Shown here piece after piece: positions 1 through 60,571 of a DNA stretch of 60,571 nucleotides. The notes beneath the pieces are model-generated. The model saw only the letters and a list, made by a program, of their open reading frames with translations, searched no databases and had not been told where the DNA came from. The stretch's first letter is position 1; every line of letters begins with the position of its first letter. Origin of the DNA: Candidatus Geocrenenecus dongiae (GTDB lineage Archaea > Thermoproteota > Nitrososphaeria_A > Caldarchaeales > Wolframiiraptoraceae); assembly GCA_023267855.1 (NCBI GenBank), contig JALNLN010000008.1, forward strand, positions 7,237 to 67,807. The letters run 5' to 3'. The translations under genes and the position numbers were made by a program.

Positions 1-6
1 CCTATA

Positions 7-693
7 CTATCGTACGTATTTCTGGAGTTTACGTATAAGTTCTCTAAGATCTGTTAAAGGTATCTGGAGTCTACCAACTTCCATATTCTTCTCGAAAACA
101 TTTATAGATAGTTTTCCATCTTCTTCTCTCAACTCGTAGTAGAATCCACTAAAAGTCTTAAATCTAGTAATCTTTTTCTCATAATCTTCTAGGAGACTGG
201 ATATACGTTTCCTCATGTATTCAAGAACTTCTTCTACATCCATGTCCTTGGAGATTTCAAGAATTTCTTTGAATAATTCTGGAATATTCTTCTTAATCTT
301 CAACAAGATTTCTTCATTCATGTTTTTCATTTCCTCTACAATCTTTTCTCTAACTACTCTGGGCATCGATGCGAGATTATTCTTGGATTCTTTATCTAGA
401 TACTTTTTTAGACGTGTAGTTAGTATGAGATCGTCTGTTTTCGCTTCTCTAATCCAACAGTATACTGTATCTTTAGAGAATCCTAGATCTCTAGCAGCTT
501 CTTCTACATTTCTCCAAACACCTTCATTTATACATCTGATTAAAAATTTTCCTTTTTCTGAAGGTGTTAGTTCTTCTCTGATGGTGTGGGTTATGGCGGC
601 GGTTTTCATAGCTTCTAATCTGCTACATTCGTGTACTATACATGGAGCTTCTTCTACACCAATAATCTTTAAAGCTTCTAGTCCAGGTACCAA
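7..693 (-). CDS. ParB-like nuclease-domain/HTH protein (C-terminal part)
   Basis: 228 residues as read from a TTG at 693. The first ~50 residues (LEALKIIGVEEAPCIV, then IREELTPSEKGKF) match the second half of a ParB/Sulfiredoxin-type domain, which in ParB is followed by an HTH. Here the HTH lies at about residues 62-83 (VEEAARDLGF, KDTVYCWIREA). The C-terminal half is Lys/Glu-rich and helical. The first half of the ParB domain is missing from this frame, but a plausible continuation lies in another frame just upstream (678-878), so the gene seems to be interrupted by a frame change near 680-700. The TTG has no well-placed Shine-Dalgarno. It could be a DNA-binding regulator or a remnant of a mobile or partition gene; the function is unproven. 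Confidence 0.6.
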   Translation of the reverse strand: MVPGLEALKIIGVEEAPCIVHECSRLEAMKTAAITHTIREELTPSEKGKFLIRCINEGVWRNVEEAARDLGFSKDTVYCWIREAKTDDLILTTRLKKYLDKESKNNLASMPRVVREKIVEEMKNMNEEILLKIKKNIPELFKEILEISKDMDVEEVLEYMRKRISSLLEDYEKKITRFKTFSGFYYELREEDGKLSINVFEKNMEVGRLQIPLTDLRELIRKLQKYVR

Positions 694-878
694 TACCTCT
701 CCTGAGCATAAATCTCCATTTCTTCCAAGACTCTTAAATTAGACAAAGCTATGAACTCTACGTTATACCTGTAATGGTCTGATGCTCTAAGAACCCTTAA
801 TGCCTCTGAGACTATAACTCCACACTCATGGACTGTGAGGATTAGCAGTCTGGAATCTACTTTAACACTTACTTCCAA
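678..878 (-). CDS. probable N-terminal fragment of the ParB-like protein
   Basis: 66 residues in a different frame, overlapping the start of the ParB-like reading frame by 16 nt. Its C-terminal part (VEFIALSNLR, then EMEIYAQERY) resembles the beta strand and Gly/Glu-Arg-Arg helix start that precede the 'leAlkxxGveevP' segment of ParB domains, and that segment is exactly what begins the downstream frame. Joining the two frames around 680-700 gives a more complete domain, so this is read as the 5' part of a frameshifted gene. It could instead be a short independent ORF or an artefact of a sequencing indel. Confidence 0.35.
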   Translation of the reverse strand: MEVSVKVDSRLLILTVHECGVIVSEALRVLRASDHYRYNVEFIALSNLRVLEEMEIYAQERYWYLD

Positions 879-942
879 AACTTTCAGAGTTTTCTAAGAC
901 TATATTGCTGGGAAGTCTCTCTAAGCATTCTAGAAGCATATT

Positions 943-1015
943 TGGACCGGGCGGGATTTGAACCCGCGACCTCCCGCGTGCGAGGCGGGCGATCTCCCAG
1001 CTGATCTACCGGCCC
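943..1015 (-). tRNA. tRNA-Ala (anticodon CGC)
   Basis: A 73-nt cloverleaf on the minus strand. The acceptor stem is GGGCCGG with CCGGTCC (one G-U pair). The D-arm is GATC/GATC, the anticodon stem CCCGC/GCGGG with loop CTCGCAC (anticodon CGC, reads GCG), and the T-arm GCGGG-TTCAAAT-CCCGC. The discriminator base is A and no CCA is encoded. There is no intron. T/A-rich TATA-like sequence lies about 25-45 nt upstream (1040-1060 on the plus strand), as expected for an archaeal tRNA promoter. Confidence 0.95.
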
Positions 1016-1164
1016 CTACTGGGATTATCAAACCAGTCTTTTTTAAACTTACTTTTATAGTACTCGTTCTTAAGTCATTTATATTTATGTTGAAAATCTA
1101 GAACAAGTATTGTATCTATTTTTCTGAATTTAGTAATCCTAAAAGTAGATGTCAAGATCTTCAG

Positions 1165-2265
1165 CTACAATCTTCTTAAAAACTCTACCAGTACATCTGC
1201 AGCGTCTAGAACTTCTTTAATTGATATATTTTCTTCGGAAGAATGTGCATACTGTATATCTCCGGGACCATAGATTATACATTCTATTCCTGCTTTATGG
1301 AATAGAGCATTTGCATCTGTTTCAGATTCTACTATCCTCTTCTTGGGATCCGACCTTAGAATTTTCTTATGTATTTCAGAAAGCATTTCTACGTATTCTG
1401 TCTCAACTAGGAAGCCATCGCATCCATGTATTGGCTCGAATTCTATCTTAACATTTTTTCTAGCATTAAGCTTGCTGATCTCTTCTTTTAAGAAAGCTAG
1501 TATCCTTGAATACGATATCTCTGGATGAAAATGTATTAAGACCTCGCCTTCAGCTTCACCTGGTACAACCCATCCACCATATCCTCCTACAAGTTTTCCA
1601 AGATTGAATATTGGCTTCATGCTATATTCCATGTTTACTGTAAATTCTTTTTCAATTTTCTCTTCTAGAATTTTGTAGACTTCATAGAAATTCAGGATAG
1701 CGTTATCTTTGTTTCTTGAAGCTCCATGACCGCTTCTACCATAGACTCTTAATTTAAACTCTATACATCCAGCGTTACCGATACATATATCCATAGAGGT
1801 TGGCTCAAGTATTATGCAGGTCTTAGTTTTTACATTTCTAATCATGAGTTCAGACGCACCCCTCCCATACATTTCTTCATCTACAACGAATGCGAAAACT
1901 ACGTCTGGCTCTATATTCTTCTCAGATAGTTCTTCTAGGGTTAGTAGCATCGAAGTTAATCCTCCCTTCATATCGCATGCACCTCTCCCATAAATCCTTC
2001 CATCTTTAACTACTGGTTTGTAGGGTTCTTTCATATCTAATTGTGGAATAGTATCAAGATGTCCGCAAATCATTATCTTATCTCCTCTACCCAATTTTAC
2101 TAAAACGTTATAACCAGTTTTATAGACTTCTTGTAATTCTGGCTTAAACCCTATACTAGTCAGGTAATCGTAAATATAGTAGGAGATTTCTTCTTCTCTA
2201 CCTGATGGACTTGGAATAGAGATAAGCTTTGATAGTATTTCTACAGCTTTCTCAAATTTACTCAT
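1165..2265 (-). CDS. M20 family metallohydrolase (ArgE/DapE/LysK-like deacylase)
   Basis: 366 residues, starting at ATG 2265. It has the zinc-ligand motifs of the M20 family in order: CGHLDTIP (~67), GRGACDMKGG (~93), the catalytic VVDEEMYGRG (~128) with the Glu-Glu pair, and CIILEPTS (~150). A C-terminal region contains YAHSSEENI, the last metal-ligand His. Family members deacylate N-acyl amino acids (acetylornithine, succinyl-diaminopimelate, LysW-lysine/ornithine) or cleave dipeptides. No arginine- or lysine-biosynthesis gene or LysW carrier lies nearby, so the substrate is open. Neighbouring aminotransferase and polyamine-uptake genes point to amino acid or amine metabolism. Confidence 0.88.
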   Translation of the reverse strand: MSKFEKAVEILSKLISIPSPSGREEEISYYIYDYLTSIGFKPELQEVYKTGYNVLVKLGRGDKIMICGHLDTIPQLDMKEPYKPVVKDGRIYGRGACDMKGGLTSMLLTLEELSEKNIEPDVVFAFVVDEEMYGRGASELMIRNVKTKTCIILEPTSMDICIGNAGCIEFKLRVYGRSGHGASRNKDNAILNFYEVYKILEEKIEKEFTVNMEYSMKPIFNLGKLVGGYGGWVVPGEAEGEVLIHFHPEISYSRILAFLKEEISKLNARKNVKIEFEPIHGCDGFLVETEYVEMLSEIHKKILRSDPKKRIVESETDANALFHKAGIECIIYGPGDIQYAHSSEENISIKEVLDAADVLVEFLRRL

Positions 2266-2426
2266 ACTCTACTCAATAGTTAATTAACCAGTTGGGATAA
2301 GAATATTTCTTAGCAGAGATGATATTGTTACAATTTAATATCGTTTTATTACATTTTTTAGACAAGGTTTTTATAGAGCTTTCCTAGAATAGAGTAAGGT
2401 TATGCTTTTAGAGGTGTCTTAATTTT

Positions 2427-3773
2427 ATGTACGAAGCTGTCGGTTCTGAGACTTTAAAATATCTTGAATTGGCTAAGAAATATCTCCCAATTAGTTTATG
2501 GAGTTCTGAGAGTATAGTAGCTTCTTTCATTGTTGAGAGAGCTGAAGGATCTTATCTAATAGATGTTGAAGGAAGAAGATTTATTGATTTAACAAGTCAG
2601 TGGTCTACAAATAATGTTGGGAATGTTAATGAAGAAGTGCTACAAGCAGCTATAGAAGGGTTAAAACAATATGGTTTCATAATATATGGTCTAAATCTTC
2701 ACAAAGCTGTATTTGACCTTGTATTAGAACTAATCAGGATACGCCCATCTACAAGATTAAGTAGAGTAGCTCTAGAACTATCTGGAACTGGCGCTGTTGA
2801 TGCAGCGGTAAAGTTTACTATAAAAGTTAAGAAAAGACCTCACATAATCAGCTTTCTTGGACAATATCATGGATACTATACGGGAACACTAGGATACGGG
2901 CCGGAAAGTGCTGATTCTAGAAAATACTTTGAGAGTTTCTATGGGAATGCTGCCATACTTCTTCCATATCCAGACTGTTATCGAAAACCAGAATACATGA
3001 GTTGTGAAGAATGGGGGAAGTTCATAATAGATTATATTGAAGATGTAATCTTAAGATACAATGTTGCTCCAGATAGAGTAGCTGGAATACTTTTTGAACC
3101 TATAGCTTGTGAAGCAGGTGTATGGATACCTCCAGACAGCTTTGTATATGGATTAAGAAGGCTTGCAGATAAGTATGATTGGTTCTTAATAGCTGATGAG
3201 GTTATGACTGGGTTTGGTAGAACAGGTAAATGGTTTGCCATTCAACACTGGGGTATAGATGTAGATTTAATGCCTCTTGGAAAAGGTATGAGTGGAGGTA
3301 TATTCCCGATAGCTGCAGTCTATGGATCTGAAGAAGCGATGGCTAAAGAACCAGTAGAATACGGTACAACTTTTGGAGGGCATCCAGCTGGATGCTTAGC
3401 AGCTATAGCAAACATTAGAGTAATAGAGAAGTATAAGCTTGTTGAAAATGCTGAAAGACTGGGCTCAAAAGTTTTGAAGAGGATTAAAGACTGGCCTGAG
3501 AAGTATGAGATAGTTGGTGATGTTAGAGGTAAGGGTTTAGTTATCGGTATAGAATTTGTAAAAGATAAAAAATTGAAGACTAGGAATCCTGAATCAGCTA
3601 GAACAGTATATTTTGAGTGTATAAAACGTGGTGTACTGCCTTTAATGGATGTAGGAGACTGGACACTAAGACTTCAGCCACCCCTAAATATCGAAGAAGA
3701 AGTGTTAATGTATGCAGTAGATGTAATTGAAGATTGTATAAAGATAGCTGAAAAAGAATTTAAGAAAAAGTAG
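2427..3773 (+). CDS. class III PLP-dependent aminotransferase
   Basis: 448 residues. It shows the fold type I class III signatures: GTGAVDAAVKF (~120), QYHGYYTG (~146), the cofactor Asp in IADEVMTGFGRTGKW (D257), and the Schiff-base lysine in PLGKGMSGG (K286). TTFGGHPAG (~312) is the phosphate-binding segment. Such enzymes move amino groups from omega-amino acids, GABA, ornithine or diamines. The gene sits just before a polyamine-type ABC transporter, so a diamine/omega-amino acid substrate is plausible but inferred. A TTTATA element at ~2369 and AGGTG before the ATG fit its own promoter and ribosome-binding site. Confidence 0.9.
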   Translation: MYEAVGSETLKYLELAKKYLPISLWSSESIVASFIVERAEGSYLIDVEGRRFIDLTSQWSTNNVGNVNEEVLQAAIEGLKQYGFIIYGLNLHKAVFDLVLELIRIRPSTRLSRVALELSGTGAVDAAVKFTIKVKKRPHIISFLGQYHGYYTGTLGYGPESADSRKYFESFYGNAAILLPYPDCYRKPEYMSCEEWGKFIIDYIEDVILRYNVAPDRVAGILFEPIACEAGVWIPPDSFVYGLRRLADKYDWFLIADEVMTGFGRTGKWFAIQHWGIDVDLMPLGKGMSGGIFPIAAVYGSEEAMAKEPVEYGTTFGGHPAGCLAAIANIRVIEKYKLVENAERLGSKVLKRIKDWPEKYEIVGDVRGKGLVIGIEFVKDKKLKTRNPESARTVYFECIKRGVLPLMDVGDWTLRLQPPLNIEEEVLMYAVDVIEDCIKIAEKEFKKK

Positions 3774-3824
3774 CATCGTCATTTAGGAAAAAGGGTTAAA
3801 TAAGTCATTAACCTACCTTATTCT

Positions 3825-4943
3825 ATGAAGAAATTTTCACATATATTCTCAAACTCAAAGTTGAGAAGATTACATGGACTAACTCGTACAGTTAAAATCA
3901 CAATTATTATTGTCATTTTAATTTTAGTCATCTCTCTAACAACATACTCGATGACTACACTAACTAAACCATCTCAAAAGATTATAGCATTTGTATGGGA
4001 AGACTTTACAGTTCCAGAAGTGTTAAATCCTATGAGAGAGAAGTATCCTCAACTGACAGTCGAGAATAGTATATTTACATCACAGCAAGAAATGCTGGCA
4101 AAACTTAAAGCAGGTTTTAAAGCAGATATTGTAAGTCCATGTATTGATTATCTACCTACGCTCATCAAGCTGGATCTCATACAACCTATAGATCCAAGTA
4201 AGTTAAAGAATTGGAATAACTTGTTCAAGAGTTTGAGAGAGTACCCAGAGATATGGAGAAATGGAAAACTATACATGGTTCCAACAGCCTTCGGTATTCA
4301 AGCAGGAGTAACATATAGAAAAGATAAGATACCTGAAATCAGGAACTGGATAGATATCTTCACATTTAAAGAAAAGAGAGTATTGATCTTAAAAGATCCG
4401 AGAATAGGGATAATAATAGGTGCATGGGCTTTAGGTTACGATTATCCATGGAATCTAACTAGAAACGATCTAGAGAAGATAAAACAATTCTACAAAGAAC
4501 ATAAAGACTCCATATTGAAATTTTATGAAAGTGATATAGAAGCTAGAGAACTTCTAGCTTCAGGAGATGCGTGGATAATAGCTGGAAGTGGTCCAGCTCA
4601 AGCATACTGGCTGAGATCAGAAGGTATAGATGCAGAGTTTATTCTACCAGAAGGAAAAGGAGTAGGCTGGATGTGTGGATTATCTATCTTAAAAACTTCA
4701 GGAAACTTAGAAGCAGCCCACACCTACATAGATTACTTTATTTCAATTGAACCTCAAGTATACTATGCAACTGAATGGTTGTATGGACCTAGTAATGAAG
4801 AAGCTTTTAAGAAAGTTCCTCCCGAAAAGATTGAAGAAAGTGGAATGGTAAGCCCGGAAGTACTCTCACAAGTCCTCCCTCTAATAGAGCCTGAAAATAT
4901 AGATGAATGGATAGAAATCTGGGAAGATATAATAGCAGGATAA
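3825..4943 (+). CDS. ABC transporter substrate-binding protein (PotD-like)
   Basis: 372 residues. A basic N-terminus is followed by a single hydrophobic segment (~25-46: TIIIVILILVISLTTYS), acting as signal anchor or signal peptide. The rest resembles bacterial extracellular solute-binding proteins of the spermidine/putrescine group (for example WEDFTVPEVLNPM near 58, AYWLRSEGIDAEF near 266). It should sit outside the membrane and deliver substrate to the permeases encoded downstream. A TTAAATAA box lies ~30 nt before the ATG, so the mRNA may be almost leaderless. The transporter genes follow after a 235-nt gap with its own promoter-like box. Confidence 0.85.
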   Translation: MKKFSHIFSNSKLRRLHGLTRTVKITIIIVILILVISLTTYSMTTLTKPSQKIIAFVWEDFTVPEVLNPMREKYPQLTVENSIFTSQQEMLAKLKAGFKADIVSPCIDYLPTLIKLDLIQPIDPSKLKNWNNLFKSLREYPEIWRNGKLYMVPTAFGIQAGVTYRKDKIPEIRNWIDIFTFKEKRVLILKDPRIGIIIGAWALGYDYPWNLTRNDLEKIKQFYKEHKDSILKFYESDIEARELLASGDAWIIAGSGPAQAYWLRSEGIDAEFILPEGKGVGWMCGLSILKTSGNLEAAHTYIDYFISIEPQVYYATEWLYGPSNEEAFKKVPPEKIEESGMVSPEVLSQVLPLIEPENIDEWIEIWEDIIAG

Positions 4944-5060
4944 TTCACAAATTAGAAACATCTTCTCCAAAAGAATAAGCATACATCAAATATACTAGAT
5001 CTGAGAATCTTTGAAGTACTACTAAGAAGTTAGAAGATTTGTGGAATATTGTTCGAAAAC

Positions 5061-5067
5061 TTATATA
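5061..5067 (+). promoter_or_regulatory. TATA-like box before the transporter operon
   Basis: TTATATA at 5061-5067, preceded by an A-rich stretch suited to TFB contact. A start ~25 nt downstream would leave a ~90-nt leader before the TTG at 5179. A G-rich Shine-Dalgarno-like run (5160-5167) lies in that leader. Seen by eye only. Confidence 0.35.
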
Positions 5068-5178
5068 CCGCTAACTAGATAAAAACTCTCTGGAAAATTA
5101 TGGAATTATCTAATTTTCGTAGATCTAGCAGGTTAATATTGGAATTTTGGGGAGAAATTGGGGGGTTAGAAGACAAAA

Positions 5179-6246
5179 TTGAAAACAACTTCTCTTAGAT
5201 TGGTAAATATATCGAAATTATATGGAAAAATAGTTGCATTACAGGATATTAACCTTGAGGTTCATAGAGGCGAACTCCTCACGATACTAGGACCTAGTGG
5301 AAGTGGGAAAAGTACTTTACTGAAGATCATAGGAGGGTTTGAAGAACCTACGTCAGGTGAAGTATGGATTAATGATAAACTTATGAATGGCGTTCCACCA
5401 TATAAGAGACCTACAAGCATGGTTTTCCAAGATCTCGCTCTCTTCCCCCATCTAAACGTATTCGATAATATATCTTATGGATTAAAGATTAGAAAGATGC
5501 CGATAAATGAGATTAAGAAGAAAGTTAGAAGCATAGCTGAACTTCTCCATATTGAAGATATTCTAGATAGACGTATAACTCAGCTTAGTGGAGGACAAGC
5601 GCAGAGAGTTGCTTTAGCACGTTCCCTAGTAATAGAACCTGAAATACTTTTACTAGATGAGCCTCTAGGTCCACTAGACTTAAAGCTAAGAAGAGAGATG
5701 CAGCTTGAGCTTAGAAAGATTCAGAAGAACTTGAATGCTACCTGGATATACGTTACCCACGATCATGAAGAAGCTATGGTCATGTCAGATAGAATAGCAG
5801 TATTAAAAGCTGGTAGAATACTAGAAGTAGGAGATGTAAAACAGATATACGAGAAACCTAAAAATAAATTTGTTGCAGAATTTTTTGGAGAAACAAACTT
5901 TTTTGAATGTAGAATCGAGAAGATAGAAAACGGCATAGCTACCGCCTCATGCAATGAGATAATAATTCAATTTAATGCATTTAGAGATATGAAGCCAGGT
6001 GATGAAGTAACCCTAATGATAAGACCTGAGAAGATAAAACTTCTTAAAAACTCTCCAACTGTAAACGTAAATGTCGCTGAAGGTTACTTGAGGGAAGTTG
6101 TCTATAAAGGTCCTCATTTAGATATTAAGATAGAGTTGAAGAATTCAAAGACCATGTTTGTAAGATCTATTGAACTACCATATAGGATAGGAGAACATGT
6201 ATACTTAACATGGAGAGATGAAGACGTAGCGGTGATAATAGAGTGA
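5179..6246 (+). CDS. ABC transporter ATP-binding protein (PotA-like)
   Basis: 355 residues from a TTG start; an in-frame stop at 5167-5169 rules out a longer reading. Walker A is GPSGSGKSTL (~36-45), the signature motif LSGGQAQRVALARS (~136), Walker B ILLLDEPLGPLD and the switch His in YVTHDHEEA. A C-terminal TOBE-like domain (~240-350, MIRPEKIKLL) is typical of the PotA/FbpC/MalK group. It energises uptake through the two permeases encoded next. The downstream permease start overlaps its stop codon (GTGA), so the two are translationally coupled. Confidence 0.92.
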   Translation: MKTTSLRLVNISKLYGKIVALQDINLEVHRGELLTILGPSGSGKSTLLKIIGGFEEPTSGEVWINDKLMNGVPPYKRPTSMVFQDLALFPHLNVFDNISYGLKIRKMPINEIKKKVRSIAELLHIEDILDRRITQLSGGQAQRVALARSLVIEPEILLLDEPLGPLDLKLRREMQLELRKIQKNLNATWIYVTHDHEEAMVMSDRIAVLKAGRILEVGDVKQIYEKPKNKFVAEFFGETNFFECRIEKIENGIATASCNEIIIQFNAFRDMKPGDEVTLMIRPEKIKLLKNSPTVNVNVAEGYLREVVYKGPHLDIKIELKNSKTMFVRSIELPYRIGEHVYLTWRDEDVAVIIE

Positions 6247-7115
6247 ATCGTATTAGATTTAGACAGATAAGGATACCCCTACACGTGCTTTATGGTATAC
6301 CCTCTCTAGTTTACTTATTCATTTTCTTCTACATTCCCATGATAATGATAGTTGTTTACAGTTTCTGGAAAGGTGGGCCACTCTATAAAGTTATCCGAGT
6401 ATTTACTTTAGAGAATTATGTTAGATTTTTCGTAGATGAGCTGTCTCGTAATGTTCTGGTATGGACTAATCTACTCGCACTCTTAATATTTTTTATCGTT
6501 ATATTGATCGCTTATCCTATTGCATATTTCCTAGCAAGATTGATGAAAGGTGAGAGTGGATTAAAGATAATCCTACTAATCCTGATGCCTCTGGAAATGA
6601 ATTACCTAATTAGGATATTTGCTTGGAGAAATATTCTCGGAGAAAACGGTTTAATCAATAATACACTCATGTATCTCGGAGTTATTGATCAACCTTTAAC
6701 TATGCTCTTCCACAGCATCTATGCAATTATAATTGTTGCAGTTCATAATGGTCTACCATATGCTATCTTTCCACTCTACATAACTCTCAGAAGTATACCT
6801 AAATCTCTTTATGATGCAGCAATGGATCTTGGATCAAACAGGATAAGCGTCTTCTTCAGAATCACTCTACCACTCAGTATGCCTGGAATAGCTATTGCAT
6901 TTCTATTCATATATGTTCCAATGATTGGAGAGTTTGCTATACCTGCTTTAGTTGGTGGAAAAACATATTTGCTTGGAAACTTAATAACTAGAAGTTTTCT
7001 AGAAATAGGTAACTGGCCTTTCGCATCTGCTGCAACTATGAATGTACTGATACTAAGCTTGATAGCTATATTCGTAGTCTTTAAGTTGACTGGGATGAGG
7101 TGGCTCTACAGATGA
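6243..7115 (+). CDS. ABC transporter permease (PotB-like)
   Basis: 290 residues from GTG 6243, which overlaps the stop of the ATPase gene. It is a membrane protein with about six hydrophobic segments and the EAA loop typical of binding-protein-dependent permeases (AAMDLGSNRISVFFRITLP, ~197-215). N-terminal VYSFWKGGP and the arrangement of helices resemble PotB/PotH. It pairs with the next gene to form the heterodimeric channel. Confidence 0.88.
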   Translation: MNRIRFRQIRIPLHVLYGIPSLVYLFIFFYIPMIMIVVYSFWKGGPLYKVIRVFTLENYVRFFVDELSRNVLVWTNLLALLIFFIVILIAYPIAYFLARLMKGESGLKIILLILMPLEMNYLIRIFAWRNILGENGLINNTLMYLGVIDQPLTMLFHSIYAIIIVAVHNGLPYAIFPLYITLRSIPKSLYDAAMDLGSNRISVFFRITLPLSMPGIAIAFLFIYVPMIGEFAIPALVGGKTYLLGNLITRSFLEIGNWPFASAATMNVLILSLIAIFVVFKLTGMRWLYR

Positions 7116-7906
7116 ATATTAGTAAAGCAATATTAGCAGTATTTACATGGACAGTTATAACGTTTCTAATATATGTCCCACTAGTTCTAGTCATAATCTT
7201 CTCATTTAATGATAGCATATACTTTGTTTTTCCTCTTAAAGGATTTACTCTTAAATGGTATGTTAGAGTATTCGAAGATCCATTATTCTTAAAGAGTGTA
7301 GTAAATTCTATTATAGTAGCTCTAGCTACAACTGCAGGAGCTATCTTACTAGGAGTTCCAGCATCTTTCTCATTTGTTAGGTTAAGGAGGAATAATGTGT
7401 TTGCAGGATTTATAGTAATTCCCTTCATAATACCTTGGCTAGTTATAGGAGTATCGTGCCTAATCTTCTTTTATACTATCGGCATCCCCTTATCTCTCTT
7501 AACAGTTACGTTAAGCCACGTAGTTTACAGTATACCATTAGTAGTGTTGGTAGTTGCGGCAAGATTGATAAGCTTAAACCCTAACTATGAGAAAGCGAGC
7601 ATGGATCTAGGTGCAGACCAGATCCAGACATTCATCAACATAACTCTACCATTAATCTACCCATCAATAGCTATCTCAGCACTAATAACTTTCCTATGGT
7701 CTTTCGACAATTTTATAATAACTTTCTTCACAATAGGTTCTGACATAACAGTACCCTTATGGATGTGGGGGTCTCTAAGAAGACCTGTTAACGTCCCACT
7801 AGTGGCAGCAGCCTCATCATTAATAATAATAATCGGCTCAGCAATAGTATACCTGATAGAAGAATATAGATTGAGAAAAAGTGGTTTTCTAACAACTCTA
7901 TTATAA
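7112..7906 (+). CDS. ABC transporter permease (PotC-like)
   Basis: 264 residues if started at ATG 7112, which overlaps the TGA of the preceding permease (ATGA); a GTG at 7100 would add four residues. Six membrane segments are visible, with the EAA loop ASMDLGADQIQTFINITLP at about residue 168. VIIFSFNDSIYFVFPLKGF near the N-terminus is typical of PotC/PotI proteins. It is the second channel subunit of the transporter. Confidence 0.88.
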   Translation: MNISKAILAVFTWTVITFLIYVPLVLVIIFSFNDSIYFVFPLKGFTLKWYVRVFEDPLFLKSVVNSIIVALATTAGAILLGVPASFSFVRLRRNNVFAGFIVIPFIIPWLVIGVSCLIFFYTIGIPLSLLTVTLSHVVYSIPLVVLVVAARLISLNPNYEKASMDLGADQIQTFINITLPLIYPSIAISALITFLWSFDNFIITFFTIGSDITVPLWMWGSLRRPVNVPLVAAASSLIIIIGSAIVYLIEEYRLRKSGFLTTLL

Positions 7907-8143
7907 ATGAGAATAGTTAGCTGGATCAGAATCTTGTAGATACTTAATTTATTTAAATGCCAAGCTATAATACCTAACTGATTATCTGGATCTCGGCATC
8001 ATTAAATCTAGAATAATCAAAAAATGTGAAATAAAGATTTAGGTGAAATATCTATTTAAAGCCAATTATATATTTCATGATTTAATAACTGGAAAAATAT
8101 TTTAACAGGTTAGGTGTTTTAGAGAACGGTGGATACTTAGATA

Positions 8144-8194
8144 ATGTTGATAGTTTTTCTCTTTATTTCATTTGTTAGCGAGGGGAGAATCTGA
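8144..8194 (+). other. possible upstream leader ORF overlapping a CTG start
   Basis: The 284 nt between 7906 and 8191 hold no other recognisable gene; TATA-like boxes are visible near 8052 and 8098. A 16-codon ORF (ATG at 8144) encodes a hydrophobic peptide (MLIVFLFISFVSEGRI) and ends with TGA at 8192-8194. That stop overlaps the CTG at 8191 that appears to start the next gene, giving a CTGA overlap like the ATGA and GTGA overlaps between the preceding genes. It may serve translational coupling, or it may be fortuitous. Confidence 0.3.
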
Positions 8195-9363
8195 AAGCTA
8201 TTATAGTTGGTGTTGGAGCTGTTGGATCTGTTATTTCACGTCATCTTGCAATGAGTGAAGAAGTCAGCGAGGTAATTCTTGCAGATAAGAATTATGATAG
8301 AGCTAAGAAGGTTGCATCAGATATTGGTAGGAGGAAACTTATACCCAGAAGAGTTAATGCAGCAAATATTCAGCAAGTAGCTAATCTAGCTAAGAACGTA
8401 GATGTACTAATAAATGCGACTCTCCCCAGATTCAATATACAGTTAATGAAGGCATGTCTCGAAGTTGGAGTTCATTACATCGACTTGGCAAGTGATGATC
8501 CAGATCTACAATTAAAATTCCATGAGAAATTCAAAGATGAAGGACTTACAGGAATAATATGTCTAGGTGAAGACCCGGGTCTTTCAAACATATTTGCAAG
8601 ATATGCATCAGATCAGTTAACAAAAGTTGAGTCGATAAAGATAAGGGATTGTGAGAGTAGTATAGTTAAAGGTATGAGAAGCCATCTAACACCATTATTC
8701 TCTAAAGAAGTTTACTTTAATGAATTGTTTGAAGCAGCATACATATACCAGAACGGCAGGTATAGGAAGCTTCCACCTCTAAGTGGATATGAAGAGTACG
8801 ATTTCCCTACACCGATAAATAGACTACCAGTATACGCTGTCTCACATGAAGAAGTCTTCACAATACCAAAATACATTAAAGATGTAAAGTACGTAGACTT
8901 CAAGTTATTCATACCGAGTGAAGTAGTCCAGATATTGAAGGTGTTGAAGGTAATCGGATTGCTAAGTAAGAAGAGGGTTAGAGTAGATGGACAAGAAATT
9001 ACACCACTAAAGGTTTTATTTGCAGTCTTACCAGATCCCGAGGAGCTCGTTGGAAAGGTTTCAGGGTATGCTGGTATAGCTGTAGAAGTTCAAGGGAAGA
9101 AGGGTAGGAAACGTGTAAAGTATGTGATCTACACGTTGATGAGCCATGAAGAAGCTTATAGAGAATTTGGGACAACAGCTACAGCATATTTAACTGGAAC
9201 TCCTCCCGCAGTTATAGCGATAATGCTTGGAGAAGGAGAGATAAAAGCTAGAGGTGTATATTCTCCAGAGTATCTTTCACCTAACCCAATACTCCAAAAA
9301 CTTGAAGAATACGATATACAGATACACTCAATAATAACAGAAGAAACAACACTCACCTTATAG
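8191..9363 (+). CDS. saccharopine dehydrogenase/lysine 6-dehydrogenase-like oxidoreductase
   Basis: About 390 residues. The NAD(P)-binding Rossmann motif (KAIIVGVGAVGSVISRHLA) is encoded upstream of the first in-frame ATG at 8251. An in-frame stop at 8176-8178 leaves only RGEN before it, and the only plausible initiator is CTG at 8191, with GAGGGG (8180-8185) five nt before it. Downstream are INATLPRFN (~75) and CLGEDPGLSN (~125), typical of saccharopine dehydrogenase-like proteins, and a C-terminal substrate domain. Family members act on lysine, saccharopine or related imines. The nearby polyamine transporter and aminotransferase are compatible with omega-amine catabolism, but the substrate is unknown. 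Confidence 0.8.
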   Translation: MKAIIVGVGAVGSVISRHLAMSEEVSEVILADKNYDRAKKVASDIGRRKLIPRRVNAANIQQVANLAKNVDVLINATLPRFNIQLMKACLEVGVHYIDLASDDPDLQLKFHEKFKDEGLTGIICLGEDPGLSNIFARYASDQLTKVESIKIRDCESSIVKGMRSHLTPLFSKEVYFNELFEAAYIYQNGRYRKLPPLSGYEEYDFPTPINRLPVYAVSHEEVFTIPKYIKDVKYVDFKLFIPSEVVQILKVLKVIGLLSKKRVRVDGQEITPLKVLFAVLPDPEELVGKVSGYAGIAVEVQGKKGRKRVKYVIYTLMSHEEAYREFGTTATAYLTGTPPAVIAIMLGEGEIKARGVYSPEYLSPNPILQKLEEYDIQIHSIITEETTLTL

Positions 9364-9492
9364 AAATCATAAAGTTTATGGAGAATAATTAAAAGTTTAT
9401 TCCAGTCTACTGGTAGAAGATTTTTCTAGAAGGTGGGTTCTGGCTAGGGATATATTTTTAAGATTTGCTATATCTATACATTTGGTCAACTT

Positions 9493-10116
9493 ATGAAGAG
9501 AGCGGTAGGGCTCATAACAACTGATATGAAGATTGCGAGTATGGTTCGTGAAGTAGCGTCAAAGATGAAGCTGAAGGTATTCCACGTCCTAGATGTAGGT
9601 GAGCTCCCAATACACGTAAATATCTTAATCTCAACTAGAAGTGAGAAGATAGAGAATATAGAAGGTAGAGAGATAATTTACATAGATGATTATAGAGATA
9701 TAGAAGAAGCTGTAGAGAAAGCTGTAGAAAAGCTTTCAGGTATTGGGAAGTATGAGCGAGTTATTGTTGCTATAGATCCTGGAAAAACGATTGGTGTAGC
9801 GTATACAGTTAATGGAGTGGTAATTAAGACTTGTAGATATGGAGATTTAGGAAAGATGGTTATAGATCTTAAAGATTTTCTAGAAAGACATAAAGACTCC
9901 TATGAGAAGACTGTAATAATAGGGTCGACGTCTATGATTGATGAAGCTTTAAAATTTATGGAGATTATTAGAGAACCTCTTAAAGATGTTGTTGATGTAA
10001 AGATAGAGATAGTTGATGAAGCAAAAACTTCTAGAGGGCTAATATCTAGAGAGAAGGAAGTAAGTAAAGATGAGTATTCGGCCATACTCTTATTCCTCAG
10101 GAAGAAGCATCTATAG
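9493..10116 (+). CDS. conserved archaeal protein with RNase H/RuvC-like fold signature
   Basis: 207 residues. The N-terminal ~85 residues look like a small alpha/beta domain. The C-terminal half starts with VIVAIDPGKTIGVAYTVNG (~91-109), the first strand and turn of RuvC/YqgF-type RNase H-fold proteins with its metal-binding Asp. Later acidic residues occur in IIGSTSMIDEA and VDEAKTSRG. A nuclease or resolvase-like role is possible, but the family is not confidently named. It lies 12 nt upstream of the Clp1-like gene (which starts at 10129), probably in one transcript. Confidence 0.6.
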   Translation: MKRAVGLITTDMKIASMVREVASKMKLKVFHVLDVGELPIHVNILISTRSEKIENIEGREIIYIDDYRDIEEAVEKAVEKLSGIGKYERVIVAIDPGKTIGVAYTVNGVVIKTCRYGDLGKMVIDLKDFLERHKDSYEKTVIIGSTSMIDEALKFMEIIREPLKDVVDVKIEIVDEAKTSRGLISREKEVSKDEYSAILLFLRKKHL

Positions 10117-10122
10117 GAGGTG
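10117..10122 (+). promoter_or_regulatory. Shine-Dalgarno that points to an ATT start
   Basis: GAGGTG at 10117-10122 is followed by six nt (GTTTAA) and then ATT at 10129. The same motif with 6-7 nt spacing precedes ATG, GTG or TTG starts of many genes here (for example 41996, 42856, 36454, 26289). The nearest canonical start, GTG 10168, is 45 nt away from it. Confidence 0.6.
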
Positions 10123-10128
10123 GTTTAA

Positions 10129-11331
10129 ATTCCAGTACATTTTCTAAAATATGGAAATACGTTAATAGTGAATGGTCCTGCATCAATAAGACTTATAGAA
10201 GGTAATGCAACGATTTTCGGGTGCCCACTCTCTCATAGGAAAAGTATTGTAATTAAGAGTTGGAGATCCAGACCTGTATATTCTTTAACAGATTGTAAGA
10301 TAGAGTATACTTTTGGAGAAGGTGGATCTATAGAAGAAGTTGAGGGGAACACTATTCCAAGCGAGTGGCTAAATGTTTCCCAAGCAATTTCTAGTAGAGA
10401 TAGAGTTACCGTAATGGTTATGGGTGCATCAGATTCTGGTAAAACGTCTCTCACAACTCTAATATGCAATTCTCTACTACTAAATAAGAAAGACACGGTA
10501 TTCTTCGATCTAGATCTAGGTCAATCTAATATCTGTTCTCCAACAACTATCGGATACGTAAGACTGAAAAACCCTATCCCCGATCTATCATATCTGAGAG
10601 CTGAGAACATGGATGTCGTTGGATATACTTCACCAACACCCTTAGTCATGAAACATCTAGAAGTAGCTGGAAATCTCTATAGAAAACTAAGAGAATCTTA
10701 TCCAGATTCAAGTATAGTAATAGACGTAGATGGATGGATATCAGGGGAAGCAGCAATAAAACATAAAATAGAATTGATGAAAATTCTCAACCCAGATTCC
10801 CTACTACTAATAGGCGACACCATCAAAGAAGTGGAAGAATATTGTCAAGAAAACTCTGTAGAATTCTATAAACTCCCTCCACCTATAACAGTTAGGAAGA
10901 GAAGTCTAGAAGCAAGAAGGAAGCTTAGAGAAATGATGTATGAGAGATTTCTGAGAAAATCTATTCTACGCACCATCCCATATTCATGGATTGAATTAAA
11001 GTATGTTAATGGAGAAACGAGACTCAGCAAGCTCTCATCAATAATAAACAGACTCATTACGAGATTCTCTGAAGAAAATGGAACAATACCAGAGGGAGGA
11101 TTAGAGGAATTATTCAAAGAACATAGAATAGGAGTACTCTCATATGTTTATGATACTGATTATAGGTTTGTATCTATAGGGTTACTGACTTCACTGAATT
11201 TGGAAAAAAAGTTACTGAAAATATATACGCCTTTCCAACAACAGATAAAACAAGTAGTCTTGACAAGCATACTTTTATCTATGGACGGAGTGGAATCATA
11301 CTCTTCACCACCCCACCAATACTATGACTAA
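10129..11331 (+). CDS. Clp1/Nol9/Grc3-type polynucleotide 5'-kinase
   Basis: About 400 residues. Walker A is MGASDSGKTSLTT (~100), followed by VFFDLDLGQSNICSP (~124), both characteristic of the Clp1/Grc3 family that phosphorylates RNA or DNA 5'-OH ends. The N-terminal beta domain contains NGPASIRLIEGNATIFGCPL, and homologous sequence extends upstream of GTG 10168 (YGNTLIVNGPAS). The reading frame is open only back to the TAA at 10126-10128, so translation most likely starts at ATT 10129 behind a perfect GAGGTG. The C-terminal domain may bind RNA. It may act in tRNA or rRNA maturation; this is inferred from the family. Confidence 0.82.
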   Translation: MPVHFLKYGNTLIVNGPASIRLIEGNATIFGCPLSHRKSIVIKSWRSRPVYSLTDCKIEYTFGEGGSIEEVEGNTIPSEWLNVSQAISSRDRVTVMVMGASDSGKTSLTTLICNSLLLNKKDTVFFDLDLGQSNICSPTTIGYVRLKNPIPDLSYLRAENMDVVGYTSPTPLVMKHLEVAGNLYRKLRESYPDSSIVIDVDGWISGEAAIKHKIELMKILNPDSLLLIGDTIKEVEEYCQENSVEFYKLPPPITVRKRSLEARRKLREMMYERFLRKSILRTIPYSWIELKYVNGETRLSKLSSIINRLITRFSEENGTIPEGGLEELFKEHRIGVLSYVYDTDYRFVSIGLLTSLNLEKKLLKIYTPFQQQIKQVVLTSILLSMDGVESYSSPPHQYYD

Positions 11332-11388
11332 AATCTATTTTCGATAGTAGGTTCTTTCTCTAGATCTATTTTATTCTTTATCTTAAGA

Positions 11389-12204
11389 TTAAGATAAGAG
11401 TTTTCTACCTATCCTTAAAGCTATCTCTTCAGGTTCCGCAAGTTCTATCTTAAACCCTAAGAAATCTAGCTTAGATGTTAGAGAAACGATTTGCGGTGGT
11501 ATGAGTCTACATTCGTTGAGTAGTTCTAGTTTTGTCAGAATTTCTTCTGCTGGACCATCATCTACAACTCTACCTCTACTCATCAACACTATTCTTGGGC
11601 GTAGATCTGATATAAACTCAACATCATGTGAAGAAATGATTACTGTTTTTCCTTGTAGATTGATCTGTCTTATTATCTGAATCATTTTCTCTTTCTGTAT
11701 TATGTCTTGACCAACTGTGGGTTCGTCGAGAGCGATAACTTTCGGAGACCATGCGAGCACGATTGCTAATGCAAGCCTCTTCTTCTCACCGCCACTAAGT
11801 AGAAATGGAGATTTATCTCTATACTCTTCAAGCTCCATCAACTTTAAAGCCCACTCTACTCTCTTATTTACAACTTCTTCACTATATCCAAAGTTTTTTA
11901 GAGCGAAGGCTATTTCCTCCCATACTGTTGGTGAGAAGAACATTTCTTCAGCATTCTGGAAAACTATCCCAACGATTTTTGAAAGTGAAGCTACAGTAGA
12001 GTTCCTAGTATCTATTCCATCTACTACAACGTTTCCAGAAGTAGGTTTTAAGAGACCGTTTAAATGTTTTATCAGAGTTGTTTTTCCTGCACCATTCTCC
12101 CCCATAAGTGCTACTACTTCTCCCTCCTTAACCTCAAGATTCACATTATCTAACGCCTTTACACCACTGGGGTAAACGTAGCTAACGTTCCTGAAGACTA
12201 TCAT
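11389..12204 (-). CDS. ECF/cobalt-type transporter ATPase (EcfA/CbiO-like)
   Basis: 271 residues. Walker A GENGAGKTTL (~35), VGIVFQNAEEMFFSPTVWEE (Q-loop, ~80), signature LLSGGEKKRLALAI (~138) and Walker B KVIALDEPTVGQD are all intact, with a SSHDVEF switch His. It follows a second ATPase gene by six nt, the normal arrangement of EcfA1/EcfA2 pairs that power energy-coupling-factor vitamin or metal importers. No transmembrane EcfT or substrate-binding S subunit gene is visible in the window; downstream the operon ends against a convergent gene. Confidence 0.88.
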   Translation of the reverse strand: MIVFRNVSYVYPSGVKALDNVNLEVKEGEVVALMGENGAGKTTLIKHLNGLLKPTSGNVVVDGIDTRNSTVASLSKIVGIVFQNAEEMFFSPTVWEEIAFALKNFGYSEEVVNKRVEWALKLMELEEYRDKSPFLLSGGEKKRLALAIVLAWSPKVIALDEPTVGQDIIQKEKMIQIIRQINLQGKTVIISSHDVEFISDLRPRIVLMSRGRVVDDGPAEEILTKLELLNECRLIPPQIVSLTSKLDFLGFKIELAEPEEIALRIGRKLLS

Positions 12205-12210
12205 ATGTGC

Positions 12211-13053
12211 TCAACCCTTTAAACTACGTAGAATGTTAACAAACTCATCTACAGAGAGAGGTGTTGGGAGAGGGTTTTTGATAATCTTTCTAAGAGTGTT
12301 TGAAACTCTAACAAGTTTCGGTATAGCAACACCGTGAACTCTTAGATCGTATTTCTCTAATACTTGTCTAGGATCTCCATCTAATGCGATCTCTCCATCC
12401 TCGATCACGACAATCCTGCTAATGTAGGGTAATAGCATATCTATCCTATGCTCTGTAATCACAATTGTTAAACCATGTCTTCGGTTCAACTCAGCTATCA
12501 ATTCTACTAACTGTTTTGCAGAGACTGGATCTAGAGAACTCGTTGGCTCATCCAACAACATTACCTTAGGCTTCATGGCTAATATAGATGCTATAGCAAC
12601 TTTCTGCTTCTGACCACTAGATAACTCTACGGGAGATCTCTCTCTAAGATCTTCTATTCCAAGTACTTTAATAGCCCAGTCAACTCTCTCTCTAATTTCC
12701 TCTCTCGGTAAAGCTATATTCTCTAATGCGAAAGCTATGTCTGCTTCTACAGATAATGCGAAGAGCTGGTTATCTGGGTTCTGGAAAACCATTCCTGCAT
12801 ATTGAGATAGAATGTATGGTGGATATTCACGGGTATCGAGTCCGCAAACTTCCACTTTTCCTTTAAACTCTCCTTCATAGAAATGTGGTATGAGACCATT
12901 AAAACATTTAAGTAGTGTTGATTTACCGCATCCGCTTTTCCCAGCTATGAGGACGAACTCTCCTTCTTCAACTTCTAGACATATATTCCGTAAAACCCAT
13001 TGATCGCTACCAGCATACTTAAACCATAAGTCCTCGACATCTATGAGCTTCAT
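12211..13053 (-). CDS. ECF/cobalt-type transporter ATPase (EcfA/CbiO-like, second copy)
   Basis: 280 residues. Walker A AGKSGCGKSTLLKC (~38), MVFQNPDNQLFALSV (~89), signature ELSSGQKQKVAIAS (~142), Walker B VMLLDEPTSSLDP and switch ITEHRIDM. The NPDNQ variant of the Q-loop is typical of the ECF A-components. ATG 13053 overlaps the TGA/TAA end of the DHH gene by four nt, so prefoldin, DHH protein and both ATPases form one coupled operon. The substrate is unknown. Confidence 0.88.
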   Translation of the reverse strand: MKLIDVEDLWFKYAGSDQWVLRNICLEVEEGEFVLIAGKSGCGKSTLLKCFNGLIPHFYEGEFKGKVEVCGLDTREYPPYILSQYAGMVFQNPDNQLFALSVEADIAFALENIALPREEIRERVDWAIKVLGIEDLRERSPVELSSGQKQKVAIASILAMKPKVMLLDEPTSSLDPVSAKQLVELIAELNRRHGLTIVITEHRIDMLLPYISRIVVIEDGEIALDGDPRQVLEKYDLRVHGVAIPKLVRVSNTLRKIIKNPLPTPLSVDEFVNILRSLKG

Positions 13054-14075
13054 GGTTTAACCACCTCCAGATTCTTCTTAAGTTTTGTTGAGAGTATCTC
13101 TAGCACAGTGTTTAAGACATCTTCTATACTAGCTTTACAAGTGAAGTGAGCAGCACAAGCATGCCCTCCACCGTAGCCATTAAATTTTCCCGCAACCTTC
13201 TCAGCTAAATCTACACCAACATTCAACCCAGTCTTCTCACATAAATCGTTTACAGCTCTAATAGATGCTGATAGAATTCCCTCTTCTCTACCACCTACAG
13301 CTATAGCTATGTGTGCGCCGAGAGAGATTAACGCCCTCGCTACAGAACTCTGGAATGCACTAACCTCTGTGAAAGCAAAAACCCATTCCTCAAATCTATA
13401 CACCTTCATCCTCATAGCTGCTTTAAGCCTAGCTATCCTCTCAGAGATATCTAACCCATGTTCTAGAGATGATAAAATACTCGAAGGATTAATTCCAATA
13501 GATATGAGTTTGCAGAGTTTACGGGTAGATTCTTCATCCGCTATCATTAATCTAGCTGTATCATAGTATATCCCGATAAACAAAGCTTCAGCTTCTCTTA
13601 AACCGATACTGTATCCAATATATTCCACCAAATCGTACATTATCTCTGATACAGACTGGTACAACTCGTTTGAGAATACCTTAACATGCTTAGGATACTT
13701 GTTCACAGTCCCAGAATGATGATCCAATACTATCACAAATCTATCTAGAATAGATAGTATGTCTATGTGTCGACCGAGTTGTTCAGGTGATCCAGCATCA
13801 ACTACGAAATAAGCTTCAGCATCTTTAGGAACGTCTTCCAATACATTTAGAGATAGATAAGTAAGAATAGGTTTAATATGTGCCGTAGGTTCTTCTGGAA
13901 CAACCACATCAACCAGCTTCACTTTTAACTTCTTTAACAATAATTCTCTCAACACATATGCAGAAGCAATAGAATCTGGATCTCCACCTACATGTGTTAA
14001 TATAACAACTTGTCCAAGCCCTTCAACTTCTCTCAGCGTTTTAGCTATGAGTGCTATCAGCTCAGGATCTCTCAT
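13050..14075 (-). CDS. DHH-DHHA1 family phosphoesterase
   Basis: 341 residues. The DHH-domain motifs are THVGGDPDSIAS (~24), YFVVDAGSP (~88) and the name-giving VLDHHSG (~115); the C-terminal DHHA1 domain carries GKFNGYGGGHACAAH (~303). This is the architecture of NrnA/RecJ-like nanoRNases and c-di-AMP or pAp phosphodiesterases. In archaea such proteins commonly sit beside prefoldin-beta, as here (four-nt overlap). The exact substrate (short RNA, cyclic dinucleotide or DNA) cannot be read from the sequence. Confidence 0.85.
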   Translation of the reverse strand: MRDPELIALIAKTLREVEGLGQVVILTHVGGDPDSIASAYVLRELLLKKLKVKLVDVVVPEEPTAHIKPILTYLSLNVLEDVPKDAEAYFVVDAGSPEQLGRHIDILSILDRFVIVLDHHSGTVNKYPKHVKVFSNELYQSVSEIMYDLVEYIGYSIGLREAEALFIGIYYDTARLMIADEESTRKLCKLISIGINPSSILSSLEHGLDISERIARLKAAMRMKVYRFEEWVFAFTEVSAFQSSVARALISLGAHIAIAVGGREEGILSASIRAVNDLCEKTGLNVGVDLAEKVAGKFNGYGGGHACAAHFTCKASIEDVLNTVLEILSTKLKKNLEVVKP

Positions 14076-14437
14076 GTTAATTTTTTCTCAGAGAGAGCTG
14101 CCTGCAATTCTTTCTGTAGTGAATCGAGCTGACTTCTAGTTCTCTGTTCTTGCTTCTCTAGTATCTTTAACCTAGTTTCTGTAAGCTCTTTCTTCTCATT
14201 TAATTCTTGTAGAAGCTTCTGTTTAGAAGATTGTACAAGTACCGGTCCTACAGCTTTATAGACTATTACATCATCTGTAGATTTCTCAAGTTCATCTATT
14301 GCATTCTTTACCTCTATAAGCTCAACTTCAAGCCTCTGCTTCTCTACAAGAATCATATTCAATGTTTGCTGGAGTTGTTGTAATCTTACTATCTGTTGTT
14401 GTATGCTTGGAGGAATCTCACCTTCTTTAATCGCCAA
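14072..14437 (-). CDS. pfdB: prefoldin subunit beta
   Basis: 121 residues. Two long coiled-coil helices (~10-50 and ~75-118) flank a short beta hairpin region (VIVYKAVGPVLVQS, ~58-71), the layout of archaeal prefoldin beta. Archaeal prefoldin is an alpha2-beta4 hexamer that captures unfolded proteins and passes them to the thermosome. The alpha subunit is not in the window. It is the first gene of a minus-strand operon with the DHH phosphoesterase. Confidence 0.93.
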   Translation of the reverse strand: MAIKEGEIPPSIQQQIVRLQQLQQTLNMILVEKQRLEVELIEVKNAIDELEKSTDDVIVYKAVGPVLVQSSKQKLLQELNEKKELTETRLKILEKQEQRTRSQLDSLQKELQAALSEKKLT

Positions 14438-14649
14438 CCTTTCACCCTAGTATCTAGATAACTACTCATCTTTATAAAAATGTAATTGCTTCACTAATCT
14501 ATACCACAATAACATTACCAGAGTCTCCAGTAAGAAATTCTAAACTCTTCTCAATATGTTCTTAGATGAGATTTATTCATTTTTAACCAGGATCTTAAGG
14601 CTTATTCTTAATATGCTACCTTTAACATATATTTTGCTGGAGTTGGTGT

Positions 14650-15009
14650 ATGGGTCGTAGAAGGAGGAAGATTGTTAAGAAGAAGATTGTTAAGCCCCCT
14701 CCAAAAATCTTCATGTGCCCTAAATGTAATGTTGAAGCTGTTACCGTAAACCATATTGAAGGTGAAGATTACGTTGAGGTTAAATGTACGAATTGCGGCG
14801 TCAGCGCTAAGGTTAGATGGTATCCAGCATATTTACCTGTAGATGCTTATGCAGAATTCTATGATATAGTTACTGGAGCTAAGAAACCTATAGAAGTAGT
14901 TGTGGAACAATCTCATGAACAATATGAAGAAAAAATGGGGACAGTTATCGAGGACAACGTTACCCTAGAAGAAGCCTCCGACGAGACTGAAGATTTAGGA
15001 GAAGATTAG
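14650..15009 (+). CDS. Elf1-type zinc-ribbon transcription elongation factor
   Basis: 119 residues. A basic N-terminal tail (GRRRRKIVKKKIVK) precedes a zinc ribbon with CPKC (~23) and CTNC (~46), then WYPAYLPVDAYAEFYD, all typical of Elf1. The last ~30 residues are acidic and extend beyond the usual domain. Elf1 binds RNA polymerase during elongation. Its presence supports an affiliation with TACK or Asgard archaea rather than most Euryarchaeota (inference). The ATG lies close behind GGAGTTGGTG. Confidence 0.85.
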   Translation: MGRRRRKIVKKKIVKPPPKIFMCPKCNVEAVTVNHIEGEDYVEVKCTNCGVSAKVRWYPAYLPVDAYAEFYDIVTGAKKPIEVVVEQSHEQYEEKMGTVIEDNVTLEEASDETEDLGED

Positions 15010-15056
15010 AATAGTAATGATAAAATAAATATAATGGAATCAATGAGTAAATTGTA

Positions 15057-15827
15057 ATGTCAAGTATCTTGAAGCATGTTAGGATTGGACGTGTAGAGAG
15101 TTACATACTAGAGAAACTCGAAGAAGGACCTGTACATATGACTCTTCTAGATCCTGAGAGTATCGGGATTGGGAGAGCTACTAGACTGGCGAAGATAGTT
15201 GAAGAAGAAGGGAGCTCAGCTATAATGGTTGGCGGGTCAACAGTATCTTCACAATACGAGATGGATGAATTTGTAAGCACGTTAAAGAAGAATATAGACA
15301 TCCCCATCATAATTTTCCCAAATAACGTACAAGCTTTAACAAAATATGCTGATGCAGTCTGGTACATGTCTCTCTTAAACTCCTTAGAATGGTACTACAT
15401 TATAGGCGCACAGATGCAGGCAGCACCATTCATAAAGAAATACAAGATAGAAGCGATCCCTCTAGCATACATCGTATTTAGAGGTGATACAGCTGTCTCA
15501 GCTATCGGGAGAGCTCTACCAATACCTGACAATCAACCAGAGATCGTTGTAGCCTATGGATTAGCTGCACAATATCTTGGTTACAGATTTCTTTATCTTG
15601 AAGCTGGATCTGGAGCTCCTTCACCGATACCTTCTAGAATAGTCAAGATCGTGAAAGAGTATGTTGAAATACCTGTAATTGTAGGTGGTGGGATAAGAAC
15701 ATCTGAACAAGCTAGAGAACTAGTGGAGGCTGGTGCAGATATAATAGTTACTGGAACATTAGCAGAAGAAGATATTGATAAGCTTAGAAGACTCATACAG
15801 ACTATCAAGAACTATAAGAGACGTTAA
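15057..15827 (+). CDS. geranylgeranylglyceryl phosphate synthase
   Basis: 256 residues of a TIM barrel. MTLLDPES (~23) is the first strand, VVAYGLAAQYLGYRFLYLEAGSGAP (two pieces, ~165-190) is the prenyl- and phosphate-binding region, and VGGGIRTSEQA (~215) and VTGTL close the barrel. The enzyme joins geranylgeranyl diphosphate to sn-glycerol-1-phosphate, the first committed ether bond of archaeal membrane lipids. A TATA-like AAATAAATA ~30 nt upstream suggests a short or absent leader. Confidence 0.93.
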   Translation: MSSILKHVRIGRVESYILEKLEEGPVHMTLLDPESIGIGRATRLAKIVEEEGSSAIMVGGSTVSSQYEMDEFVSTLKKNIDIPIIIFPNNVQALTKYADAVWYMSLLNSLEWYYIIGAQMQAAPFIKKYKIEAIPLAYIVFRGDTAVSAIGRALPIPDNQPEIVVAYGLAAQYLGYRFLYLEAGSGAPSPIPSRIVKIVKEYVEIPVIVGGGIRTSEQARELVEAGADIIVTGTLAEEDIDKLRRLIQTIKNYKRR

Positions 15828-15932
15828 CAGCGATGCTTAAATCATCGATCTAAAGATTGTTATCAGAAACCTCTTAAACTTTTAGGTTAAAAGTAATAAT
15901 TATATCTAGCCTCATATTTAATAGAGTGTAGA

Positions 15933-16682
15933 TTGGGATTGGATGTTACAGACAGGATCTCAACAGGTATACCGAAGCTAGATCAGATGCTTGGTGGAGG
16001 CTTTATTAGAGGTAGGACTTATCTCGTTACAGGCGAGACAGGTGTTGGAAAAACCATACTTAGCTTACAATTTATTCTCGAAGGTTTAAGGCAGAATGAA
16101 TTCGCCATATATGTCTCTTTAGATGAAAGGATTGATGGTGTATTGAATGGCGCTCTCTCACTTGGATGGGATTTCTGGGAATACATTAATCGTGGTATGT
16201 TCTTTCCATTTGAGTTCCGTTTATTCACATCCGATTTAAAGAGGTTTGGAAAAGAGAGTAGAACGTTTGTAGAAGCTATCGAGAAGATAGCTCGTGGTAG
16301 ACCTATAAGTAGAATAGTTCTCGACCCGATCTCAGCTCTAGCGTTAGGAGCTAGAGAAGAATTCATAGTCAGAGAGTATCTCAGAGAGATAATAAACATG
16401 CTTGAAGAAAAGCTTGGAGCTACAACACTTCTTACATGTGACATCCCTACAGGCTCAACTAAACTTAGTAGATTTGGATTTGAAGAATTCCTATCTTCGG
16501 GAGTTATAGTTTTAGGTGTAGTGAGGTTTAAAGGAAAACTTCTGAAAACGATATATGTGAGGAAGATGCGTTGGTCTAATGCAGACAGCTCGATCTACGT
16601 ATTTGAGATAAGACCTGGAGAAGGGATAGTTATAAAAGAACCATTATCAGAACAACTTGATACTATGGAGCTTCAATTGTAA
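15933..16682 (+). CDS. KaiC/RadA-like RecA-fold ATPase
   Basis: 249 residues from TTG. GIPKLDQMLGGGF (~13) followed by Walker A GETGVGKTI (~33) and Walker B RIVLDPISAL (~126) define a single KaiC-like domain, as in the many archaeal RAD55-type ATPases. It lacks the second KaiC domain and any recombinase DNA-binding insert. Role unknown; such proteins can act in signalling, motility control or DNA metabolism. Confidence 0.82.
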   Translation: MGLDVTDRISTGIPKLDQMLGGGFIRGRTYLVTGETGVGKTILSLQFILEGLRQNEFAIYVSLDERIDGVLNGALSLGWDFWEYINRGMFFPFEFRLFTSDLKRFGKESRTFVEAIEKIARGRPISRIVLDPISALALGAREEFIVREYLREIINMLEEKLGATTLLTCDIPTGSTKLSRFGFEEFLSSGVIVLGVVRFKGKLLKTIYVRKMRWSNADSSIYVFEIRPGEGIVIKEPLSEQLDTMELQL

Positions 16683-16737
16683 TTAAGATACAGCTATATA
16701 GTATATAGAACATTATATGATCTGGTGGAGAAGATAA

Positions 16738-17124
16738 ATGGGTTTATCAGATATTGAGAGAGAAGTCTTAAGATCTAAGGTAATAGAAGTCTTAAAGAAT
16801 GTGTATGACCCTGAGATACCTATCAATATCTATGACTTAGGGTTGGTGTATGATGTAAACGTAAGCATAGATGGAAACGTGATCATAGAGATGACTTTAA
16901 CAGCTCCAGGATGTCCAATAGCTAGATTCTTGGTAAATAGTGTTAAAGAATCTATACTAGATAAAATACCTGAAGTTAAAGATGTAGAAGTAAACCTTGT
17001 TTTTGATCCACCCTGGAACCCGCTCAAGATAACTCCTCAGGGAAGAGAAGAATTTAAGAAGATATATGGATACGATATTGTAGAAGAATGGATTAAGATG
17101 ATGTCTTCTAAGTCTAATGAGTAG
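16738..17124 (+). CDS. MIP18/SufT (DUF59)-family iron-sulfur assembly protein
   Basis: 128 residues. VYDPEIPINIYDLGLVYDV (~22-40) and MTLTAPGCPIARFL (~58) with the conserved reactive Cys are the diagnostic features of the PaaD/MIP18 family. Members help load iron-sulfur clusters on target proteins. The window encodes many Fe-S proteins, but this gene is not next to them. Confidence 0.9.
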   Translation: MGLSDIEREVLRSKVIEVLKNVYDPEIPINIYDLGLVYDVNVSIDGNVIIEMTLTAPGCPIARFLVNSVKESILDKIPEVKDVEVNLVFDPPWNPLKITPQGREEFKKIYGYDIVEEWIKMMSSKSNE

Positions 17125-17261
17125 TGATCAATTTAAGAGCCCACTAGGATTATGGCCAAATCCATTAAAACACACATCTAGAATCTGGAAAGAACAATCT
17201 CTCCGACAATTACACTTTTAGATCTATTTAAGATGGAGTAATGATCTAGAGGGTAGTGGTT

Positions 17262-20200
17262 GTGAAGAAGATTCCCGTAGAGCTCTCAGAATACTATCAG
17301 AAGTTATTAGAGAAGATAGAGTCAGAGAAGAAGATAGCTATAGAAGCGAGAAAGAGAATAGCCTCACCAACACCCTACGTAGAAGTAATGTTTGCAAGAG
17401 ATTTAGCAGAAAGAGTTGAATTACTTGTTGGACCTAAAGGGATAGCTGAGAAGATTAGAAGCGTTTTCCATAAAATGCCTTTAGAGAAACTTGCTTTAAA
17501 ATTGGCGGAAGACATTATCTTAGAGTATGGTGAAGGAGAAACTGATAGAAAAGTTCTTCTCCAAGCTATTCGGACATCACTAGCAATCTTAACCCCTCCA
17601 TGTATTACAGCTGCTCCAACAGAAGGCATCGTAGATGTTAAGATCAAGAAGAATACGGACGGCTCAAGGTATCTCGCACTATACTTTGCTGGACCCATAA
17701 GATCGGCTGGAGGAACAGAACTTGCTGCAGTAGTAGTCCTCGCAGATTATGTTAGGAAGCTTGTCGGTCTAGATAGGTATAAGCCGACATATGAAGAGAT
17801 AATGAGATTTATAGAAGAACTCAAACTCTATAAAAAGAAAGTATCAAGATTCCAGTACAATATTCCAGATAATATAATCGAGTATGTATTAAAGAATCTC
17901 CCAGTAGAGGTAACTGGCATACCTACAGATAAGATACAGGTTTCATCCTTCCGAAACATACCTAGAGTAGAGACAAACTATCTTAGAGGCGGAGCATTAA
18001 GAGTTGTGAATGATGGTATAGCTGGCAGAGCGAAAAAAGTATTGAAGCTTGTTGAGAAGACTGGAATAGATGGATGGGATTGGATAAGAGATGTAGTAAA
18101 GATAATGGAAGAAGCGAAGAATGAAGAAGAATCTTATTTCGATGAAGTTGTTGGAGGCAGACCGATAATATCTCTACCAGATAGATTTGGAGGATTGAGG
18201 ATAAGATATGGTAGAGCACCAACAACTGGTATGGCTTCAGTAGGACTACACCCGCTCACACTAGAAATCTTAAACTGGTACATAGTCTCTGGAACACAGT
18301 TAAAATTAGACTACCCTGGGAAAGGTGGGGTAGTTGCTACAGTAGACTCCATAGAACCGCCAGTAGTCTTAACTGAAGAAGAAAGTGTTGTTAGGCTAGA
18401 CAGCTACTCTAAGTATGAGAAAGTAAAAGGGAAGATAAAGAAGATACTCTTTCTAGGAGACATACTGATCTCTGCAGGCGATTTAATAGAGAATAATGTT
18501 AAACTCCAACCACCAGGTTATTGTGAAGAATGGTGGGCTCAAGAACTTAGATTGAAATACCTACAGTTTAGAGAAAAGCTAGATGGAGAACTAGCCGATA
18601 AGATAAAACTCTTCATAGAAAATCCCTTCATTAATACGCCGGAGATAGAAGATGCTATAAAGATAAGTTTTAAACTTGGTGTTCCACTACATCCCAGATA
18701 TACTGCTTTCTGGAGGAACATAACAGTAGAAGAAGTAGAGATTCTACGTAGATGGTTAAAGAATGGTCTCCAGCCACTCATCTACAAAAACTCAGAAATC
18801 CACCTACCATATGCACAAGATGTTAAAAACATCTTAACGAAACTATTGATAGAACATCGTTTGGAATCTGGAATGATAGTTATCCCAAAATACTGGCTTA
18901 AAACACTGATAACAATACTCCAGCCATTCAAGAAGGTAGATATAGTAGGTGAAGAAACATTAAGTTTTCTCTCAAAGATATCTAATATAGAGATTAGAGA
19001 TAAAGCAGGCGCATTTATAGGCGCTAGAATGGGTAGACCTGAGAAAGCTGCGCAGAGAGAGATGCGTCCACCAGTGAACGTGTTGTTCCCTGTTGGTATA
19101 GCTGGAGGACCATCCAGAGATCTAGTATCAGCATCAAATAATTATAAGAAGATAGTGGTAGAACTTGTTAGAAGACGTTGTCCAAGTTGCGGTGTGAAGA
19201 CCTGGAGACATAGATGTTCTAAATGTGGAGTCTTAACAGAGATCGTAGGTGTGTGTAGTTCATGCAACTTAGAGTTAGAGTACAATGGAGAGAAAGTATG
19301 TTCTAAATGTGGTGGTCAAATAACTTACCACGAAAAGTTTGTAGTAAATATTTCGGAGCTACTCTATGAAGCTTCAAGAAATTTGGATGAACCAATACCC
19401 TCAAAGATCAAAGGTGTTAAGAGTTTAACTAGCTTAACTAGAACACCTGAACTCTTAGAGAAGGGGATAATTAGAGCTAAGTACGGACTCTACATATATA
19501 AAGATGGAACAGTCAGATTTGATGTAACGAACGCTCCTCTCACACACTTTACACCAGAAATGATAGGTACATCTATAGAGAAATTAAGAGAACTAGGATA
19601 CACACATGACATCTATGGAGAACCACTCATATCTACAAAACAGATACTTAGATTAAAGATACAAGATATAGTGGTACCTAGAAAAGCAGCTGAACATCTC
19701 TTCAAGGTTTCTAAGATGGTGGATGAAGAATTGAAGAAGATAGCTGGAATAGATCCATACTATAATTTTGAGAAAATTGAAGACATCGTTGGAGAGCTCG
19801 TAGTAGTTATGTCTCCACATACTTATGCTGCTTCAGTAGCTAGGGTGATAGGGATAGTGGATGGAAACATGTGTTTTGCCCACCCAATTCTCCACGCAGC
19901 AAAGAGGAGGGATTGTGATGGTGATGAAGATAGTATAATGCTCCTACTAGATGTCTTGATAAACTTTTCTCAATTCTACCTACCCCATAAGATTGGTGGA
20001 AAGATGGATTCACCTCTACTAATAACAATGATCGTTTATCCAGAAGAAGTAGATGAACAAGCACATAATCTAGACGTAGCCAGTCAGTACCCTCTAGAAT
20101 TTTATAGAAAAGCTCTAGAACAAAGACACGTATCAGAAGTCGCCAACCTAATACCGACAATTAAAAACTACTTGAATAGAGATGAATCATACATAGCTAC

Positions 20201-20681
20201 ATCGTACACCCATCCAACTTCAGTATTCGTATCCAATATGAAAGAATCAACTTATAAGAAGCATTCTTCTATGCTTGATAAAATCTCTGGACAGATAGAG
20301 ATAGCGGAGAAGCTTACAAGTGTAGACATATTCATGGTGGTTGAGAAGATTATGAAATCACATCTACTACCAGATATTATAGGAAATGCTAAAGCATTCT
20401 TCACACAAGAATTTAGATGTAGGAAATGTGGAACAAGATATAGGAGGATCCCAATAAGCGGACAATGTTACGAATGTGGGGGAGAACTATCTCAAACAGT
20501 CTTTAAAGGAGCAGTAGAGAAATACATAGATTTAACTGAAGAACTCTTATCAAAATATGTTAAGACACCATACCTCAAAGAACATATATCAATATCATTA
20601 AAGAATATAAAACAACTTTTTGCGAAAGGAGGAATAGAAGAAACATCTGGGAAACAGATCTCTCTAGAAAGATTCTTCTAA
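17262..20681 (+). CDS. polC: DNA polymerase D large (catalytic) subunit DP2
   Basis: 1139 residues from GTG 17262, chosen because GAGGGT lies seven nt before it (GTG 17256 would add two residues). Conserved DP2 blocks include CITAAPTEG, FAGPIRSAGGTELAA, LRGGALRVVNDG and MGRPEKAAQREMRPP. Zinc-binding clusters lie at about residues 642-690 (CPSC, CSKC, CSSC, CSKC) and 1055-1075 (CRKC, CYEC). The catalytic acidic motif is AAKRRDCDGDEDS (~884). The C-terminus QISLERFF is a PCNA-interacting (PIP) box at the very end. No DP1 gene is present here. No intein is visible. PolD is absent from Crenarchaeota proper, which limits the taxonomy. Confidence 0.96.
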   Translation: MKKIPVELSEYYQKLLEKIESEKKIAIEARKRIASPTPYVEVMFARDLAERVELLVGPKGIAEKIRSVFHKMPLEKLALKLAEDIILEYGEGETDRKVLLQAIRTSLAILTPPCITAAPTEGIVDVKIKKNTDGSRYLALYFAGPIRSAGGTELAAVVVLADYVRKLVGLDRYKPTYEEIMRFIEELKLYKKKVSRFQYNIPDNIIEYVLKNLPVEVTGIPTDKIQVSSFRNIPRVETNYLRGGALRVVNDGIAGRAKKVLKLVEKTGIDGWDWIRDVVKIMEEAKNEEESYFDEVVGGRPIISLPDRFGGLRIRYGRAPTTGMASVGLHPLTLEILNWYIVSGTQLKLDYPGKGGVVATVDSIEPPVVLTEEESVVRLDSYSKYEKVKGKIKKILFLGDILISAGDLIENNVKLQPPGYCEEWWAQELRLKYLQFREKLDGELADKIKLFIENPFINTPEIEDAIKISFKLGVPLHPRYTAFWRNITVEEVEILRRWLKNGLQPLIYKNSEIHLPYAQDVKNILTKLLIEHRLESGMIVIPKYWLKTLITILQPFKKVDIVGEETLSFLSKISNIEIRDKAGAFIGARMGRPEKAAQREMRPPVNVLFPVGIAGGPSRDLVSASNNYKKIVVELVRRRCPSCGVKTWRHRCSKCGVLTEIVGVCSSCNLELEYNGEKVCSKCGGQITYHEKFVVNISELLYEASRNLDEPIPSKIKGVKSLTSLTRTPELLEKGIIRAKYGLYIYKDGTVRFDVTNAPLTHFTPEMIGTSIEKLRELGYTHDIYGEPLISTKQILRLKIQDIVVPRKAAEHLFKVSKMVDEELKKIAGIDPYYNFEKIEDIVGELVVVMSPHTYAASVARVIGIVDGNMCFAHPILHAAKRRDCDGDEDSIMLLLDVLINFSQFYLPHKIGGKMDSPLLITMIVYPEEVDEQAHNLDVASQYPLEFYRKALEQRHVSEVANLIPTIKNYLNRDESYIATSYTHPTSVFVSNMKESTYKKHSSMLDKISGQIEIAEKLTSVDIFMVVEKIMKSHLLPDIIGNAKAFFTQEFRCRKCGTRYRRIPISGQCYECGGELSQTVFKGAVEKYIDLTEELLSKYVKTPYLKEHISISLKNIKQLFAKGGIEETSGKQISLERFF

Positions 20682-20733
20682 CATGGCCAAAAACATTAAG
20701 GCTTAAAAACAATTAACGAACATCTTCAAATGG

Positions 20734-21003
20734 ATGGAAGAGGTTAATGCGAAAGCATACCTAGCTTCAATAAGAAATGTTAAGAGAGGTGTGAATACTA
20801 GATCTAAGATTCTTGAAGTAATATCCAATAAACCACAAACCTTAAAGAGTATAGCTAGAGAAGTTGGTAAAAGTTCTTCATGTATTAGGAGACATCTAAG
20901 AAACATGGAGAAAGAGGGGATAGTGAGATCTCAGAAATTTAAAGGGAAGAAGATTTGGATAGTAACAGGGCTAGGCCAGAAAGCAATAGAAGAAATAGTG
21001 TAA
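20734..21003 (+). CDS. small winged-helix DNA-binding protein
   Basis: 89 residues. A typical winged HTH spans ~25-80: SKILEVISNKPQTLKSIARE, then SSSCIRRHLRNMEKEGIV (recognition helix) and a wing with SQKFKGKKIWIVT. It is probably an ArsR/MarR-like transcription regulator without an effector domain. It lies 52 nt after DP2 in the same direction and converges on the Sec61-beta gene. The target is unknown. Confidence 0.7.
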   Translation: MEEVNAKAYLASIRNVKRGVNTRSKILEVISNKPQTLKSIAREVGKSSSCIRRHLRNMEKEGIVRSQKFKGKKIWIVTGLGQKAIEEIV

Positions 21004-21004
21004 A

Positions 21005-21172
21005 CTAGAAGAATATGTTAGCAATTATTACGAGAGCGATCATTAATGCGGCAAGAATCAATACAACTTCAGGCTTAATCTTCAAACCCTTAATATCTTC
21101 TTCAAAAAATCTAAGTAAGCCTGCAGCAGATTGAGGCATGGGAGCTTCTCTCCTTCTCCTTCTAGCACTCAA
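21005..21172 (-). CDS. secG: Sec61-beta/SecG preprotein translocase subunit
   Basis: 55 residues starting at TTG 21172, with GGTGAG six nt upstream. A basic N-terminus (SARRRRREAPMPQSAAGLL) leads into RFFEEDIKGLKIKPEVV and one C-terminal transmembrane helix (~34-54). This is the standard archaeal Sec61-beta pattern, including the conserved Phe-Glu-Glu and Pro residues. It is the small tail-anchored subunit of the SecYEG/Sec61 channel. It ends two nt from the convergent winged-helix gene. Confidence 0.92.
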   Translation of the reverse strand: MSARRRRREAPMPQSAAGLLRFFEEDIKGLKIKPEVVLILAALMIALVIIANIFF

Positions 21173-21234
21173 AGATCTCTCACCATGAAATATAGAGTTA
21201 AACTCCCTAATAAACTCTCATAGATATTGGTCTT

Positions 21235-22221
21235 CTATTTGTTAATTCTTATTATTGGTTCAGCATCAAATCCTCTACGTTTAAGATTTCTAGCAAATTC
21301 TTCTGCGTAACCATATACTGTGTATATCTTCTTTGGGTTGCTATGCTCTATGTAGTCTATTAAGCCATAGTAATCTGAATGACCACTTAATGGGAAAGCT
21401 TTATCGTAATTAGGATAACGGAATCTTACGGCCCATCCTGATGCAACCGCCCACTTAATCCTCCTATCTATAGGTAGCCGATCTCTACTACTTGAAACAT
21501 AAACAAATTCTCCACTCTTCACAACTTCTAGACCTTCTCTAGTATTCACAGGAATATACCCTAATCTAACTCCATGTTCACGGTATTTTCGAGATATCCT
21601 AGAAACACTCAAACCAGCAACTACCGGTACATCTAGAAAAACGTTCACCAAGCTTATTACTTCTTGACTTTTACCTAGAGAATAGACTTTGAAAGCAGGA
21701 ATAGATCCTTCTCTTAAAACATCCATTATCCATTTAACAATATCTGCATATATTTTCTCTCTTACAGGAAATTTGTAGACTGGTGAACCGTAAGTTGATT
21801 CAATTATCAAGATGTCTGTAGGTATGGGTTCAGCGAATCCGTGAATTAGGTTTTCATAAGTATTTAGATCTCCAGTATATACTATCCTATCTCCATTTAC
21901 ATCTACTATAAACTGGCTTGAACCTAAAACATGTCCTGAAGGCTCATTAGATATTTCTACATCATTTCTTAAGATTACTTTCTCTCTCCTTCTAAGAGTT
22001 TTCCAGTAACCTCTCCTACCCATAGAACTAAGGATGGAAGCTGTCTCAACACTCATAAAAACGTTCTTTTGCGCTAAGCTCTCTATGTGGTCTAGGTGGG
22101 CATGAGATATCAATTGTATACAATCAGTTCCAAGAGGCTTACTATCAAATACTATGCGTGCCCCTCCTACTTGTAGTAAAAGTCCTCTAAGAATATCTTT
22201 TCTCAACTTTACCAATACCAT
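21235..22221 (-). CDS. metallo-beta-lactamase-fold nuclease-like protein (beta-CASP/Cft2-like)
   Basis: 328 residues. The metal motifs are ISHAHLDH (motif 1, ~38), SGHVLGSSQ (motif 2), YTGDLN (motif 3, ~117) and PLSGHSDYYG near the C-terminus (~277), the order seen in Artemis/Cft2-type DNA or RNA processing enzymes. IIESTYGSP after motif 3 is also typical. It is shorter than CPSF73-like archaeal proteins and lacks KH domains. It may process RNA 3' ends or act in DNA repair. It is divergent from the DUF2070 gene across ~80 nt. Confidence 0.8.
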   Translation of the reverse strand: MVLVKLRKDILRGLLLQVGGARIVFDSKPLGTDCIQLISHAHLDHIESLAQKNVFMSVETASILSSMGRRGYWKTLRRREKVILRNDVEISNEPSGHVLGSSQFIVDVNGDRIVYTGDLNTYENLIHGFAEPIPTDILIIESTYGSPVYKFPVREKIYADIVKWIMDVLREGSIPAFKVYSLGKSQEVISLVNVFLDVPVVAGLSVSRISRKYREHGVRLGYIPVNTREGLEVVKSGEFVYVSSSRDRLPIDRRIKWAVASGWAVRFRYPNYDKAFPLSGHSDYYGLIDYIEHSNPKKIYTVYGYAEEFARNLKRRGFDAEPIIRINK

Positions 22222-22303
22222 AATTGTTTATTCATATTTATTTTTAAACCTTGTAACTCTAGAAGAATCTACAATATACGAGGTAAAAAGACGATGGATT
22301 AAT

Positions 22304-24076
22304 ATGTTCCCATATCTGTCTGATATACAAGATTTGAAGTACGTGAATGCGACTTCTAGATTGGCTTCTCTATACCCATATATTAAAGGGTTACCTGGGA
22401 GAGGAAATCTTCTAAAACTACTAGTCTTAGAAGTAGCGTTGATAGCTTTATTTACCACACTAATTGATAAAGCAATCACGTTTTCTCTCGCTCTATGTTT
22501 CTACATGATAATAATCGTAAACTATCTATTCCATAGGATTGGGAGAGAGTTGGTGAATTTTAGAAGACTCAATGGATTAATGATTATAGAAATGAGTTTG
22601 ATATTTTTGGGTTTACTGTTCTTCTATCTTCTAGATTTAACATTAGGTTACCGTAAGCTAGGTCTCGCAATACTTTCTTCAATGATTAGTTTTGGAGTGC
22701 TTTTAAGAGGTCTCATAGTAAGAACTCTGTCTGGAGATGACGTAAAATCTACGATCACGTATACTTTATCCATATCATTACTCGAGATTTTCCCATTCAT
22801 CTATACAGTACATAAAGATTTAGGCTACGCTGTAATTATAGGTCAAGTTATCGGTAACGTATCACACCACATCTACTCGATCTTCATTAATAGTAGATTA
22901 AAAATAAGAGGTTTAAAACCAATCGAACTTCTCTCAGCCATATTAATGGTATTTCTAGAAGGTAGAAAAGAACATCTAGAAAATCTAGCTGAGAAACTTG
23001 ATACTAAAGCAGAAATAAAGATAGATGTCTTAATGTTTAACCCAATGGATAAAAGTGACAAGATAGCTCTGGTCGTTCCAACATTCCATCCAGGTCCTTT
23101 CAGAGATTTCGGAAGCACAATCTTACCATACATAATAGAGGAGAAGTTTTCTAAGATAGGTGTTAAAACAGTATTTGTTAGGGGTTTATCAGATCATTCT
23201 AGAAACATAATCTCTAGAATGGATTGTGAGTATATCTCTGACACTCTACTTAGAACATTTGAAAACTACGATGGAAGATGCTCTAGTATGGCTGGAGATT
23301 TTAAGATCGTGAAGAAGGATTCTGTCTCAGCCTACCTATTACCCATTGGAAAAACAACGATAGCTATCTTAACACTTCATCCAAAAGGTATGGAGGATAT
23401 TCCACCAGAAGTAATGGAGGGAATTTATAGAGAAGACCTGGTAGTTATAGATGCTCATAATAGTTTCTCTGAGAATGTGAAAGAACTTGATGGAGACAAA
23501 TTTAAGAATATTCGAGAACTCCTTTACATAATCTCAAATACAAACGTAGATAGATCAAGCAATATTATCAAGGCAGGCTATGGAGAGAGTAGAATAGAAG
23601 GATATTCTATTGAAGATGGGGTGGGACCACAGGGGATCCGTGCAATATTGTTAGATAATGGAAAAGAAGAATTTGCATTAATTGTGATTGATTCAAATAA
23701 TGCTATACCTATTGTTAGAGAGAGGATACTTCACGAAGTAGGGAGACTTGGAGTAAGGTATTGTGAAGTTGTTACAACAGATACACATATAGTAAATGGT
23801 GTTAAGCTAGGAGGTAGAGGATACCATCCAATAGGAGAATTAATACCCGTAGAAGCAATAATACCTCCAGTACTCAGAGCTGTTGAGCAAGCTAGAAGAA
23901 ACCTAACAAGAGTAGAAGTATCGAGAATAACGCTTACATTCAATAACGTTAAAGTTATGGCGAAAGATTTTCTAGAAGAAGCAGAAAAGAAAACATTTAA
24001 AGCATTAACCTATCTAGAGATATGTATGGTACTTACATTTATAGCCTCGCTCGTGCTCACCTTAATCACATTCTAA
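22304..24076 (+). CDS. DUF2070 family membrane protein
   Basis: 590 residues from ATG 22304 (MFPYLSDIQDL). The open frame extends upstream to 22154, but that part overlaps the divergent gene and is unlikely to be translated. There are about six or seven hydrophobic segments in the first ~220 residues. A soluble domain follows with VVPTFHPGPFRDFGS, VVIDAHNSF and VTTDTHIVNG, a set of His/Asp residues diagnostic of archaeal DUF2070 proteins. One more membrane helix closes the C-terminus. The conserved His/Asp residues suggest a metal-dependent hydrolase domain (inference); the biological role is unknown. Confidence 0.88.
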   Translation: MFPYLSDIQDLKYVNATSRLASLYPYIKGLPGRGNLLKLLVLEVALIALFTTLIDKAITFSLALCFYMIIIVNYLFHRIGRELVNFRRLNGLMIIEMSLIFLGLLFFYLLDLTLGYRKLGLAILSSMISFGVLLRGLIVRTLSGDDVKSTITYTLSISLLEIFPFIYTVHKDLGYAVIIGQVIGNVSHHIYSIFINSRLKIRGLKPIELLSAILMVFLEGRKEHLENLAEKLDTKAEIKIDVLMFNPMDKSDKIALVVPTFHPGPFRDFGSTILPYIIEEKFSKIGVKTVFVRGLSDHSRNIISRMDCEYISDTLLRTFENYDGRCSSMAGDFKIVKKDSVSAYLLPIGKTTIAILTLHPKGMEDIPPEVMEGIYREDLVVIDAHNSFSENVKELDGDKFKNIRELLYIISNTNVDRSSNIIKAGYGESRIEGYSIEDGVGPQGIRAILLDNGKEEFALIVIDSNNAIPIVRERILHEVGRLGVRYCEVVTTDTHIVNGVKLGGRGYHPIGELIPVEAIIPPVLRAVEQARRNLTRVEVSRITLTFNNVKVMAKDFLEEAEKKTFKALTYLEICMVLTFIASLVLTLITF

Positions 24077-24187
24077 CATATTGGGAAGATGTGAAGAAGA
24101 CCATAGATAAAGAGAAAGTACAGAACGACTATGTACTGATTTTTAAAATTTATCCCATACCATACACCCCAATTAACTAGGGTAGAG

Positions 24188-24454
24188 TTGAGGAAAGCAA
24201 TAGTAATAGTTGGTAGGAAACCTAAAATCAGGTACGCTACCGCTTGCATAACATTATTCAATAGAGGTGAAAGAGAAATACTTCTAAGAGCTAGGGGTAG
24301 AAGTATAAGTAACTGTATAGATGTAGTACACTTCTTGAAGAAAAGCTTCTACTCCAACCTCAAGGTAAAAGATATAAAGATAGGTTACGATGAAGCAGAA
24401 TTGGATGATAGAAAGATATATGTTAGCTATATTGAGATAACGATTTCTAAATAG
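24188..24454 (+). CDS. albA: Alba-family nucleic-acid-binding protein
   Basis: 88 residues from TTG 24188. AIVIVGRKPKIRYATACITLF (two pieces), ARGRSISNCIDVVHFLKK and a C-terminal VSYIEITI strand match the Alba fold. The usual lysines of the GxKP loop appear as GRKP. Alba proteins coat DNA and RNA and shape archaeal chromatin. Histones are not seen in the window. Confidence 0.88.
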   Translation: MRKAIVIVGRKPKIRYATACITLFNRGEREILLRARGRSISNCIDVVHFLKKSFYSNLKVKDIKIGYDEAELDDRKIYVSYIEITISK

Positions 24455-24530
24455 TATCACAACTATCCATGAATATTATTAGAAAGAGAATTGTTAAGAA
24501 TAGGGAAAACATTATAGATTCGAGGCAGTC

Positions 24531-25850
24531 TTGAAAACCTCAAACGAACTTGCTCAAATACGTTTACAAATCTATGAAACTATCAGGAAAACTAGTAAAT
24601 ATTATTCTAGATCTTTCCACCCCCTCTTCCCAACAATATTCAAAGAAATTCTTGATGGAGTGGTTATAGATATTCTCGGCAGAAGGTATATAGACTTCAA
24701 TTCAAGTAGAGGTATGCTACTTCTAGGCGGAAACAATCCAAGGTTAATCAAAAAGTATAGAGAGATGGTAGAAGGAAATGGGTTTAACAACCTTCCCAAG
24801 GCATATCATAGAGATTACGTAGATCTATGTGAGGAATTATTTAAGATAGCTCCTATTAGAGGTGATAAGAGAGTAATCTTCCTAGATTCTAGATCTGAAG
24901 CTATTGAAGTAGCTATTAGAATTGCTAGATGGTATAGTGGTAAGAAGATGATCTTAGGGTTCACCAACTCATATCATGGATTAACGTTAGCTGCACAATC
25001 CATATCTACAGACACTCCTATAAAATGGAGAAGATTCGACCCCGCACCAGGATTTATCCAGATACCATATCCTACGTGTAGTGTATGCAGGTTAAAGAAA
25101 AGTATTGGGAAATGTGATTTAGATTGTTTGAATATGTTAGAGAATTTTAAAGATATGGGCGTACTTGAAAATGTTTCCTCTATAATCATGAGCCCTCTTA
25201 GAAATGATGGCTTCACACCTCCAGAAAAACACATCTTAAAGATTAGGGATATCTGTAGAGAAAATGATGTCTTGCTTATTCTAGATGAGTCCAGATCTTC
25301 CCCCGCTAGAGTTGGGAGATGGTTTATGATAGATTACTATGGAATTGATGTAGATTGTGTAGTTATCTCAAATCAGCTTTCTTCAGGACACCCTCTCGGA
25401 GTATGTATAACTAGAGAACCTCTACTCAATCTTGAACCAGACTACATAGAACCAGATATTGGAGGAGACATAATTGCTGTTAAACTTGCTCTAGAAACAC
25501 TCTCTATAATTAAAGACGAGGGATTGGTGGAGAGAGCGGAGAGGGTTGGAAGAATTATTGAAGAGAGATTAAGAGATTTATCAAGAGAACTAAAAATAGT
25601 GAATACTGTTGAAGGTAAAGGCATGTACTATACCATACACTTTGCTGGAGTTAAGAATATTAAGAATTTTACAAAATCTTTTGTGTATGAGTGTTTCAAG
25701 ATGGGATTACTTCTCGATATCGTTAGACCTGGAGTAGTAGCTATAACCCCACCAATAACTATCGGGGAAGAGATTTTAAGAAAGGGGTTAGATATCCTAG
25801 AAGCAAAATTACTTGAATTTGATAAATTGCTTGAGAGACAACCTACCTGA
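24531..25850 (+). CDS. class III aminotransferase homologue lacking the PLP lysine
   Basis: 439 residues from TTG. The fold is recognisable: GGNNPRLIKKY (~66), SEAIEVAIRIARWYSG (~122), NSYHGLTLA (~146), LLILDESRSSPARVGRW (~248) and SSGHPLGV (~284). The Schiff-base lysine, expected six residues before that last glycine-proline turn (GKGxxGGxPLG), is Asn281 here. The phosphate-binding 'TTFGG' segment is EPDIGG. A Cys cluster at 183, 186, 195 and 199 is retained. The protein is therefore probably not a normal transaminase. It is intact, without stops, so it may have another function. Its last 8 nt overlap the convergent L44e gene. Confidence 0.82.
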   Translation: MKTSNELAQIRLQIYETIRKTSKYYSRSFHPLFPTIFKEILDGVVIDILGRRYIDFNSSRGMLLLGGNNPRLIKKYREMVEGNGFNNLPKAYHRDYVDLCEELFKIAPIRGDKRVIFLDSRSEAIEVAIRIARWYSGKKMILGFTNSYHGLTLAAQSISTDTPIKWRRFDPAPGFIQIPYPTCSVCRLKKSIGKCDLDCLNMLENFKDMGVLENVSSIIMSPLRNDGFTPPEKHILKIRDICRENDVLLILDESRSSPARVGRWFMIDYYGIDVDCVVISNQLSSGHPLGVCITREPLLNLEPDYIEPDIGGDIIAVKLALETLSIIKDEGLVERAERVGRIIEERLRDLSRELKIVNTVEGKGMYYTIHFAGVKNIKNFTKSFVYECFKMGLLLDIVRPGVVAITPPITIGEEILRKGLDILEAKLLEFDKLLERQPT

Positions 25851-26121
25851 TGATTTCAAGTTTCTTCAATCTTATACCTTCTCTATGTATTGTATAGTTA
25901 CATATCTTACATATCAGTTTCAATGTTTGTTTTTGAGTTGTTTTTGCTTTCTTCCTCTGTATTGGATACTTCTGTCCACCGTAACCATGAAGTTCTCTTT
26001 CATGTCTTCTAGCACCTATCGCTAGAGCCCTCTCTTTCCCTTTTTTGTAAAGTACTACTTTATGTTCAGTATACTTCCGACATCTTGGACAATAGGTATT
26101 GATGATCTCCGGCACCTTCAT
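25843..26121 (-). CDS. rpl44e: ribosomal protein L44e
   Basis: 92 residues if begun at ATG 26121 (MKVPEIINTYC, the usual archaeal N-terminus); ATG 26133 would add four. Zinc-binding CPRC and CKIC pairs bracket ALAIGARRHERELHGYGGQ and PIQRKKAKTTQKQ, all diagnostic. It is a protein of the large ribosomal subunit near the E site. In many archaea it is co-directional with S27e and aIF2-alpha; here it is transcribed divergently from them. Confidence 0.95.
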   Translation of the reverse strand: MKVPEIINTYCPRCRKYTEHKVVLYKKGKERALAIGARRHERELHGYGGQKYPIQRKKAKTTQKQTLKLICKICNYTIHREGIRLKKLEIIR

Positions 26122-26288
26122 ACAAGGAATCATCTATTAACCCTCCTATTAAATCTCTCTCCACTTAAAATAGAATAATTGATTTATGTTGCTGAGTAGA
26201 GATGTATGCCATTGTTTTTTAAGTGTTTTAGATCTAGGTATTCTTTTTTAGATAGATGTTTTTGCATGGTATTAGAGAGGTGGTGGGC

Positions 26289-26489
26289 TTGGAGGTTGAT
26301 TGGTCTAAGCTAATACCTAAACCTAGATCTTCATTCCTGGTAGTTCAGTGTAATGAGTGTGGACATAGACAGACTGTTTTTGACCACGCCAAGATAGAAG
26401 TTTTCTGTAATGTTTGTGGAGCTCTTCTGGCAAAGCCTAAAGGTGGCAAAGCAGAGATACTGGGAAAAGTGGTAGATAGATATGGCTGA
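26289..26489 (+). CDS. rps27e: ribosomal protein S27e
   Basis: 66 residues from TTG 26289, chosen because GAGGTG ends six nt before it and homologues start at this point (EVDWSKLIPKP); ATG 26256 would add 11 residues. Zinc ribbon: CNECGHRQTVFDHA and CNVCGALLAKP. It is a small-subunit ribosomal protein. It overlaps the aIF2-alpha start by eight nt. Confidence 0.95.
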   Translation: MEVDWSKLIPKPRSSFLVVQCNECGHRQTVFDHAKIEVFCNVCGALLAKPKGGKAEILGKVVDRYG

Positions 26490-27273
26490 GCTCGTAACAT
26501 CTGACAAACCTTCAACTGGAGAGATAGTGATAGGACAAGTAAAACGTGTAGAAAGGTTTGGAGCATACGTAGACTTATTAGACTATCCAGGATGGGAGGG
26601 GTTCATCCATATCTCCGAGATCTCACTTAAATGGGTTAGAAATATTAGAGATTACTTGAAGGAAGGACAGAAAGAAGTATTTAAGATTCTTAGAGTAGAT
26701 CAACATTTAAAACAGGTAGACCTCTCACTTAGAAGAGTTGAGAAGAATGAAAGAGAACAGAAGATAATTGAATGGAAGAGGAAACAGAAAGTCTCTAGAA
26801 TACTTACGATATTATCAGAAAGAGCAAACATTCCTCTAGAAGATTTAAAGAAGATGGTCGGCGAACCAGCAGCCAGGAGAGGACTACACTTATACGACGT
26901 ATTTACAGAGATATTAGAAGAAGATAAAACACCAGAATGGCTAAAACTAGACGACAACCTAAAATCAAAACTCATAGACCTCATAAAACAAGAAATCAAA
27001 CTTAAAAAAGCTGTTCTAAGAGGAGAACTAATATTAACGAATAAGAGAGGGGATGGAGTAGAGCATATCAGGAAAACTATAGAAGAAGCTTTAAAATTAG
27101 CAGGTAAAGGAGAAATGGTTTCTATAACTTCTATCGGGCCTCCCAGATACATGGTTAGAGTTGAAGCTGGCAGTCAAGAGAGAGCAGAAGAATTATTTAA
27201 AGAAGTAGTAGAAAAATGCATAAACTTAATTAAAGAAAGTGGTGGGAACGGACAGTTGGTGAAGAAGCTTTGA
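26482..27273 (+). CDS. translation initiation factor aIF2 subunit alpha
   Basis: 263 residues. An S1/OB domain (~10-85: GEIVIGQVKRVERFGAYVDLL, GFIHISEIS) carries the KWVRNIRDYL loop. A helical middle domain and a C-terminal alpha/beta domain follow (AVLRGELILT, PRYMVRVEAGSQE). It binds Met-tRNAi together with the gamma and beta subunits. The Nop10 start overlaps its stop (TTGA). Confidence 0.95.
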   Translation: MAELVTSDKPSTGEIVIGQVKRVERFGAYVDLLDYPGWEGFIHISEISLKWVRNIRDYLKEGQKEVFKILRVDQHLKQVDLSLRRVEKNEREQKIIEWKRKQKVSRILTILSERANIPLEDLKKMVGEPAARRGLHLYDVFTEILEEDKTPEWLKLDDNLKSKLIDLIKQEIKLKKAVLRGELILTNKRGDGVEHIRKTIEEALKLAGKGEMVSITSIGPPRYMVRVEAGSQERAEELFKEVVEKCINLIKESGGNGQLVKKL

Positions 27274-27440
27274 AAACATTAATCTATAAATGTGTAAACT
27301 GTGGACGCTATACTCTAAAGAAAGATAGATGTATGTATTGTGGTGGTGAATTGAAATCCGCCCATCCCCCCAACATATCTCTCCAAAGCAAGATCCTTTC
27401 CTTAATAATAAAAGAAAGAAGGAAAGTAAGAGAGAGTTAA
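27270..27440 (+). CDS. nop10: H/ACA ribonucleoprotein protein Nop10
   Basis: 56 residues from TTG 27270, which overlaps the aIF2-alpha stop. CVNCGRYTLKKDRCMYCGG is the zinc ribbon and SAHPPNISLQSK is the conserved linker that contacts Cbf5. Nop10 stabilises Cbf5 in guide-RNA-dependent pseudouridine synthesis. The cluster S27e-aIF2-alpha-Nop10-PAC2 is widely conserved in archaea. Confidence 0.93.
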   Translation: MKTLIYKCVNCGRYTLKKDRCMYCGGELKSAHPPNISLQSKILSLIIKERRKVRES

Positions 27441-27477
27441 TATCAACCGATGACAATAATGTAGCTGGGTTCCGGCC

Positions 27478-28287
27478 GTGAGTATAAACGATAGATGGAG
27501 ATTTTCAAAAATGGAGGATGTTAAGATAATACTGACGGAAGAAGCGAAGAAGATGGATCTCAGCAAGTCATGTGTTCTAGAAGCTTCACCAAGTCCTGGA
27601 GCAGCAGGTTACCTTGCCTTAAACTATCTAACCGGAAATCTTAAGATTGTTAAAATAGGTGAAGTTAGATCTCCCTACTTCCCACAGATATGTATTGTTA
27701 ACGATGATGGAGTAGCTTCTTCGCCTAAGATAGAATTCTACTTCTATGAAGGTGATGAAGTAAAACTTATTCTAGTATCTAGGAATTTCCCAATAGATAG
27801 CAGTGAGGGAAGCTATCTGATAGCGAGGAAGATTTACGAATTCTTTAAATCTATAGGTGTCTCAGAATACTATCTCCTCTCCAGTTCTAGAATTCTAGGT
27901 GAGAACGTTGTCTACGTCGCCTCAACCACCATTGCGTATGCTAAGAAGCTTCTAGATGTAGGTGCTAGACTATTACCAAGTCTTGAAAACCTACCCATAG
28001 ATAGATACTCAGCATATATGTTAAGCTTCTTTACCAGAGATAACGGGGTAGCCTACCTCCTCTTATCTGAAGTTTACACATATCTTCCAGATCATGCTGC
28101 TGCAAAAAGAATACTTGAAATACTATCTAGAGCATTAAAGATCAAGCTGGATATGGAGAAGATTGATAGAGAAGTGGAAAGACAGAGAAAACTTATAGAA
28201 GAAATACAGAAAAGTATCGGTCCACTACTACCAGAGAGAAGAGGAGGAGAAGAAGAACCTAGTAAAGAGCCATTCTATATTGGCTGA
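27478..28287 (+). CDS. PAC2 family protein (proteasome assembly chaperone-like)
   Basis: 269 residues from GTG. ASPSPGAAGYLALNYL (~35) and VRSPYFPQI, followed by an alpha/beta core and a C-terminal coiled coil (~215-250), match the archaeal PAC2/PbaB group. Some members help proteasome assembly; others are of unknown role. Its stop codon directly abuts the stop of the convergent aglB gene with no spacer. Confidence 0.85.
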   Translation: MSINDRWRFSKMEDVKIILTEEAKKMDLSKSCVLEASPSPGAAGYLALNYLTGNLKIVKIGEVRSPYFPQICIVNDDGVASSPKIEFYFYEGDEVKLILVSRNFPIDSSEGSYLIARKIYEFFKSIGVSEYYLLSSSRILGENVVYVASTTIAYAKKLLDVGARLLPSLENLPIDRYSAYMLSFFTRDNGVAYLLLSEVYTYLPDHAAAKRILEILSRALKIKLDMEKIDREVERQRKLIEEIQKSIGPLLPERRGGEEEPSKEPFYIG

Positions 28288-30372
28288 CTAATCTACAATT
28301 TCGTAGATGTAGATGTATGCGATGCTTTCATACGGCTTACTAGATTCGTATACTAATCTAAAGTGATTTAATGTTGGTGGAGAATAGAAGTAGCCTGTTA
28401 CACCGCCAGTCATTTGTTGGGGTTTATATGGTATTAGCTGACCTAGTAGTGTTGTCCAGAACTTTTCCTTCGGTTGATAGTTTTCATCTCTGTATTCTGT
28501 TTCTGTTAAATTGTATCCAATTTGGTTTGCTATTCTAAGCATCCATATCCATTTTGATTCATCTCCATAACCTAGAAATGTAGGAACATTACCGTATTGT
28601 CCAGAATAGACTGTGTGTGTTATGAATATTAGAACGTGTGTAGCTCCGAACTTTTTAAATATTCTGTATGCTGTTTCTTCATCTGACATAAATGCGTAGG
28701 CTATCTCTCCTATCTGAGTACTGTTCAGTGTAGCGTTATCTATTATGCTTGTCCGGTTTCCAAGTATAGTTATCCAGTAACCGTAATCCCACCATGAAGC
28801 TACAACAGCATCAGATGGAAGATTATCTCTCATCCAGCTTAAAGTTCTAAGCCAATCTTGTACACTCGATCTAACAGGTAGACTTGATGAAACTACTGTA
28901 GGAGGAGAATAACCTACATCTATAGCCGATATAGAGTATCTCGCACCATATGCAGATGGAAGTATACCTACGAGTATCAGACCAGCGATAAGGATAGGTG
29001 TTAGTATATAGTACTCTAACCCTATAGGTCTAGTCTTCTCTCTCCTAGCATAGAAGTGATGGAGGTTGCGTGCAAACCCTTTAAACATCTCAGCTAAAAC
29101 ATACCCTGCAACTACAGCTATAGCTGGAGCTGTAAGTATTGTCAATCTAACCATTGTAGATGAGAAGTAGATAACGAGTACCGTAAATAGGATCATAAAT
29201 ATGTCTTGGTCTTCTCTCCTCTTGAGTAGTAGATATAATCCCGCTGGTATTAGTAGTAGCTTAAAACCAGAGTCTTGGAAGATTATCGCCCAAGTCGATA
29301 TCTGGTTTTCTGCTACAGAGATGACGATCGGCAATGTAGATCTAAGTGTAGGTATAATCGTACTCAAGAATTTTATTCCAGGCAATCCTATACTTCCAAG
29401 AGAGATAAATGTTACGAAGGCTATTATCTCGAATATTAGTATCCAGTGTGGTAGGTTTCTGAGAAGAGTGGGTTTAATCTTCGCTATCTCGAAAGATACC
29501 AGATAAATCATAACTGCGAATGTTAGTAGTGTTGTTGCTTCTCTCAGATAACTTAAACCGAGTTTTGGAACCATTACAGCTATAGAGATGTAGAGTAAAG
29601 ATGTTATCACGTATGATATTAAGAGTTTTCTCCTATATCTTCCAATCAAAGCTAAAAGTGCAGTGAATACTGGAATGAATGCTATAGGGAATCTAGAAGC
29701 TCCCCAAGAAGAAGCAACATATCCTAAAGAGATTCCTGAGAGAATTGAGTAAAGGATAACGCTCTTCAAGCTTCTCTCTTTCTTCAAGGCCAGTATGTAT
29801 GCGAGGAAACCTAATATCATGAACGGTATACTTACACTCTCATCATCGAACCATCCTAGATGGGTTCTACTAACACTAGCATTACTTAAAGCTATAAGGA
29901 ATGCCGCCATTAAACCTGTCTGTACCCCACCGATCTCTCTTGCAAGCAAGAATACAAGTAAGGTTGTCAGTATCCCCATAACTGCTGGTAGAAATGCAGC
30001 TAGATGTAGTGGATCTACCGTTAATCCTAAACCTTTCAATACATTATAGAGGAATGCTGCTAAGAAGGGTAGTCCAGGGAAGGCGGTTCTCCCTATATCT
30101 CTACCGTAAGGATACCATGATTCATAGTCATGCCAGTTAAAGAATTCGAAGAAGCCGCTCCAACCTCTCTCAACGATATACATCATTTCTTTATACTGCA
30201 TCCATGGATCGAATTCACTTAGATAGATTCCCCATCTTAATGGAAGAATTCTTACGAAGAAAGCTATAGAAAGTATTAAGAAAAGTATCGTCATCTCTAT
30301 AAATCTAATTCTACTATTAGTTATGGAGGTAATTCTAGATAGTGTGGAGAGAAACGTTCTAATCCTCTTCAT
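28288..30372 (-). CDS. aglB: oligosaccharyltransferase AglB (STT3)
   Basis: 694 residues. About a dozen membrane segments are followed by a soluble C-terminal domain. The first catalytic acidic motif is SEFDPWMQY (~52), the second is GWFDDESVS (~175), and the signature WWDYGYW lies at ~505, as in all STT3/AglB proteins. It transfers lipid-linked glycans to Asn in N-x-S/T sequons on the outer face of the membrane. It is the last gene of a run with a sequon-rich secreted protein and two small membrane proteins. Confidence 0.95.
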   Translation of the reverse strand: MKRIRTFLSTLSRITSITNSRIRFIEMTILFLILSIAFFVRILPLRWGIYLSEFDPWMQYKEMMYIVERGWSGFFEFFNWHDYESWYPYGRDIGRTAFPGLPFLAAFLYNVLKGLGLTVDPLHLAAFLPAVMGILTTLLVFLLAREIGGVQTGLMAAFLIALSNASVSRTHLGWFDDESVSIPFMILGFLAYILALKKERSLKSVILYSILSGISLGYVASSWGASRFPIAFIPVFTALLALIGRYRRKLLISYVITSLLYISIAVMVPKLGLSYLREATTLLTFAVMIYLVSFEIAKIKPTLLRNLPHWILIFEIIAFVTFISLGSIGLPGIKFLSTIIPTLRSTLPIVISVAENQISTWAIIFQDSGFKLLLIPAGLYLLLKRREDQDIFMILFTVLVIYFSSTMVRLTILTAPAIAVVAGYVLAEMFKGFARNLHHFYARREKTRPIGLEYYILTPILIAGLILVGILPSAYGARYSISAIDVGYSPPTVVSSSLPVRSSVQDWLRTLSWMRDNLPSDAVVASWWDYGYWITILGNRTSIIDNATLNSTQIGEIAYAFMSDEETAYRIFKKFGATHVLIFITHTVYSGQYGNVPTFLGYGDESKWIWMLRIANQIGYNLTETEYRDENYQPKEKFWTTLLGQLIPYKPQQMTGGVTGYFYSPPTLNHFRLVYESSKPYESIAYIYIYEIVD

Positions 30373-30406
30373 TCTAGAGTAATGAGGATCACCACATATT
30401 TAACAT

Positions 30407-30538
30407 TTATTTTTCTTTTATCTTCTCTTCTTGATCCATATGTCTAGGTTTTCTACTGCTTGTCAATCTATGTTGAAGAAGTAGTGTGAATAATACTATT
30501 AGTAAGAGTGTTAATGCAAGAAGCTTAGCTAAACTCAT
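30407..30538 (-). CDS. 43-residue single-span membrane protein
   Basis: ATG 30538 overlaps the stop of the preceding gene (ATGA), with GAGGGAG just upstream, so translation is well supported. An N-terminal hydrophobic helix (SLAKLLALTLLLIVLFTLLL) is followed by a charged tail (HRLTSSRKPRHMDQEEKIKEK). No family is recognised. It sits between the Thr-rich surface protein and aglB (34-nt gap) and may be an accessory of either. Confidence 0.6.
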   Translation of the reverse strand: MSLAKLLALTLLLIVLFTLLLQHRLTSSRKPRHMDQEEKIKEK

Positions 30539-30948
30539 GTCTCCCTCAATCTCCTCCCTCGAAATAATAGTAACAAGAGTAGTATGATTATTGCGAATAG
30601 TAATGCTAGTATAGTTAGATATTCTTCCAACTGTATATATGCATGTATTGTGATTGTGGTTGCGGTGATCAGTGTTTGGGTAAGGGTTTTGTATATCGGC
30701 TTCTCTACTGTGATTGCCACTACAGTTGTTATTATAATCGTTTCTGTGAATGTAGTATATTCAAGTAGTATTTTCGTGGAGGTGAATGTTATCGGAGCAC
30801 CTGTATATGTGTAAACGGTTACTGTAGTTGTTGCTGTTTCTTCAATTTTATAATAAGACTGTGAACCGACATTTACAAATAAAGCTATTACTAAGACTAG
30901 AGTTATAGATATGTTTTTAACTAGATTCTTCATCTCTACTAGATTCAC
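30535..30948 (-). CDS. Thr-rich secreted/membrane-anchored small protein
   Basis: 137 residues from GTG 30948 (ATG 30933 would give 132). An N-terminal signal helix (SITLVLVIALFVNV) precedes a Thr/Ile/Val-rich stalk (TATTTVTVYTYTG, FTETIIITTVV) and a C-terminal membrane helix with a basic end (LLLLLLFRGRRLRET). The 5' end lies inside the 3' end of the large surface-protein gene, so the two are coupled. It probably forms an extracellular stalk anchored in the membrane. No named family is recognised. Confidence 0.65.
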   Translation of the reverse strand: MNLVEMKNLVKNISITLVLVIALFVNVGSQSYYKIEETATTTVTVYTYTGAPITFTSTKILLEYTTFTETIIITTVVAITVEKPIYKTLTQTLITATTITIHAYIQLEEYLTILALLFAIIILLLLLLFRGRRLRET

Positions 30949-33286
30949 CTCTCATAATCTTCTTCCATTCGACGTGGTATCTATAAGCGGTTATGGTGGT
31001 GAGTAAGATAGCGATTAACTGTAAGAAAACTATTAGAGGGCTATCTATGTAAGGTGTGAGATGCCAAAATATCTTAATCTGCCTATCTCTATCCATAGTA
31101 ATTACTCCAGAATAATTCATAGGCTTCCACTTAAATCCAAGTAGAGCCATTAATCCCCCCTCATCTACCGTACTTGGCTCTACACGCCATTCTACAATAC
31201 TACCTTCTGGATACACTCCACCACCTATAAAGTATCCTTTCTCAGTTACTCCTTCAAGTCTATAGTATCTCCGTTCTAGATATTCTGCAGATATCTCTAA
31301 AGGCTTATCCACGATAATCATTTTTAATCCATGCTCACTGAATTCTACATCACCTATCCAACCACGTTGAAATATGTATTCCGAGTTTTCCTTCTCAATC
31401 TTATCTACGAAATAGCAAACTATACGTGTTCCCTCAGGAAGCCAGAATTCTGTAACCTCATTCATAGAAGGTATGTTAATATTTTCTAAGATTATGTTGC
31501 AGATAGGCGGAGATTCTGCACCAACTTTAACTTGATGTATTTTTACGAGATAATATCTCTTCAAATTCAGTCTTACTTCTCCAGGAGAATCTACGTATAT
31601 GTTTATCTCGTCTGAGAGAGCTATATACTTATAATCTAGTAAAGAATCTACACTTTTTAATTCTACTTTCCCTCCAACTATTTTAGGATTAAGAATTTCG
31701 TGAAGATTTAACGTATAGTTTTTCCCCAACTCTATCCATCTTTCCTCAATTTCTCTCTCAATTTCATAATCATAGACTATTCTAAGCAACCCGTATACAT
31801 TGTAGTGCATTTTCACAAATACAGGAGAGGAGATAACTAAACGTATATTTCCATCTGAGATATTAAAGAAGAGATTTGATTCTACATTTCTAGGTGTAAA
31901 TTTGTACCGACCTGCAAGATACTCTCTAAAAGGTATCTCTATCCTTGTCTTATCTCTTATCCAGTATACTCCGAGAATTTCAGAAAGCTCTGCCGGCATA
32001 TTGTTATAGATCTCTTTCATAGTTTTTTCATCTAGTGGGTTGTGAGGTACGAATTCTACCTGTACTCTATAATACTTATTGTATCTGTAGATTATCTTAT
32101 AGGGTGAGTCTAAGATTACAATCGATCCTACATCATAAATTATGTTCCCTATCTTGATCTCAGATAAGATGTAGAGTGTATCATTTTTGTGGAAGAATAG
32201 CGGTGGTGTAAGCTCGATTATAGAGTTTTCTTTAAACCACTCTTTAAACTCAACTATCTTCAAGACATCCTCATCCGGCTCAACGAAGCTTGTCAATAAA
32301 TACCATTTAGAATACTTGAATTGAAGTCTTATGACCCATCCAGGTTTTAGTAAAACCTCTCTTACACCTTCTTCTACTACATACTTTACATCACTAGATT
32401 CGTAAACTTCATTCTGAGCAACAACTATTACTGTAGATGGCTGGCTTATAGAGAGCTGTACTTCTACTTCATCACCACCTCTAACTTCTACTTCGTGAAT
32501 TTCTCCACTCGGAATTACAAGAGCTTGAATAGAAACGATGAAGTTTGAAGGTAGACCAATTACTCTTAACTTTATCTTCGTAGCTATTGGCTGTACGTTG
32601 ATTTGACAATAGAACTCATCTAGCTTGACCCAGCTTGCATTCAAAGAATTATAGTACTCGATCTTAGCGGATAATATGAGTGTACCTGGTTCTTGAAGGG
32701 CTGTAATCTGTCTGTAGAGTGGTACAGTTCCATTCTCTACAAGTGTAAACTCTATTAGAGTTTCTACTTCATCATTAAGAAGTACTACCACTCTTACATT
32801 AGACCTGGTAGAGAAGTTGTAGCTAAAAGTTAAGTTTACATATACTTTCTCTCCAACAACCACCCAGGCTGGACATGTCTTATTTATGAAGAAAGCTTGG
32901 AGTACCTCATCTAAAATCTGAATCTCTAGAACCTCTTCTTCTACAACTATCTTGTTGATCGTTGCCTGTATTTTTATGAAGTATCTTCCAGGGGTTGTAT
33001 TACTTTGCGTAGATATGTGGATGTAGGCTATGTAGGGTGTTCTGCCTTCACTAGGAGAGATAGATGCATTAATTCCGGGAAACAGATCCAATAATAATAA
33101 TTCAACTCTCCTATTCACTACATCTTTACCAACATCTACTTTTACAGTAGCTTCCCCACCAGTCTTTAGAACTACTTTGCTTACTTCTAACTTTAACCAA
33201 TCTGTAGAGTATCCTGAATATGTTGACAGAGATAGAATTATCAGGAAGATTAACGTAACTGTGGAAAGATATTTTCTCATTTTCAT
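30917..33286 (-). CDS. large secreted surface protein, membrane-anchored
   Basis: 789 residues. A signal peptide (~5-24) is followed by beta-rich domains and a C-terminal membrane helix (~742-765) with a charged tail. At least eleven N-x-S/T sequons are visible (for example SNTTPG, VNLTFS, FNISDG, MNYSGV). That suits a glycosylated cell-surface protein and the aglB gene of the same operon. The ATG overlaps the lipB stop by four nt. Function unknown; S-layer-associated or CARDB-like adhesion domains are possible but not shown. Confidence 0.7.
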   Translation of the reverse strand: MKMRKYLSTVTLIFLIILSLSTYSGYSTDWLKLEVSKVVLKTGGEATVKVDVGKDVVNRRVELLLLDLFPGINASISPSEGRTPYIAYIHISTQSNTTPGRYFIKIQATINKIVVEEEVLEIQILDEVLQAFFINKTCPAWVVVGEKVYVNLTFSYNFSTRSNVRVVVLLNDEVETLIEFTLVENGTVPLYRQITALQEPGTLILSAKIEYYNSLNASWVKLDEFYCQINVQPIATKIKLRVIGLPSNFIVSIQALVIPSGEIHEVEVRGGDEVEVQLSISQPSTVIVVAQNEVYESSDVKYVVEEGVREVLLKPGWVIRLQFKYSKWYLLTSFVEPDEDVLKIVEFKEWFKENSIIELTPPLFFHKNDTLYILSEIKIGNIIYDVGSIVILDSPYKIIYRYNKYYRVQVEFVPHNPLDEKTMKEIYNNMPAELSEILGVYWIRDKTRIEIPFREYLAGRYKFTPRNVESNLFFNISDGNIRLVISSPVFVKMHYNVYGLLRIVYDYEIEREIEERWIELGKNYTLNLHEILNPKIVGGKVELKSVDSLLDYKYIALSDEINIYVDSPGEVRLNLKRYYLVKIHQVKVGAESPPICNIILENINIPSMNEVTEFWLPEGTRIVCYFVDKIEKENSEYIFQRGWIGDVEFSEHGLKMIIVDKPLEISAEYLERRYYRLEGVTEKGYFIGGGVYPEGSIVEWRVEPSTVDEGGLMALLGFKWKPMNYSGVITMDRDRQIKIFWHLTPYIDSPLIVFLQLIAILLTTITAYRYHVEWKKIMRGESSRDEESS

Positions 33287-33966
33287 TTATCTACACTTTT
33301 GCTTTCGACATCTCTTAACATCAGGTTTTCTCTCACGTATTCGTGGGCTTCATAATTTAAAACATTTACCAAATGCTTTGTTAGAGAATTCTTAACTATC
33401 TCCATATCGATTCTCCGACCTAGCATTTCTTCCATAGAAGTCATTACGTCTGGGTCTAGACCACATGGTCTAATGCATTTGAAGTAGCTTAAATCTGTAT
33501 TAACATTTAGAGCGAAGCCATGATATGTTATCCATGATTTTAGTGCAAGCCCTATTGATGCAATCTTCTTTCTAGACCCTACCCAGACACCTGGATGACC
33601 TTCAACTCTAAATCCATCAATACCAAAATCTCTTAAAGTTCTAATTAAAATCTCCTCCAAACACCAGACAAGTTCTTTTACTGTTAATTTAAGTTTGCTT
33701 AAATTTAGTATTACATATCCCACGAGCTGACCTGGACCATGGTATGTTGCTTCTCCTCCTCTTTCCACTCTGTAAACTGGTATACCGGCGATTTTCAATT
33801 CTAGTGAACTAGCTCTTCTTCCAAGAGTGATTACATGTGGATGTTCGAGTAGTATGATTGTGTCTGGTATGACGTTAGACAATCTTTCTTCAACAAGTTT
33901 CAGCTGGAGTTCATGTGAAGCTTGATAATCGATCATTCCTAGATCTATTATTCTAAGTTTCTTCAA
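33283..33966 (-). CDS. lipB: lipoyl(octanoyl) transferase
   Basis: 227 residues. EHPHVITLGRR (~41) and RGGEATYHGPGQLVGY (~69), containing the conserved His and Gly residues, match LipB. The catalytic Lys/Cys region follows: KIASIGLALKSWITYHG (~133) and CIRPCGLDPDVMTSM (~164). LipB moves an octanoyl group to a lipoyl domain, where LipA inserts sulfur. It is three nt from lpd and overlaps the surface protein gene. Confidence 0.93.
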   Translation of the reverse strand: MKKLRIIDLGMIDYQASHELQLKLVEERLSNVIPDTIILLEHPHVITLGRRASSLELKIAGIPVYRVERGGEATYHGPGQLVGYVILNLSKLKLTVKELVWCLEEILIRTLRDFGIDGFRVEGHPGVWVGSRKKIASIGLALKSWITYHGFALNVNTDLSYFKCIRPCGLDPDVMTSMEEMLGRRIDMEIVKNSLTKHLVNVLNYEAHEYVRENLMLRDVESKSVDK

Positions 33967-33969
33967 TTT

Positions 33970-35361
33970 CTACTTCACCAATAGGTGCACAGGCTTCGAG
34001 ATAGCGTATTCAGCGACTTCAGATATTATCTCACTGAATGTTGGGTGTGGGTGAACTGTATTTGCAAGATCTTCCACTGTCAGATTACTATTAATCGCTA
34101 GAGATGCTTCTCCCATCAATTCTGAAGCTTTACTACCAATTATCTGAATGCCTAGAATCTTACCAGTGTCTATGCTGGAGATTATTCTTATAAATCCATC
34201 CGTTTCTTCTTCTGCTACTGCTCTACCCAGAGCTGAGTAAGGGAAACGTGTCACCTTCACTTTGTAATTACGTTCTTCCGCTTCTCTTCTAGTTAAGCCA
34301 ACCATAGCTATCTCTGGGTCTGTGAAGATCGCTATAGGGATGTTTAAAGAATCCATTGAAACTTCTTTTCCAGCAATATTCTCTACGGCTATCTTTGATT
34401 GCGCGTACGCTTTATGTGCTAGTAGTGGTGGTCCAGTTACATCTCCAATAGCGTAAATATTCTCAATATTTGTTCTACATTTTGAATCTATCTTGATGAA
34501 TTTATTTTGAGTTAATTCTACACCTACTTCTTCAAGCCCAATTCCAGATGTATTCGGAACTTTACCTATTGATATTAAAGCATACTCTACTTCTACGTTT
34601 ATTTCTTCATTAGGTGTTTCGATCTGAGCTTTCACCTTTTCTGCAGATACCTCTGAAGATTTTATGCTCGACTTTAAGTATATCTTGACGCCTAATTCTT
34701 TAAGCTTCTTCTCTATTAGTTTAGCTATATCTAGATCGAAACCTGGGAGTAGTTGATCCATTATCTCTACTACAGTTACATCTACTCCAAGCTTAGCAAA
34801 CATAGTTCCTATCTCCAATCCTATAGCTCCACCTCCAACGATGAGTAGTGATTTAGGTATTCTATCTAGATCTAAAATCTCTCTAGGTGTAAGCACTCTT
34901 AAACCATCGTAGCTAATAGAGGGGAGATTTCTGGAGGTTGATCCAGTAGCTATGATAATATACTTGGTTGATAGTTTACGTCGTCCACCATCTTTCTCAT
35001 AGACTTCTACGTTTAGATCTTTGGTAAGTTTCCCAAAACCATTAAATATCTTTACGTTATTTCCTCTTAACAGATATTCCACCCCACTTCTCACCTTCTC
35101 AACAAGCTTATTCTTCTTCGACTGTAACTCCATCCAGTTAAATACTGATGGTTTGATTAGATTTGATTTACTAAGTTTGAAAAACATGTTGACATTCTCT
35201 ATGAGTATCTTTGATGGAATACATCCAAAGTTTAAACATTCCCCACCTATAAGATTCTTCTCAATTATGGCCGTTCTGAACCCCTTATGTGATAATCTTA
35301 TGGCTGAAGAGTACCCTCCAGGACCGGCTCCAATAACTACAGCATCAAAAAACTCCATCAA
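33970..35361 (-). CDS. lpdA: dihydrolipoamide dehydrogenase
   Basis: 463 residues. FAD motif VIGAGPGGYSSA (~10), the redox-active disulfide GGECLNFGCIPSK (~40-52), NAD motif LIVGGGAIGLEIGT (~173), AIGDVTGPPLLAHKA (~303) and the C-terminal active-site HPHPTFSE (~443) are all intact. It reoxidises dihydrolipoamide of 2-oxoacid dehydrogenase or glycine cleavage complexes. No E1, E2 or GcvH gene is in the window, so its lipoyl partner is elsewhere. Confidence 0.94.
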   Translation of the reverse strand: MMEFFDAVVIGAGPGGYSSAIRLSHKGFRTAIIEKNLIGGECLNFGCIPSKILIENVNMFFKLSKSNLIKPSVFNWMELQSKKNKLVEKVRSGVEYLLRGNNVKIFNGFGKLTKDLNVEVYEKDGGRRKLSTKYIIIATGSTSRNLPSISYDGLRVLTPREILDLDRIPKSLLIVGGGAIGLEIGTMFAKLGVDVTVVEIMDQLLPGFDLDIAKLIEKKLKELGVKIYLKSSIKSSEVSAEKVKAQIETPNEEINVEVEYALISIGKVPNTSGIGLEEVGVELTQNKFIKIDSKCRTNIENIYAIGDVTGPPLLAHKAYAQSKIAVENIAGKEVSMDSLNIPIAIFTDPEIAMVGLTRREAEERNYKVKVTRFPYSALGRAVAEEETDGFIRIISSIDTGKILGIQIIGSKASELMGEASLAINSNLTVEDLANTVHPHPTFSEIISEVAEYAISKPVHLLVK

Positions 35362-35421
35362 GTTAATCTAAACACGGCTAATATTAATAGGTTGTTTCAA
35401 TTTATAAAGACATGGATTCTT

Positions 35422-36297
35422 TCAAGCTATCTTGATATTTCTAAAATAGTATTCTCCTGCAAGATATGAGCTTCTAACAAGTGGGCCTGATGCAACGTAT
35501 ATGAATCCAAGTTCTTCTCCAATCTTCTTGTACTCGTTGAACGTTTCTGGCGCAATATACTCTACTACTGGTATGTGTTTCTTAGTTGGTCTAAGGTACT
35601 GGCCGAGTGTTAGAAAATCTACTCCAACATTTCTAAGATCTCTCATAGTTCTTATTACTTCTTCTCTAGTTTCTCCCAGACCTAGCATTAAAGACGATTT
35701 TGTATATATGTTTGGGTTTTCTTCTTTTACCATCTTCAATGTTTTCAATGATTTCCAGTATCCTGCTCTAGGATCTCTAACTAATGGTGTTAATCTTTCA
35801 ACTGTTTCTATATTGTGACCGATAACTTCTGGACCCGATTCTACGATAGTTCTTATAGATTCTCTAGAATTGTTGAAGTCCGGTATCAGGATTTCTACTA
35901 TAACATCTCTATTGTTCTTCTTTATTTCTCTAACTGTTTCAGCGTATATGGATGCTCCACCATCTGGTAGATCATCTCTAGTTACAGATGTTATAACAAC
36001 GTATTTGAGACCAAGTTCTCTTACTGCTAATCCAACTCTTCTAGGTTCATCTAGATCTATCTTTCCACCAGGATCTCCAGATCTTACAGCACAGAATCTA
36101 CACGCTCTACTACATATATTTCCAAGTATCATTATCGTGACTGTTCCAGAACCCCAGCAATTCGATAGATTTGGACATAAGGCATCTTCACACACAGTAT
36201 TTAACTTGTATCTCTTCAAGATAACTCTCACTCTAACATATTCTTCTCCCGAAGGCATCCTAGTTCTAATCCATTCAGGTTTCCTAATATTCTGCAA
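35422..36297 (-). CDS. lipA: lipoyl synthase
   Basis: 291 residues. The auxiliary cluster motif CEDALCPNLSNCW (~36-48) and the radical-SAM motif CSRACRFCAV (~62-71) are both present, as is the C-terminal RSSYLAGEY with its conserved RSSY serine. The enzyme inserts two sulfur atoms into protein-bound octanoyl groups. It leads the minus-strand run lipA-lpd-lipB. It is divergent from the por operon. Confidence 0.95.
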   Translation of the reverse strand: MQNIRKPEWIRTRMPSGEEYVRVRVILKRYKLNTVCEDALCPNLSNCWGSGTVTIMILGNICSRACRFCAVRSGDPGGKIDLDEPRRVGLAVRELGLKYVVITSVTRDDLPDGGASIYAETVREIKKNNRDVIVEILIPDFNNSRESIRTIVESGPEVIGHNIETVERLTPLVRDPRAGYWKSLKTLKMVKEENPNIYTKSSLMLGLGETREEVIRTMRDLRNVGVDFLTLGQYLRPTKKHIPVVEYIAPETFNEYKKIGEELGFIYVASGPLVRSSYLAGEYYFRNIKIA

Positions 36298-36365
36298 AAA
36301 GGTCTCAATTACTCAACAGCATCCCAAGAATAAAAATGTTCTTTTAGATAACCATCTCTAATTCT

Positions 36366-36385
36366 TATGCATGTATGTATGCATA
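36366..36385. promoter_or_regulatory. inverted repeat in the lipA/por divergent promoter region
   Basis: TATGCAT (36366-36372) and ATGCATA (36379-36385) are perfect inverted copies around a 6-nt spacer. A TATA-like AAATATAT at 36397-36404 follows, upstream of porG. The site could bind a dimeric regulator of one or both operons; no binding evidence exists. Confidence 0.35.
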
Positions 36386-36453
36386 GAAAGTTATTGAAAT
36401 ATATGTAAATAGTTAAAAGTAGAAATTATCTATTGAATTGTGAGGGTAGATTA

Positions 36454-37014
36454 TTGATTGAAATTAGGTGGCATGGGAGAGGTGGTCAGGGGGTAGTAAC
36501 TGTAAGTGATATACTTGCTAGGTCTGTTATATATGAGGGAAAATATGCTCAACATTTTCCAGAATTCGGTCCAGAAAGATCTGGAGCTCCAGTTAAAGCT
36601 TATACAAGAATATCTGATGAACCTATAGAGATACATTCTGGAATTTATGAACCAGACATAATAATCATAATAGACAGAAATATGTCTAAAGATTTCTACT
36701 CATATTTAGATGGTTTAAAGAATGATGGATTATTATTTCTCAACTTAAGTAAAGAAATCTTAAATAGTATTGGTAGAGGAAGAGTTCCAATAGGAGTTAA
36801 GATCTACGTAGCTGACTCTAAGAAGATATCTCTAGAAGAGACGGGCAGATTAATCTTCAATATCCCTATGCTAGGAGCTCTAGCGAGAATAATAAGAACC
36901 CCTAAACTTGAGAGTATAGAAGAGATTTTGAAGACGAGATTTTCAGACGAACTTCTAGAATATAATATAAGAATTCTGAAAAGAGCTTATAGTGAGGTGG
37001 AGATGTTTGAGTGA
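36454..37014 (+). CDS. porG: pyruvate-type 2-oxoacid:ferredoxin oxidoreductase, gamma subunit
   Basis: 186 residues from TTG 36454, which lies six nt after GAGGGT; TTG 36433 would add seven residues. IRWHGRGGQGVVTVSDILA (~4-22) and FPEFGPERSGAPVKAY (~36) are the gamma-subunit signatures. With the delta, alpha and beta genes that follow it makes a four-subunit enzyme that oxidises a 2-oxoacid plus CoA to acyl-CoA, CO2 and reduced ferredoxin. Confidence 0.92.
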   Translation: MIEIRWHGRGGQGVVTVSDILARSVIYEGKYAQHFPEFGPERSGAPVKAYTRISDEPIEIHSGIYEPDIIIIIDRNMSKDFYSYLDGLKNDGLLFLNLSKEILNSIGRGRVPIGVKIYVADSKKISLEETGRLIFNIPMLGALARIIRTPKLESIEEILKTRFSDELLEYNIRILKRAYSEVEMFE

Positions 37015-37312
37015 AAAATTAATTGTAGAGAAGATCGTAAAAGGAGAATTTACTTGGAGATCCCTTCCACCAGCTGCCATGATAAGTGTGCCTACCTCAA
37101 TGATGTATAAGACAGGTTCATGGAGAATAAGCAAGCCCGTGATAGATAGAGATAAATGTACGAAATGTCTCTTATGCTGGGTTTTCTGTCCAGATATGTC
37201 AATAAAAAGATTACCAGATAATAGTGTTGAAGTTGATTATGAATACTGTAAGGGTTGCGGTATATGTGCAGAAGAATGCCCTGTTAAAGCTATAACTATT
37301 GTGGAGGAATGA
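37007..37312 (+). CDS. porD: pyruvate-type 2-oxoacid:ferredoxin oxidoreductase, delta (ferredoxin) subunit
   Basis: 101 residues from TTG 37007 (seven nt after GAGGTG), overlapping the gamma gene. It has two 4Fe-4S motifs: CTKCLLCWVFCP and CKGCGICAEECP. The SLPPAAMISVPTS segment before them is typical of PorD. It relays electrons from the catalytic subunits to ferredoxin. Confidence 0.92.
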   Translation: MSEKLIVEKIVKGEFTWRSLPPAAMISVPTSMMYKTGSWRISKPVIDRDKCTKCLLCWVFCPDMSIKRLPDNSVEVDYEYCKGCGICAEECPVKAITIVEE

Positions 37313-37316
37313 GAAC

Positions 37317-38510
37317 ATGAGCTTAGTTAAACAAATTAGAATGGTAGCCTTAACAGGTAATGAAGCTATTGCATACGCAGTAAAACAAGCTAATGTTGAT
37401 GTTATTGCCGCTTACCCCATAACTCCTCAAACAATAATCGTGGAAAGACTTAGTAAATATGTTGCAGATGGAGAACTAGAAGCAGCTTTCATACAGGCTG
37501 AGAGTGAGCATTCAGCTCTATCAATCTGTATTGGCGCAGCATTAACAGGTGCGAGAACATTTACATCAACAGCTAGCCAAGGTCTAGCACTTATGCATGA
37601 AGTCCTTCACATAGCATCTTCTATGCGTGCCCCAATAGTCATGGCGGTAGCAAACCGTGCTCTAAACTCACCGTTAAACATACACTGCGATCATTCAGAT
37701 ATAATGAATGCTAGAGATACAGGCTGGATACACTTATTTGCAAATAACGTCCAGCAAGCATACGACCTAACTCTAATAGCATTCAGGCTGAGTGAAGATT
37801 TAGATGTTCTATTACCTACATCTATTAATCTGGATGGATTTATTCTCACGCATAGTGTAGAGCCAGTTGAAGTCTTGCCAGATGAAGATGTAAGAAACTT
37901 TCTAGGTGAGAATAGGTATCCTTACGAGATAGACTTCAATAAACCTCTAGCATACGGTGTTATGGCCCTCCCAGATACGTACATGGAGTTCAGAAAACAA
38001 TTATACGAAGTGCTAAAAAGTGCCCCCAGAATATATGATGAGATTGCAGAAGAGTATGCAAAAATATCTGGAAGAAGATACGGTAAACTTTTACCCTACT
38101 TTACAGAAGATGCAGAGGTTATAGTTATTGCTCTAGGATCAAGTGTTGAGACTTTGAAGTATGTTGCAAAAAGACTTAGAAGAGAAGGATTAAAAGCGGG
38201 TGTTCTCGGCATAACGATGTATAGACCTTTCCCAGAAGAAGAATTAGTAGAAATTCTGAGCAAAGCTAAAGTAGTAGTTGTAATGGATAGAGCATATTCC
38301 TACGGTGGAGTAGGTGGGCCACTCTACACAGACGTGCTGTCAACACTATACAAGAATGACTTGAAGATAACTATAGCAGACTTCATCTATGGTTTAGGTG
38401 GTAGAGATTTCAAGATCTCAGATGCTGAAGAAATCTTCAAGAAAGCATTTAGAGCATTAGAGAAAGGAAGCTTTGACCAAGACATATACTGGTGGGGAGT
38501 GAAAGAGTAG
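37317..38510 (+). CDS. porA: pyruvate-type 2-oxoacid:ferredoxin oxidoreductase, alpha subunit
   Basis: 397 residues from ATG 37317, with GGAGG upstream. AAYPITPQTIIVERL (~34), the Glu in QAESEHSAL (~60), FTSTASQGLALMHE (~82) and SPLNIHCDHSD (~118) are PorA signatures. It supplies the pyrimidine-side residues of the TPP site. It ends directly at the beta gene start. Confidence 0.93.
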   Translation: MSLVKQIRMVALTGNEAIAYAVKQANVDVIAAYPITPQTIIVERLSKYVADGELEAAFIQAESEHSALSICIGAALTGARTFTSTASQGLALMHEVLHIASSMRAPIVMAVANRALNSPLNIHCDHSDIMNARDTGWIHLFANNVQQAYDLTLIAFRLSEDLDVLLPTSINLDGFILTHSVEPVEVLPDEDVRNFLGENRYPYEIDFNKPLAYGVMALPDTYMEFRKQLYEVLKSAPRIYDEIAEEYAKISGRRYGKLLPYFTEDAEVIVIALGSSVETLKYVAKRLRREGLKAGVLGITMYRPFPEEELVEILSKAKVVVVMDRAYSYGGVGGPLYTDVLSTLYKNDLKITIADFIYGLGGRDFKISDAEEIFKKAFRALEKGSFDQDIYWWGVKE

Positions 38511-39461
38511 ATGTCTCAACAAGTTGAAAAATTCTTTAATGGTGTAAGAGATATTCCACTCGAAGACTACTTTACTCCAGGACATAGATTATGTGCAGGA
38601 TGTGGACCAGCTATCGCAATGAAGCTAATAATGAAAGCTATTAAAATGCCGACAATAGTTGTCAATGCTACTGGATGTGTTGAAGTATCAACGTCGATGT
38701 TCCCATATGTTAGCTGGAGAGTTCCCTGGGTACACGTAGCATTCGAGAATGCTGCTGCTGTTGCTAGTGGAATAGTAGAAGCATTGAAGATTCTTAATAG
38801 AAAGAGAGGGAAGCAGATGCATGATGTCATAGCTATCGCAGGAGATGGTGGAACATTCGATATAGGTTTACAAGCCCTCTCAGGAGCTCTTGAAAGAAAT
38901 CATAAAATGCTATTCATATGTTATGATAATGAAGCGTACATGAATACTGGGGTGCAGAGATCTGGAGCGACACCTACGGGAGCGGCTACAACTACAAGCC
39001 CAGCTGGAAAAATTATACCTGGAAAACAAGAAAGAAAGAAAGACTTGATCGGTATAGTGGTAGCCCATAAGATCCCTTACGCTGCAACAGCCTCCATCTC
39101 TCATCCGATAGATTTAATGAATAAAGTTAGGAAGGCATTAAACATAGATGGTGCAACCCTAATCCACGTACTAACTCCATGTACGTTGGGATGGAGATAT
39201 CCACCTTCACAAACAGTAAAGATAGCTAGACTAGCTGTAGAGACAGGGTACTTTCCAATATACGAAGTTGAGGATGGGAGAGTTAAGATAAATATAAGAC
39301 TAAGTAAATTTAAACCAATTGAAGAATTTATTAAGATTCAGGGAAGGTTTAAACATCTCCTCCAACCTGAGAATGAAAGAATTCTAGATTACTTGAAAAA
39401 ACAGATTGAAGAAAACTGGAGTAGGTTACTGAAACTTGAAGAAACTGGAATAAGGATTTAA
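38511..39461 (+). CDS. porB: pyruvate-type 2-oxoacid:ferredoxin oxidoreductase, beta subunit
   Basis: 316 residues. HRLCAGCGPAIA (~26) and NATGCVEV (~51) provide cluster cysteines. IAGDGGTFDIGLQALSGA (~103) is the TPP/Mg motif, followed by YDNEAYMNTGVQRSG. LTPCTLGWRYPP (~219) is diagnostic of the pyruvate-specific PorB rather than the KorB type. It is the catalytic TPP-binding subunit and closes the porGDAB operon. Confidence 0.94.
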   Translation: MSQQVEKFFNGVRDIPLEDYFTPGHRLCAGCGPAIAMKLIMKAIKMPTIVVNATGCVEVSTSMFPYVSWRVPWVHVAFENAAAVASGIVEALKILNRKRGKQMHDVIAIAGDGGTFDIGLQALSGALERNHKMLFICYDNEAYMNTGVQRSGATPTGAATTTSPAGKIIPGKQERKKDLIGIVVAHKIPYAATASISHPIDLMNKVRKALNIDGATLIHVLTPCTLGWRYPPSQTVKIARLAVETGYFPIYEVEDGRVKINIRLSKFKPIEEFIKIQGRFKHLLQPENERILDYLKKQIEENWSRLLKLEETGIRI

Positions 39462-39479
39462 CAATAACATTGATTTTTC

Positions 39480-40466
39480 CTAGATTGTGAGACCAGTTAT
39501 AGATTTTATCTTTGAAAGCATAGAATTGATGAGCCTATCGTTCAGCTTCCTATTTATTACGTGTAGCGCTGCGAGTATGTAGGAGATCTTTCTAACAACT
39601 CTCTGAGGATATGGAACTGTCTTCAATTCTACGTATAGTTTTTTTAATTCTTCTTGTGTTAAAGTTTTCTTGTAGAGAGCTTTTAATGTAGCTGACAATT
39701 CCATTAAACTATATCTATAACAACTATCGTGGGATGTAAAATTATAGAAACATTTATCACAATTTGATGTTAAGAGTTCTCTCATAGGCCCCCTCTTACA
39801 TACTCTTACATATTTTGCTATCTTTATGTATTGATCTCTCTTCAGTCTAGAGATTGTCTTGTAAACTGTATTCAATGTTACTCCTGTCTTCACAATACTT
39901 CTAGATAATTCTTCAATTGTTGATTCACCATACATGCATAGGTGTTCCATGATCTTCTGAGAAATTCTACTTGGAATAAATGAGCTAACAATTTCTTCTA
40001 GCTTCTCACCAAGAATCTTTAAGAAATCATCTTGCTTTCCATCTAAACTTATCAGCCCCATCTTGAAATGCTCCAACTTGTTTTTCAGATCCGAGTTTGT
40101 TTTTTCATAGATAAGTTTAAGGAATTCATCTTGGTTTCTGGATCCATGATAGATGTTGATTAGATTCCATAGTAGACGTACACGTTCATTTCTCCAACTG
40201 ACTTTAATGAACCATGAAAATTTATCAAAAGTATTCACAGTAGATGTTTTTTCAGTAATGTAAACGTCTTTATCAACCTGTTCAAGGAACTTCCTTAATC
40301 TCGAGTTCTCGATAATCCTCGATCCTTTCTCATTCATAGCTACAACTACTATATCGTCATCAATATTTCGGAGAATCACTATAGGAGGATCCATGACGTA
40401 CACTTCTTCTAGAAAATCGTCTGGATCTAGCTCTCCTAGTAGTACTAGTAATTCCCTATACCTCAT
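39480..40466 (-). CDS. uncharacterised winged-helix protein with a four-Cys cluster
   Basis: 328 residues. The N-terminal ~160 residues are not recognised. A winged HTH lies at ~165-222 (ESTIEELSRSIVKTGVTLNT, VYKTISRLKR). It is followed by four cysteines: C223, C236, C239 and C249 (SNCDKCFYNF, SHDSC). The C-terminal ~70 residues are helical. The Cys set could hold an Fe-S cluster or Zn. It lies between the por and kor operons, on the opposite strand, and is divergent from kor, with a perfect palindrome between. It is therefore a candidate redox-responsive regulator of these operons (inference). No family name can be given. Confidence 0.6.
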   Translation of the reverse strand: MRYRELLVLLGELDPDDFLEEVYVMDPPIVILRNIDDDIVVVAMNEKGSRIIENSRLRKFLEQVDKDVYITEKTSTVNTFDKFSWFIKVSWRNERVRLLWNLINIYHGSRNQDEFLKLIYEKTNSDLKNKLEHFKMGLISLDGKQDDFLKILGEKLEEIVSSFIPSRISQKIMEHLCMYGESTIEELSRSIVKTGVTLNTVYKTISRLKRDQYIKIAKYVRVCKRGPMRELLTSNCDKCFYNFTSHDSCYRYSLMELSATLKALYKKTLTQEELKKLYVELKTVPYPQRVVRKISYILAALHVINRKLNDRLINSMLSKIKSITGLTI

Positions 40467-40490
40467 TTCTCTATAGAAATATATGAAATT

Positions 40491-40504
40491 ATCAAATATT
40501 TGAT
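40491..40504. promoter_or_regulatory. perfect 14-bp palindrome in the kor/regulator divergent promoter
   Basis: ATCAAATATTTGAT is an exact palindrome at 40491-40504, just upstream of the kor TATA box and ~25 nt before the start of the divergent winged-helix gene. Such a position suits an operator that controls both directions. It is AT-only except for the C and G, so a chance origin is possible. Confidence 0.4.
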
Positions 40505-40508
40505 TTTC

Positions 40509-40516
40509 TTTAAATA
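40509..40516 (+). promoter_or_regulatory. TATA box of the kor-hdr-etf operon
   Basis: TTTAAATA at 40509-40516. A start ~25 nt downstream falls near 40540, only a few nt before the GTG at 40547, so the operon mRNA may be nearly leaderless; no Shine-Dalgarno is seen before that GTG. Confidence 0.4.
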
Positions 40517-40546
40517 AACCCTTTAGGAATATAGTATTGACCGGAT

Positions 40547-40846
40547 GTGAATTCTATATCTCTGAAATTTGTTCGGGAGCCGATAAATAAACATTTACAG
40601 AAGATTCCACTAGGAATAATACATGTTATTCCAGAGAGATGTAAAGAATGTAATTATTGTATTGAACTTTGTCCGAGAGATGTATTAAAAGTCGGTGAAG
40701 AAAGAAATTTCAAAGGATATAGATGGCCTGTAATTGCTGATGGAAAAGCATTAGATTGTATTGCATGTAAAATGTGCGAATGGATATGCCCGGAGTTTGC
40801 AATATTTGTAAAGGAGGTGGATAGAACAGAATGGATCAAAAGCTAG
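40547..40846 (+). CDS. korD: 2-oxoglutarate-type ferredoxin oxidoreductase, delta (ferredoxin) subunit
   Basis: 99 residues from GTG. It has two 4Fe-4S motifs: CKECNYCIELCP (~34) and CIACKMCEWICP (~72). The preceding IPLGIIHVIPER and the spacing fit the KorD type. It is the first gene of an eight-gene operon and overlaps korA by 16 nt. Confidence 0.9.
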   Translation: MNSISLKFVREPINKHLQKIPLGIIHVIPERCKECNYCIELCPRDVLKVGEERNFKGYRWPVIADGKALDCIACKMCEWICPEFAIFVKEVDRTEWIKS

Positions 40847-41985
40847 AAGAATTAAAGTTACTTAAGCCTGGAACATACTTTATGATGGGGAACATCGCAT
40901 GTGCTGAGGCTGCTCTAATAGCTGGATGTGAATTCTATGCAGGATACCCGATAACCCCATCTAATGAAATAGCTGAACACATGAGTAGAAGAATGCCGGA
41001 GCTTGGAAGACACTTCATACAGATGGAAGATGAAATAGCTAGTGCTGTAGCAATACTTGGAGCTTCTGCAGCTGGAGTTAAAGCTATGACTGCCACCTCA
41101 GGACCAGGGTTCTCTCTTATGATGGAGTCTATAGGTTTAGCAGCTATGCTTGAACTTCCATGTGTAATTGTAGATGTTCAGAGAGCAGGGCCTAGTACAG
41201 GAATACCTACATTTGTTGGGCAAGGTGATGTTATGCAAGCTAGATGGGGTTCACATGGGGATTATGAACTAGTAGCTTATGCTCCTTCATCAGTACAAGA
41301 ATTCTTCGATCTAACAATCGAGGCGTTCAATACGTCTGAACTATTAAGAATACCTGTAATAGTATTGGCAGACGAAGTCGTTGGACATATGTACGGTAAA
41401 TTGGTTGTTCCCGAATATAGTAAGATTAACATAGTAAACAGGAAGAAATATACTGGGCCAAGAGAGAAATATCTACCCTATAGTTGTGAAACACTTGTTC
41501 CACCTTTCGTTGCTGCTGGAGATGGATATAGGATACATATGACTGGCTTGACTCATGATGAACGTGGTTACCCATCTCTAGAGATAGATGATTCGAGAAA
41601 ACTTATAGAGAGACTCGTGATGAAAGTTAGGAAGAATGCTAAGAATCTCTGGAAGTATGAAAGCTACTTTATGGATGATGCAGACGTGGTAGTTATAACT
41701 TTCGGTGTAACAGCTAGATCTTCACTTGAAGCTGTTAAGAGAGCTAGAGCTGAAGGGATAAAAGCAGGTATGTTAAAACTCTTAACTATTTGGCCATTTC
41801 CAGAAGATCCTGTAAGGATCGCAGGTGAGTATGCGAAGAGAATACTGGTGGCAGAGATCAATATGGGTCAATTAATACATCCAGTTAAAGAAGTAGTTAG
41901 ATGTCCAGTAGTTGGAATAAATTATCCTGTAGGTTATGCTCCTCCTCCAGAATACATTCTCGACGGTATTAGAGCATCTGTATGA
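40831..41985 (+). CDS. korA: 2-oxoglutarate-type ferredoxin oxidoreductase, alpha subunit
   Basis: 384 residues. FYAGYPITPSNEIAEHM (~32), FIQMEDEIASAVAILGAS (~57), TSGPGFSLMMESIG (~85) and VDVQRAGPSTGIPT (~106) are KorA signatures. It binds the pyrimidine side of TPP. The real substrate could be 2-oxoglutarate or another branched or aryl 2-oxoacid; the sequence alone does not decide. Confidence 0.93.
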   Translation: MDQKLEELKLLKPGTYFMMGNIACAEAALIAGCEFYAGYPITPSNEIAEHMSRRMPELGRHFIQMEDEIASAVAILGASAAGVKAMTATSGPGFSLMMESIGLAAMLELPCVIVDVQRAGPSTGIPTFVGQGDVMQARWGSHGDYELVAYAPSSVQEFFDLTIEAFNTSELLRIPVIVLADEVVGHMYGKLVVPEYSKINIVNRKKYTGPREKYLPYSCETLVPPFVAAGDGYRIHMTGLTHDERGYPSLEIDDSRKLIERLVMKVRKNAKNLWKYESYFMDDADVVVITFGVTARSSLEAVKRARAEGIKAGMLKLLTIWPFPEDPVRIAGEYAKRILVAEINMGQLIHPVKEVVRCPVVGINYPVGYAPPPEYILDGIRASV

Positions 41986-41995
41986 GGTGGTGTAA

Positions 41996-42859
41996 ATGGT
42001 GGAGGTACAAGTTTTAAGAGAAGTTGTATCATCAGAGTCTCCTAGAGATGATTTAATTAGAAGAGAAAGATTCCCACATATATGGTGTCCTGGATGTGGT
42101 TTAGGAACAGTATTAAAGTGTTATGTTGAAGCCATAGCATCCTCAGATATTCCTCGAGATAAACATGTAATCGTCTCCGGGATAGGTTGTTCAGGTAGGA
42201 TGGCTGGATACGTTAACATAGATTCCTATCATGTAACACACGGCAGACCTATAGCATTTGCTGAAGGAATGAAGATAGTTAGACCAGATCTAGAAGTTAC
42301 TGTAATAAGTGGTGATGGAGATTTAGTAACTATAGGTGGAAACCACTTTATACATGCTATAAGGAGAAATGTAGATATAAACGTCTTCCTTGTAAACAAC
42401 TTTATCTACGGTATGACTGGAAACCAGTATGGTTCAACGACACCATTAGGAGCTAGGAGCTCTACAAGTCCTTATGGATGTCCAGAATACCCATTCAATC
42501 TACCTCTGCTTGCAGCAGCTCTAGGCGCACCTTTCGTAGCTAGATGGACTACGCTACATGTTAGACAACTAGCAGAAGCTATGAAGAAAGCTATGAAGGT
42601 TAAAGGTTTCGCATTCATAGAGATAATTTCTCCATGTCCAGTAGGCTTCGGCTCCTATAATGAGATGAGAGAAGGAATGGACTTCATTAAGTTCTTCTTA
42701 GAGAATTGCATCGTAGATCATAATGCAGATCTGAATAAGGTAGCTATATCCATGAGACCTGGAGATCCCATAATTCTCGGAAACTTTGTTGAACGTGAAG
42801 CTCCAACATACCATGACTTAGAACGTGAAGTATTTAGAAAAGCGGGGTGGTTGAAGTGA
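41996..42859 (+). CDS. korB: 2-oxoglutarate-type ferredoxin oxidoreductase, beta subunit
   Basis: 287 residues from ATG 41996, six nt behind GAGGTG. HIWCPGCGLGT (~28), SGIGCSGRMAGY (~57), VISGDGDLVTIGGNHFIHA (TPP/Mg motif) and NNFIYGMTGNQYGSTTP (~131) mark a KorB subunit. SPCPVGFGSYN (~205) differs from the pyruvate-type LGWRYPP of the other enzyme in the window. Confidence 0.93.
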   Translation: MVEVQVLREVVSSESPRDDLIRRERFPHIWCPGCGLGTVLKCYVEAIASSDIPRDKHVIVSGIGCSGRMAGYVNIDSYHVTHGRPIAFAEGMKIVRPDLEVTVISGDGDLVTIGGNHFIHAIRRNVDINVFLVNNFIYGMTGNQYGSTTPLGARSSTSPYGCPEYPFNLPLLAAALGAPFVARWTTLHVRQLAEAMKKAMKVKGFAFIEIISPCPVGFGSYNEMREGMDFIKFFLENCIVDHNADLNKVAISMRPGDPIILGNFVEREAPTYHDLEREVFRKAGWLK

Positions 42860-43434
42860 GATGGGAGATTAGGTGGGCTGGATTCGGAGGACAAGGTGTA
42901 ATTAGAGCTGGAGAAATTCTTGGTAGAGCAGCTATAAAACAAGGATTCGATGCTTCTATGAGACCTATGTATGGTCCAGAGAAGACCGGTGGATGGTCTA
43001 GAGCAGACGTAGTAATATCAGATGAACCCATAATCTTCCCACTAATAGTCCATCCAGACATAATAGTCGCTATGTCTCAAGATGGAATGAATAGAGATGG
43101 GCGCTCACTGAAAAAAGGAGGTCTACTATTGGTGGATGATGAGATTGTTAAAGGATTGGTAGAATGCAACCCAAGTAAGATATATGGTGTGAGAGCAACA
43201 AGCATAGCGGATAGCTTAGGTAGAAGAATAGTTGCAAACATAGTAATGCTCGGAGCATTCGTAAAAGCGTTCGGAATAGTTGATCCAGACATTCTCCTAG
43301 AAACAATAATAGAAACATTCCCAAAAGCCGCTGAGTTGAATAGAAAAGCATTCAAACTAGGTATGGAGAATGTTAGAGAGGTCGCGTTGAAACATATAAC
43401 ATCTGCTAGGTTGGCTGAATCGCGAGAGGTCTAG
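42856..43434 (+). CDS. korG: 2-oxoglutarate-type ferredoxin oxidoreductase, gamma subunit
   Basis: 192 residues from GTG 42856, which overlaps the korB stop and lies six nt after GGGGTG; GTG 42847 would add three residues. IRWAGFGGQGVIRAGEILG (~5-23) and MYGPEKTGGWSRADVV are gamma-subunit signatures. The next gene, hdrA-like, starts 12 nt later. Confidence 0.92.
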   Translation: MRWEIRWAGFGGQGVIRAGEILGRAAIKQGFDASMRPMYGPEKTGGWSRADVVISDEPIIFPLIVHPDIIVAMSQDGMNRDGRSLKKGGLLLVDDEIVKGLVECNPSKIYGVRATSIADSLGRRIVANIVMLGAFVKAFGIVDPDILLETIIETFPKAAELNRKAFKLGMENVREVALKHITSARLAESREV

Positions 43435-43446
43435 GGGTGGGGTTGG

Positions 43447-46400
43447 ATGGTGGATGAAGTACTTGTTATAGGTGGAGGTATTGCTGGAATACAGTGTTCA
43501 CTTGATCTAGCTAATGCTGGTGCTAAAGTAGTCCTGGTAGAGAAGTCTCCAACCATAGGAGGTAAAATGGCGATACTTGATAAAAACTTTCCAACATTAG
43601 ACTGCTCTATCTGTATAGAAGCTCCGAAGATGAGCGAAGTTGGGAAACATCCAAACATAGAATTACTTACACTCGCCGAAGTCATAAATGTTGAGAAAGA
43701 TGAAGAAGGCTTCATAGTTGAGATATATGTGAAGCCTAGATACGTAACGAGTGAGTGTAGTAGATGTGGTTTATGTGTTGATGTTTGTCCAGTACTCTTA
43801 AAGAATGAGTTTGACTATGGAATGGCTGCAAGGAAAGCAATATACACACCTATACCTCAATCTGAGCCAGGAGCATACGTAATAGATATCGAGAATTGTT
43901 TAAACAAACCTCCAAACTACCTACCATGTGATAGATGTGTACAAGTATGTGGTCCTAAGTGTATAGACTTCTTCATGAAACCAAAGATAATCAAGAAACG
44001 GGTTAAAGCTATAGTAGTTGCTACAGGTTTCGAGCTATTCGACGCAACCAGAATTCCAGATTACGGTTACGGTACACATCCAGACATACTTACAGCCATA
44101 GAATACGAGAGACTACTCCAATCTACAGGTCCAAGCGGTGGAGAAATAGTTAAACCAAGTAATGGAGAACATCCAGAAAACATATTATTCGTACTGTGTG
44201 TAGGATCCAGAGACCCCAGATACCATAAGTATTGTTCCAGATTCTGCTGCATGTATTCTATCAAAGAAGCAGTACAGACAGTAGAACATGGAGTAAAGAA
44301 TGTAGACATACTCTACATGGATATCAGGGCGTATGGAAAAGGATTTGATGGATTCTACAAGAGAGCTAAGGAAGAAGGTGTAAGATTCATTAAAGGTAGA
44401 CCCGTGAAGATTACACCTAATGGAGACAAGCTGAAAGTTAGATACGAAAACATAGCAGAAGGAAGAATAGAAGAAAAAGAATATGACATGGTTGTTCTAG
44501 CAACAGCTGCTGAGCCCCCTCCAGACCTCCAGAAACTTGCAAAAATACTTGGAATAGAGTTAGATGAAGACGGCTTCATTAAAACAGTACCATGGCGTGG
44601 AAAGATGATTGCAACAACTAGAGAAGGGATCTTCGTGTGTGGAAGTGCTTCTGGTCCAAAAGATATAGCTGATAGTGTAACAGAAGCTGGAGCAGCAGCT
44701 TCAGCAGCTCTAGAATATGTTAGGAAGAAGAGCTGGCCAAGAGAAGAATATGAAGAAACTATACCAGCTGAAGGAGAGATAAGAGTAGGCGTATTCATAT
44801 GTCACTGTGGTTCGAATATAGCTGGTGTAGCAGATGTTAAATGGCTTGCAGAACAAGCTGCAAAAATACCTGGAGTCGTACATTCAGAAGATTTAAGATT
44901 TGCATGTGCAGGAGTCTATACAAAATATATTGAAGAAGTTATCAAAGAGAAGAAGATAAATAGGCTTGTTGTTGCTGCATGTTCTCCAAAGACCCATCTA
45001 CCAGTATTTACTGGAGCAGCTATGAGGGCTGGGCTCAACCCCTATCTAGTAGAACTAGCGAACATACGTAACCTAGATACATGGGTTCACTCAGCTTACC
45101 CGAAGGAAGCAACAGAGAAAGCGCTAGACATGATAAAGATGGCTGTGGCTAAAGCCAAGCTCCTCAAACCTCTACACGTTATCAAGCTTCCAGTAACTAG
45201 GAAAGCTTTAGTCATAGGTGGAGGAGTAGCTGGAATGGCTGCTGCAGCAAGCTTAGCACGTCAAGGATTCGAGACGTATCTAGTAGAGAAAGAGAATCAG
45301 CTTGGAGGTCTCTTAAGATATCTAGATGAAATAGCTCCAGAAGGAGTTAGAGCAGAAGAACTGTTGAGAGAGATAGAGAGAGAAGTATACAATTCAGGCG
45401 TCAAAGTTATTTTAGGAACTAAAGTAGAATCTGTAAGCGGTTATATCGGGAACTTCTTGGTAAACCTTTCTAACGGAGATAAACTTGAGGTAGGAGCGAT
45501 AATAATGGCTACTGGAGCAAAGATCTACAATCCAGAGAACTGGATGAAATTAAACAACAACGGTTTAAAGATAATTACATCTCTAGATCTAGAACAAATA
45601 TTCAAGAACAACAATAACCTAGAAGCCAGAAACGTAGTCTTCATAGGATGTGTTGGATCAAGATATGATTCTAAAGGATGCTCTAGATACTGTTGTCAAG
45701 TAATGATAAAACAAGCATCAAAGTTGAGGAAGATGGGGAAGAACGTCTTCATACTCTACAAAGACATTAGGACATACAGTAGGAAAGCAGAAGAACTTTA
45801 CGAAGAAGCTAGATCACTTGGAGTTAGATTCATTAAATATGATCCAGAGAAGAAGCCTGAGGAAGCTATACGGATACAGGATGGTAAAGTACATGTTAGA
45901 GATGAGTTACTCGGAGAAGAAATCGCAGTACCCGCAGACCTTATCGTCTTGAACGTTGGGATGGTACCAAACGATGAGATAAACCCAATAGTAGAACAGT
46001 TAAAGATAGCTAGAGATGAAGCAGGATTCCTACTAGAGCTCCATCCAAAACTTGGTCCAGTAGAATCTATGGTTGGAGGAGTATTCCTCGCAGGCACATC
46101 TCAGAATCCTAAAGATGTTAGAGAAGCAATAGCTCAAGGCTTAGCGGCAGCAGCTAAAGCAGCAGCTCTACTAGCAAAAGACACCATAGATAAAGAACCA
46201 CTCGTACCAAACATAAGATATGATAAATGTACGTACTGCATGAGATGTACACAGGTATGTACATTCTCGGCTTTAAGAGGTGAGTTGAAGAAGAGTCTAG
46301 AGCTTATTAGTGCTCTCTGTCAAGGATGTGGCAACTGTGCAGCTGAATGTATGGTTGGAGCTATCGAGGCCCCTGGATTTACAGATGAACAGATAATTGC

Positions 46401-46860
46401 TCAGATAGATGCTGCTCTAGAAGAAAAACCATACGAGAAAGCACTCGTCTTCGCATGCAACTGGTGTTCATACGCTGGTGCAGACCAAGCAGGTATAGAA
46501 AAGCTACAGTATCCACCGAGCTCAAGAGTTATTAGAACAATGTGTTCAGCTAGGGTATCTCAGAAACACGTATTTAGAGCTTTTGAGAAAGGTGCAGCTG
46601 TAGTAATGGTTACTGGATGCTGGCCACAAGACTGCCACTACAATTACGCTAATCTAAATACTGAGAGAAGAGTTAAACAGATGAAGAAGATACTTGAAGC
46701 TAGAGGAATAAACCCTGAGAGATTAATACTCCACTGGAATAGTGCCGCTGAGAGTAAGAGATGGGCTGCGAAGATGAGAGAAGTAGATGAACTGATAAAG
46801 AAGATTCCAAGAGAAGAAATAATCGAGACTGTACAGAAGCTTGGAGGTGGGAAGAAGTGA
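43447..46860 (+). CDS. HdrA-HdrA-MvhD fusion protein
   Basis: 1137 residues, about three times a single module. HdrA module 1: FAD motif GGGIAG (10-15), 4Fe-4S ligands C104/107/110/114 and C161/164/168/172, CVGSRD (251). A linker with CHCG (452-455) follows. HdrA module 2: FAD motif GGGVAG (591-596), CVGSR (735), SRYCCQ (~746), and two ferredoxin motifs, CTYCMRCTQVC (928-938) and CQGCGNCAAEC (958-968). A C-terminal MvhD domain (~995-1110) carries C1004/C1007, C1033, C1058 and C1063. HdrA is the flavin hub of heterodisulfide reductases and MvhD its link to a hydrogenase; no hydrogenase gene is present. Start and operon place it between kor and etf, suggesting those as partners. Confidence 0.92.
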   Translation: MVDEVLVIGGGIAGIQCSLDLANAGAKVVLVEKSPTIGGKMAILDKNFPTLDCSICIEAPKMSEVGKHPNIELLTLAEVINVEKDEEGFIVEIYVKPRYVTSECSRCGLCVDVCPVLLKNEFDYGMAARKAIYTPIPQSEPGAYVIDIENCLNKPPNYLPCDRCVQVCGPKCIDFFMKPKIIKKRVKAIVVATGFELFDATRIPDYGYGTHPDILTAIEYERLLQSTGPSGGEIVKPSNGEHPENILFVLCVGSRDPRYHKYCSRFCCMYSIKEAVQTVEHGVKNVDILYMDIRAYGKGFDGFYKRAKEEGVRFIKGRPVKITPNGDKLKVRYENIAEGRIEEKEYDMVVLATAAEPPPDLQKLAKILGIELDEDGFIKTVPWRGKMIATTREGIFVCGSASGPKDIADSVTEAGAAASAALEYVRKKSWPREEYEETIPAEGEIRVGVFICHCGSNIAGVADVKWLAEQAAKIPGVVHSEDLRFACAGVYTKYIEEVIKEKKINRLVVAACSPKTHLPVFTGAAMRAGLNPYLVELANIRNLDTWVHSAYPKEATEKALDMIKMAVAKAKLLKPLHVIKLPVTRKALVIGGGVAGMAAAASLARQGFETYLVEKENQLGGLLRYLDEIAPEGVRAEELLREIEREVYNSGVKVILGTKVESVSGYIGNFLVNLSNGDKLEVGAIIMATGAKIYNPENWMKLNNNGLKIITSLDLEQIFKNNNNLEARNVVFIGCVGSRYDSKGCSRYCCQVMIKQASKLRKMGKNVFILYKDIRTYSRKAEELYEEARSLGVRFIKYDPEKKPEEAIRIQDGKVHVRDELLGEEIAVPADLIVLNVGMVPNDEINPIVEQLKIARDEAGFLLELHPKLGPVESMVGGVFLAGTSQNPKDVREAIAQGLAAAAKAAALLAKDTIDKEPLVPNIRYDKCTYCMRCTQVCTFSALRGELKKSLELISALCQGCGNCAAECMVGAIEAPGFTDEQIIAQIDAALEEKPYEKALVFACNWCSYAGADQAGIEKLQYPPSSRVIRTMCSARVSQKHVFRAFEKGAAVVMVTGCWPQDCHYNYANLNTERRVKQMKKILEARGINPERLILHWNSAAESKRWAAKMREVDELIKKIPREEIIETVQKLGGGKK

Positions 46861-48008
46861 GCAGGGTACTGTTTGTCGATGTAGAGCTTATGGAGAAGCT
46901 TTCACAATTAACCTCCGCCGCAGCAGACTATTGCTACCAATGTGGAACATGCACGGCAGCATGTCCTTTCAATCTTCTAGACCAGAAAATTATAAATCCG
47001 AGAAAGATTGTTAGAAGCGCTCAACTCGGTATACCTTACACTGATGATAGTTTATGGCTTTGTTCAACATGCGGTCTCTGTGAAGTAAAGTGTCCATGGA
47101 GTATAAGGATACCTGATGTTGTTAGAGGGTTCAGACAGATATCCGTAGAGAAAAGAATGCTTCCAAGTAAATTTGAAGAAATTTTGTGGATGATTTATGA
47201 AGATGGTACAGCTTTCCCTGGATCAAGTATTGAGAGAGGTAGCTGGACGGAGGGTCTAGGTGTTAAAGATGCATCTAAAGAGAAAGTTGATGTACTTCTC
47301 TATGTAGGTTGCGCTGTTTCATTCGATAAGAGGTTACAGAAGATAGCTAGATCCCTCGTAAGAATACTGAAGAATATGGGCGTAGATGTGGGAGTGCTCG
47401 GTAGAGCTGAGAAGTGTTGTGGAGATTTAGTCTACAATGTAGGCGAAGAAGCATTCTTAGAAGAACTCGTAACACAGAATACTGAATCGTTTAACAAGAC
47501 TGGAGCAAACACGATAATCACAATCTCCCCACACTCAGCCTACATGTTTAAGAAAATCTATCCCAAATACGGATTAAAGATACCTGCACTCCACAACATA
47601 GAATACATATCACAGATAGTTGATGAAGGTAAGCTTAAATTAGATGGAAGATTAGATCTAGAAGTGACTATACATGATCCATGTTATCTAGGTAGATACC
47701 TGAAAATATATGAAGAACCTAGAAAGATTCTCTCCAATATTTCGGGCATAAAGATATCTGAGATGAAGAATGTGAAGGAGAATGCTGTATGTTGTGGTAG
47801 TGGCGGTGGAAGACACTTCCTAGACATCCATGGAGAGAGGCTGAGCCACCGCAGAGTTCTCGAAGCAGCGGAAACAGGTGCAAACACGTTAATCGCTTCA
47901 TGCCCATTCTGTATACAGAACTTTGAAGATAGCGTAAAAACGAAGAGACTAAATATGAATGTAAGAGATGTAGTAGAGATTCTAGATATGTGTATGAAGG
48001 GTGTGTAA
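46857..48008 (+). CDS. HdrC-HdrB fusion (HdrD-like) iron-sulfur oxidoreductase
   Basis: 383 residues from GTG 46857, inside the stop of the HdrA gene. The HdrC part has 4Fe-4S ligands C26/29/32/36 and C69/72/75/79. The HdrB part has two CCG-type repeats. The second is complete (C276, CC312-313, C349/C352). The first has C152 and CC187-188, but the CxxC is SPHS (224-227). HdrD, GlpC and Etf-associated Fe-S proteins share this design. Repeats of this type hold noncubane clusters that reduce disulfides or pass electrons to quinone. Its partner is probably the preceding HdrA or the following EtfAB. Confidence 0.9.
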   Translation: MSRVLFVDVELMEKLSQLTSAAADYCYQCGTCTAACPFNLLDQKIINPRKIVRSAQLGIPYTDDSLWLCSTCGLCEVKCPWSIRIPDVVRGFRQISVEKRMLPSKFEEILWMIYEDGTAFPGSSIERGSWTEGLGVKDASKEKVDVLLYVGCAVSFDKRLQKIARSLVRILKNMGVDVGVLGRAEKCCGDLVYNVGEEAFLEELVTQNTESFNKTGANTIITISPHSAYMFKKIYPKYGLKIPALHNIEYISQIVDEGKLKLDGRLDLEVTIHDPCYLGRYLKIYEEPRKILSNISGIKISEMKNVKENAVCCGSGGGRHFLDIHGERLSHRRVLEAAETGANTLIASCPFCIQNFEDSVKTKRLNMNVRDVVEILDMCMKGV

Positions 48009-48012
48009 ATGT

Positions 48013-48984
48013 ATGTCTAGAGAGTATCGGGGAGTATGGGTCTACATAGAGAGACGGGGAGGAGAAATAGTAGAGTCTTCTCTAGAAGTTTTAGGGAAAG
48101 CACGTGAGTTATCCGATAAGTATGGAGACAGCGTTGTAGGAGTACTTCTAGGATCAAGTGGATTAGAGAAGTTAGCTGAGACAGTTATACAGCACGGCGC
48201 AGACAAAATCTATCTAGTTGAAGACCCAATACTCTCAGAATACTCAACAATACCCTACTCAGAAGCTCTCGCAAGATTAATAACAATGTTTAAACCAAAT
48301 ATACTTCTATACCCAGCTACGAGAAATGGAAGAGACTTAGCTGGAAGAATCTCTGCGAAACTCTCTCTAGGATTATCTGCAAACACGGTCTGGCTAGATG
48401 TAACAAATGATGGAATACTTCTAGCAGGAGTTCCAGGATTCGGAGGAAACATAATGGCTGTAACAAAATGTTTAAGTAAACCTCAGATGGCGACGGTTAG
48501 ACCTGGAGCATTCGTTAAACTTTCTCCAGACCCAAATAGAAGAGGAAGCATAGAGAAGATAGATGTTGGAGAACTACCTAAACCCAGGGTAAACATAATC
48601 GAGAGCGTTAAAATTGAAGTTGAAGATATCAGCAAGGCTGAAGCTATAGTTATAGCTGGGATGGGGGTTAGAGATAACGTAGAACTTGCAAAGAAGCTTG
48701 CGGAAAAACTTGGATGGGCTTTCGGAGCTACAAGACCGCTTTCAGATGAAGGTCTAGTTCCCAGAGATATATTCATAGGAGCGACAGGAAAAACTGTCAG
48801 ACCTAAGATAGCTTTGATAGTAGGTGTAAGTGGTGCAGCCCACTTTATTTCAGGTGTAGCCGGAGCTGAAAAAATAATTTCGATAAACATAGATCCAGAA
48901 GCACCGATACACACCTACTCTGATTATAGTGTTGTTGGAGATGCATACAAGATCTTACCAAAGATCTTAGAAAAAGTGGGGTGA
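48013..48984 (+). CDS. etfA: electron transfer flavoprotein subunit alpha
   Basis: 323 residues from ATG 48013. The N-terminal domain (VYIERRGGEI near 8, NGRDLAGRISAKLSLGLSAN near 100) is followed by the FAD-binding C-terminal domain: FGATRPLSDEGL (~238), LIVGVSGAAHFISG (~268), SINIDPEAPIHTYSDYSVVG. These are standard EtfA signatures. It is four nt downstream of the HdrD-like gene. EtfAB shuttles or bifurcates electrons between acyl-CoA dehydrogenases, NADH, ferredoxin or Fe-S oxidoreductases. Confidence 0.93.
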   Translation: MSREYRGVWVYIERRGGEIVESSLEVLGKARELSDKYGDSVVGVLLGSSGLEKLAETVIQHGADKIYLVEDPILSEYSTIPYSEALARLITMFKPNILLYPATRNGRDLAGRISAKLSLGLSANTVWLDVTNDGILLAGVPGFGGNIMAVTKCLSKPQMATVRPGAFVKLSPDPNRRGSIEKIDVGELPKPRVNIIESVKIEVEDISKAEAIVIAGMGVRDNVELAKKLAEKLGWAFGATRPLSDEGLVPRDIFIGATGKTVRPKIALIVGVSGAAHFISGVAGAEKIISINIDPEAPIHTYSDYSVVGDAYKILPKILEKVG

Positions 48985-48990
48985 AAAACC

Positions 48991-49782
48991 TTGATGCATA
49001 TAATAGTTTGTATGAAGGTTACTCCGAAGACTGAGCAGGTCAAGCTAGATCCAGTTACAAAAACAATTATACGTGAAGGTGTAGAGAATGAGATAAACCC
49101 GGCCGATAAAAATGCTCTTGAAGCAGCTCTCCAACTAAAAGATAAACATGGATGTAAGGTGACTGTCATAGGTATGGGGCCACCGATATGGGAACCATAC
49201 ATGAAGCTGGCCGTAGCTATGGGGGCAGATAACGCTATACTCTTATCTGATAGAGCATTTGCAGGTGCAGACACACTTGCAACAAGCAAAGTACTGGCCA
49301 CAGCGATAAGGAAGATAGGAGATTACCACATGATCTTCTGTGGTGAAGAATCGAGTGATGCAGGTACAGGTCACGTACCTCCAAGCATAGCCGAATTCTT
49401 AGGAATACCTCAGATAACTTTTGTAAACATGGTTGAGATAATAGATGGGAGAGTGAGAGCGAGGAGAATACTTGAAGGAGGTTACGAGATAGTTGAAGCC
49501 AACCCGCCAGTCCTACTCTCAATAGAATATGGTTGTAATACGCCACGTTTCCCAGATTTTAGAAGAAAACGCTACGTAGATAGAGAATTCAAATTAACTA
49601 TCTGGGGGCTGAAAGATCTAGATCTTAAAGAAGAAGAAGTTGGATTAAAGGGTAGTAAGAGTATCGTTGAAGAACTTAGAGAGATGAAGCTAGGTGAGAG
49701 AGCAAGAGAAAAGATAACTGGAACAGAAGATGAGATAGCTGAGAAGATACTCAAACTAATACAGCCATACATAAAGAAATAG
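48991..49782 (+). CDS. etfB: electron transfer flavoprotein subunit beta
   Basis: 263 residues from TTG 48991, seven nt after GGGGTG; ATG 48994 is an alternative one codon later. HIIVCMKVTP, ENEINPADKNALEAALQLKD (~35), VIGMGPPIWEP and DRAFAGADTLATSKVLA (~91) match EtfB, especially the clade that includes bifurcating Etfs. GEESSDAGTGHVPPSIAE (~118) is its nucleotide-binding segment. Whether it bifurcates is not shown. It is the last gene of the kor-hdr-etf operon. Confidence 0.92.
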   Translation: MMHIIVCMKVTPKTEQVKLDPVTKTIIREGVENEINPADKNALEAALQLKDKHGCKVTVIGMGPPIWEPYMKLAVAMGADNAILLSDRAFAGADTLATSKVLATAIRKIGDYHMIFCGEESSDAGTGHVPPSIAEFLGIPQITFVNMVEIIDGRVRARRILEGGYEIVEANPPVLLSIEYGCNTPRFPDFRRKRYVDREFKLTIWGLKDLDLKEEEVGLKGSKSIVEELREMKLGERAREKITGTEDEIAEKILKLIQPYIKK

Positions 49783-49845
49783 AAAAACAAGAACTGGAAA
49801 CACTTTTCTTAAACCTCCAACATTATTTCTTAGGATTGAAGTATA

Positions 49846-50523
49846 ATGTATGGAAGAACAATCATAGTTGTATGGGAAGGTGTTGATGGGGCAGGAAAGA
49901 CAACACTTATGAATGAAACTTACAGAATACTGGAATCTCTAAACTATCGTACAATAATCTATAAGACTCCGAGCGATACACCTACAGGTGTTTTTGCGAG
50001 AAAATATGGAAACAAGCTCGACATAGATCATCTTACACGTATGCTACTATTCCTAGCAAACACGTCGGACGACTCCTCTATAATGAAGAAACAGATAGAA
50101 GAAGGAAACCCGGACTACTACTTTATAGATAGATACTATCTATGCTCAATAGTCTATGGATTTGCTCTATCAAAAGAAAGAGGAGAAGAAATAGATCAAA
50201 GAGACTTTATCAACATGTTTAACATTATCGAGAAGATAGGGTCTAAAGTATTCTTAAAACCCGACGTATACGTAATCGTAGATGTTCCAGAAGAATTTAG
50301 GAGAAGTAGACTGCTGAAGAAGGAAAGTCAAGGTGGTTTGGAAGAAGAGATAGAGAGAAATGTGGGTGTACAGAATTCTGTAAGACAGTTCTATAAAACG
50401 TTCCACGATATGAGAAGCTGGCAGGTAATCTGGGTTGAGAATATTGAAGGTATGGTCTACGAGAATGCTAAAAGCATAGTAAATAAGCTGGTGGAGTTCA
50501 AGAAAATTACGGAACATCTTTAA
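49846..50523 (+). CDS. thymidylate kinase-like nucleoside monophosphate kinase
   Basis: 225 residues. P-loop WEGVDGAGKTTL (~10), FIDRYYLCSIVYG (~88, DR motif) and VIVDVPEEFRRSRL (~143) followed by a lid region fit the dTMP kinase family. It would make dTDP from dTMP. The family has divergent archaeal members, so the nucleotide specificity is not certain. TTCTTAAACC ~35 nt upstream suggests its own promoter. The next genes (thpR, cca, kinase) follow closely. Confidence 0.83.
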   Translation: MYGRTIIVVWEGVDGAGKTTLMNETYRILESLNYRTIIYKTPSDTPTGVFARKYGNKLDIDHLTRMLLFLANTSDDSSIMKKQIEEGNPDYYFIDRYYLCSIVYGFALSKERGEEIDQRDFINMFNIIEKIGSKVFLKPDVYVIVDVPEEFRRSRLLKKESQGGLEEEIERNVGVQNSVRQFYKTFHDMRSWQVIWVENIEGMVYENAKSIVNKLVEFKKITEHL

Positions 50524-50546
50524 GGCAGTAAAACAATCTTTAGTTG

Positions 50547-51122
50547 ATGGTCGAGCTTATCAGAACATTTATAGCTATAGACTTCGACAACCCGATAATA
50601 GTAGAGAGAATCCAAGATATACAGAAGAAGCTGAGAGAGTCTGGAATAATAGGTAAAGACGTAGAACCAGAAAATCTACATCTAACTCTCTGGTTTCTAG
50701 GAGAGCTGCCTAGAGATAAACTTGAAGTAGTTCTTGAAGAAACTTCAAAAACAAAGTTTAGAAAATTTGAACTCAAAGTTAAAGGTCTAGGTTACTTTCC
50801 AGGTGGTGGAAGAATAAATGTTGTATGGCTTGGTGTAGAAGACAAGTCTAGAAGTCTTGAAGATATACTCAACCAGCTCCTCTCAAATCTAGGTAAACGT
50901 GGATTCAAATATGATGAAAGAGGATTCACACCCCACCTGACAATCTCACGGGTAAAGCAGGTCAGAGATAAAAATGCGGCGATAAATCTTCTAAGACAAC
51001 TACAAGAAATAGAGATAGGTTCTCAGCTGGTAGACTCAATAAAAGTTAAGAAGAGCGTACTCACAAGTAGAGGACCAATATACTCAGACCTACTAGTCGT
51101 TAAATCGGTGAACAATCTTTGA
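50547..51122 (+). CDS. thpR: RNA 2',3'-cyclic phosphodiesterase (ThpR/LigT family)
   Basis: 191 residues from ATG 50547. The two catalytic HxT motifs are present: NLHLTLWFLG (~45) and FTPHLTISRV (~130). RTFIAIDFDNP is the usual N-terminus. The family opens or closes 2',3'-cyclic phosphates on RNA ends. It overlaps the cca start (TTGA), a neighbour often seen in archaea, which suggests tRNA end processing. Confidence 0.92.
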   Translation: MVELIRTFIAIDFDNPIIVERIQDIQKKLRESGIIGKDVEPENLHLTLWFLGELPRDKLEVVLEETSKTKFRKFELKVKGLGYFPGGGRINVVWLGVEDKSRSLEDILNQLLSNLGKRGFKYDERGFTPHLTISRVKQVRDKNAAINLLRQLQEIEIGSQLVDSIKVKKSVLTSRGPIYSDLLVVKSVNNL

Positions 51123-52522
51123 CAAAAATAGATGAAATTCTCAGAGAAGCATTAAAAATGTATAAACCAACACCAAGTGAAGAAGAAATTTTAAAAAGAG
51201 TCTCAGAGAAGATAGTGAGAGAAGCTATACTGGAATCATCTAGATATGAAGGCATACTAGATGTCACCTTGGAAGGATCTGCAGCTAAGGAAACTTGGGT
51301 GAGAGGACGTGAAGAAGTAGACATATTTATACACTTCGATCCCACTGTAGCTCTAGAAACTTTAGAGAAAACAGTAATAGAGTTAGGATTTAAGGTTCTC
51401 AGAAAACTAGATGGTAACCCTAGATTAATGTATGCAGACCACCCATACGTAGAAGGTAGATTAGGAAACGTAATAGTAAACATAGTTGCATGTTATAAAG
51501 TTAATCCACCAAACTGGATAAGTGCAACAGATAGAACACCATACCATACTAAATACGTTAAAGAAAAACTGGATCAAAATGCGAGAGATGAGGTAAGACT
51601 ACTCAAGGCATTCATGATGTGTTGTGGAGTTTACGGTGCAGAGATAAAGATGAGAGGATTCAGCGGCTACCTAGCAGAACTACTCATAATTAATTATGGA
51701 GGATTCATGGAGACATTAAGAGAAGCATCTAACTGGATACCGCCAGTAGTTATAGACATCGAGAAACACTACAAGTCTAAAGAAGAGGTCTTAGATGTAT
51801 TTGGAGAAAGACATCTAATTGTTGTAGATCCAGTAGATAGGATGAGGAATGTTGCTTCAGCAGTCTCGGAAGAAAAATTCTCAGAATTTATACTAGCATC
51901 GAAATTATTCTCTAGATCTCCAAGTATATCTTTCTTTAAACCTAGAGAAGAAATAATAAGTAAAACCAGTACGATAAGAGGGAATGGAGAAAGATGTATC
52001 GTCATAGTTTACTTTAAGCTCTCCTCCATTAAGCCTCCAGATGTATTATGGGGGGAATTGAAGAAGACAGAGAATGGTTTAAAAAAGTATCTTGAATCTA
52101 GCGGTTTCACAGTTTATAGAAGTGATTCTTGGACAGATGAAGAAAACATTTGTCTGATAGCTTTCGAGCTCCCATCTCTAACGCTACCATACGTTAAGAT
52201 ACATCAGGGACCACCTGTACATAACCCAAATGTTCTCCAATTCATAGATAAATGGATTAAAAATGAAGATAGAATTGCGGGGCCATGGATTTCAGGTACA
52301 CGTCTCTACATTCTTAGAAGGAACAACATCAGAAATGTGGTAGAGATCATTAGGAAAGGATTAAGCGAAAATAGGGTAGCTGTATCTAAAGGATTAGCAG
52401 AAGATTTAAGGAAAGCGGAGATCTACACATCTATAGAAGAAGTTGGAAATACTAGAGCTAGGAAATTCTTAGAACTATTCTTAGATGGAAGACCAGCATT
52501 CTTAGACAGATATGAAGGATGA
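51119..52522 (+). CDS. cca: class I (archaeal) CCA-adding tRNA nucleotidyltransferase
   Basis: 467 residues from TTG 51119. LEGSAAKETWVRGREEVDIF (~44-63) holds the GS motif and the metal-binding Glu-x-Asp of archaeal CCA enzymes. MMCCGVYGAEIKMRGFSGYL (two pieces, ~162-182), IVVDPVDRMRNVASAVS and the C-terminal domain match the family and its usual ~440-470 length. Both tRNA genes in the window lack an encoded CCA, so the enzyme is needed for synthesis, not only repair. Confidence 0.95.
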   Translation: MTKIDEILREALKMYKPTPSEEEILKRVSEKIVREAILESSRYEGILDVTLEGSAAKETWVRGREEVDIFIHFDPTVALETLEKTVIELGFKVLRKLDGNPRLMYADHPYVEGRLGNVIVNIVACYKVNPPNWISATDRTPYHTKYVKEKLDQNARDEVRLLKAFMMCCGVYGAEIKMRGFSGYLAELLIINYGGFMETLREASNWIPPVVIDIEKHYKSKEEVLDVFGERHLIVVDPVDRMRNVASAVSEEKFSEFILASKLFSRSPSISFFKPREEIISKTSTIRGNGERCIVIVYFKLSSIKPPDVLWGELKKTENGLKKYLESSGFTVYRSDSWTDEENICLIAFELPSLTLPYVKIHQGPPVHNPNVLQFIDKWIKNEDRIAGPWISGTRLYILRRNNIRNVVEIIRKGLSENRVAVSKGLAEDLRKAEIYTSIEEVGNTRARKFLELFLDGRPAFLDRYEG

Positions 52523-53276
52523 AGTTGAACGAGCAGTCGAAATTGAGGAAATCCAGACATCCAGAAATCTTCTAGAACAATTAGCATATCCATCTAGAAA
52601 CATTGATTATGCTACTAGAATTTTAAACGAATTTAAGAATCTCGGAATCTCCATGATCTACGTAACTTCTAACAAAGAACCATTACTTAAAATTCTTGGG
52701 AAAGGGTATAGAGGTATTGTATTAAAAGTTGTCTATAGAGATGGGATTGCAGTAGCTAAGGTTATGAGAATAGATTCAGGCATAGAATCGTTATCCAGAG
52801 AAGCAAATATGCTGGAGCTTGCAAACAAGATCGGTATCGGACCAAGACTATACAGCAAGTCTAATCATGTAATTGTGTTAGAGTATATTGAAGGTCAAGA
52901 GTTTGAAGAATGGATTGATAAGATAAGTTTAGAAGATATTGATATATTAAAGAAGGTTTTGAGAGAAGTCTTTCTTCAAGCTTACAAACTAGATAGCATA
53001 AATCTGGATCACGGTGAATTAAACGATCTTAGAGAACACGTAATCGTTAAATCCGACCTTACACCAGTAATAATAGATTTCGGAAAAGCAAGTCTAAACC
53101 GTAAACCTAAGAACGTGACTTCAGTATTCAGCTACATAACTCATGGTCCTCAGAGTAGAAAGATCATGAGTATGCTAGAAATCGAGGAACCACCAATCAA
53201 TACGGTTAAAGAATATAAGGTAAAGAGATCTGAAGAATCTTTCAAAAAACTACTAAAATCTCTAAACCTCGGGTAA
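52512..53276 (+). CDS. archaeal Ser/Thr protein kinase-like protein (COG2112 type)
   Basis: 254 residues, starting inside the cca gene. ILGKGYRGIVLKVVY (~59) is the glycine-rich loop, AVAKVMR carries the ATP-binding lysine, LEYIEGQEFEEWI (~120) is the hinge region, DHGELNDLREHVIV (~165) is the catalytic loop without the classical HRD, and VIIDFGKAS (~183) is the DFG motif. Such RIO/Bud32-like archaeal kinases are of unknown target. Coupling to cca hints at a tRNA-related role. Confidence 0.78.
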   Translation: MKDEVERAVEIEEIQTSRNLLEQLAYPSRNIDYATRILNEFKNLGISMIYVTSNKEPLLKILGKGYRGIVLKVVYRDGIAVAKVMRIDSGIESLSREANMLELANKIGIGPRLYSKSNHVIVLEYIEGQEFEEWIDKISLEDIDILKKVLREVFLQAYKLDSINLDHGELNDLREHVIVKSDLTPVIIDFGKASLNRKPKNVTSVFSYITHGPQSRKIMSMLEIEEPPINTVKEYKVKRSEESFKKLLKSLNLG

Positions 53277-53348
53277 CATGTATCTGAAATGTAAGTCTGC
53301 TTATTTCTTTATATCTTAGAGTACTGTTCAATATTCTGAGATATTATT

Positions 53349-54080
53349 ATGTCTTTGGAAGAAGAGAAGAGGAAGATAAGAGAAAAGATATGGAGAATTC
53401 TTGAAGAAAGAAACGTTGCTCGATTTCCTAGACCTGTTTATGGTAGGATACCTAATTTTGAAGGTGCTGAGATAGCTGGTAAGAAGATAGTAATGCTTAA
53501 AGAGTTTAGAGATGCGAAAGTGGTTAAGGTTAGCCCAGACAGCCCTCAAACATATATCCGCTTAACTTGTCTGAGAGAAGGTAAACTCTTAGTCATGCCT
53601 ACACCTAGGCTGAGAGAAGGTTTCCTAGTTCTTGATCCTTCCAAAATTCCGAGAAAAATGTATGAAAAGGCGGCAACGATTAAAGGAGCTTTCATATTCG
53701 GTGAGAAGATAAATCCTAGAGATCTTCCAGAGATAGATTTCATAGTTGTTGGATCTGTTGCAGTAGGTTTAGACGGATCTAGGATAGGAAAAGGTGAAGG
53801 ATACAGTGAGATAGAGTATGCAATACTTAGAGAATATAGTAGGGTTGGAGAAGAAACCTTGATAGCTACGAACATCCATGATCTCCAATTAATTGATAGA
53901 TGTCCAACCGAACCTTACGATGTATCTGTAGATATAATTGCAACACCAACAAAATTAATTAGAGTAAGTAATAGAGCACAGAGACCAAGAGGCATAATAT
54001 GGAGTTTAATAGATGAGAAAAAGATACATGAGATACCATTACTCAAGATTCTTAGAGAAGAAAATAAGGATAGACTTTAA
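53349..54080 (+). CDS. 5-formyltetrahydrofolate cyclo-ligase-like protein
   Basis: 243 residues. The N-terminus EEEKRKIREKIWRILEE, then KLLVMPTPRL (~82), FIVVGSVAVGLDGSRIGKGEGYSEIEYA (two pieces, ~135-162) and a C-terminal VDIIATPT strand match the MTHFS family, including the archaeal MTHFSD-like branch. In the bacterial enzyme the GKGxGYxDxE region binds ATP and folate. Archaeal members are poorly characterised, so the reaction is inferred from the family. A TTTATATC box ~43 nt upstream is the likely promoter. Confidence 0.8.
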   Translation: MSLEEEKRKIREKIWRILEERNVARFPRPVYGRIPNFEGAEIAGKKIVMLKEFRDAKVVKVSPDSPQTYIRLTCLREGKLLVMPTPRLREGFLVLDPSKIPRKMYEKAATIKGAFIFGEKINPRDLPEIDFIVVGSVAVGLDGSRIGKGEGYSEIEYAILREYSRVGEETLIATNIHDLQLIDRCPTEPYDVSVDIIATPTKLIRVSNRAQRPRGIIWSLIDEKKIHEIPLLKILREENKDRL

Positions 54081-54113
54081 TGGAAGCCTCTCCATCAGGA
54101 TCGACCTGGTTCT

Positions 54114-54617
54114 CTAGTATGTTGTTACACTTTTAACATGCGGGATCGTGCGTAGCTTACTTATTCCTTCTCCAGATAATGGTTTCTCTAAGACTAGGAT
54201 AAGCTTAGGTTCAGGAAACAATTCAGGATCTTCAGCTACAGCCTGTCTTATACTAATATTCTCTTCTGCAGCAATTTTAGACGCACCTGCAATTATTCCT
54301 GGAGCTGTAGGATCAGCTCTAATCTCTACTACGAAGTAACCTAGCTCTTTAGCTATTGGTGAAAGAAGTGCTCCTGCAGGTCTTAAACCTGTAAAGATTT
54401 TCCTTAAAGTTTCATCACTCAATAAGTATTCTACTGTTTTTCTAACAATTCTTCTATCTACACCTGCAGCTCTAGCTAGAGAAGTATCAGGTATTTCTAT
54501 AGGTCCAATAGTTATCTTACCGTCTCCAGTTATTCCAATACCATATTCTATCATTAATCTAACAATCTTTAATCTAGCTGGATAGTCTTTCAATTTTTCT
54601 TCAATCTTTTTCCACAT
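54114..54617 (-). CDS. ACT-domain regulator of amino acid metabolism
   Basis: 167 residues. An N-terminal winged HTH (~1-75: RLKIVRLMIEYGIGITGDGK, SLARAAGVDRRIVRKTVEYL) is followed by an ACT-like domain (~92-167: FVVEIRADPTAPGIIAGASK, LILVLEKPLSGEGISKLRT). This matches archaeal proteins described as regulators of amino acid metabolism with an ACT domain. It is divergent from trpB2 (118-nt gap), so it may control the trpB2-serA-aminotransferase genes by sensing an amino acid. Confidence 0.83.
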   Translation of the reverse strand: MWKKIEEKLKDYPARLKIVRLMIEYGIGITGDGKITIGPIEIPDTSLARAAGVDRRIVRKTVEYLLSDETLRKIFTGLRPAGALLSPIAKELGYFVVEIRADPTAPGIIAGASKIAAEENISIRQAVAEDPELFPEPKLILVLEKPLSGEGISKLRTIPHVKSVTTY

Positions 54618-54734
54618 ATCATGATACCCATGTATAATCTAAGTTGTACGAATATATGCATTTAGGTGGTAATAAGGGGTTTGGATTTTAAACATATAGG
54701 TATAAATATGAGCTTTATGGTATTTTTTTGATCA

Positions 54735-56138
54735 GTGATGGACATGTATAGAAAGGTATTATTATCTGAGGAAGAAATTCCGAAATTCTGGTATAATATA
54801 CTTCCAGATCTACCTAAACCACTACCACCACCAATAGATCCAGAAACAAAAGAACCTGTAAATCCAAAGAAACTTGAGACGATCTTCCCTAGAGCTCTGA
54901 TAAAACAAGAAATGTCTACTGAGAGATGGATACCTATTCCAGAAGAAGTAAGAGAGATATACACGTATTGGAGACCTACACCACTTTACAGAGCAGTTAG
55001 ATTAGAGAAGTTTTTGAAAACACCTGCTAGAATATATTATAAGTATGAAGGTGTAAGCCCTCCTGGATCCCATAAACCTAACACAGCGGTAGCACAAGCA
55101 TACTATAATATGAAGGAAGGTGTAGAGGTCTTAACAACTGAGACGGGCGCTGGACAGTGGGGTTCAGCATTAGCATTTGCTACAAACATTTTCGGTATGA
55201 AAGCGAGAATATATATGGTTAAGACAAGTTATGAACAGAAACCATATAGAAGAATAATGATGGAAGTATGGGGGGCGGAAGTCCTACCTAGTCCAAGTAA
55301 TAAAACTAGGTTTGGTAGAATGGTACTTGAGAAAGATCCAGATAATCCTGGAAGTTTAGGGATAGCTATCAGTGAAGCTATAGAAGATGCTTTAACACAT
55401 GAGAATGTAAAATACTCGTTAGGTAGCGTCTTAAACCATGTACTTATCCATCAAACAGTTCAAGGACTAGAAGCTAAGAAACAGTTAGAGCTTATAGATG
55501 AGTATCCAGATATCGTAGCAGGATGTGTAGGTGGTGGAAGTAGTTTCTCAGGATTATTCTGGCCATTCTACTATGATGTAGTTTCTGGAAAAGCGCCTAA
55601 GAATATTAGATTCGTGGCCACAGAACCGACAGCATGTCCAACCATGACTCGAGGAATCTATACATATGATTTTGGAGATACAGCCAAGCTTACACCACTC
55701 CTCCCAATGTATACGCTTGGCTCAGATTTCATCCCACCGCCAATACATGCAGGAGGATTAAGATATCATGGCGACGCACCAACACTCTGCCTCCTACTTA
55801 AAGAAGGATTCATAGAACCTAAAGCATACGATCAAATATCAGTTTTTGAAGCAGCAACACTATTCGCTAGAACAGAAGGTATAATTCCAGCACCTGAGCC
55901 ATCACATACAATAAAATTCGTAATTGAAGAAGCATTAAGAGCAAAAGAGGAGAATGAAGAAAAAGTTATCCTATTCAACTTATGTGGACATGGATACTTC
56001 GATCTCAAAGCGTATCAAGAATATTTTGAAGGAAACCTGAAACCATACTACTATCCAGAAGAGAAGATTAGAGAATCTATAGAAAGAATATTCAAAGAAT
56101 ATCCATGGATAAGTAATCTACCATATCTCAAAATTTAA
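54735..56138 (+). CDS. trpB2: tryptophan synthase beta-like protein, TrpB2 type
   Basis: 467 residues, longer than TrpB1 (~400) because of an N-terminal extension with [22 protein letters not shown] lysine: [14 protein letters not shown] (~110). [16 protein letters not shown] (~136), [14 protein letters not shown] (~257) and [12 protein letters not shown] (~337) are TrpB2 features. No trpA or other trp gene is nearby. TrpB2 enzymes from related archaea have been reported to use O-phosphoserine rather than serine; the next two genes could supply it. Confidence 0.92.
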
Positions 56139-56192
56139 ATGGAGCTCGTGTAAAATATTTTACAAAATTTCGGGGGGTGCGTAACATTTCAG

Positions 56193-57116
56193 GTAAAGAT
56201 TCTGGTTACAGACCCACTTCATGAAGATGCTCTAAACCTTCTACACAACTATCCAAACATATCTGTTGATTATTTCCCAGAGATTTCTAGAGAAAAACTT
56301 CTGGAAATCATACATGAGTACGATGCCATGATAGTTAGAGATAGGACAAAGATTACATATGAAATTCTAGACAAAGCCTCCAAATTAAAGATAATTGTTA
56401 GAGCTGGAAGTGGCTTAGACAATATTGATGTAGAACATGCTTTGAAGAAAGATATAAAAGTATTCAATACACCTGACGCTGTTTCAGATTCTGTTGCAGA
56501 ACTAACGATAGGCTTGATGATAATGCTCTCCCGTAAACTCTACCAAGCAGTAGACTCTCTGAAGAAAGGACTATGGTTAAAGAATAATCTAATGGGGTTC
56601 GAGTTAAGTGGTAAGACTGTCGGGATAATTGGAGTAGGACGTATAGGAAGTAGAGTTGCAAAGATAGCTAAAGCACTCAACATGAAAATACTACTCTACG
56701 ATATTGTGAAAGTATCTGAAGATCTAGTTAGAGAAGTTGGAGGAGTACAGGTAGATCTGGAAACACTGTTAAGAGAATCCGATTATGTTACTCTCCATGT
56801 TCCACTAACTCCAGAGACAGAAAAGATGATTGGAGAAAGAGAGTTAAAGATTATGAAGAAAACCGCCTTCTTGATAAATACAGCTAGAGGGAAGATAGTT
56901 GATTCGGAAGCATTATACAAAGCACTGATAGAGAGATGGATTGCAGGTGTAGCTCTAGATGTTTATGAGGTCGAGCCGCCACTAAACCTAAAACTATTAC
57001 AGCTAGATAACGTTGTTTGTACACCTCATATCGGGGCTCAGACAATTGAAGCTAGAAGAAAAGCATCTATACTTGCTGTAAAGACACTACTAGAAAACTT
57101 ACTCACAGGAAGGTGA
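56193..57116 (+). CDS. serA: D-3-phosphoglycerate dehydrogenase (SerA-like), start unresolved
   Basis: About 308 residues. VKILVTDPLHEDALNLL is the conserved N-terminus, followed by RAGSGLDNIDVEHA (~70), the NAD motif GIIGVGRIGSRVA (~146), LINTARGKIVDSEAL (~225) and TPHIGAQT (~284) of the 2-hydroxyacid dehydrogenases. The short form lacks an ACT domain. Homologous sequence begins ~135 nt upstream of the first in-frame ATG (56328), yet no ATG, GTG or TTG precedes it. A strong GGGGGGTG (56172-56179) is six nt before an ATT (56186) that is one frame off. The start may be ATT 56199, GTA, or ATT 56186 with a frame change or sequencing indel. Confidence 0.85.
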   Translation, partial: VKILVTDPLHEDALNLLHNYPNISVDYFPEISREKLLEIIHEYDAMIVRDRTKITYEILDKASKLKIIVRAGSGLDNIDVEHALKKDIKVFNTPDAVSDSVAELTIGLMIMLSRKLYQAVDSLKKGLWLKNNLMGFELSGKTVGIIGVGRIGSRVAKIAKALNMKILLYDIVKVSEDLVREVGGVQVDLETLLRESDYVTLHVPLTPETEKMIGERELKIMKKTAFLINTARGKIVDSEALYKALIERWIAGVALDVYEVEPPLNLKLLQLDNVVCTPHIGAQTIEARRKASILAVKTLLENLLTGR

Positions 57117-57152
57117 AATAGATTACGCAAATACGGTATGGAGGTTAGAAGT

Positions 57153-58259
57153 ATGAAAATCCTGATGACACCTGGTCCAGTAGATCTACATCCAAGAGTT
57201 AGAAGAGCGATGTCTAGACAAGTTGTTAGTCATAGATCTCGAGAGTTCCACAACCTCGTAAAATCCATAGTAGATAAAGCCAGAGAAATCTTCCAGACAG
57301 AGAACGATATATTCATCTTAACTGGTTCTGGAACACTTGGAGTAGAATTCGGTTTAGCTAATATTCTAGACCCAGATGAAAACATACTGGTACCAATATA
57401 CGGTGTTTTCTGTGAAAGGATGGCTGAAACAATTAAACGTTATAGAGGTAGACCAGTAACAATAGAGATAGATTGGCGTAAATCTATAGATTCAGCAATA
57501 CTGGAAGAAAATCTTCCACGTCTTGGAGAACAGGTAGTAGCGGTATCAATTGTACATAATGAAACATCCGCTGGAACCATGGTGAAAGAATTAGAGAAAA
57601 TTGCTAACATAGTTAAAGACTATGGGAAACTATTCATCGTAGATGCAGTCTCCTCGCTTGGCGGTGTACCTCTCCCAGTAGATAAGATTGGAATAGACAT
57701 ATGTATAACAGCCTCCCAGAAATGTTTAGGAGGACCACCTGGACTCTCACTAATATCTGTAAGTAAAGAAGCATGGAAAAAGATTGAAAAGAAATCTAGT
57801 AAACCTCCATTATATATAGATGCAACAAGATTCAAACAATCAATAGAGAAATATGAAACACCGTTCACACCATCGATAAACCTTCTATATGGTCTAGAAG
57901 AAGCTCTTAAGATAATAATTGAAGAAGGATTAGAGAACTGGCAGAGAAAGCATCTCGAATGTTCTCAACTACTTTACGAAGAAATATCAAAAATAGGATT
58001 AAGCATATACCCAGAAAAAGAATATAGATCTATCACAGTAATATCAGCTATACCTCCAGACGATGTAAAACCAAGAGACATAGTAGAGAAGATGGAAGAA
58101 AACAGTATAACAATAGCTGAAGGAATGGGGAAACTTAAAGACAAAATAATAAGAATAGCATGCATGGCAAATATAAGTAAAAGAAGGATAAAATACTTCA
58201 GTCGAACGTTAAGGAAAGTCATAGAAGATCTGAGAAATGCATCTAACCCAAATTTCTAA
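57153..58259 (+). CDS. class V aminotransferase (serine/alanine-glyoxylate or phosphoserine type)
   Basis: 368 residues from ATG 57153, six nt after GAGGTT; ATG 57138 would add five. MTPGPVDLHPRVRRAM (~4), LTGSGTLGVEFG (~57), VSIVHNETSAG (~135), VDAVSSLGG (cofactor Asp, ~165) and the PLP lysine in TASQKCLGGPPGLS (~187) are diagnostic. The family is often annotated as SgaA/AgxT, and some archaeal members make phosphoserine. Its position after serA supports that role. Confidence 0.88.
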   Translation: MKILMTPGPVDLHPRVRRAMSRQVVSHRSREFHNLVKSIVDKAREIFQTENDIFILTGSGTLGVEFGLANILDPDENILVPIYGVFCERMAETIKRYRGRPVTIEIDWRKSIDSAILEENLPRLGEQVVAVSIVHNETSAGTMVKELEKIANIVKDYGKLFIVDAVSSLGGVPLPVDKIGIDICITASQKCLGGPPGLSLISVSKEAWKKIEKKSSKPPLYIDATRFKQSIEKYETPFTPSINLLYGLEEALKIIIEEGLENWQRKHLECSQLLYEEISKIGLSIYPEKEYRSITVISAIPPDDVKPRDIVEKMEENSITIAEGMGKLKDKIIRIACMANISKRRIKYFSRTLRKVIEDLRNASNPNF

Positions 58260-58437
58260 ATTTAGCTAACATTTCCTACAGATTTGCTTAAACTCTCTAT
58301 AGCTCCTATCTATACTTCAAATTTCAAATCGTGTTTGACTTGTTAAGAGTGGATATTCCAGCTTCTCAACAAACTTGACCATCTTACTGAAGAGTTTTGA
58401 GGAAAGTTTTAAGATCCAGTAAGAAAAACTCTTAAGC

Positions 58438-59592
58438 ATGCTTTCAGGGAGAATACTACTCTTAATTTCTTTTATGGCCTACGTGTTCTACGCTATTCTA
58501 GCTACAGAGATAGGTCCCGCTCTACCAGAGATAAGTTTAGAATTTAAGTTAAGTGAAGCTATAACCGGGATTGTTGTAAGTTTACAATTTGTAGCAGGGA
58601 TTTTAGCAGTTCTCGGAGGTTTTCTTTCAGATATTTTTGGAAGTGTACGTTTCATCTCTATCTCTCTTGGGCTAATTGGAGTGTCTGCACTATTACTATC
58701 ATACTCTACAGATTTATTCATAATTGGGCTGGCATTCTTCTTAATGGGTACCGGGTTCTCCTTCTTTGAAGCATCAGTAAACGCATTTATCTCAAGTATT
58801 TTTTCTGAAAAGAGAGGCATGTCTATTAACCTACTTCATATAGGGTGGGGTGTCGGATCTACTCTAGGTCCAGTAATGATTGCTTTTACAATTCTATCAT
58901 ATGGAAGCTGGAGGTTGGGGTACCTAATGATCGTCCCGTTCATGATATTTTTCTCACTAGTTTATGGAATCTTTATTCAGAGAAGTTTCAAGATTGCAGA
59001 GAGTGGAGAAGAATTGAAGAGAAAACATAGAGATTCTGGAAAAAGTTTGCTGATAAGTGTGCTACCAGTTTTCCTTACATCTTTCTTATTGATGTCGTGT
59101 AAGCTTGGAATAAATACTTGGCTACCATATATTCTTCAAGACCAGGGAGGAACAATAATGGAAGCTAGTTTAACTATAAGCTTATTCTGGATGTTGATAA
59201 GTGTTGGGAGATTGGTGTGGGCGCCTTTCGTAGATAGACTAGGATACTGGAGGGTAGTAACGTTCACCAGTTTAGCATCTTTAATTCTTCTAATTCCTAC
59301 AATCCTGCCAATTCCACTACACACTAAAATGATACTATATTCTAGTATAGGTTTCTTTCTAGGCCCGATATATCCAACTTTAATAGCGATTACAACCACA
59401 TACTCTCCTAAAAGAGGCGGAACCCTAGTAGGAGCTATCTACGCATTTGGAACTCTTGGAACAGTCTTCTCAACTATCATTACGGGATTTACAATAGAAT
59501 TATTCGGATCATCCATAGCTCAAATAATATTCCCAGCTATCTTAAGTCTAATCTTGGCTACCTCCTACACCTCTTTAAAACAATTAAGATAA
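58438..59592 (+). CDS. major facilitator superfamily transporter
   Basis: 384 residues with about twelve membrane helices. The loop between helices 2 and 3 has GGFLSDIFGSVRF (~61-73), the MFS motif A variant, and the second half repeats it as APFVDRLGYWRV (~261). GMSINLLHIGWGVGSTLGPV (~128) resembles sugar/fucose-type and nitrate-type MFS members. Substrate unknown. The 178-nt gap before it has only TATA-like sequence and no gene. Confidence 0.85.
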   Translation: MLSGRILLLISFMAYVFYAILATEIGPALPEISLEFKLSEAITGIVVSLQFVAGILAVLGGFLSDIFGSVRFISISLGLIGVSALLLSYSTDLFIIGLAFFLMGTGFSFFEASVNAFISSIFSEKRGMSINLLHIGWGVGSTLGPVMIAFTILSYGSWRLGYLMIVPFMIFFSLVYGIFIQRSFKIAESGEELKRKHRDSGKSLLISVLPVFLTSFLLMSCKLGINTWLPYILQDQGGTIMEASLTISLFWMLISVGRLVWAPFVDRLGYWRVVTFTSLASLILLIPTILPIPLHTKMILYSSIGFFLGPIYPTLIAITTTYSPKRGGTLVGAIYAFGTLGTVFSTIITGFTIELFGSSIAQIIFPAILSLILATSYTSLKQLR

Positions 59593-59650
59593 TTCTAAAA
59601 AGAAGCAAATGAAAAACTAATTAAAACCTAGGTATGAAAGATCATATGGT

Positions 59651-59743
59651 GGGGCCGTGGTCTAGCTTGGCTATGACTCCAGCCTGGGGAACTCCAAATG
59701 TCCAGTACGCTGGAAATCCTGGGTTCAAATCCCAGCGGCCCCA
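59651..59743 (+). tRNA. tRNA-Pro (anticodon GGG) with an 18-nt intron
   Basis: Acceptor GGGGCCG/CGGCCCC, D-arm GTC/GAC, anticodon stem CCAGC/GCTGG, T-arm CTGGG-TTCAAAT-CCCAG, discriminator A and no encoded CCA. The 25-nt anticodon loop region contains an intron at the usual 37/38 position; removing 59690-59707 leaves the 7-nt loop CTGGGGC with anticodon GGG. The tRNA is read by splicing endonuclease and RNA ligase in archaea. Confidence 0.93.
59690..59707 (+). other. tRNA-Pro intron with bulge-helix-bulge motif
   Basis: CTGG (59684-59687) pairs with CCAG (59702-59705) as a 4-bp central helix. GGA (59688-59690) and TAC (59706-59708) are the two 3-nt bulges. Cutting after the second base of each bulge releases 18 nt. 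The inner helix is short (AC with GT), so the motif is a minimal form. Confidence 0.8.
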
Positions 59744-59926
59744 CACCAAAAACCACAAACAGTACTTCTAGCTCTTCTATTATAAGTGACGGATAATTAT
59801 TGTTCTTCAGAGTTCTGCTGGAGACTAAATGTAACGTTAAAGTTGTTGGAGAATGTTGTAGGTTGATTATGGTTTTAGGATTATATTTTTGTAGTGGATT
59901 TCTTTGATTATTTTAGGTGTTTGTAG

Positions 59927-60046
59927 ATGCCTCAGAGGTTATGTAATATTGACATGAATCTTAATAATTGCAGTTGTACTTATGAGCCGTGTCCTAGAAA
60001 AGGTGTATGTTGTGAGTGTCGAGAGCGTCCAAATAAGCATTCTTAA
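59927..60046 (+). pseudogene. truncated Cys-rich small protein (DUF6485-like)
   Basis: 39 residues from ATG 59927, with AGGTG seven nt upstream. NNCSCTYEPCPRKGVCCEC matches the conserved Cys core of the DUF6485 family, whose members usually continue with RYHxxxxELPxCFF and are ~55-70 residues long. Here the sequence changes to RERPNKHS and stops, right where transposase-related DNA begins on the other strand. The 3' end was probably replaced by an IS insertion. The 183 nt between the tRNA and this ORF contain nothing else recognisable. Confidence 0.5.
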
Positions 60047-60571
60047 CCACCTCTCCATCTTATGGTTTGGTAGTATAGTGTGAATAGGTTTAGGGGTATG
60101 TTCAGGTTAGTTATTCTCTGCATACGGTCTCTTGTACTTAGCTTATTATAGAATACTGCTGTTCTCTCCTTAAGGTGTCTGAAGAATTTTCAATTCATTT
60201 ATACCATGGACCTCTATCAACTATAATCTTAGGCTTGTTCAAGCATAGTTTTAGGACTTTCTTAATGAATTTTAGAGTGTTTAGACAGCTCCTACAATAT
60301 GAAGCTTCTAGAGCAAGCAATTCCCTAGAATCTACATCTAATGCAACCATACGTATACTATAGTCTTCTCAACTTTAAGCTCTGTTTCATCAATAGCTAT
60401 GCATCTCCTATACCTTGATTCTAACACTATCTTCAATTTAGAAGATATGATCTTTGGAAGATAATGTACATCCGACTTACTTATAGGTTCTATAGCAATG
60501 CTTAGAATCTTCGAGACCTTCCTACAACCAACATGAAACATATAATCAAGAACAGCTAAAACTTTAACTTC
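60043..60571 (-). mobile_element. decayed DDE transposase (IS6-like), runs off the right edge
   Basis: Pieces of one transposase occur in order on the minus strand, but in different frames. Piece 1 (60571-60338) has RKVSKIL and CIAIDETELKVEK with the first catalytic Asp. Piece 2 (~60350-60185) reads VALDVDSRELLALEAS and KPKIIVDRGPWYK with the second Asp. Piece 3 (to 60043) reads RHLKERTAVFYNKLSTRD. At least two frameshifts are visible, and about 20 codons, including the catalytic Glu region, appear deleted between pieces 2 and 3. The element is therefore inactive. The IS6-like label rests on motif spacing and is tentative. Confidence 0.75.

Follow-up and report, generated by a model that had tools for sequence, protein, structure and literature searches.

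A class III aminotransferase homologue lacking the Schiff-base lysine and its gene pairing with a third Alba paralogue in Candidatus Geocrenenecus dongiae

The window analysed here (the whole stretch of 60,571 nucleotides from Candidatus Geocrenenecus dongiae) contains, at positions 24531 to 25850 of the + strand, a gene for a 439-amino-acid homologue of class III aminotransferases in which the catalytic lysine, which forms the Schiff base with pyridoxal phosphate (PLP), is absent. Judged from its sequence and those of its relatives, this protein is almost certainly a pseudoenzyme that would not carry out transamination. The explanation which we prefer, and which we hold tentatively, its chances being somewhat short of even, is that the gene for this non-transaminating class III pseudoenzyme stands second in an ancient Alba-aminotransferase pair, and that the protein is most likely a dimeric, metal-stabilised binding protein acting with a third paralogue of the Alba protein.

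Identity, fold and cofactor site of the protein

The reading frame consists of 439 codons with a TTG start, just upstream of which the sequence GAGG is found (24522-24525), and it has no internal stops, in agreement with the first-pass annotation of this DNA, which had described the gene as intact and uninterrupted. Its product matches the Pfam family Aminotran_3 (PF00202) over its whole length (E 1.7e-54; residues 33-425 against positions 10-401 of the 403 in the profile), and the AlphaFold model of the single chain shows a confident class III fold (pLDDT 90.9, pTM 0.90), for which Foldseek gave TM-scores of 0.88-0.91 with PDB entries for class III aminotransferases and racemases. The closest solved structures, by profile as well as by fold, are those of archaeal class III amino-acid racemases/ornithine aminotransferase (PDB 9wqz, 9wrf and 7vno) and of isoleucine 2-epimerase (4ysn). 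However, these proteins bind PLP, and the three structures closest in sequence (7vno, 2eo5 and 9wqz) lack the insertion with four cysteines that is present in the window protein.

In common with the class III aminotransferases, the window protein retains D252-E253 (D252 being the Asp to the pyridine nitrogen), the aromatic plus His-Gly motif (Y148-H149-G150) and the GG which follows the phosphate loop. However, its score with the nearest NCBIfam model (viz. NF004426/PRK05769, 'acetyl ornithine aminotransferase family protein') is only 240.2 bits, below the curated cut-off of 552, and two hallmarks of these enzymes are missing. The position of the Schiff-base Lys in every Lys-bearing homologue aligns with Asn281 (codon AAT, 25371-25373), and the PLP-phosphate loop TTFGG is replaced by EPDIGG (residues 307-312; 25449-25466), where the Thr is lost and the GG is kept. 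Both of these replacements had been recognised in the first-pass annotation, as had the cysteine cluster Cys183-x2-Cys186-x8-Cys195-x3-Cys199 (25077-25127), which is a probable structural metal site. The same annotation had also contrasted this gene with a true aminotransferase in the window (2427-3773, + strand), and a profile match and motif check confirm that the latter has both Lys286 and TTFGG intact. Besides the Lys-less protein, the genome encodes seven class III aminotransferases, and the Lys is kept in all of them.

Loss of the lysine and selection within the Wolframiiraptoraceae

In what follows, family-level groups are denoted by f and genus-level groups by g, and the window belongs to f1 and g1, together with the Geocrenenecus genomes. 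A scan of genome contigs with the single sequence of the window protein yielded no relatives, and these were retrieved with an alignment as the query. The contigs carrying the orthologues are named Candidatus Geocrenenecus, Wolframiiraptor and Benthortus, which are genera of the Wolframiiraptoraceae, a family of hot-spring archaea within the Caldarchaeales (PMC9246946). One of the orthologues (G016/L083) is that of Wolframiiraptor gerlachensis, which has been brought into cultivation (PMC9246946). The Lys is missing in all 12 full-length orthologues, which come from four genera of this family, and a recent mutation or a sequencing error is ruled out by these 12 independent genomes. The residue found in its place is N/S/S/S/P/A/E/E/A/P/E/E, so that an Asn conserved across the orthologues, for which the first-pass annotation had proposed to look, is not seen; the Gln immediately after this position is nearly invariant. 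Changes are also observed in other parts of the cofactor site. The TTFGG Thr survives in a single orthologue and is gone from the other 11, D252 is retained in 7 and has become Asn in 5, and at G121, within the SGT phosphate motif, 8 orthologues carry Arg, Phe, Pro or Ile instead. When the 144 positions that are near-invariant in the Lys-bearing, Alba-linked homologues are taken as the reference, the PLP-site positions lost in f1 are K281, T309, F310 and Q255, along with G121 in the 8 sequences just noted, and those kept include C183/186/195/199, H149, G150, E253 and R260. These retained residues, as well as G262 and W264, are among the approximately 50 positions that are invariant over the 12 orthologues.

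When the window gene is compared with the orthologues nearest to it, dN/dS is saturated, and closer pairs within the clade were used instead. For these pairs within f1, dN/dS lies between 0.06 and 0.18 at dS values of 0.6-2.1, and the family thus evolves under purifying selection. As the loss of the Lys is common to the orthologues and these are under purifying selection, it is not a chance event. The suggestion in the first-pass annotation that the gene is selected for something besides standard transamination is borne out by the loss across four genera, by these dN/dS values, and by the finding that no conserved replacement Lys is present nearby. The only invariant Lys residues in the f1 clade are K38 and K426, which in our judgement are not known active-site positions. 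Many of the residues that became newly invariant in f1 are Arg or Lys. A gain of a basic surface for nucleic-acid binding was considered on this account and dropped, as several of the changes are plain K-to-R replacements and the net charge is not basic. The Lys-less proteins are slightly acidic (mean net charge of -5), and direct binding of nucleic acid by them is not suggested by this charge.

Association with Alba and the number of lysine losses

The gene located 76 bp upstream of the aminotransferase homologue (24188-24454, + strand) codes for an Alba-family DNA/RNA-binding protein (PF01918, E 3.3e-11), whose score of 43.2 bits is above the Pfam cut-off of 25. The genome contains three Alba genes, the other two being G000:C37:5647-5895 and G000:C20:63009-63263. 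Although the upstream gene is a true member of the Alba (Sac10b) chromatin/RNA-binding proteins, it is a divergent third paralogue, with RYVTACITLFNRGE at the place of NYV in the other two, and in the Alba tree it branches apart from both of the other Albas which were sampled from these genomes. This third paralogue is found across the Caldarchaeales, with or without the aminotransferase homologue. Upstream of it is a gene for a DUF2070 membrane protein (22154-24076, + strand), which is linked to the same Alba also where the aminotransferase homologue is absent (in f2, in f4 and, within f1, in g4). The start of this reading frame at 22154 overlaps a divergent metallo-hydrolase gene (21235-22221), and the gene itself probably begins at a more downstream position, as it does in the relatives. 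On the other side lies the convergent gene for ribosomal protein L44e (25843-26133, - strand). In the Geocrenenecus genome G002 and in genus g4, the aminotransferase homologue is absent and the DUF2070-Alba block is followed directly by L44e. The homologue is thus dispensable in places, and as Alba stays in G002 and g4 without it, Alba does not need it there. The neighbours of the gene in f1 other than Alba are DUF2070, L44e and S27e. Of the nearby translation and chromatin genes to which the first-pass annotation drew attention, those for translation are local to the Wolframiiraptoraceae, whereas the link to chromatin holds in the sense that it is an Alba paralogue which has been conserved as the partner.

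Across the phylum, 14 family-level groups have an Alba gene directly upstream of the aminotransferase homologue and on the same strand. With 1 to 6 Alba genes per genome and about 1,500 genes per genome (our own estimate), the expectation for such adjacency by chance is only on the order of 0.1% per genome, and due to this the pairing is not accidental. The Lys is present in the Alba-linked proteins of f3 (the sister family), f5, f11, f26, f34, f38, f56, f58, f59 and f67, and it is absent in those of f1, f16, f17 and f39, so that the Alba link outlasts the loss of the Lys. According to the first-pass annotation, relatives that have the Lys in the same context would imply a recent mutation. The Alba-linked homologue of f3 is indeed such a relative; however, at least four genera had yet to diverge when the Lys was lost, and the implication does not follow. 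A search for conserved gene neighbours, recommended in the same annotation, identified Alba as the one kept outside the family. It is the only neighbour retained across these families, the remaining ones being reshuffled. In f5, f11, f38, f56 and f67, genes for subunits of a 2-oxoacid:ferredoxin oxidoreductase are found upstream of the pair, and the beta subunit in f5 passes the NCBIfam cut-off for 3-methyl-2-oxobutanoate dehydrogenase.

Some other observations concern the surroundings of the pair. In the window, the reading frames at 36433-38000, about 11 kb from the pair, look by eye like subunits of a 2-oxoacid:ferredoxin oxidoreductase (HGRGGQG, TGNEAIAYAVKQ). An OB-fold/RPA-like single-stranded DNA-binding protein is encoded directly downstream of the pair in f3, f16, f67 and f11 (L044 6894-8309, L046 6912-8417, L315 and L016). 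Several f5 genomes (L166, L170, L174, L183 and L184) have a gene for a GNAT acetyltransferase downstream of the Lys-bearing pair; Alba is regulated by lysine acetylation, and this GNAT may be an Alba-modifying enzyme.

The cysteine motif CxxC-x8-CxxxC is present in all 41 of the surveyed Alba-linked proteins (inclusive of 26/26 that have the Lys), versus 36 of 67 unlinked Lys-bearing ones, and it is invariant in the 12 f1 orthologues. By this distribution, the cluster is inherited from the Lys-bearing relatives and is no novelty of the Lys-less protein.

The residues at the Lys position in the Alba-linked proteins differ among the families, viz. N/S/P/A/E in f1, G in four genomes and N in two genomes of f39, E in f16 and G in f17. 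Lys-less relatives without an adjacent Alba are also found in f20 (S; L212/L214), f23 (S; L226), f48 (E; L322) and f36 (E; L257). As the f36 protein groups with a Lys-bearing protein of f35, its loss is a separate event. Within a single order, the Lys is kept in f58 (16 of the 16 examined) and f67, and it is absent in f39, f20 and f48. In an aminotransferase tree without outgroups, the Lys-less sequences are placed together (support of 83/81, then 94/82), a grouping which may be the result of long-branch attraction. When outgroups were included and the PLP-site columns were removed, the best rooted tree called for a minimum of three Lys changes. In AU tests neither a single Lys-less clade (p = 0.21) nor the grouping of f1 with f3 (p = 0.40) was rejected, and the aminotransferase tree, which is affected by long branches, does not determine how many losses occurred. 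The Alba tree, with moderate support, joins the f3 Alba to that of f1 and the f39 Albas to those of f58/f67; a single clade of the linked Albas was neither rejected (p = 0.40) nor demonstrated. This grouping favours vertical inheritance of the locus together with at least two losses of the Lys, the latter being implied if the locus was inherited as a unit. A broader reading, to which we give a probability of roughly a third, is that the Lys has been lost repeatedly and independently in an Alba-linked aminotransferase, while the gene stayed next to a third Alba paralogue dedicated to it. The conserved function at the Alba locus would then be non-catalytic, and a metabolic enzyme would have been recruited into archaeal chromatin or a ribonucleoprotein by way of a moonlighting stage.

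Possible functions and relation to known systems

In the explanation that we prefer, the Lys-bearing ancestor was probably an aminotransferase of amino-acid catabolism, which passed 2-oxoacids to the ferredoxin oxidoreductase encoded beside the pair. This assignment of the ancestor is based upon the Lys-bearing, Alba-linked relatives, which pass the PRK05769 cut-off (678.7 and 630.7 versus 552, with the Lys-less f39 protein at 528), and upon the oxidoreductase neighbours, which fit the catabolism of branched-chain amino acids. The Wolframiiraptoraceae and other lineages would then have lost the Lys along with part of the PLP site but kept the fold, the link to Alba and the Cys4 site, and this conversion to a non-transaminating pseudoenzyme probably occurred more than once. 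For the modern Lys-less protein we infer a dimer with a metal in the Cys4 site, co-transcribed with the third Alba paralogue, in contact with it and possessing a ligand. It would act together with Alba on nucleic acid, as a scaffold, a modulator or a metabolite-responsive partner. In the old active site, H149, G150 and E253 are invariant and 7 of the 12 orthologues still have D252, so that ligands may be bound to some extent even now. The partnership with Alba is the weakest step of this explanation, and we judge it slightly less probable than its opposite. The adjacency of the two genes could instead reflect regulation of a metabolic operon, as in several Lys-bearing families the pair lies beside metabolic genes.

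Other explanations have to be weighed against this one. The same oxidoreductase genes could indicate that the gene order is a relic of a metabolic operon and that the protein is a sensor for an amino or 2-oxo acid without a physical link to Alba, and the clean absence of the gene from G002 and g4, where Alba is still in place, agrees with this. However, a relic order should decay, yet Alba alone has been kept across those families, and we regard this explanation as improbable. The retained active-site residues, which could point to some ligand binding, could also belong to an enzyme with another chemistry, either PLP/PMP-dependent without an internal aldimine or independent of the cofactor, and Lys-less PLP/PMP enzymes are known elsewhere in the fold-type-I superfamily. 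In those of the ColD type, which are dehydratases, a conserved His stands for the Lys; however, position 281 is never His here and its residue is not conserved, and the loss of the TTFGG Thr and the frequent changes in G121 and D252 also make such chemistry quite improbable. Decay or near-neutral evolution of the gene might be suggested by its absence from some relatives and by its faster change, as its identity within the genus is 46-49%, versus 75-78% for Alba and 53% for DUF2070. However, this is contradicted by the low dN/dS values, and with 12 intact full-length frames and the many invariant positions it is very improbable.

It is also conceivable that one of the seven active class III aminotransferases forms a hetero-oligomer with the Lys-less protein, which as the dead subunit would provide half of the dimer interface and tune its partner. 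Class III enzymes are dimers with their active sites at the interface, and seven Lys-bearing enzymes are available in the same genome as possible partners, although they are unlinked to the Lys-less gene. A parallel is provided by LCB1/SPTLC1 of serine palmitoyltransferase, a homologue with the fold-type-I PLP-enzyme fold that lacks the PLP Lys, is under selection, as is the window protein, and forms an obligate heterodimer with its dedicated active partner LCB2 (PMC3794620). However, no paired active class III gene was found as a conserved neighbour of the Lys-less gene, where the conserved partner gene is Alba, and the interface loop that would complete the site of a partner (TTFGG, whose Thr contacts the PLP phosphate) has itself been lost. 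We consider this explanation unlikely.

To our knowledge, Lys-less proteins with the PLP fold are rare, and LCB1, the best known among them, was explained only once its partner was found. Such pseudoenzymes are already a known kind. However, in the open-access papers searched, we found no report of an Alba-aminotransferase pair or of a class III pseudoenzyme, let alone of one that is Alba-paired, lineage-wide and probably recurrent. The work described here provides a strong pointer to a partner, viz. the Alba paralogue, for a lineage-wide pseudoenzyme, and the Lys-bearing relatives in the same pair permit a comparison of the states before and after the loss. It also calls for caution, as proteins annotated as 'aminotransferase' in these archaeal genomes may be non-enzymes. 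If the two members of the pair act together, then amino-acid metabolism would be linked to archaeal chromatin or to RNA packaging.
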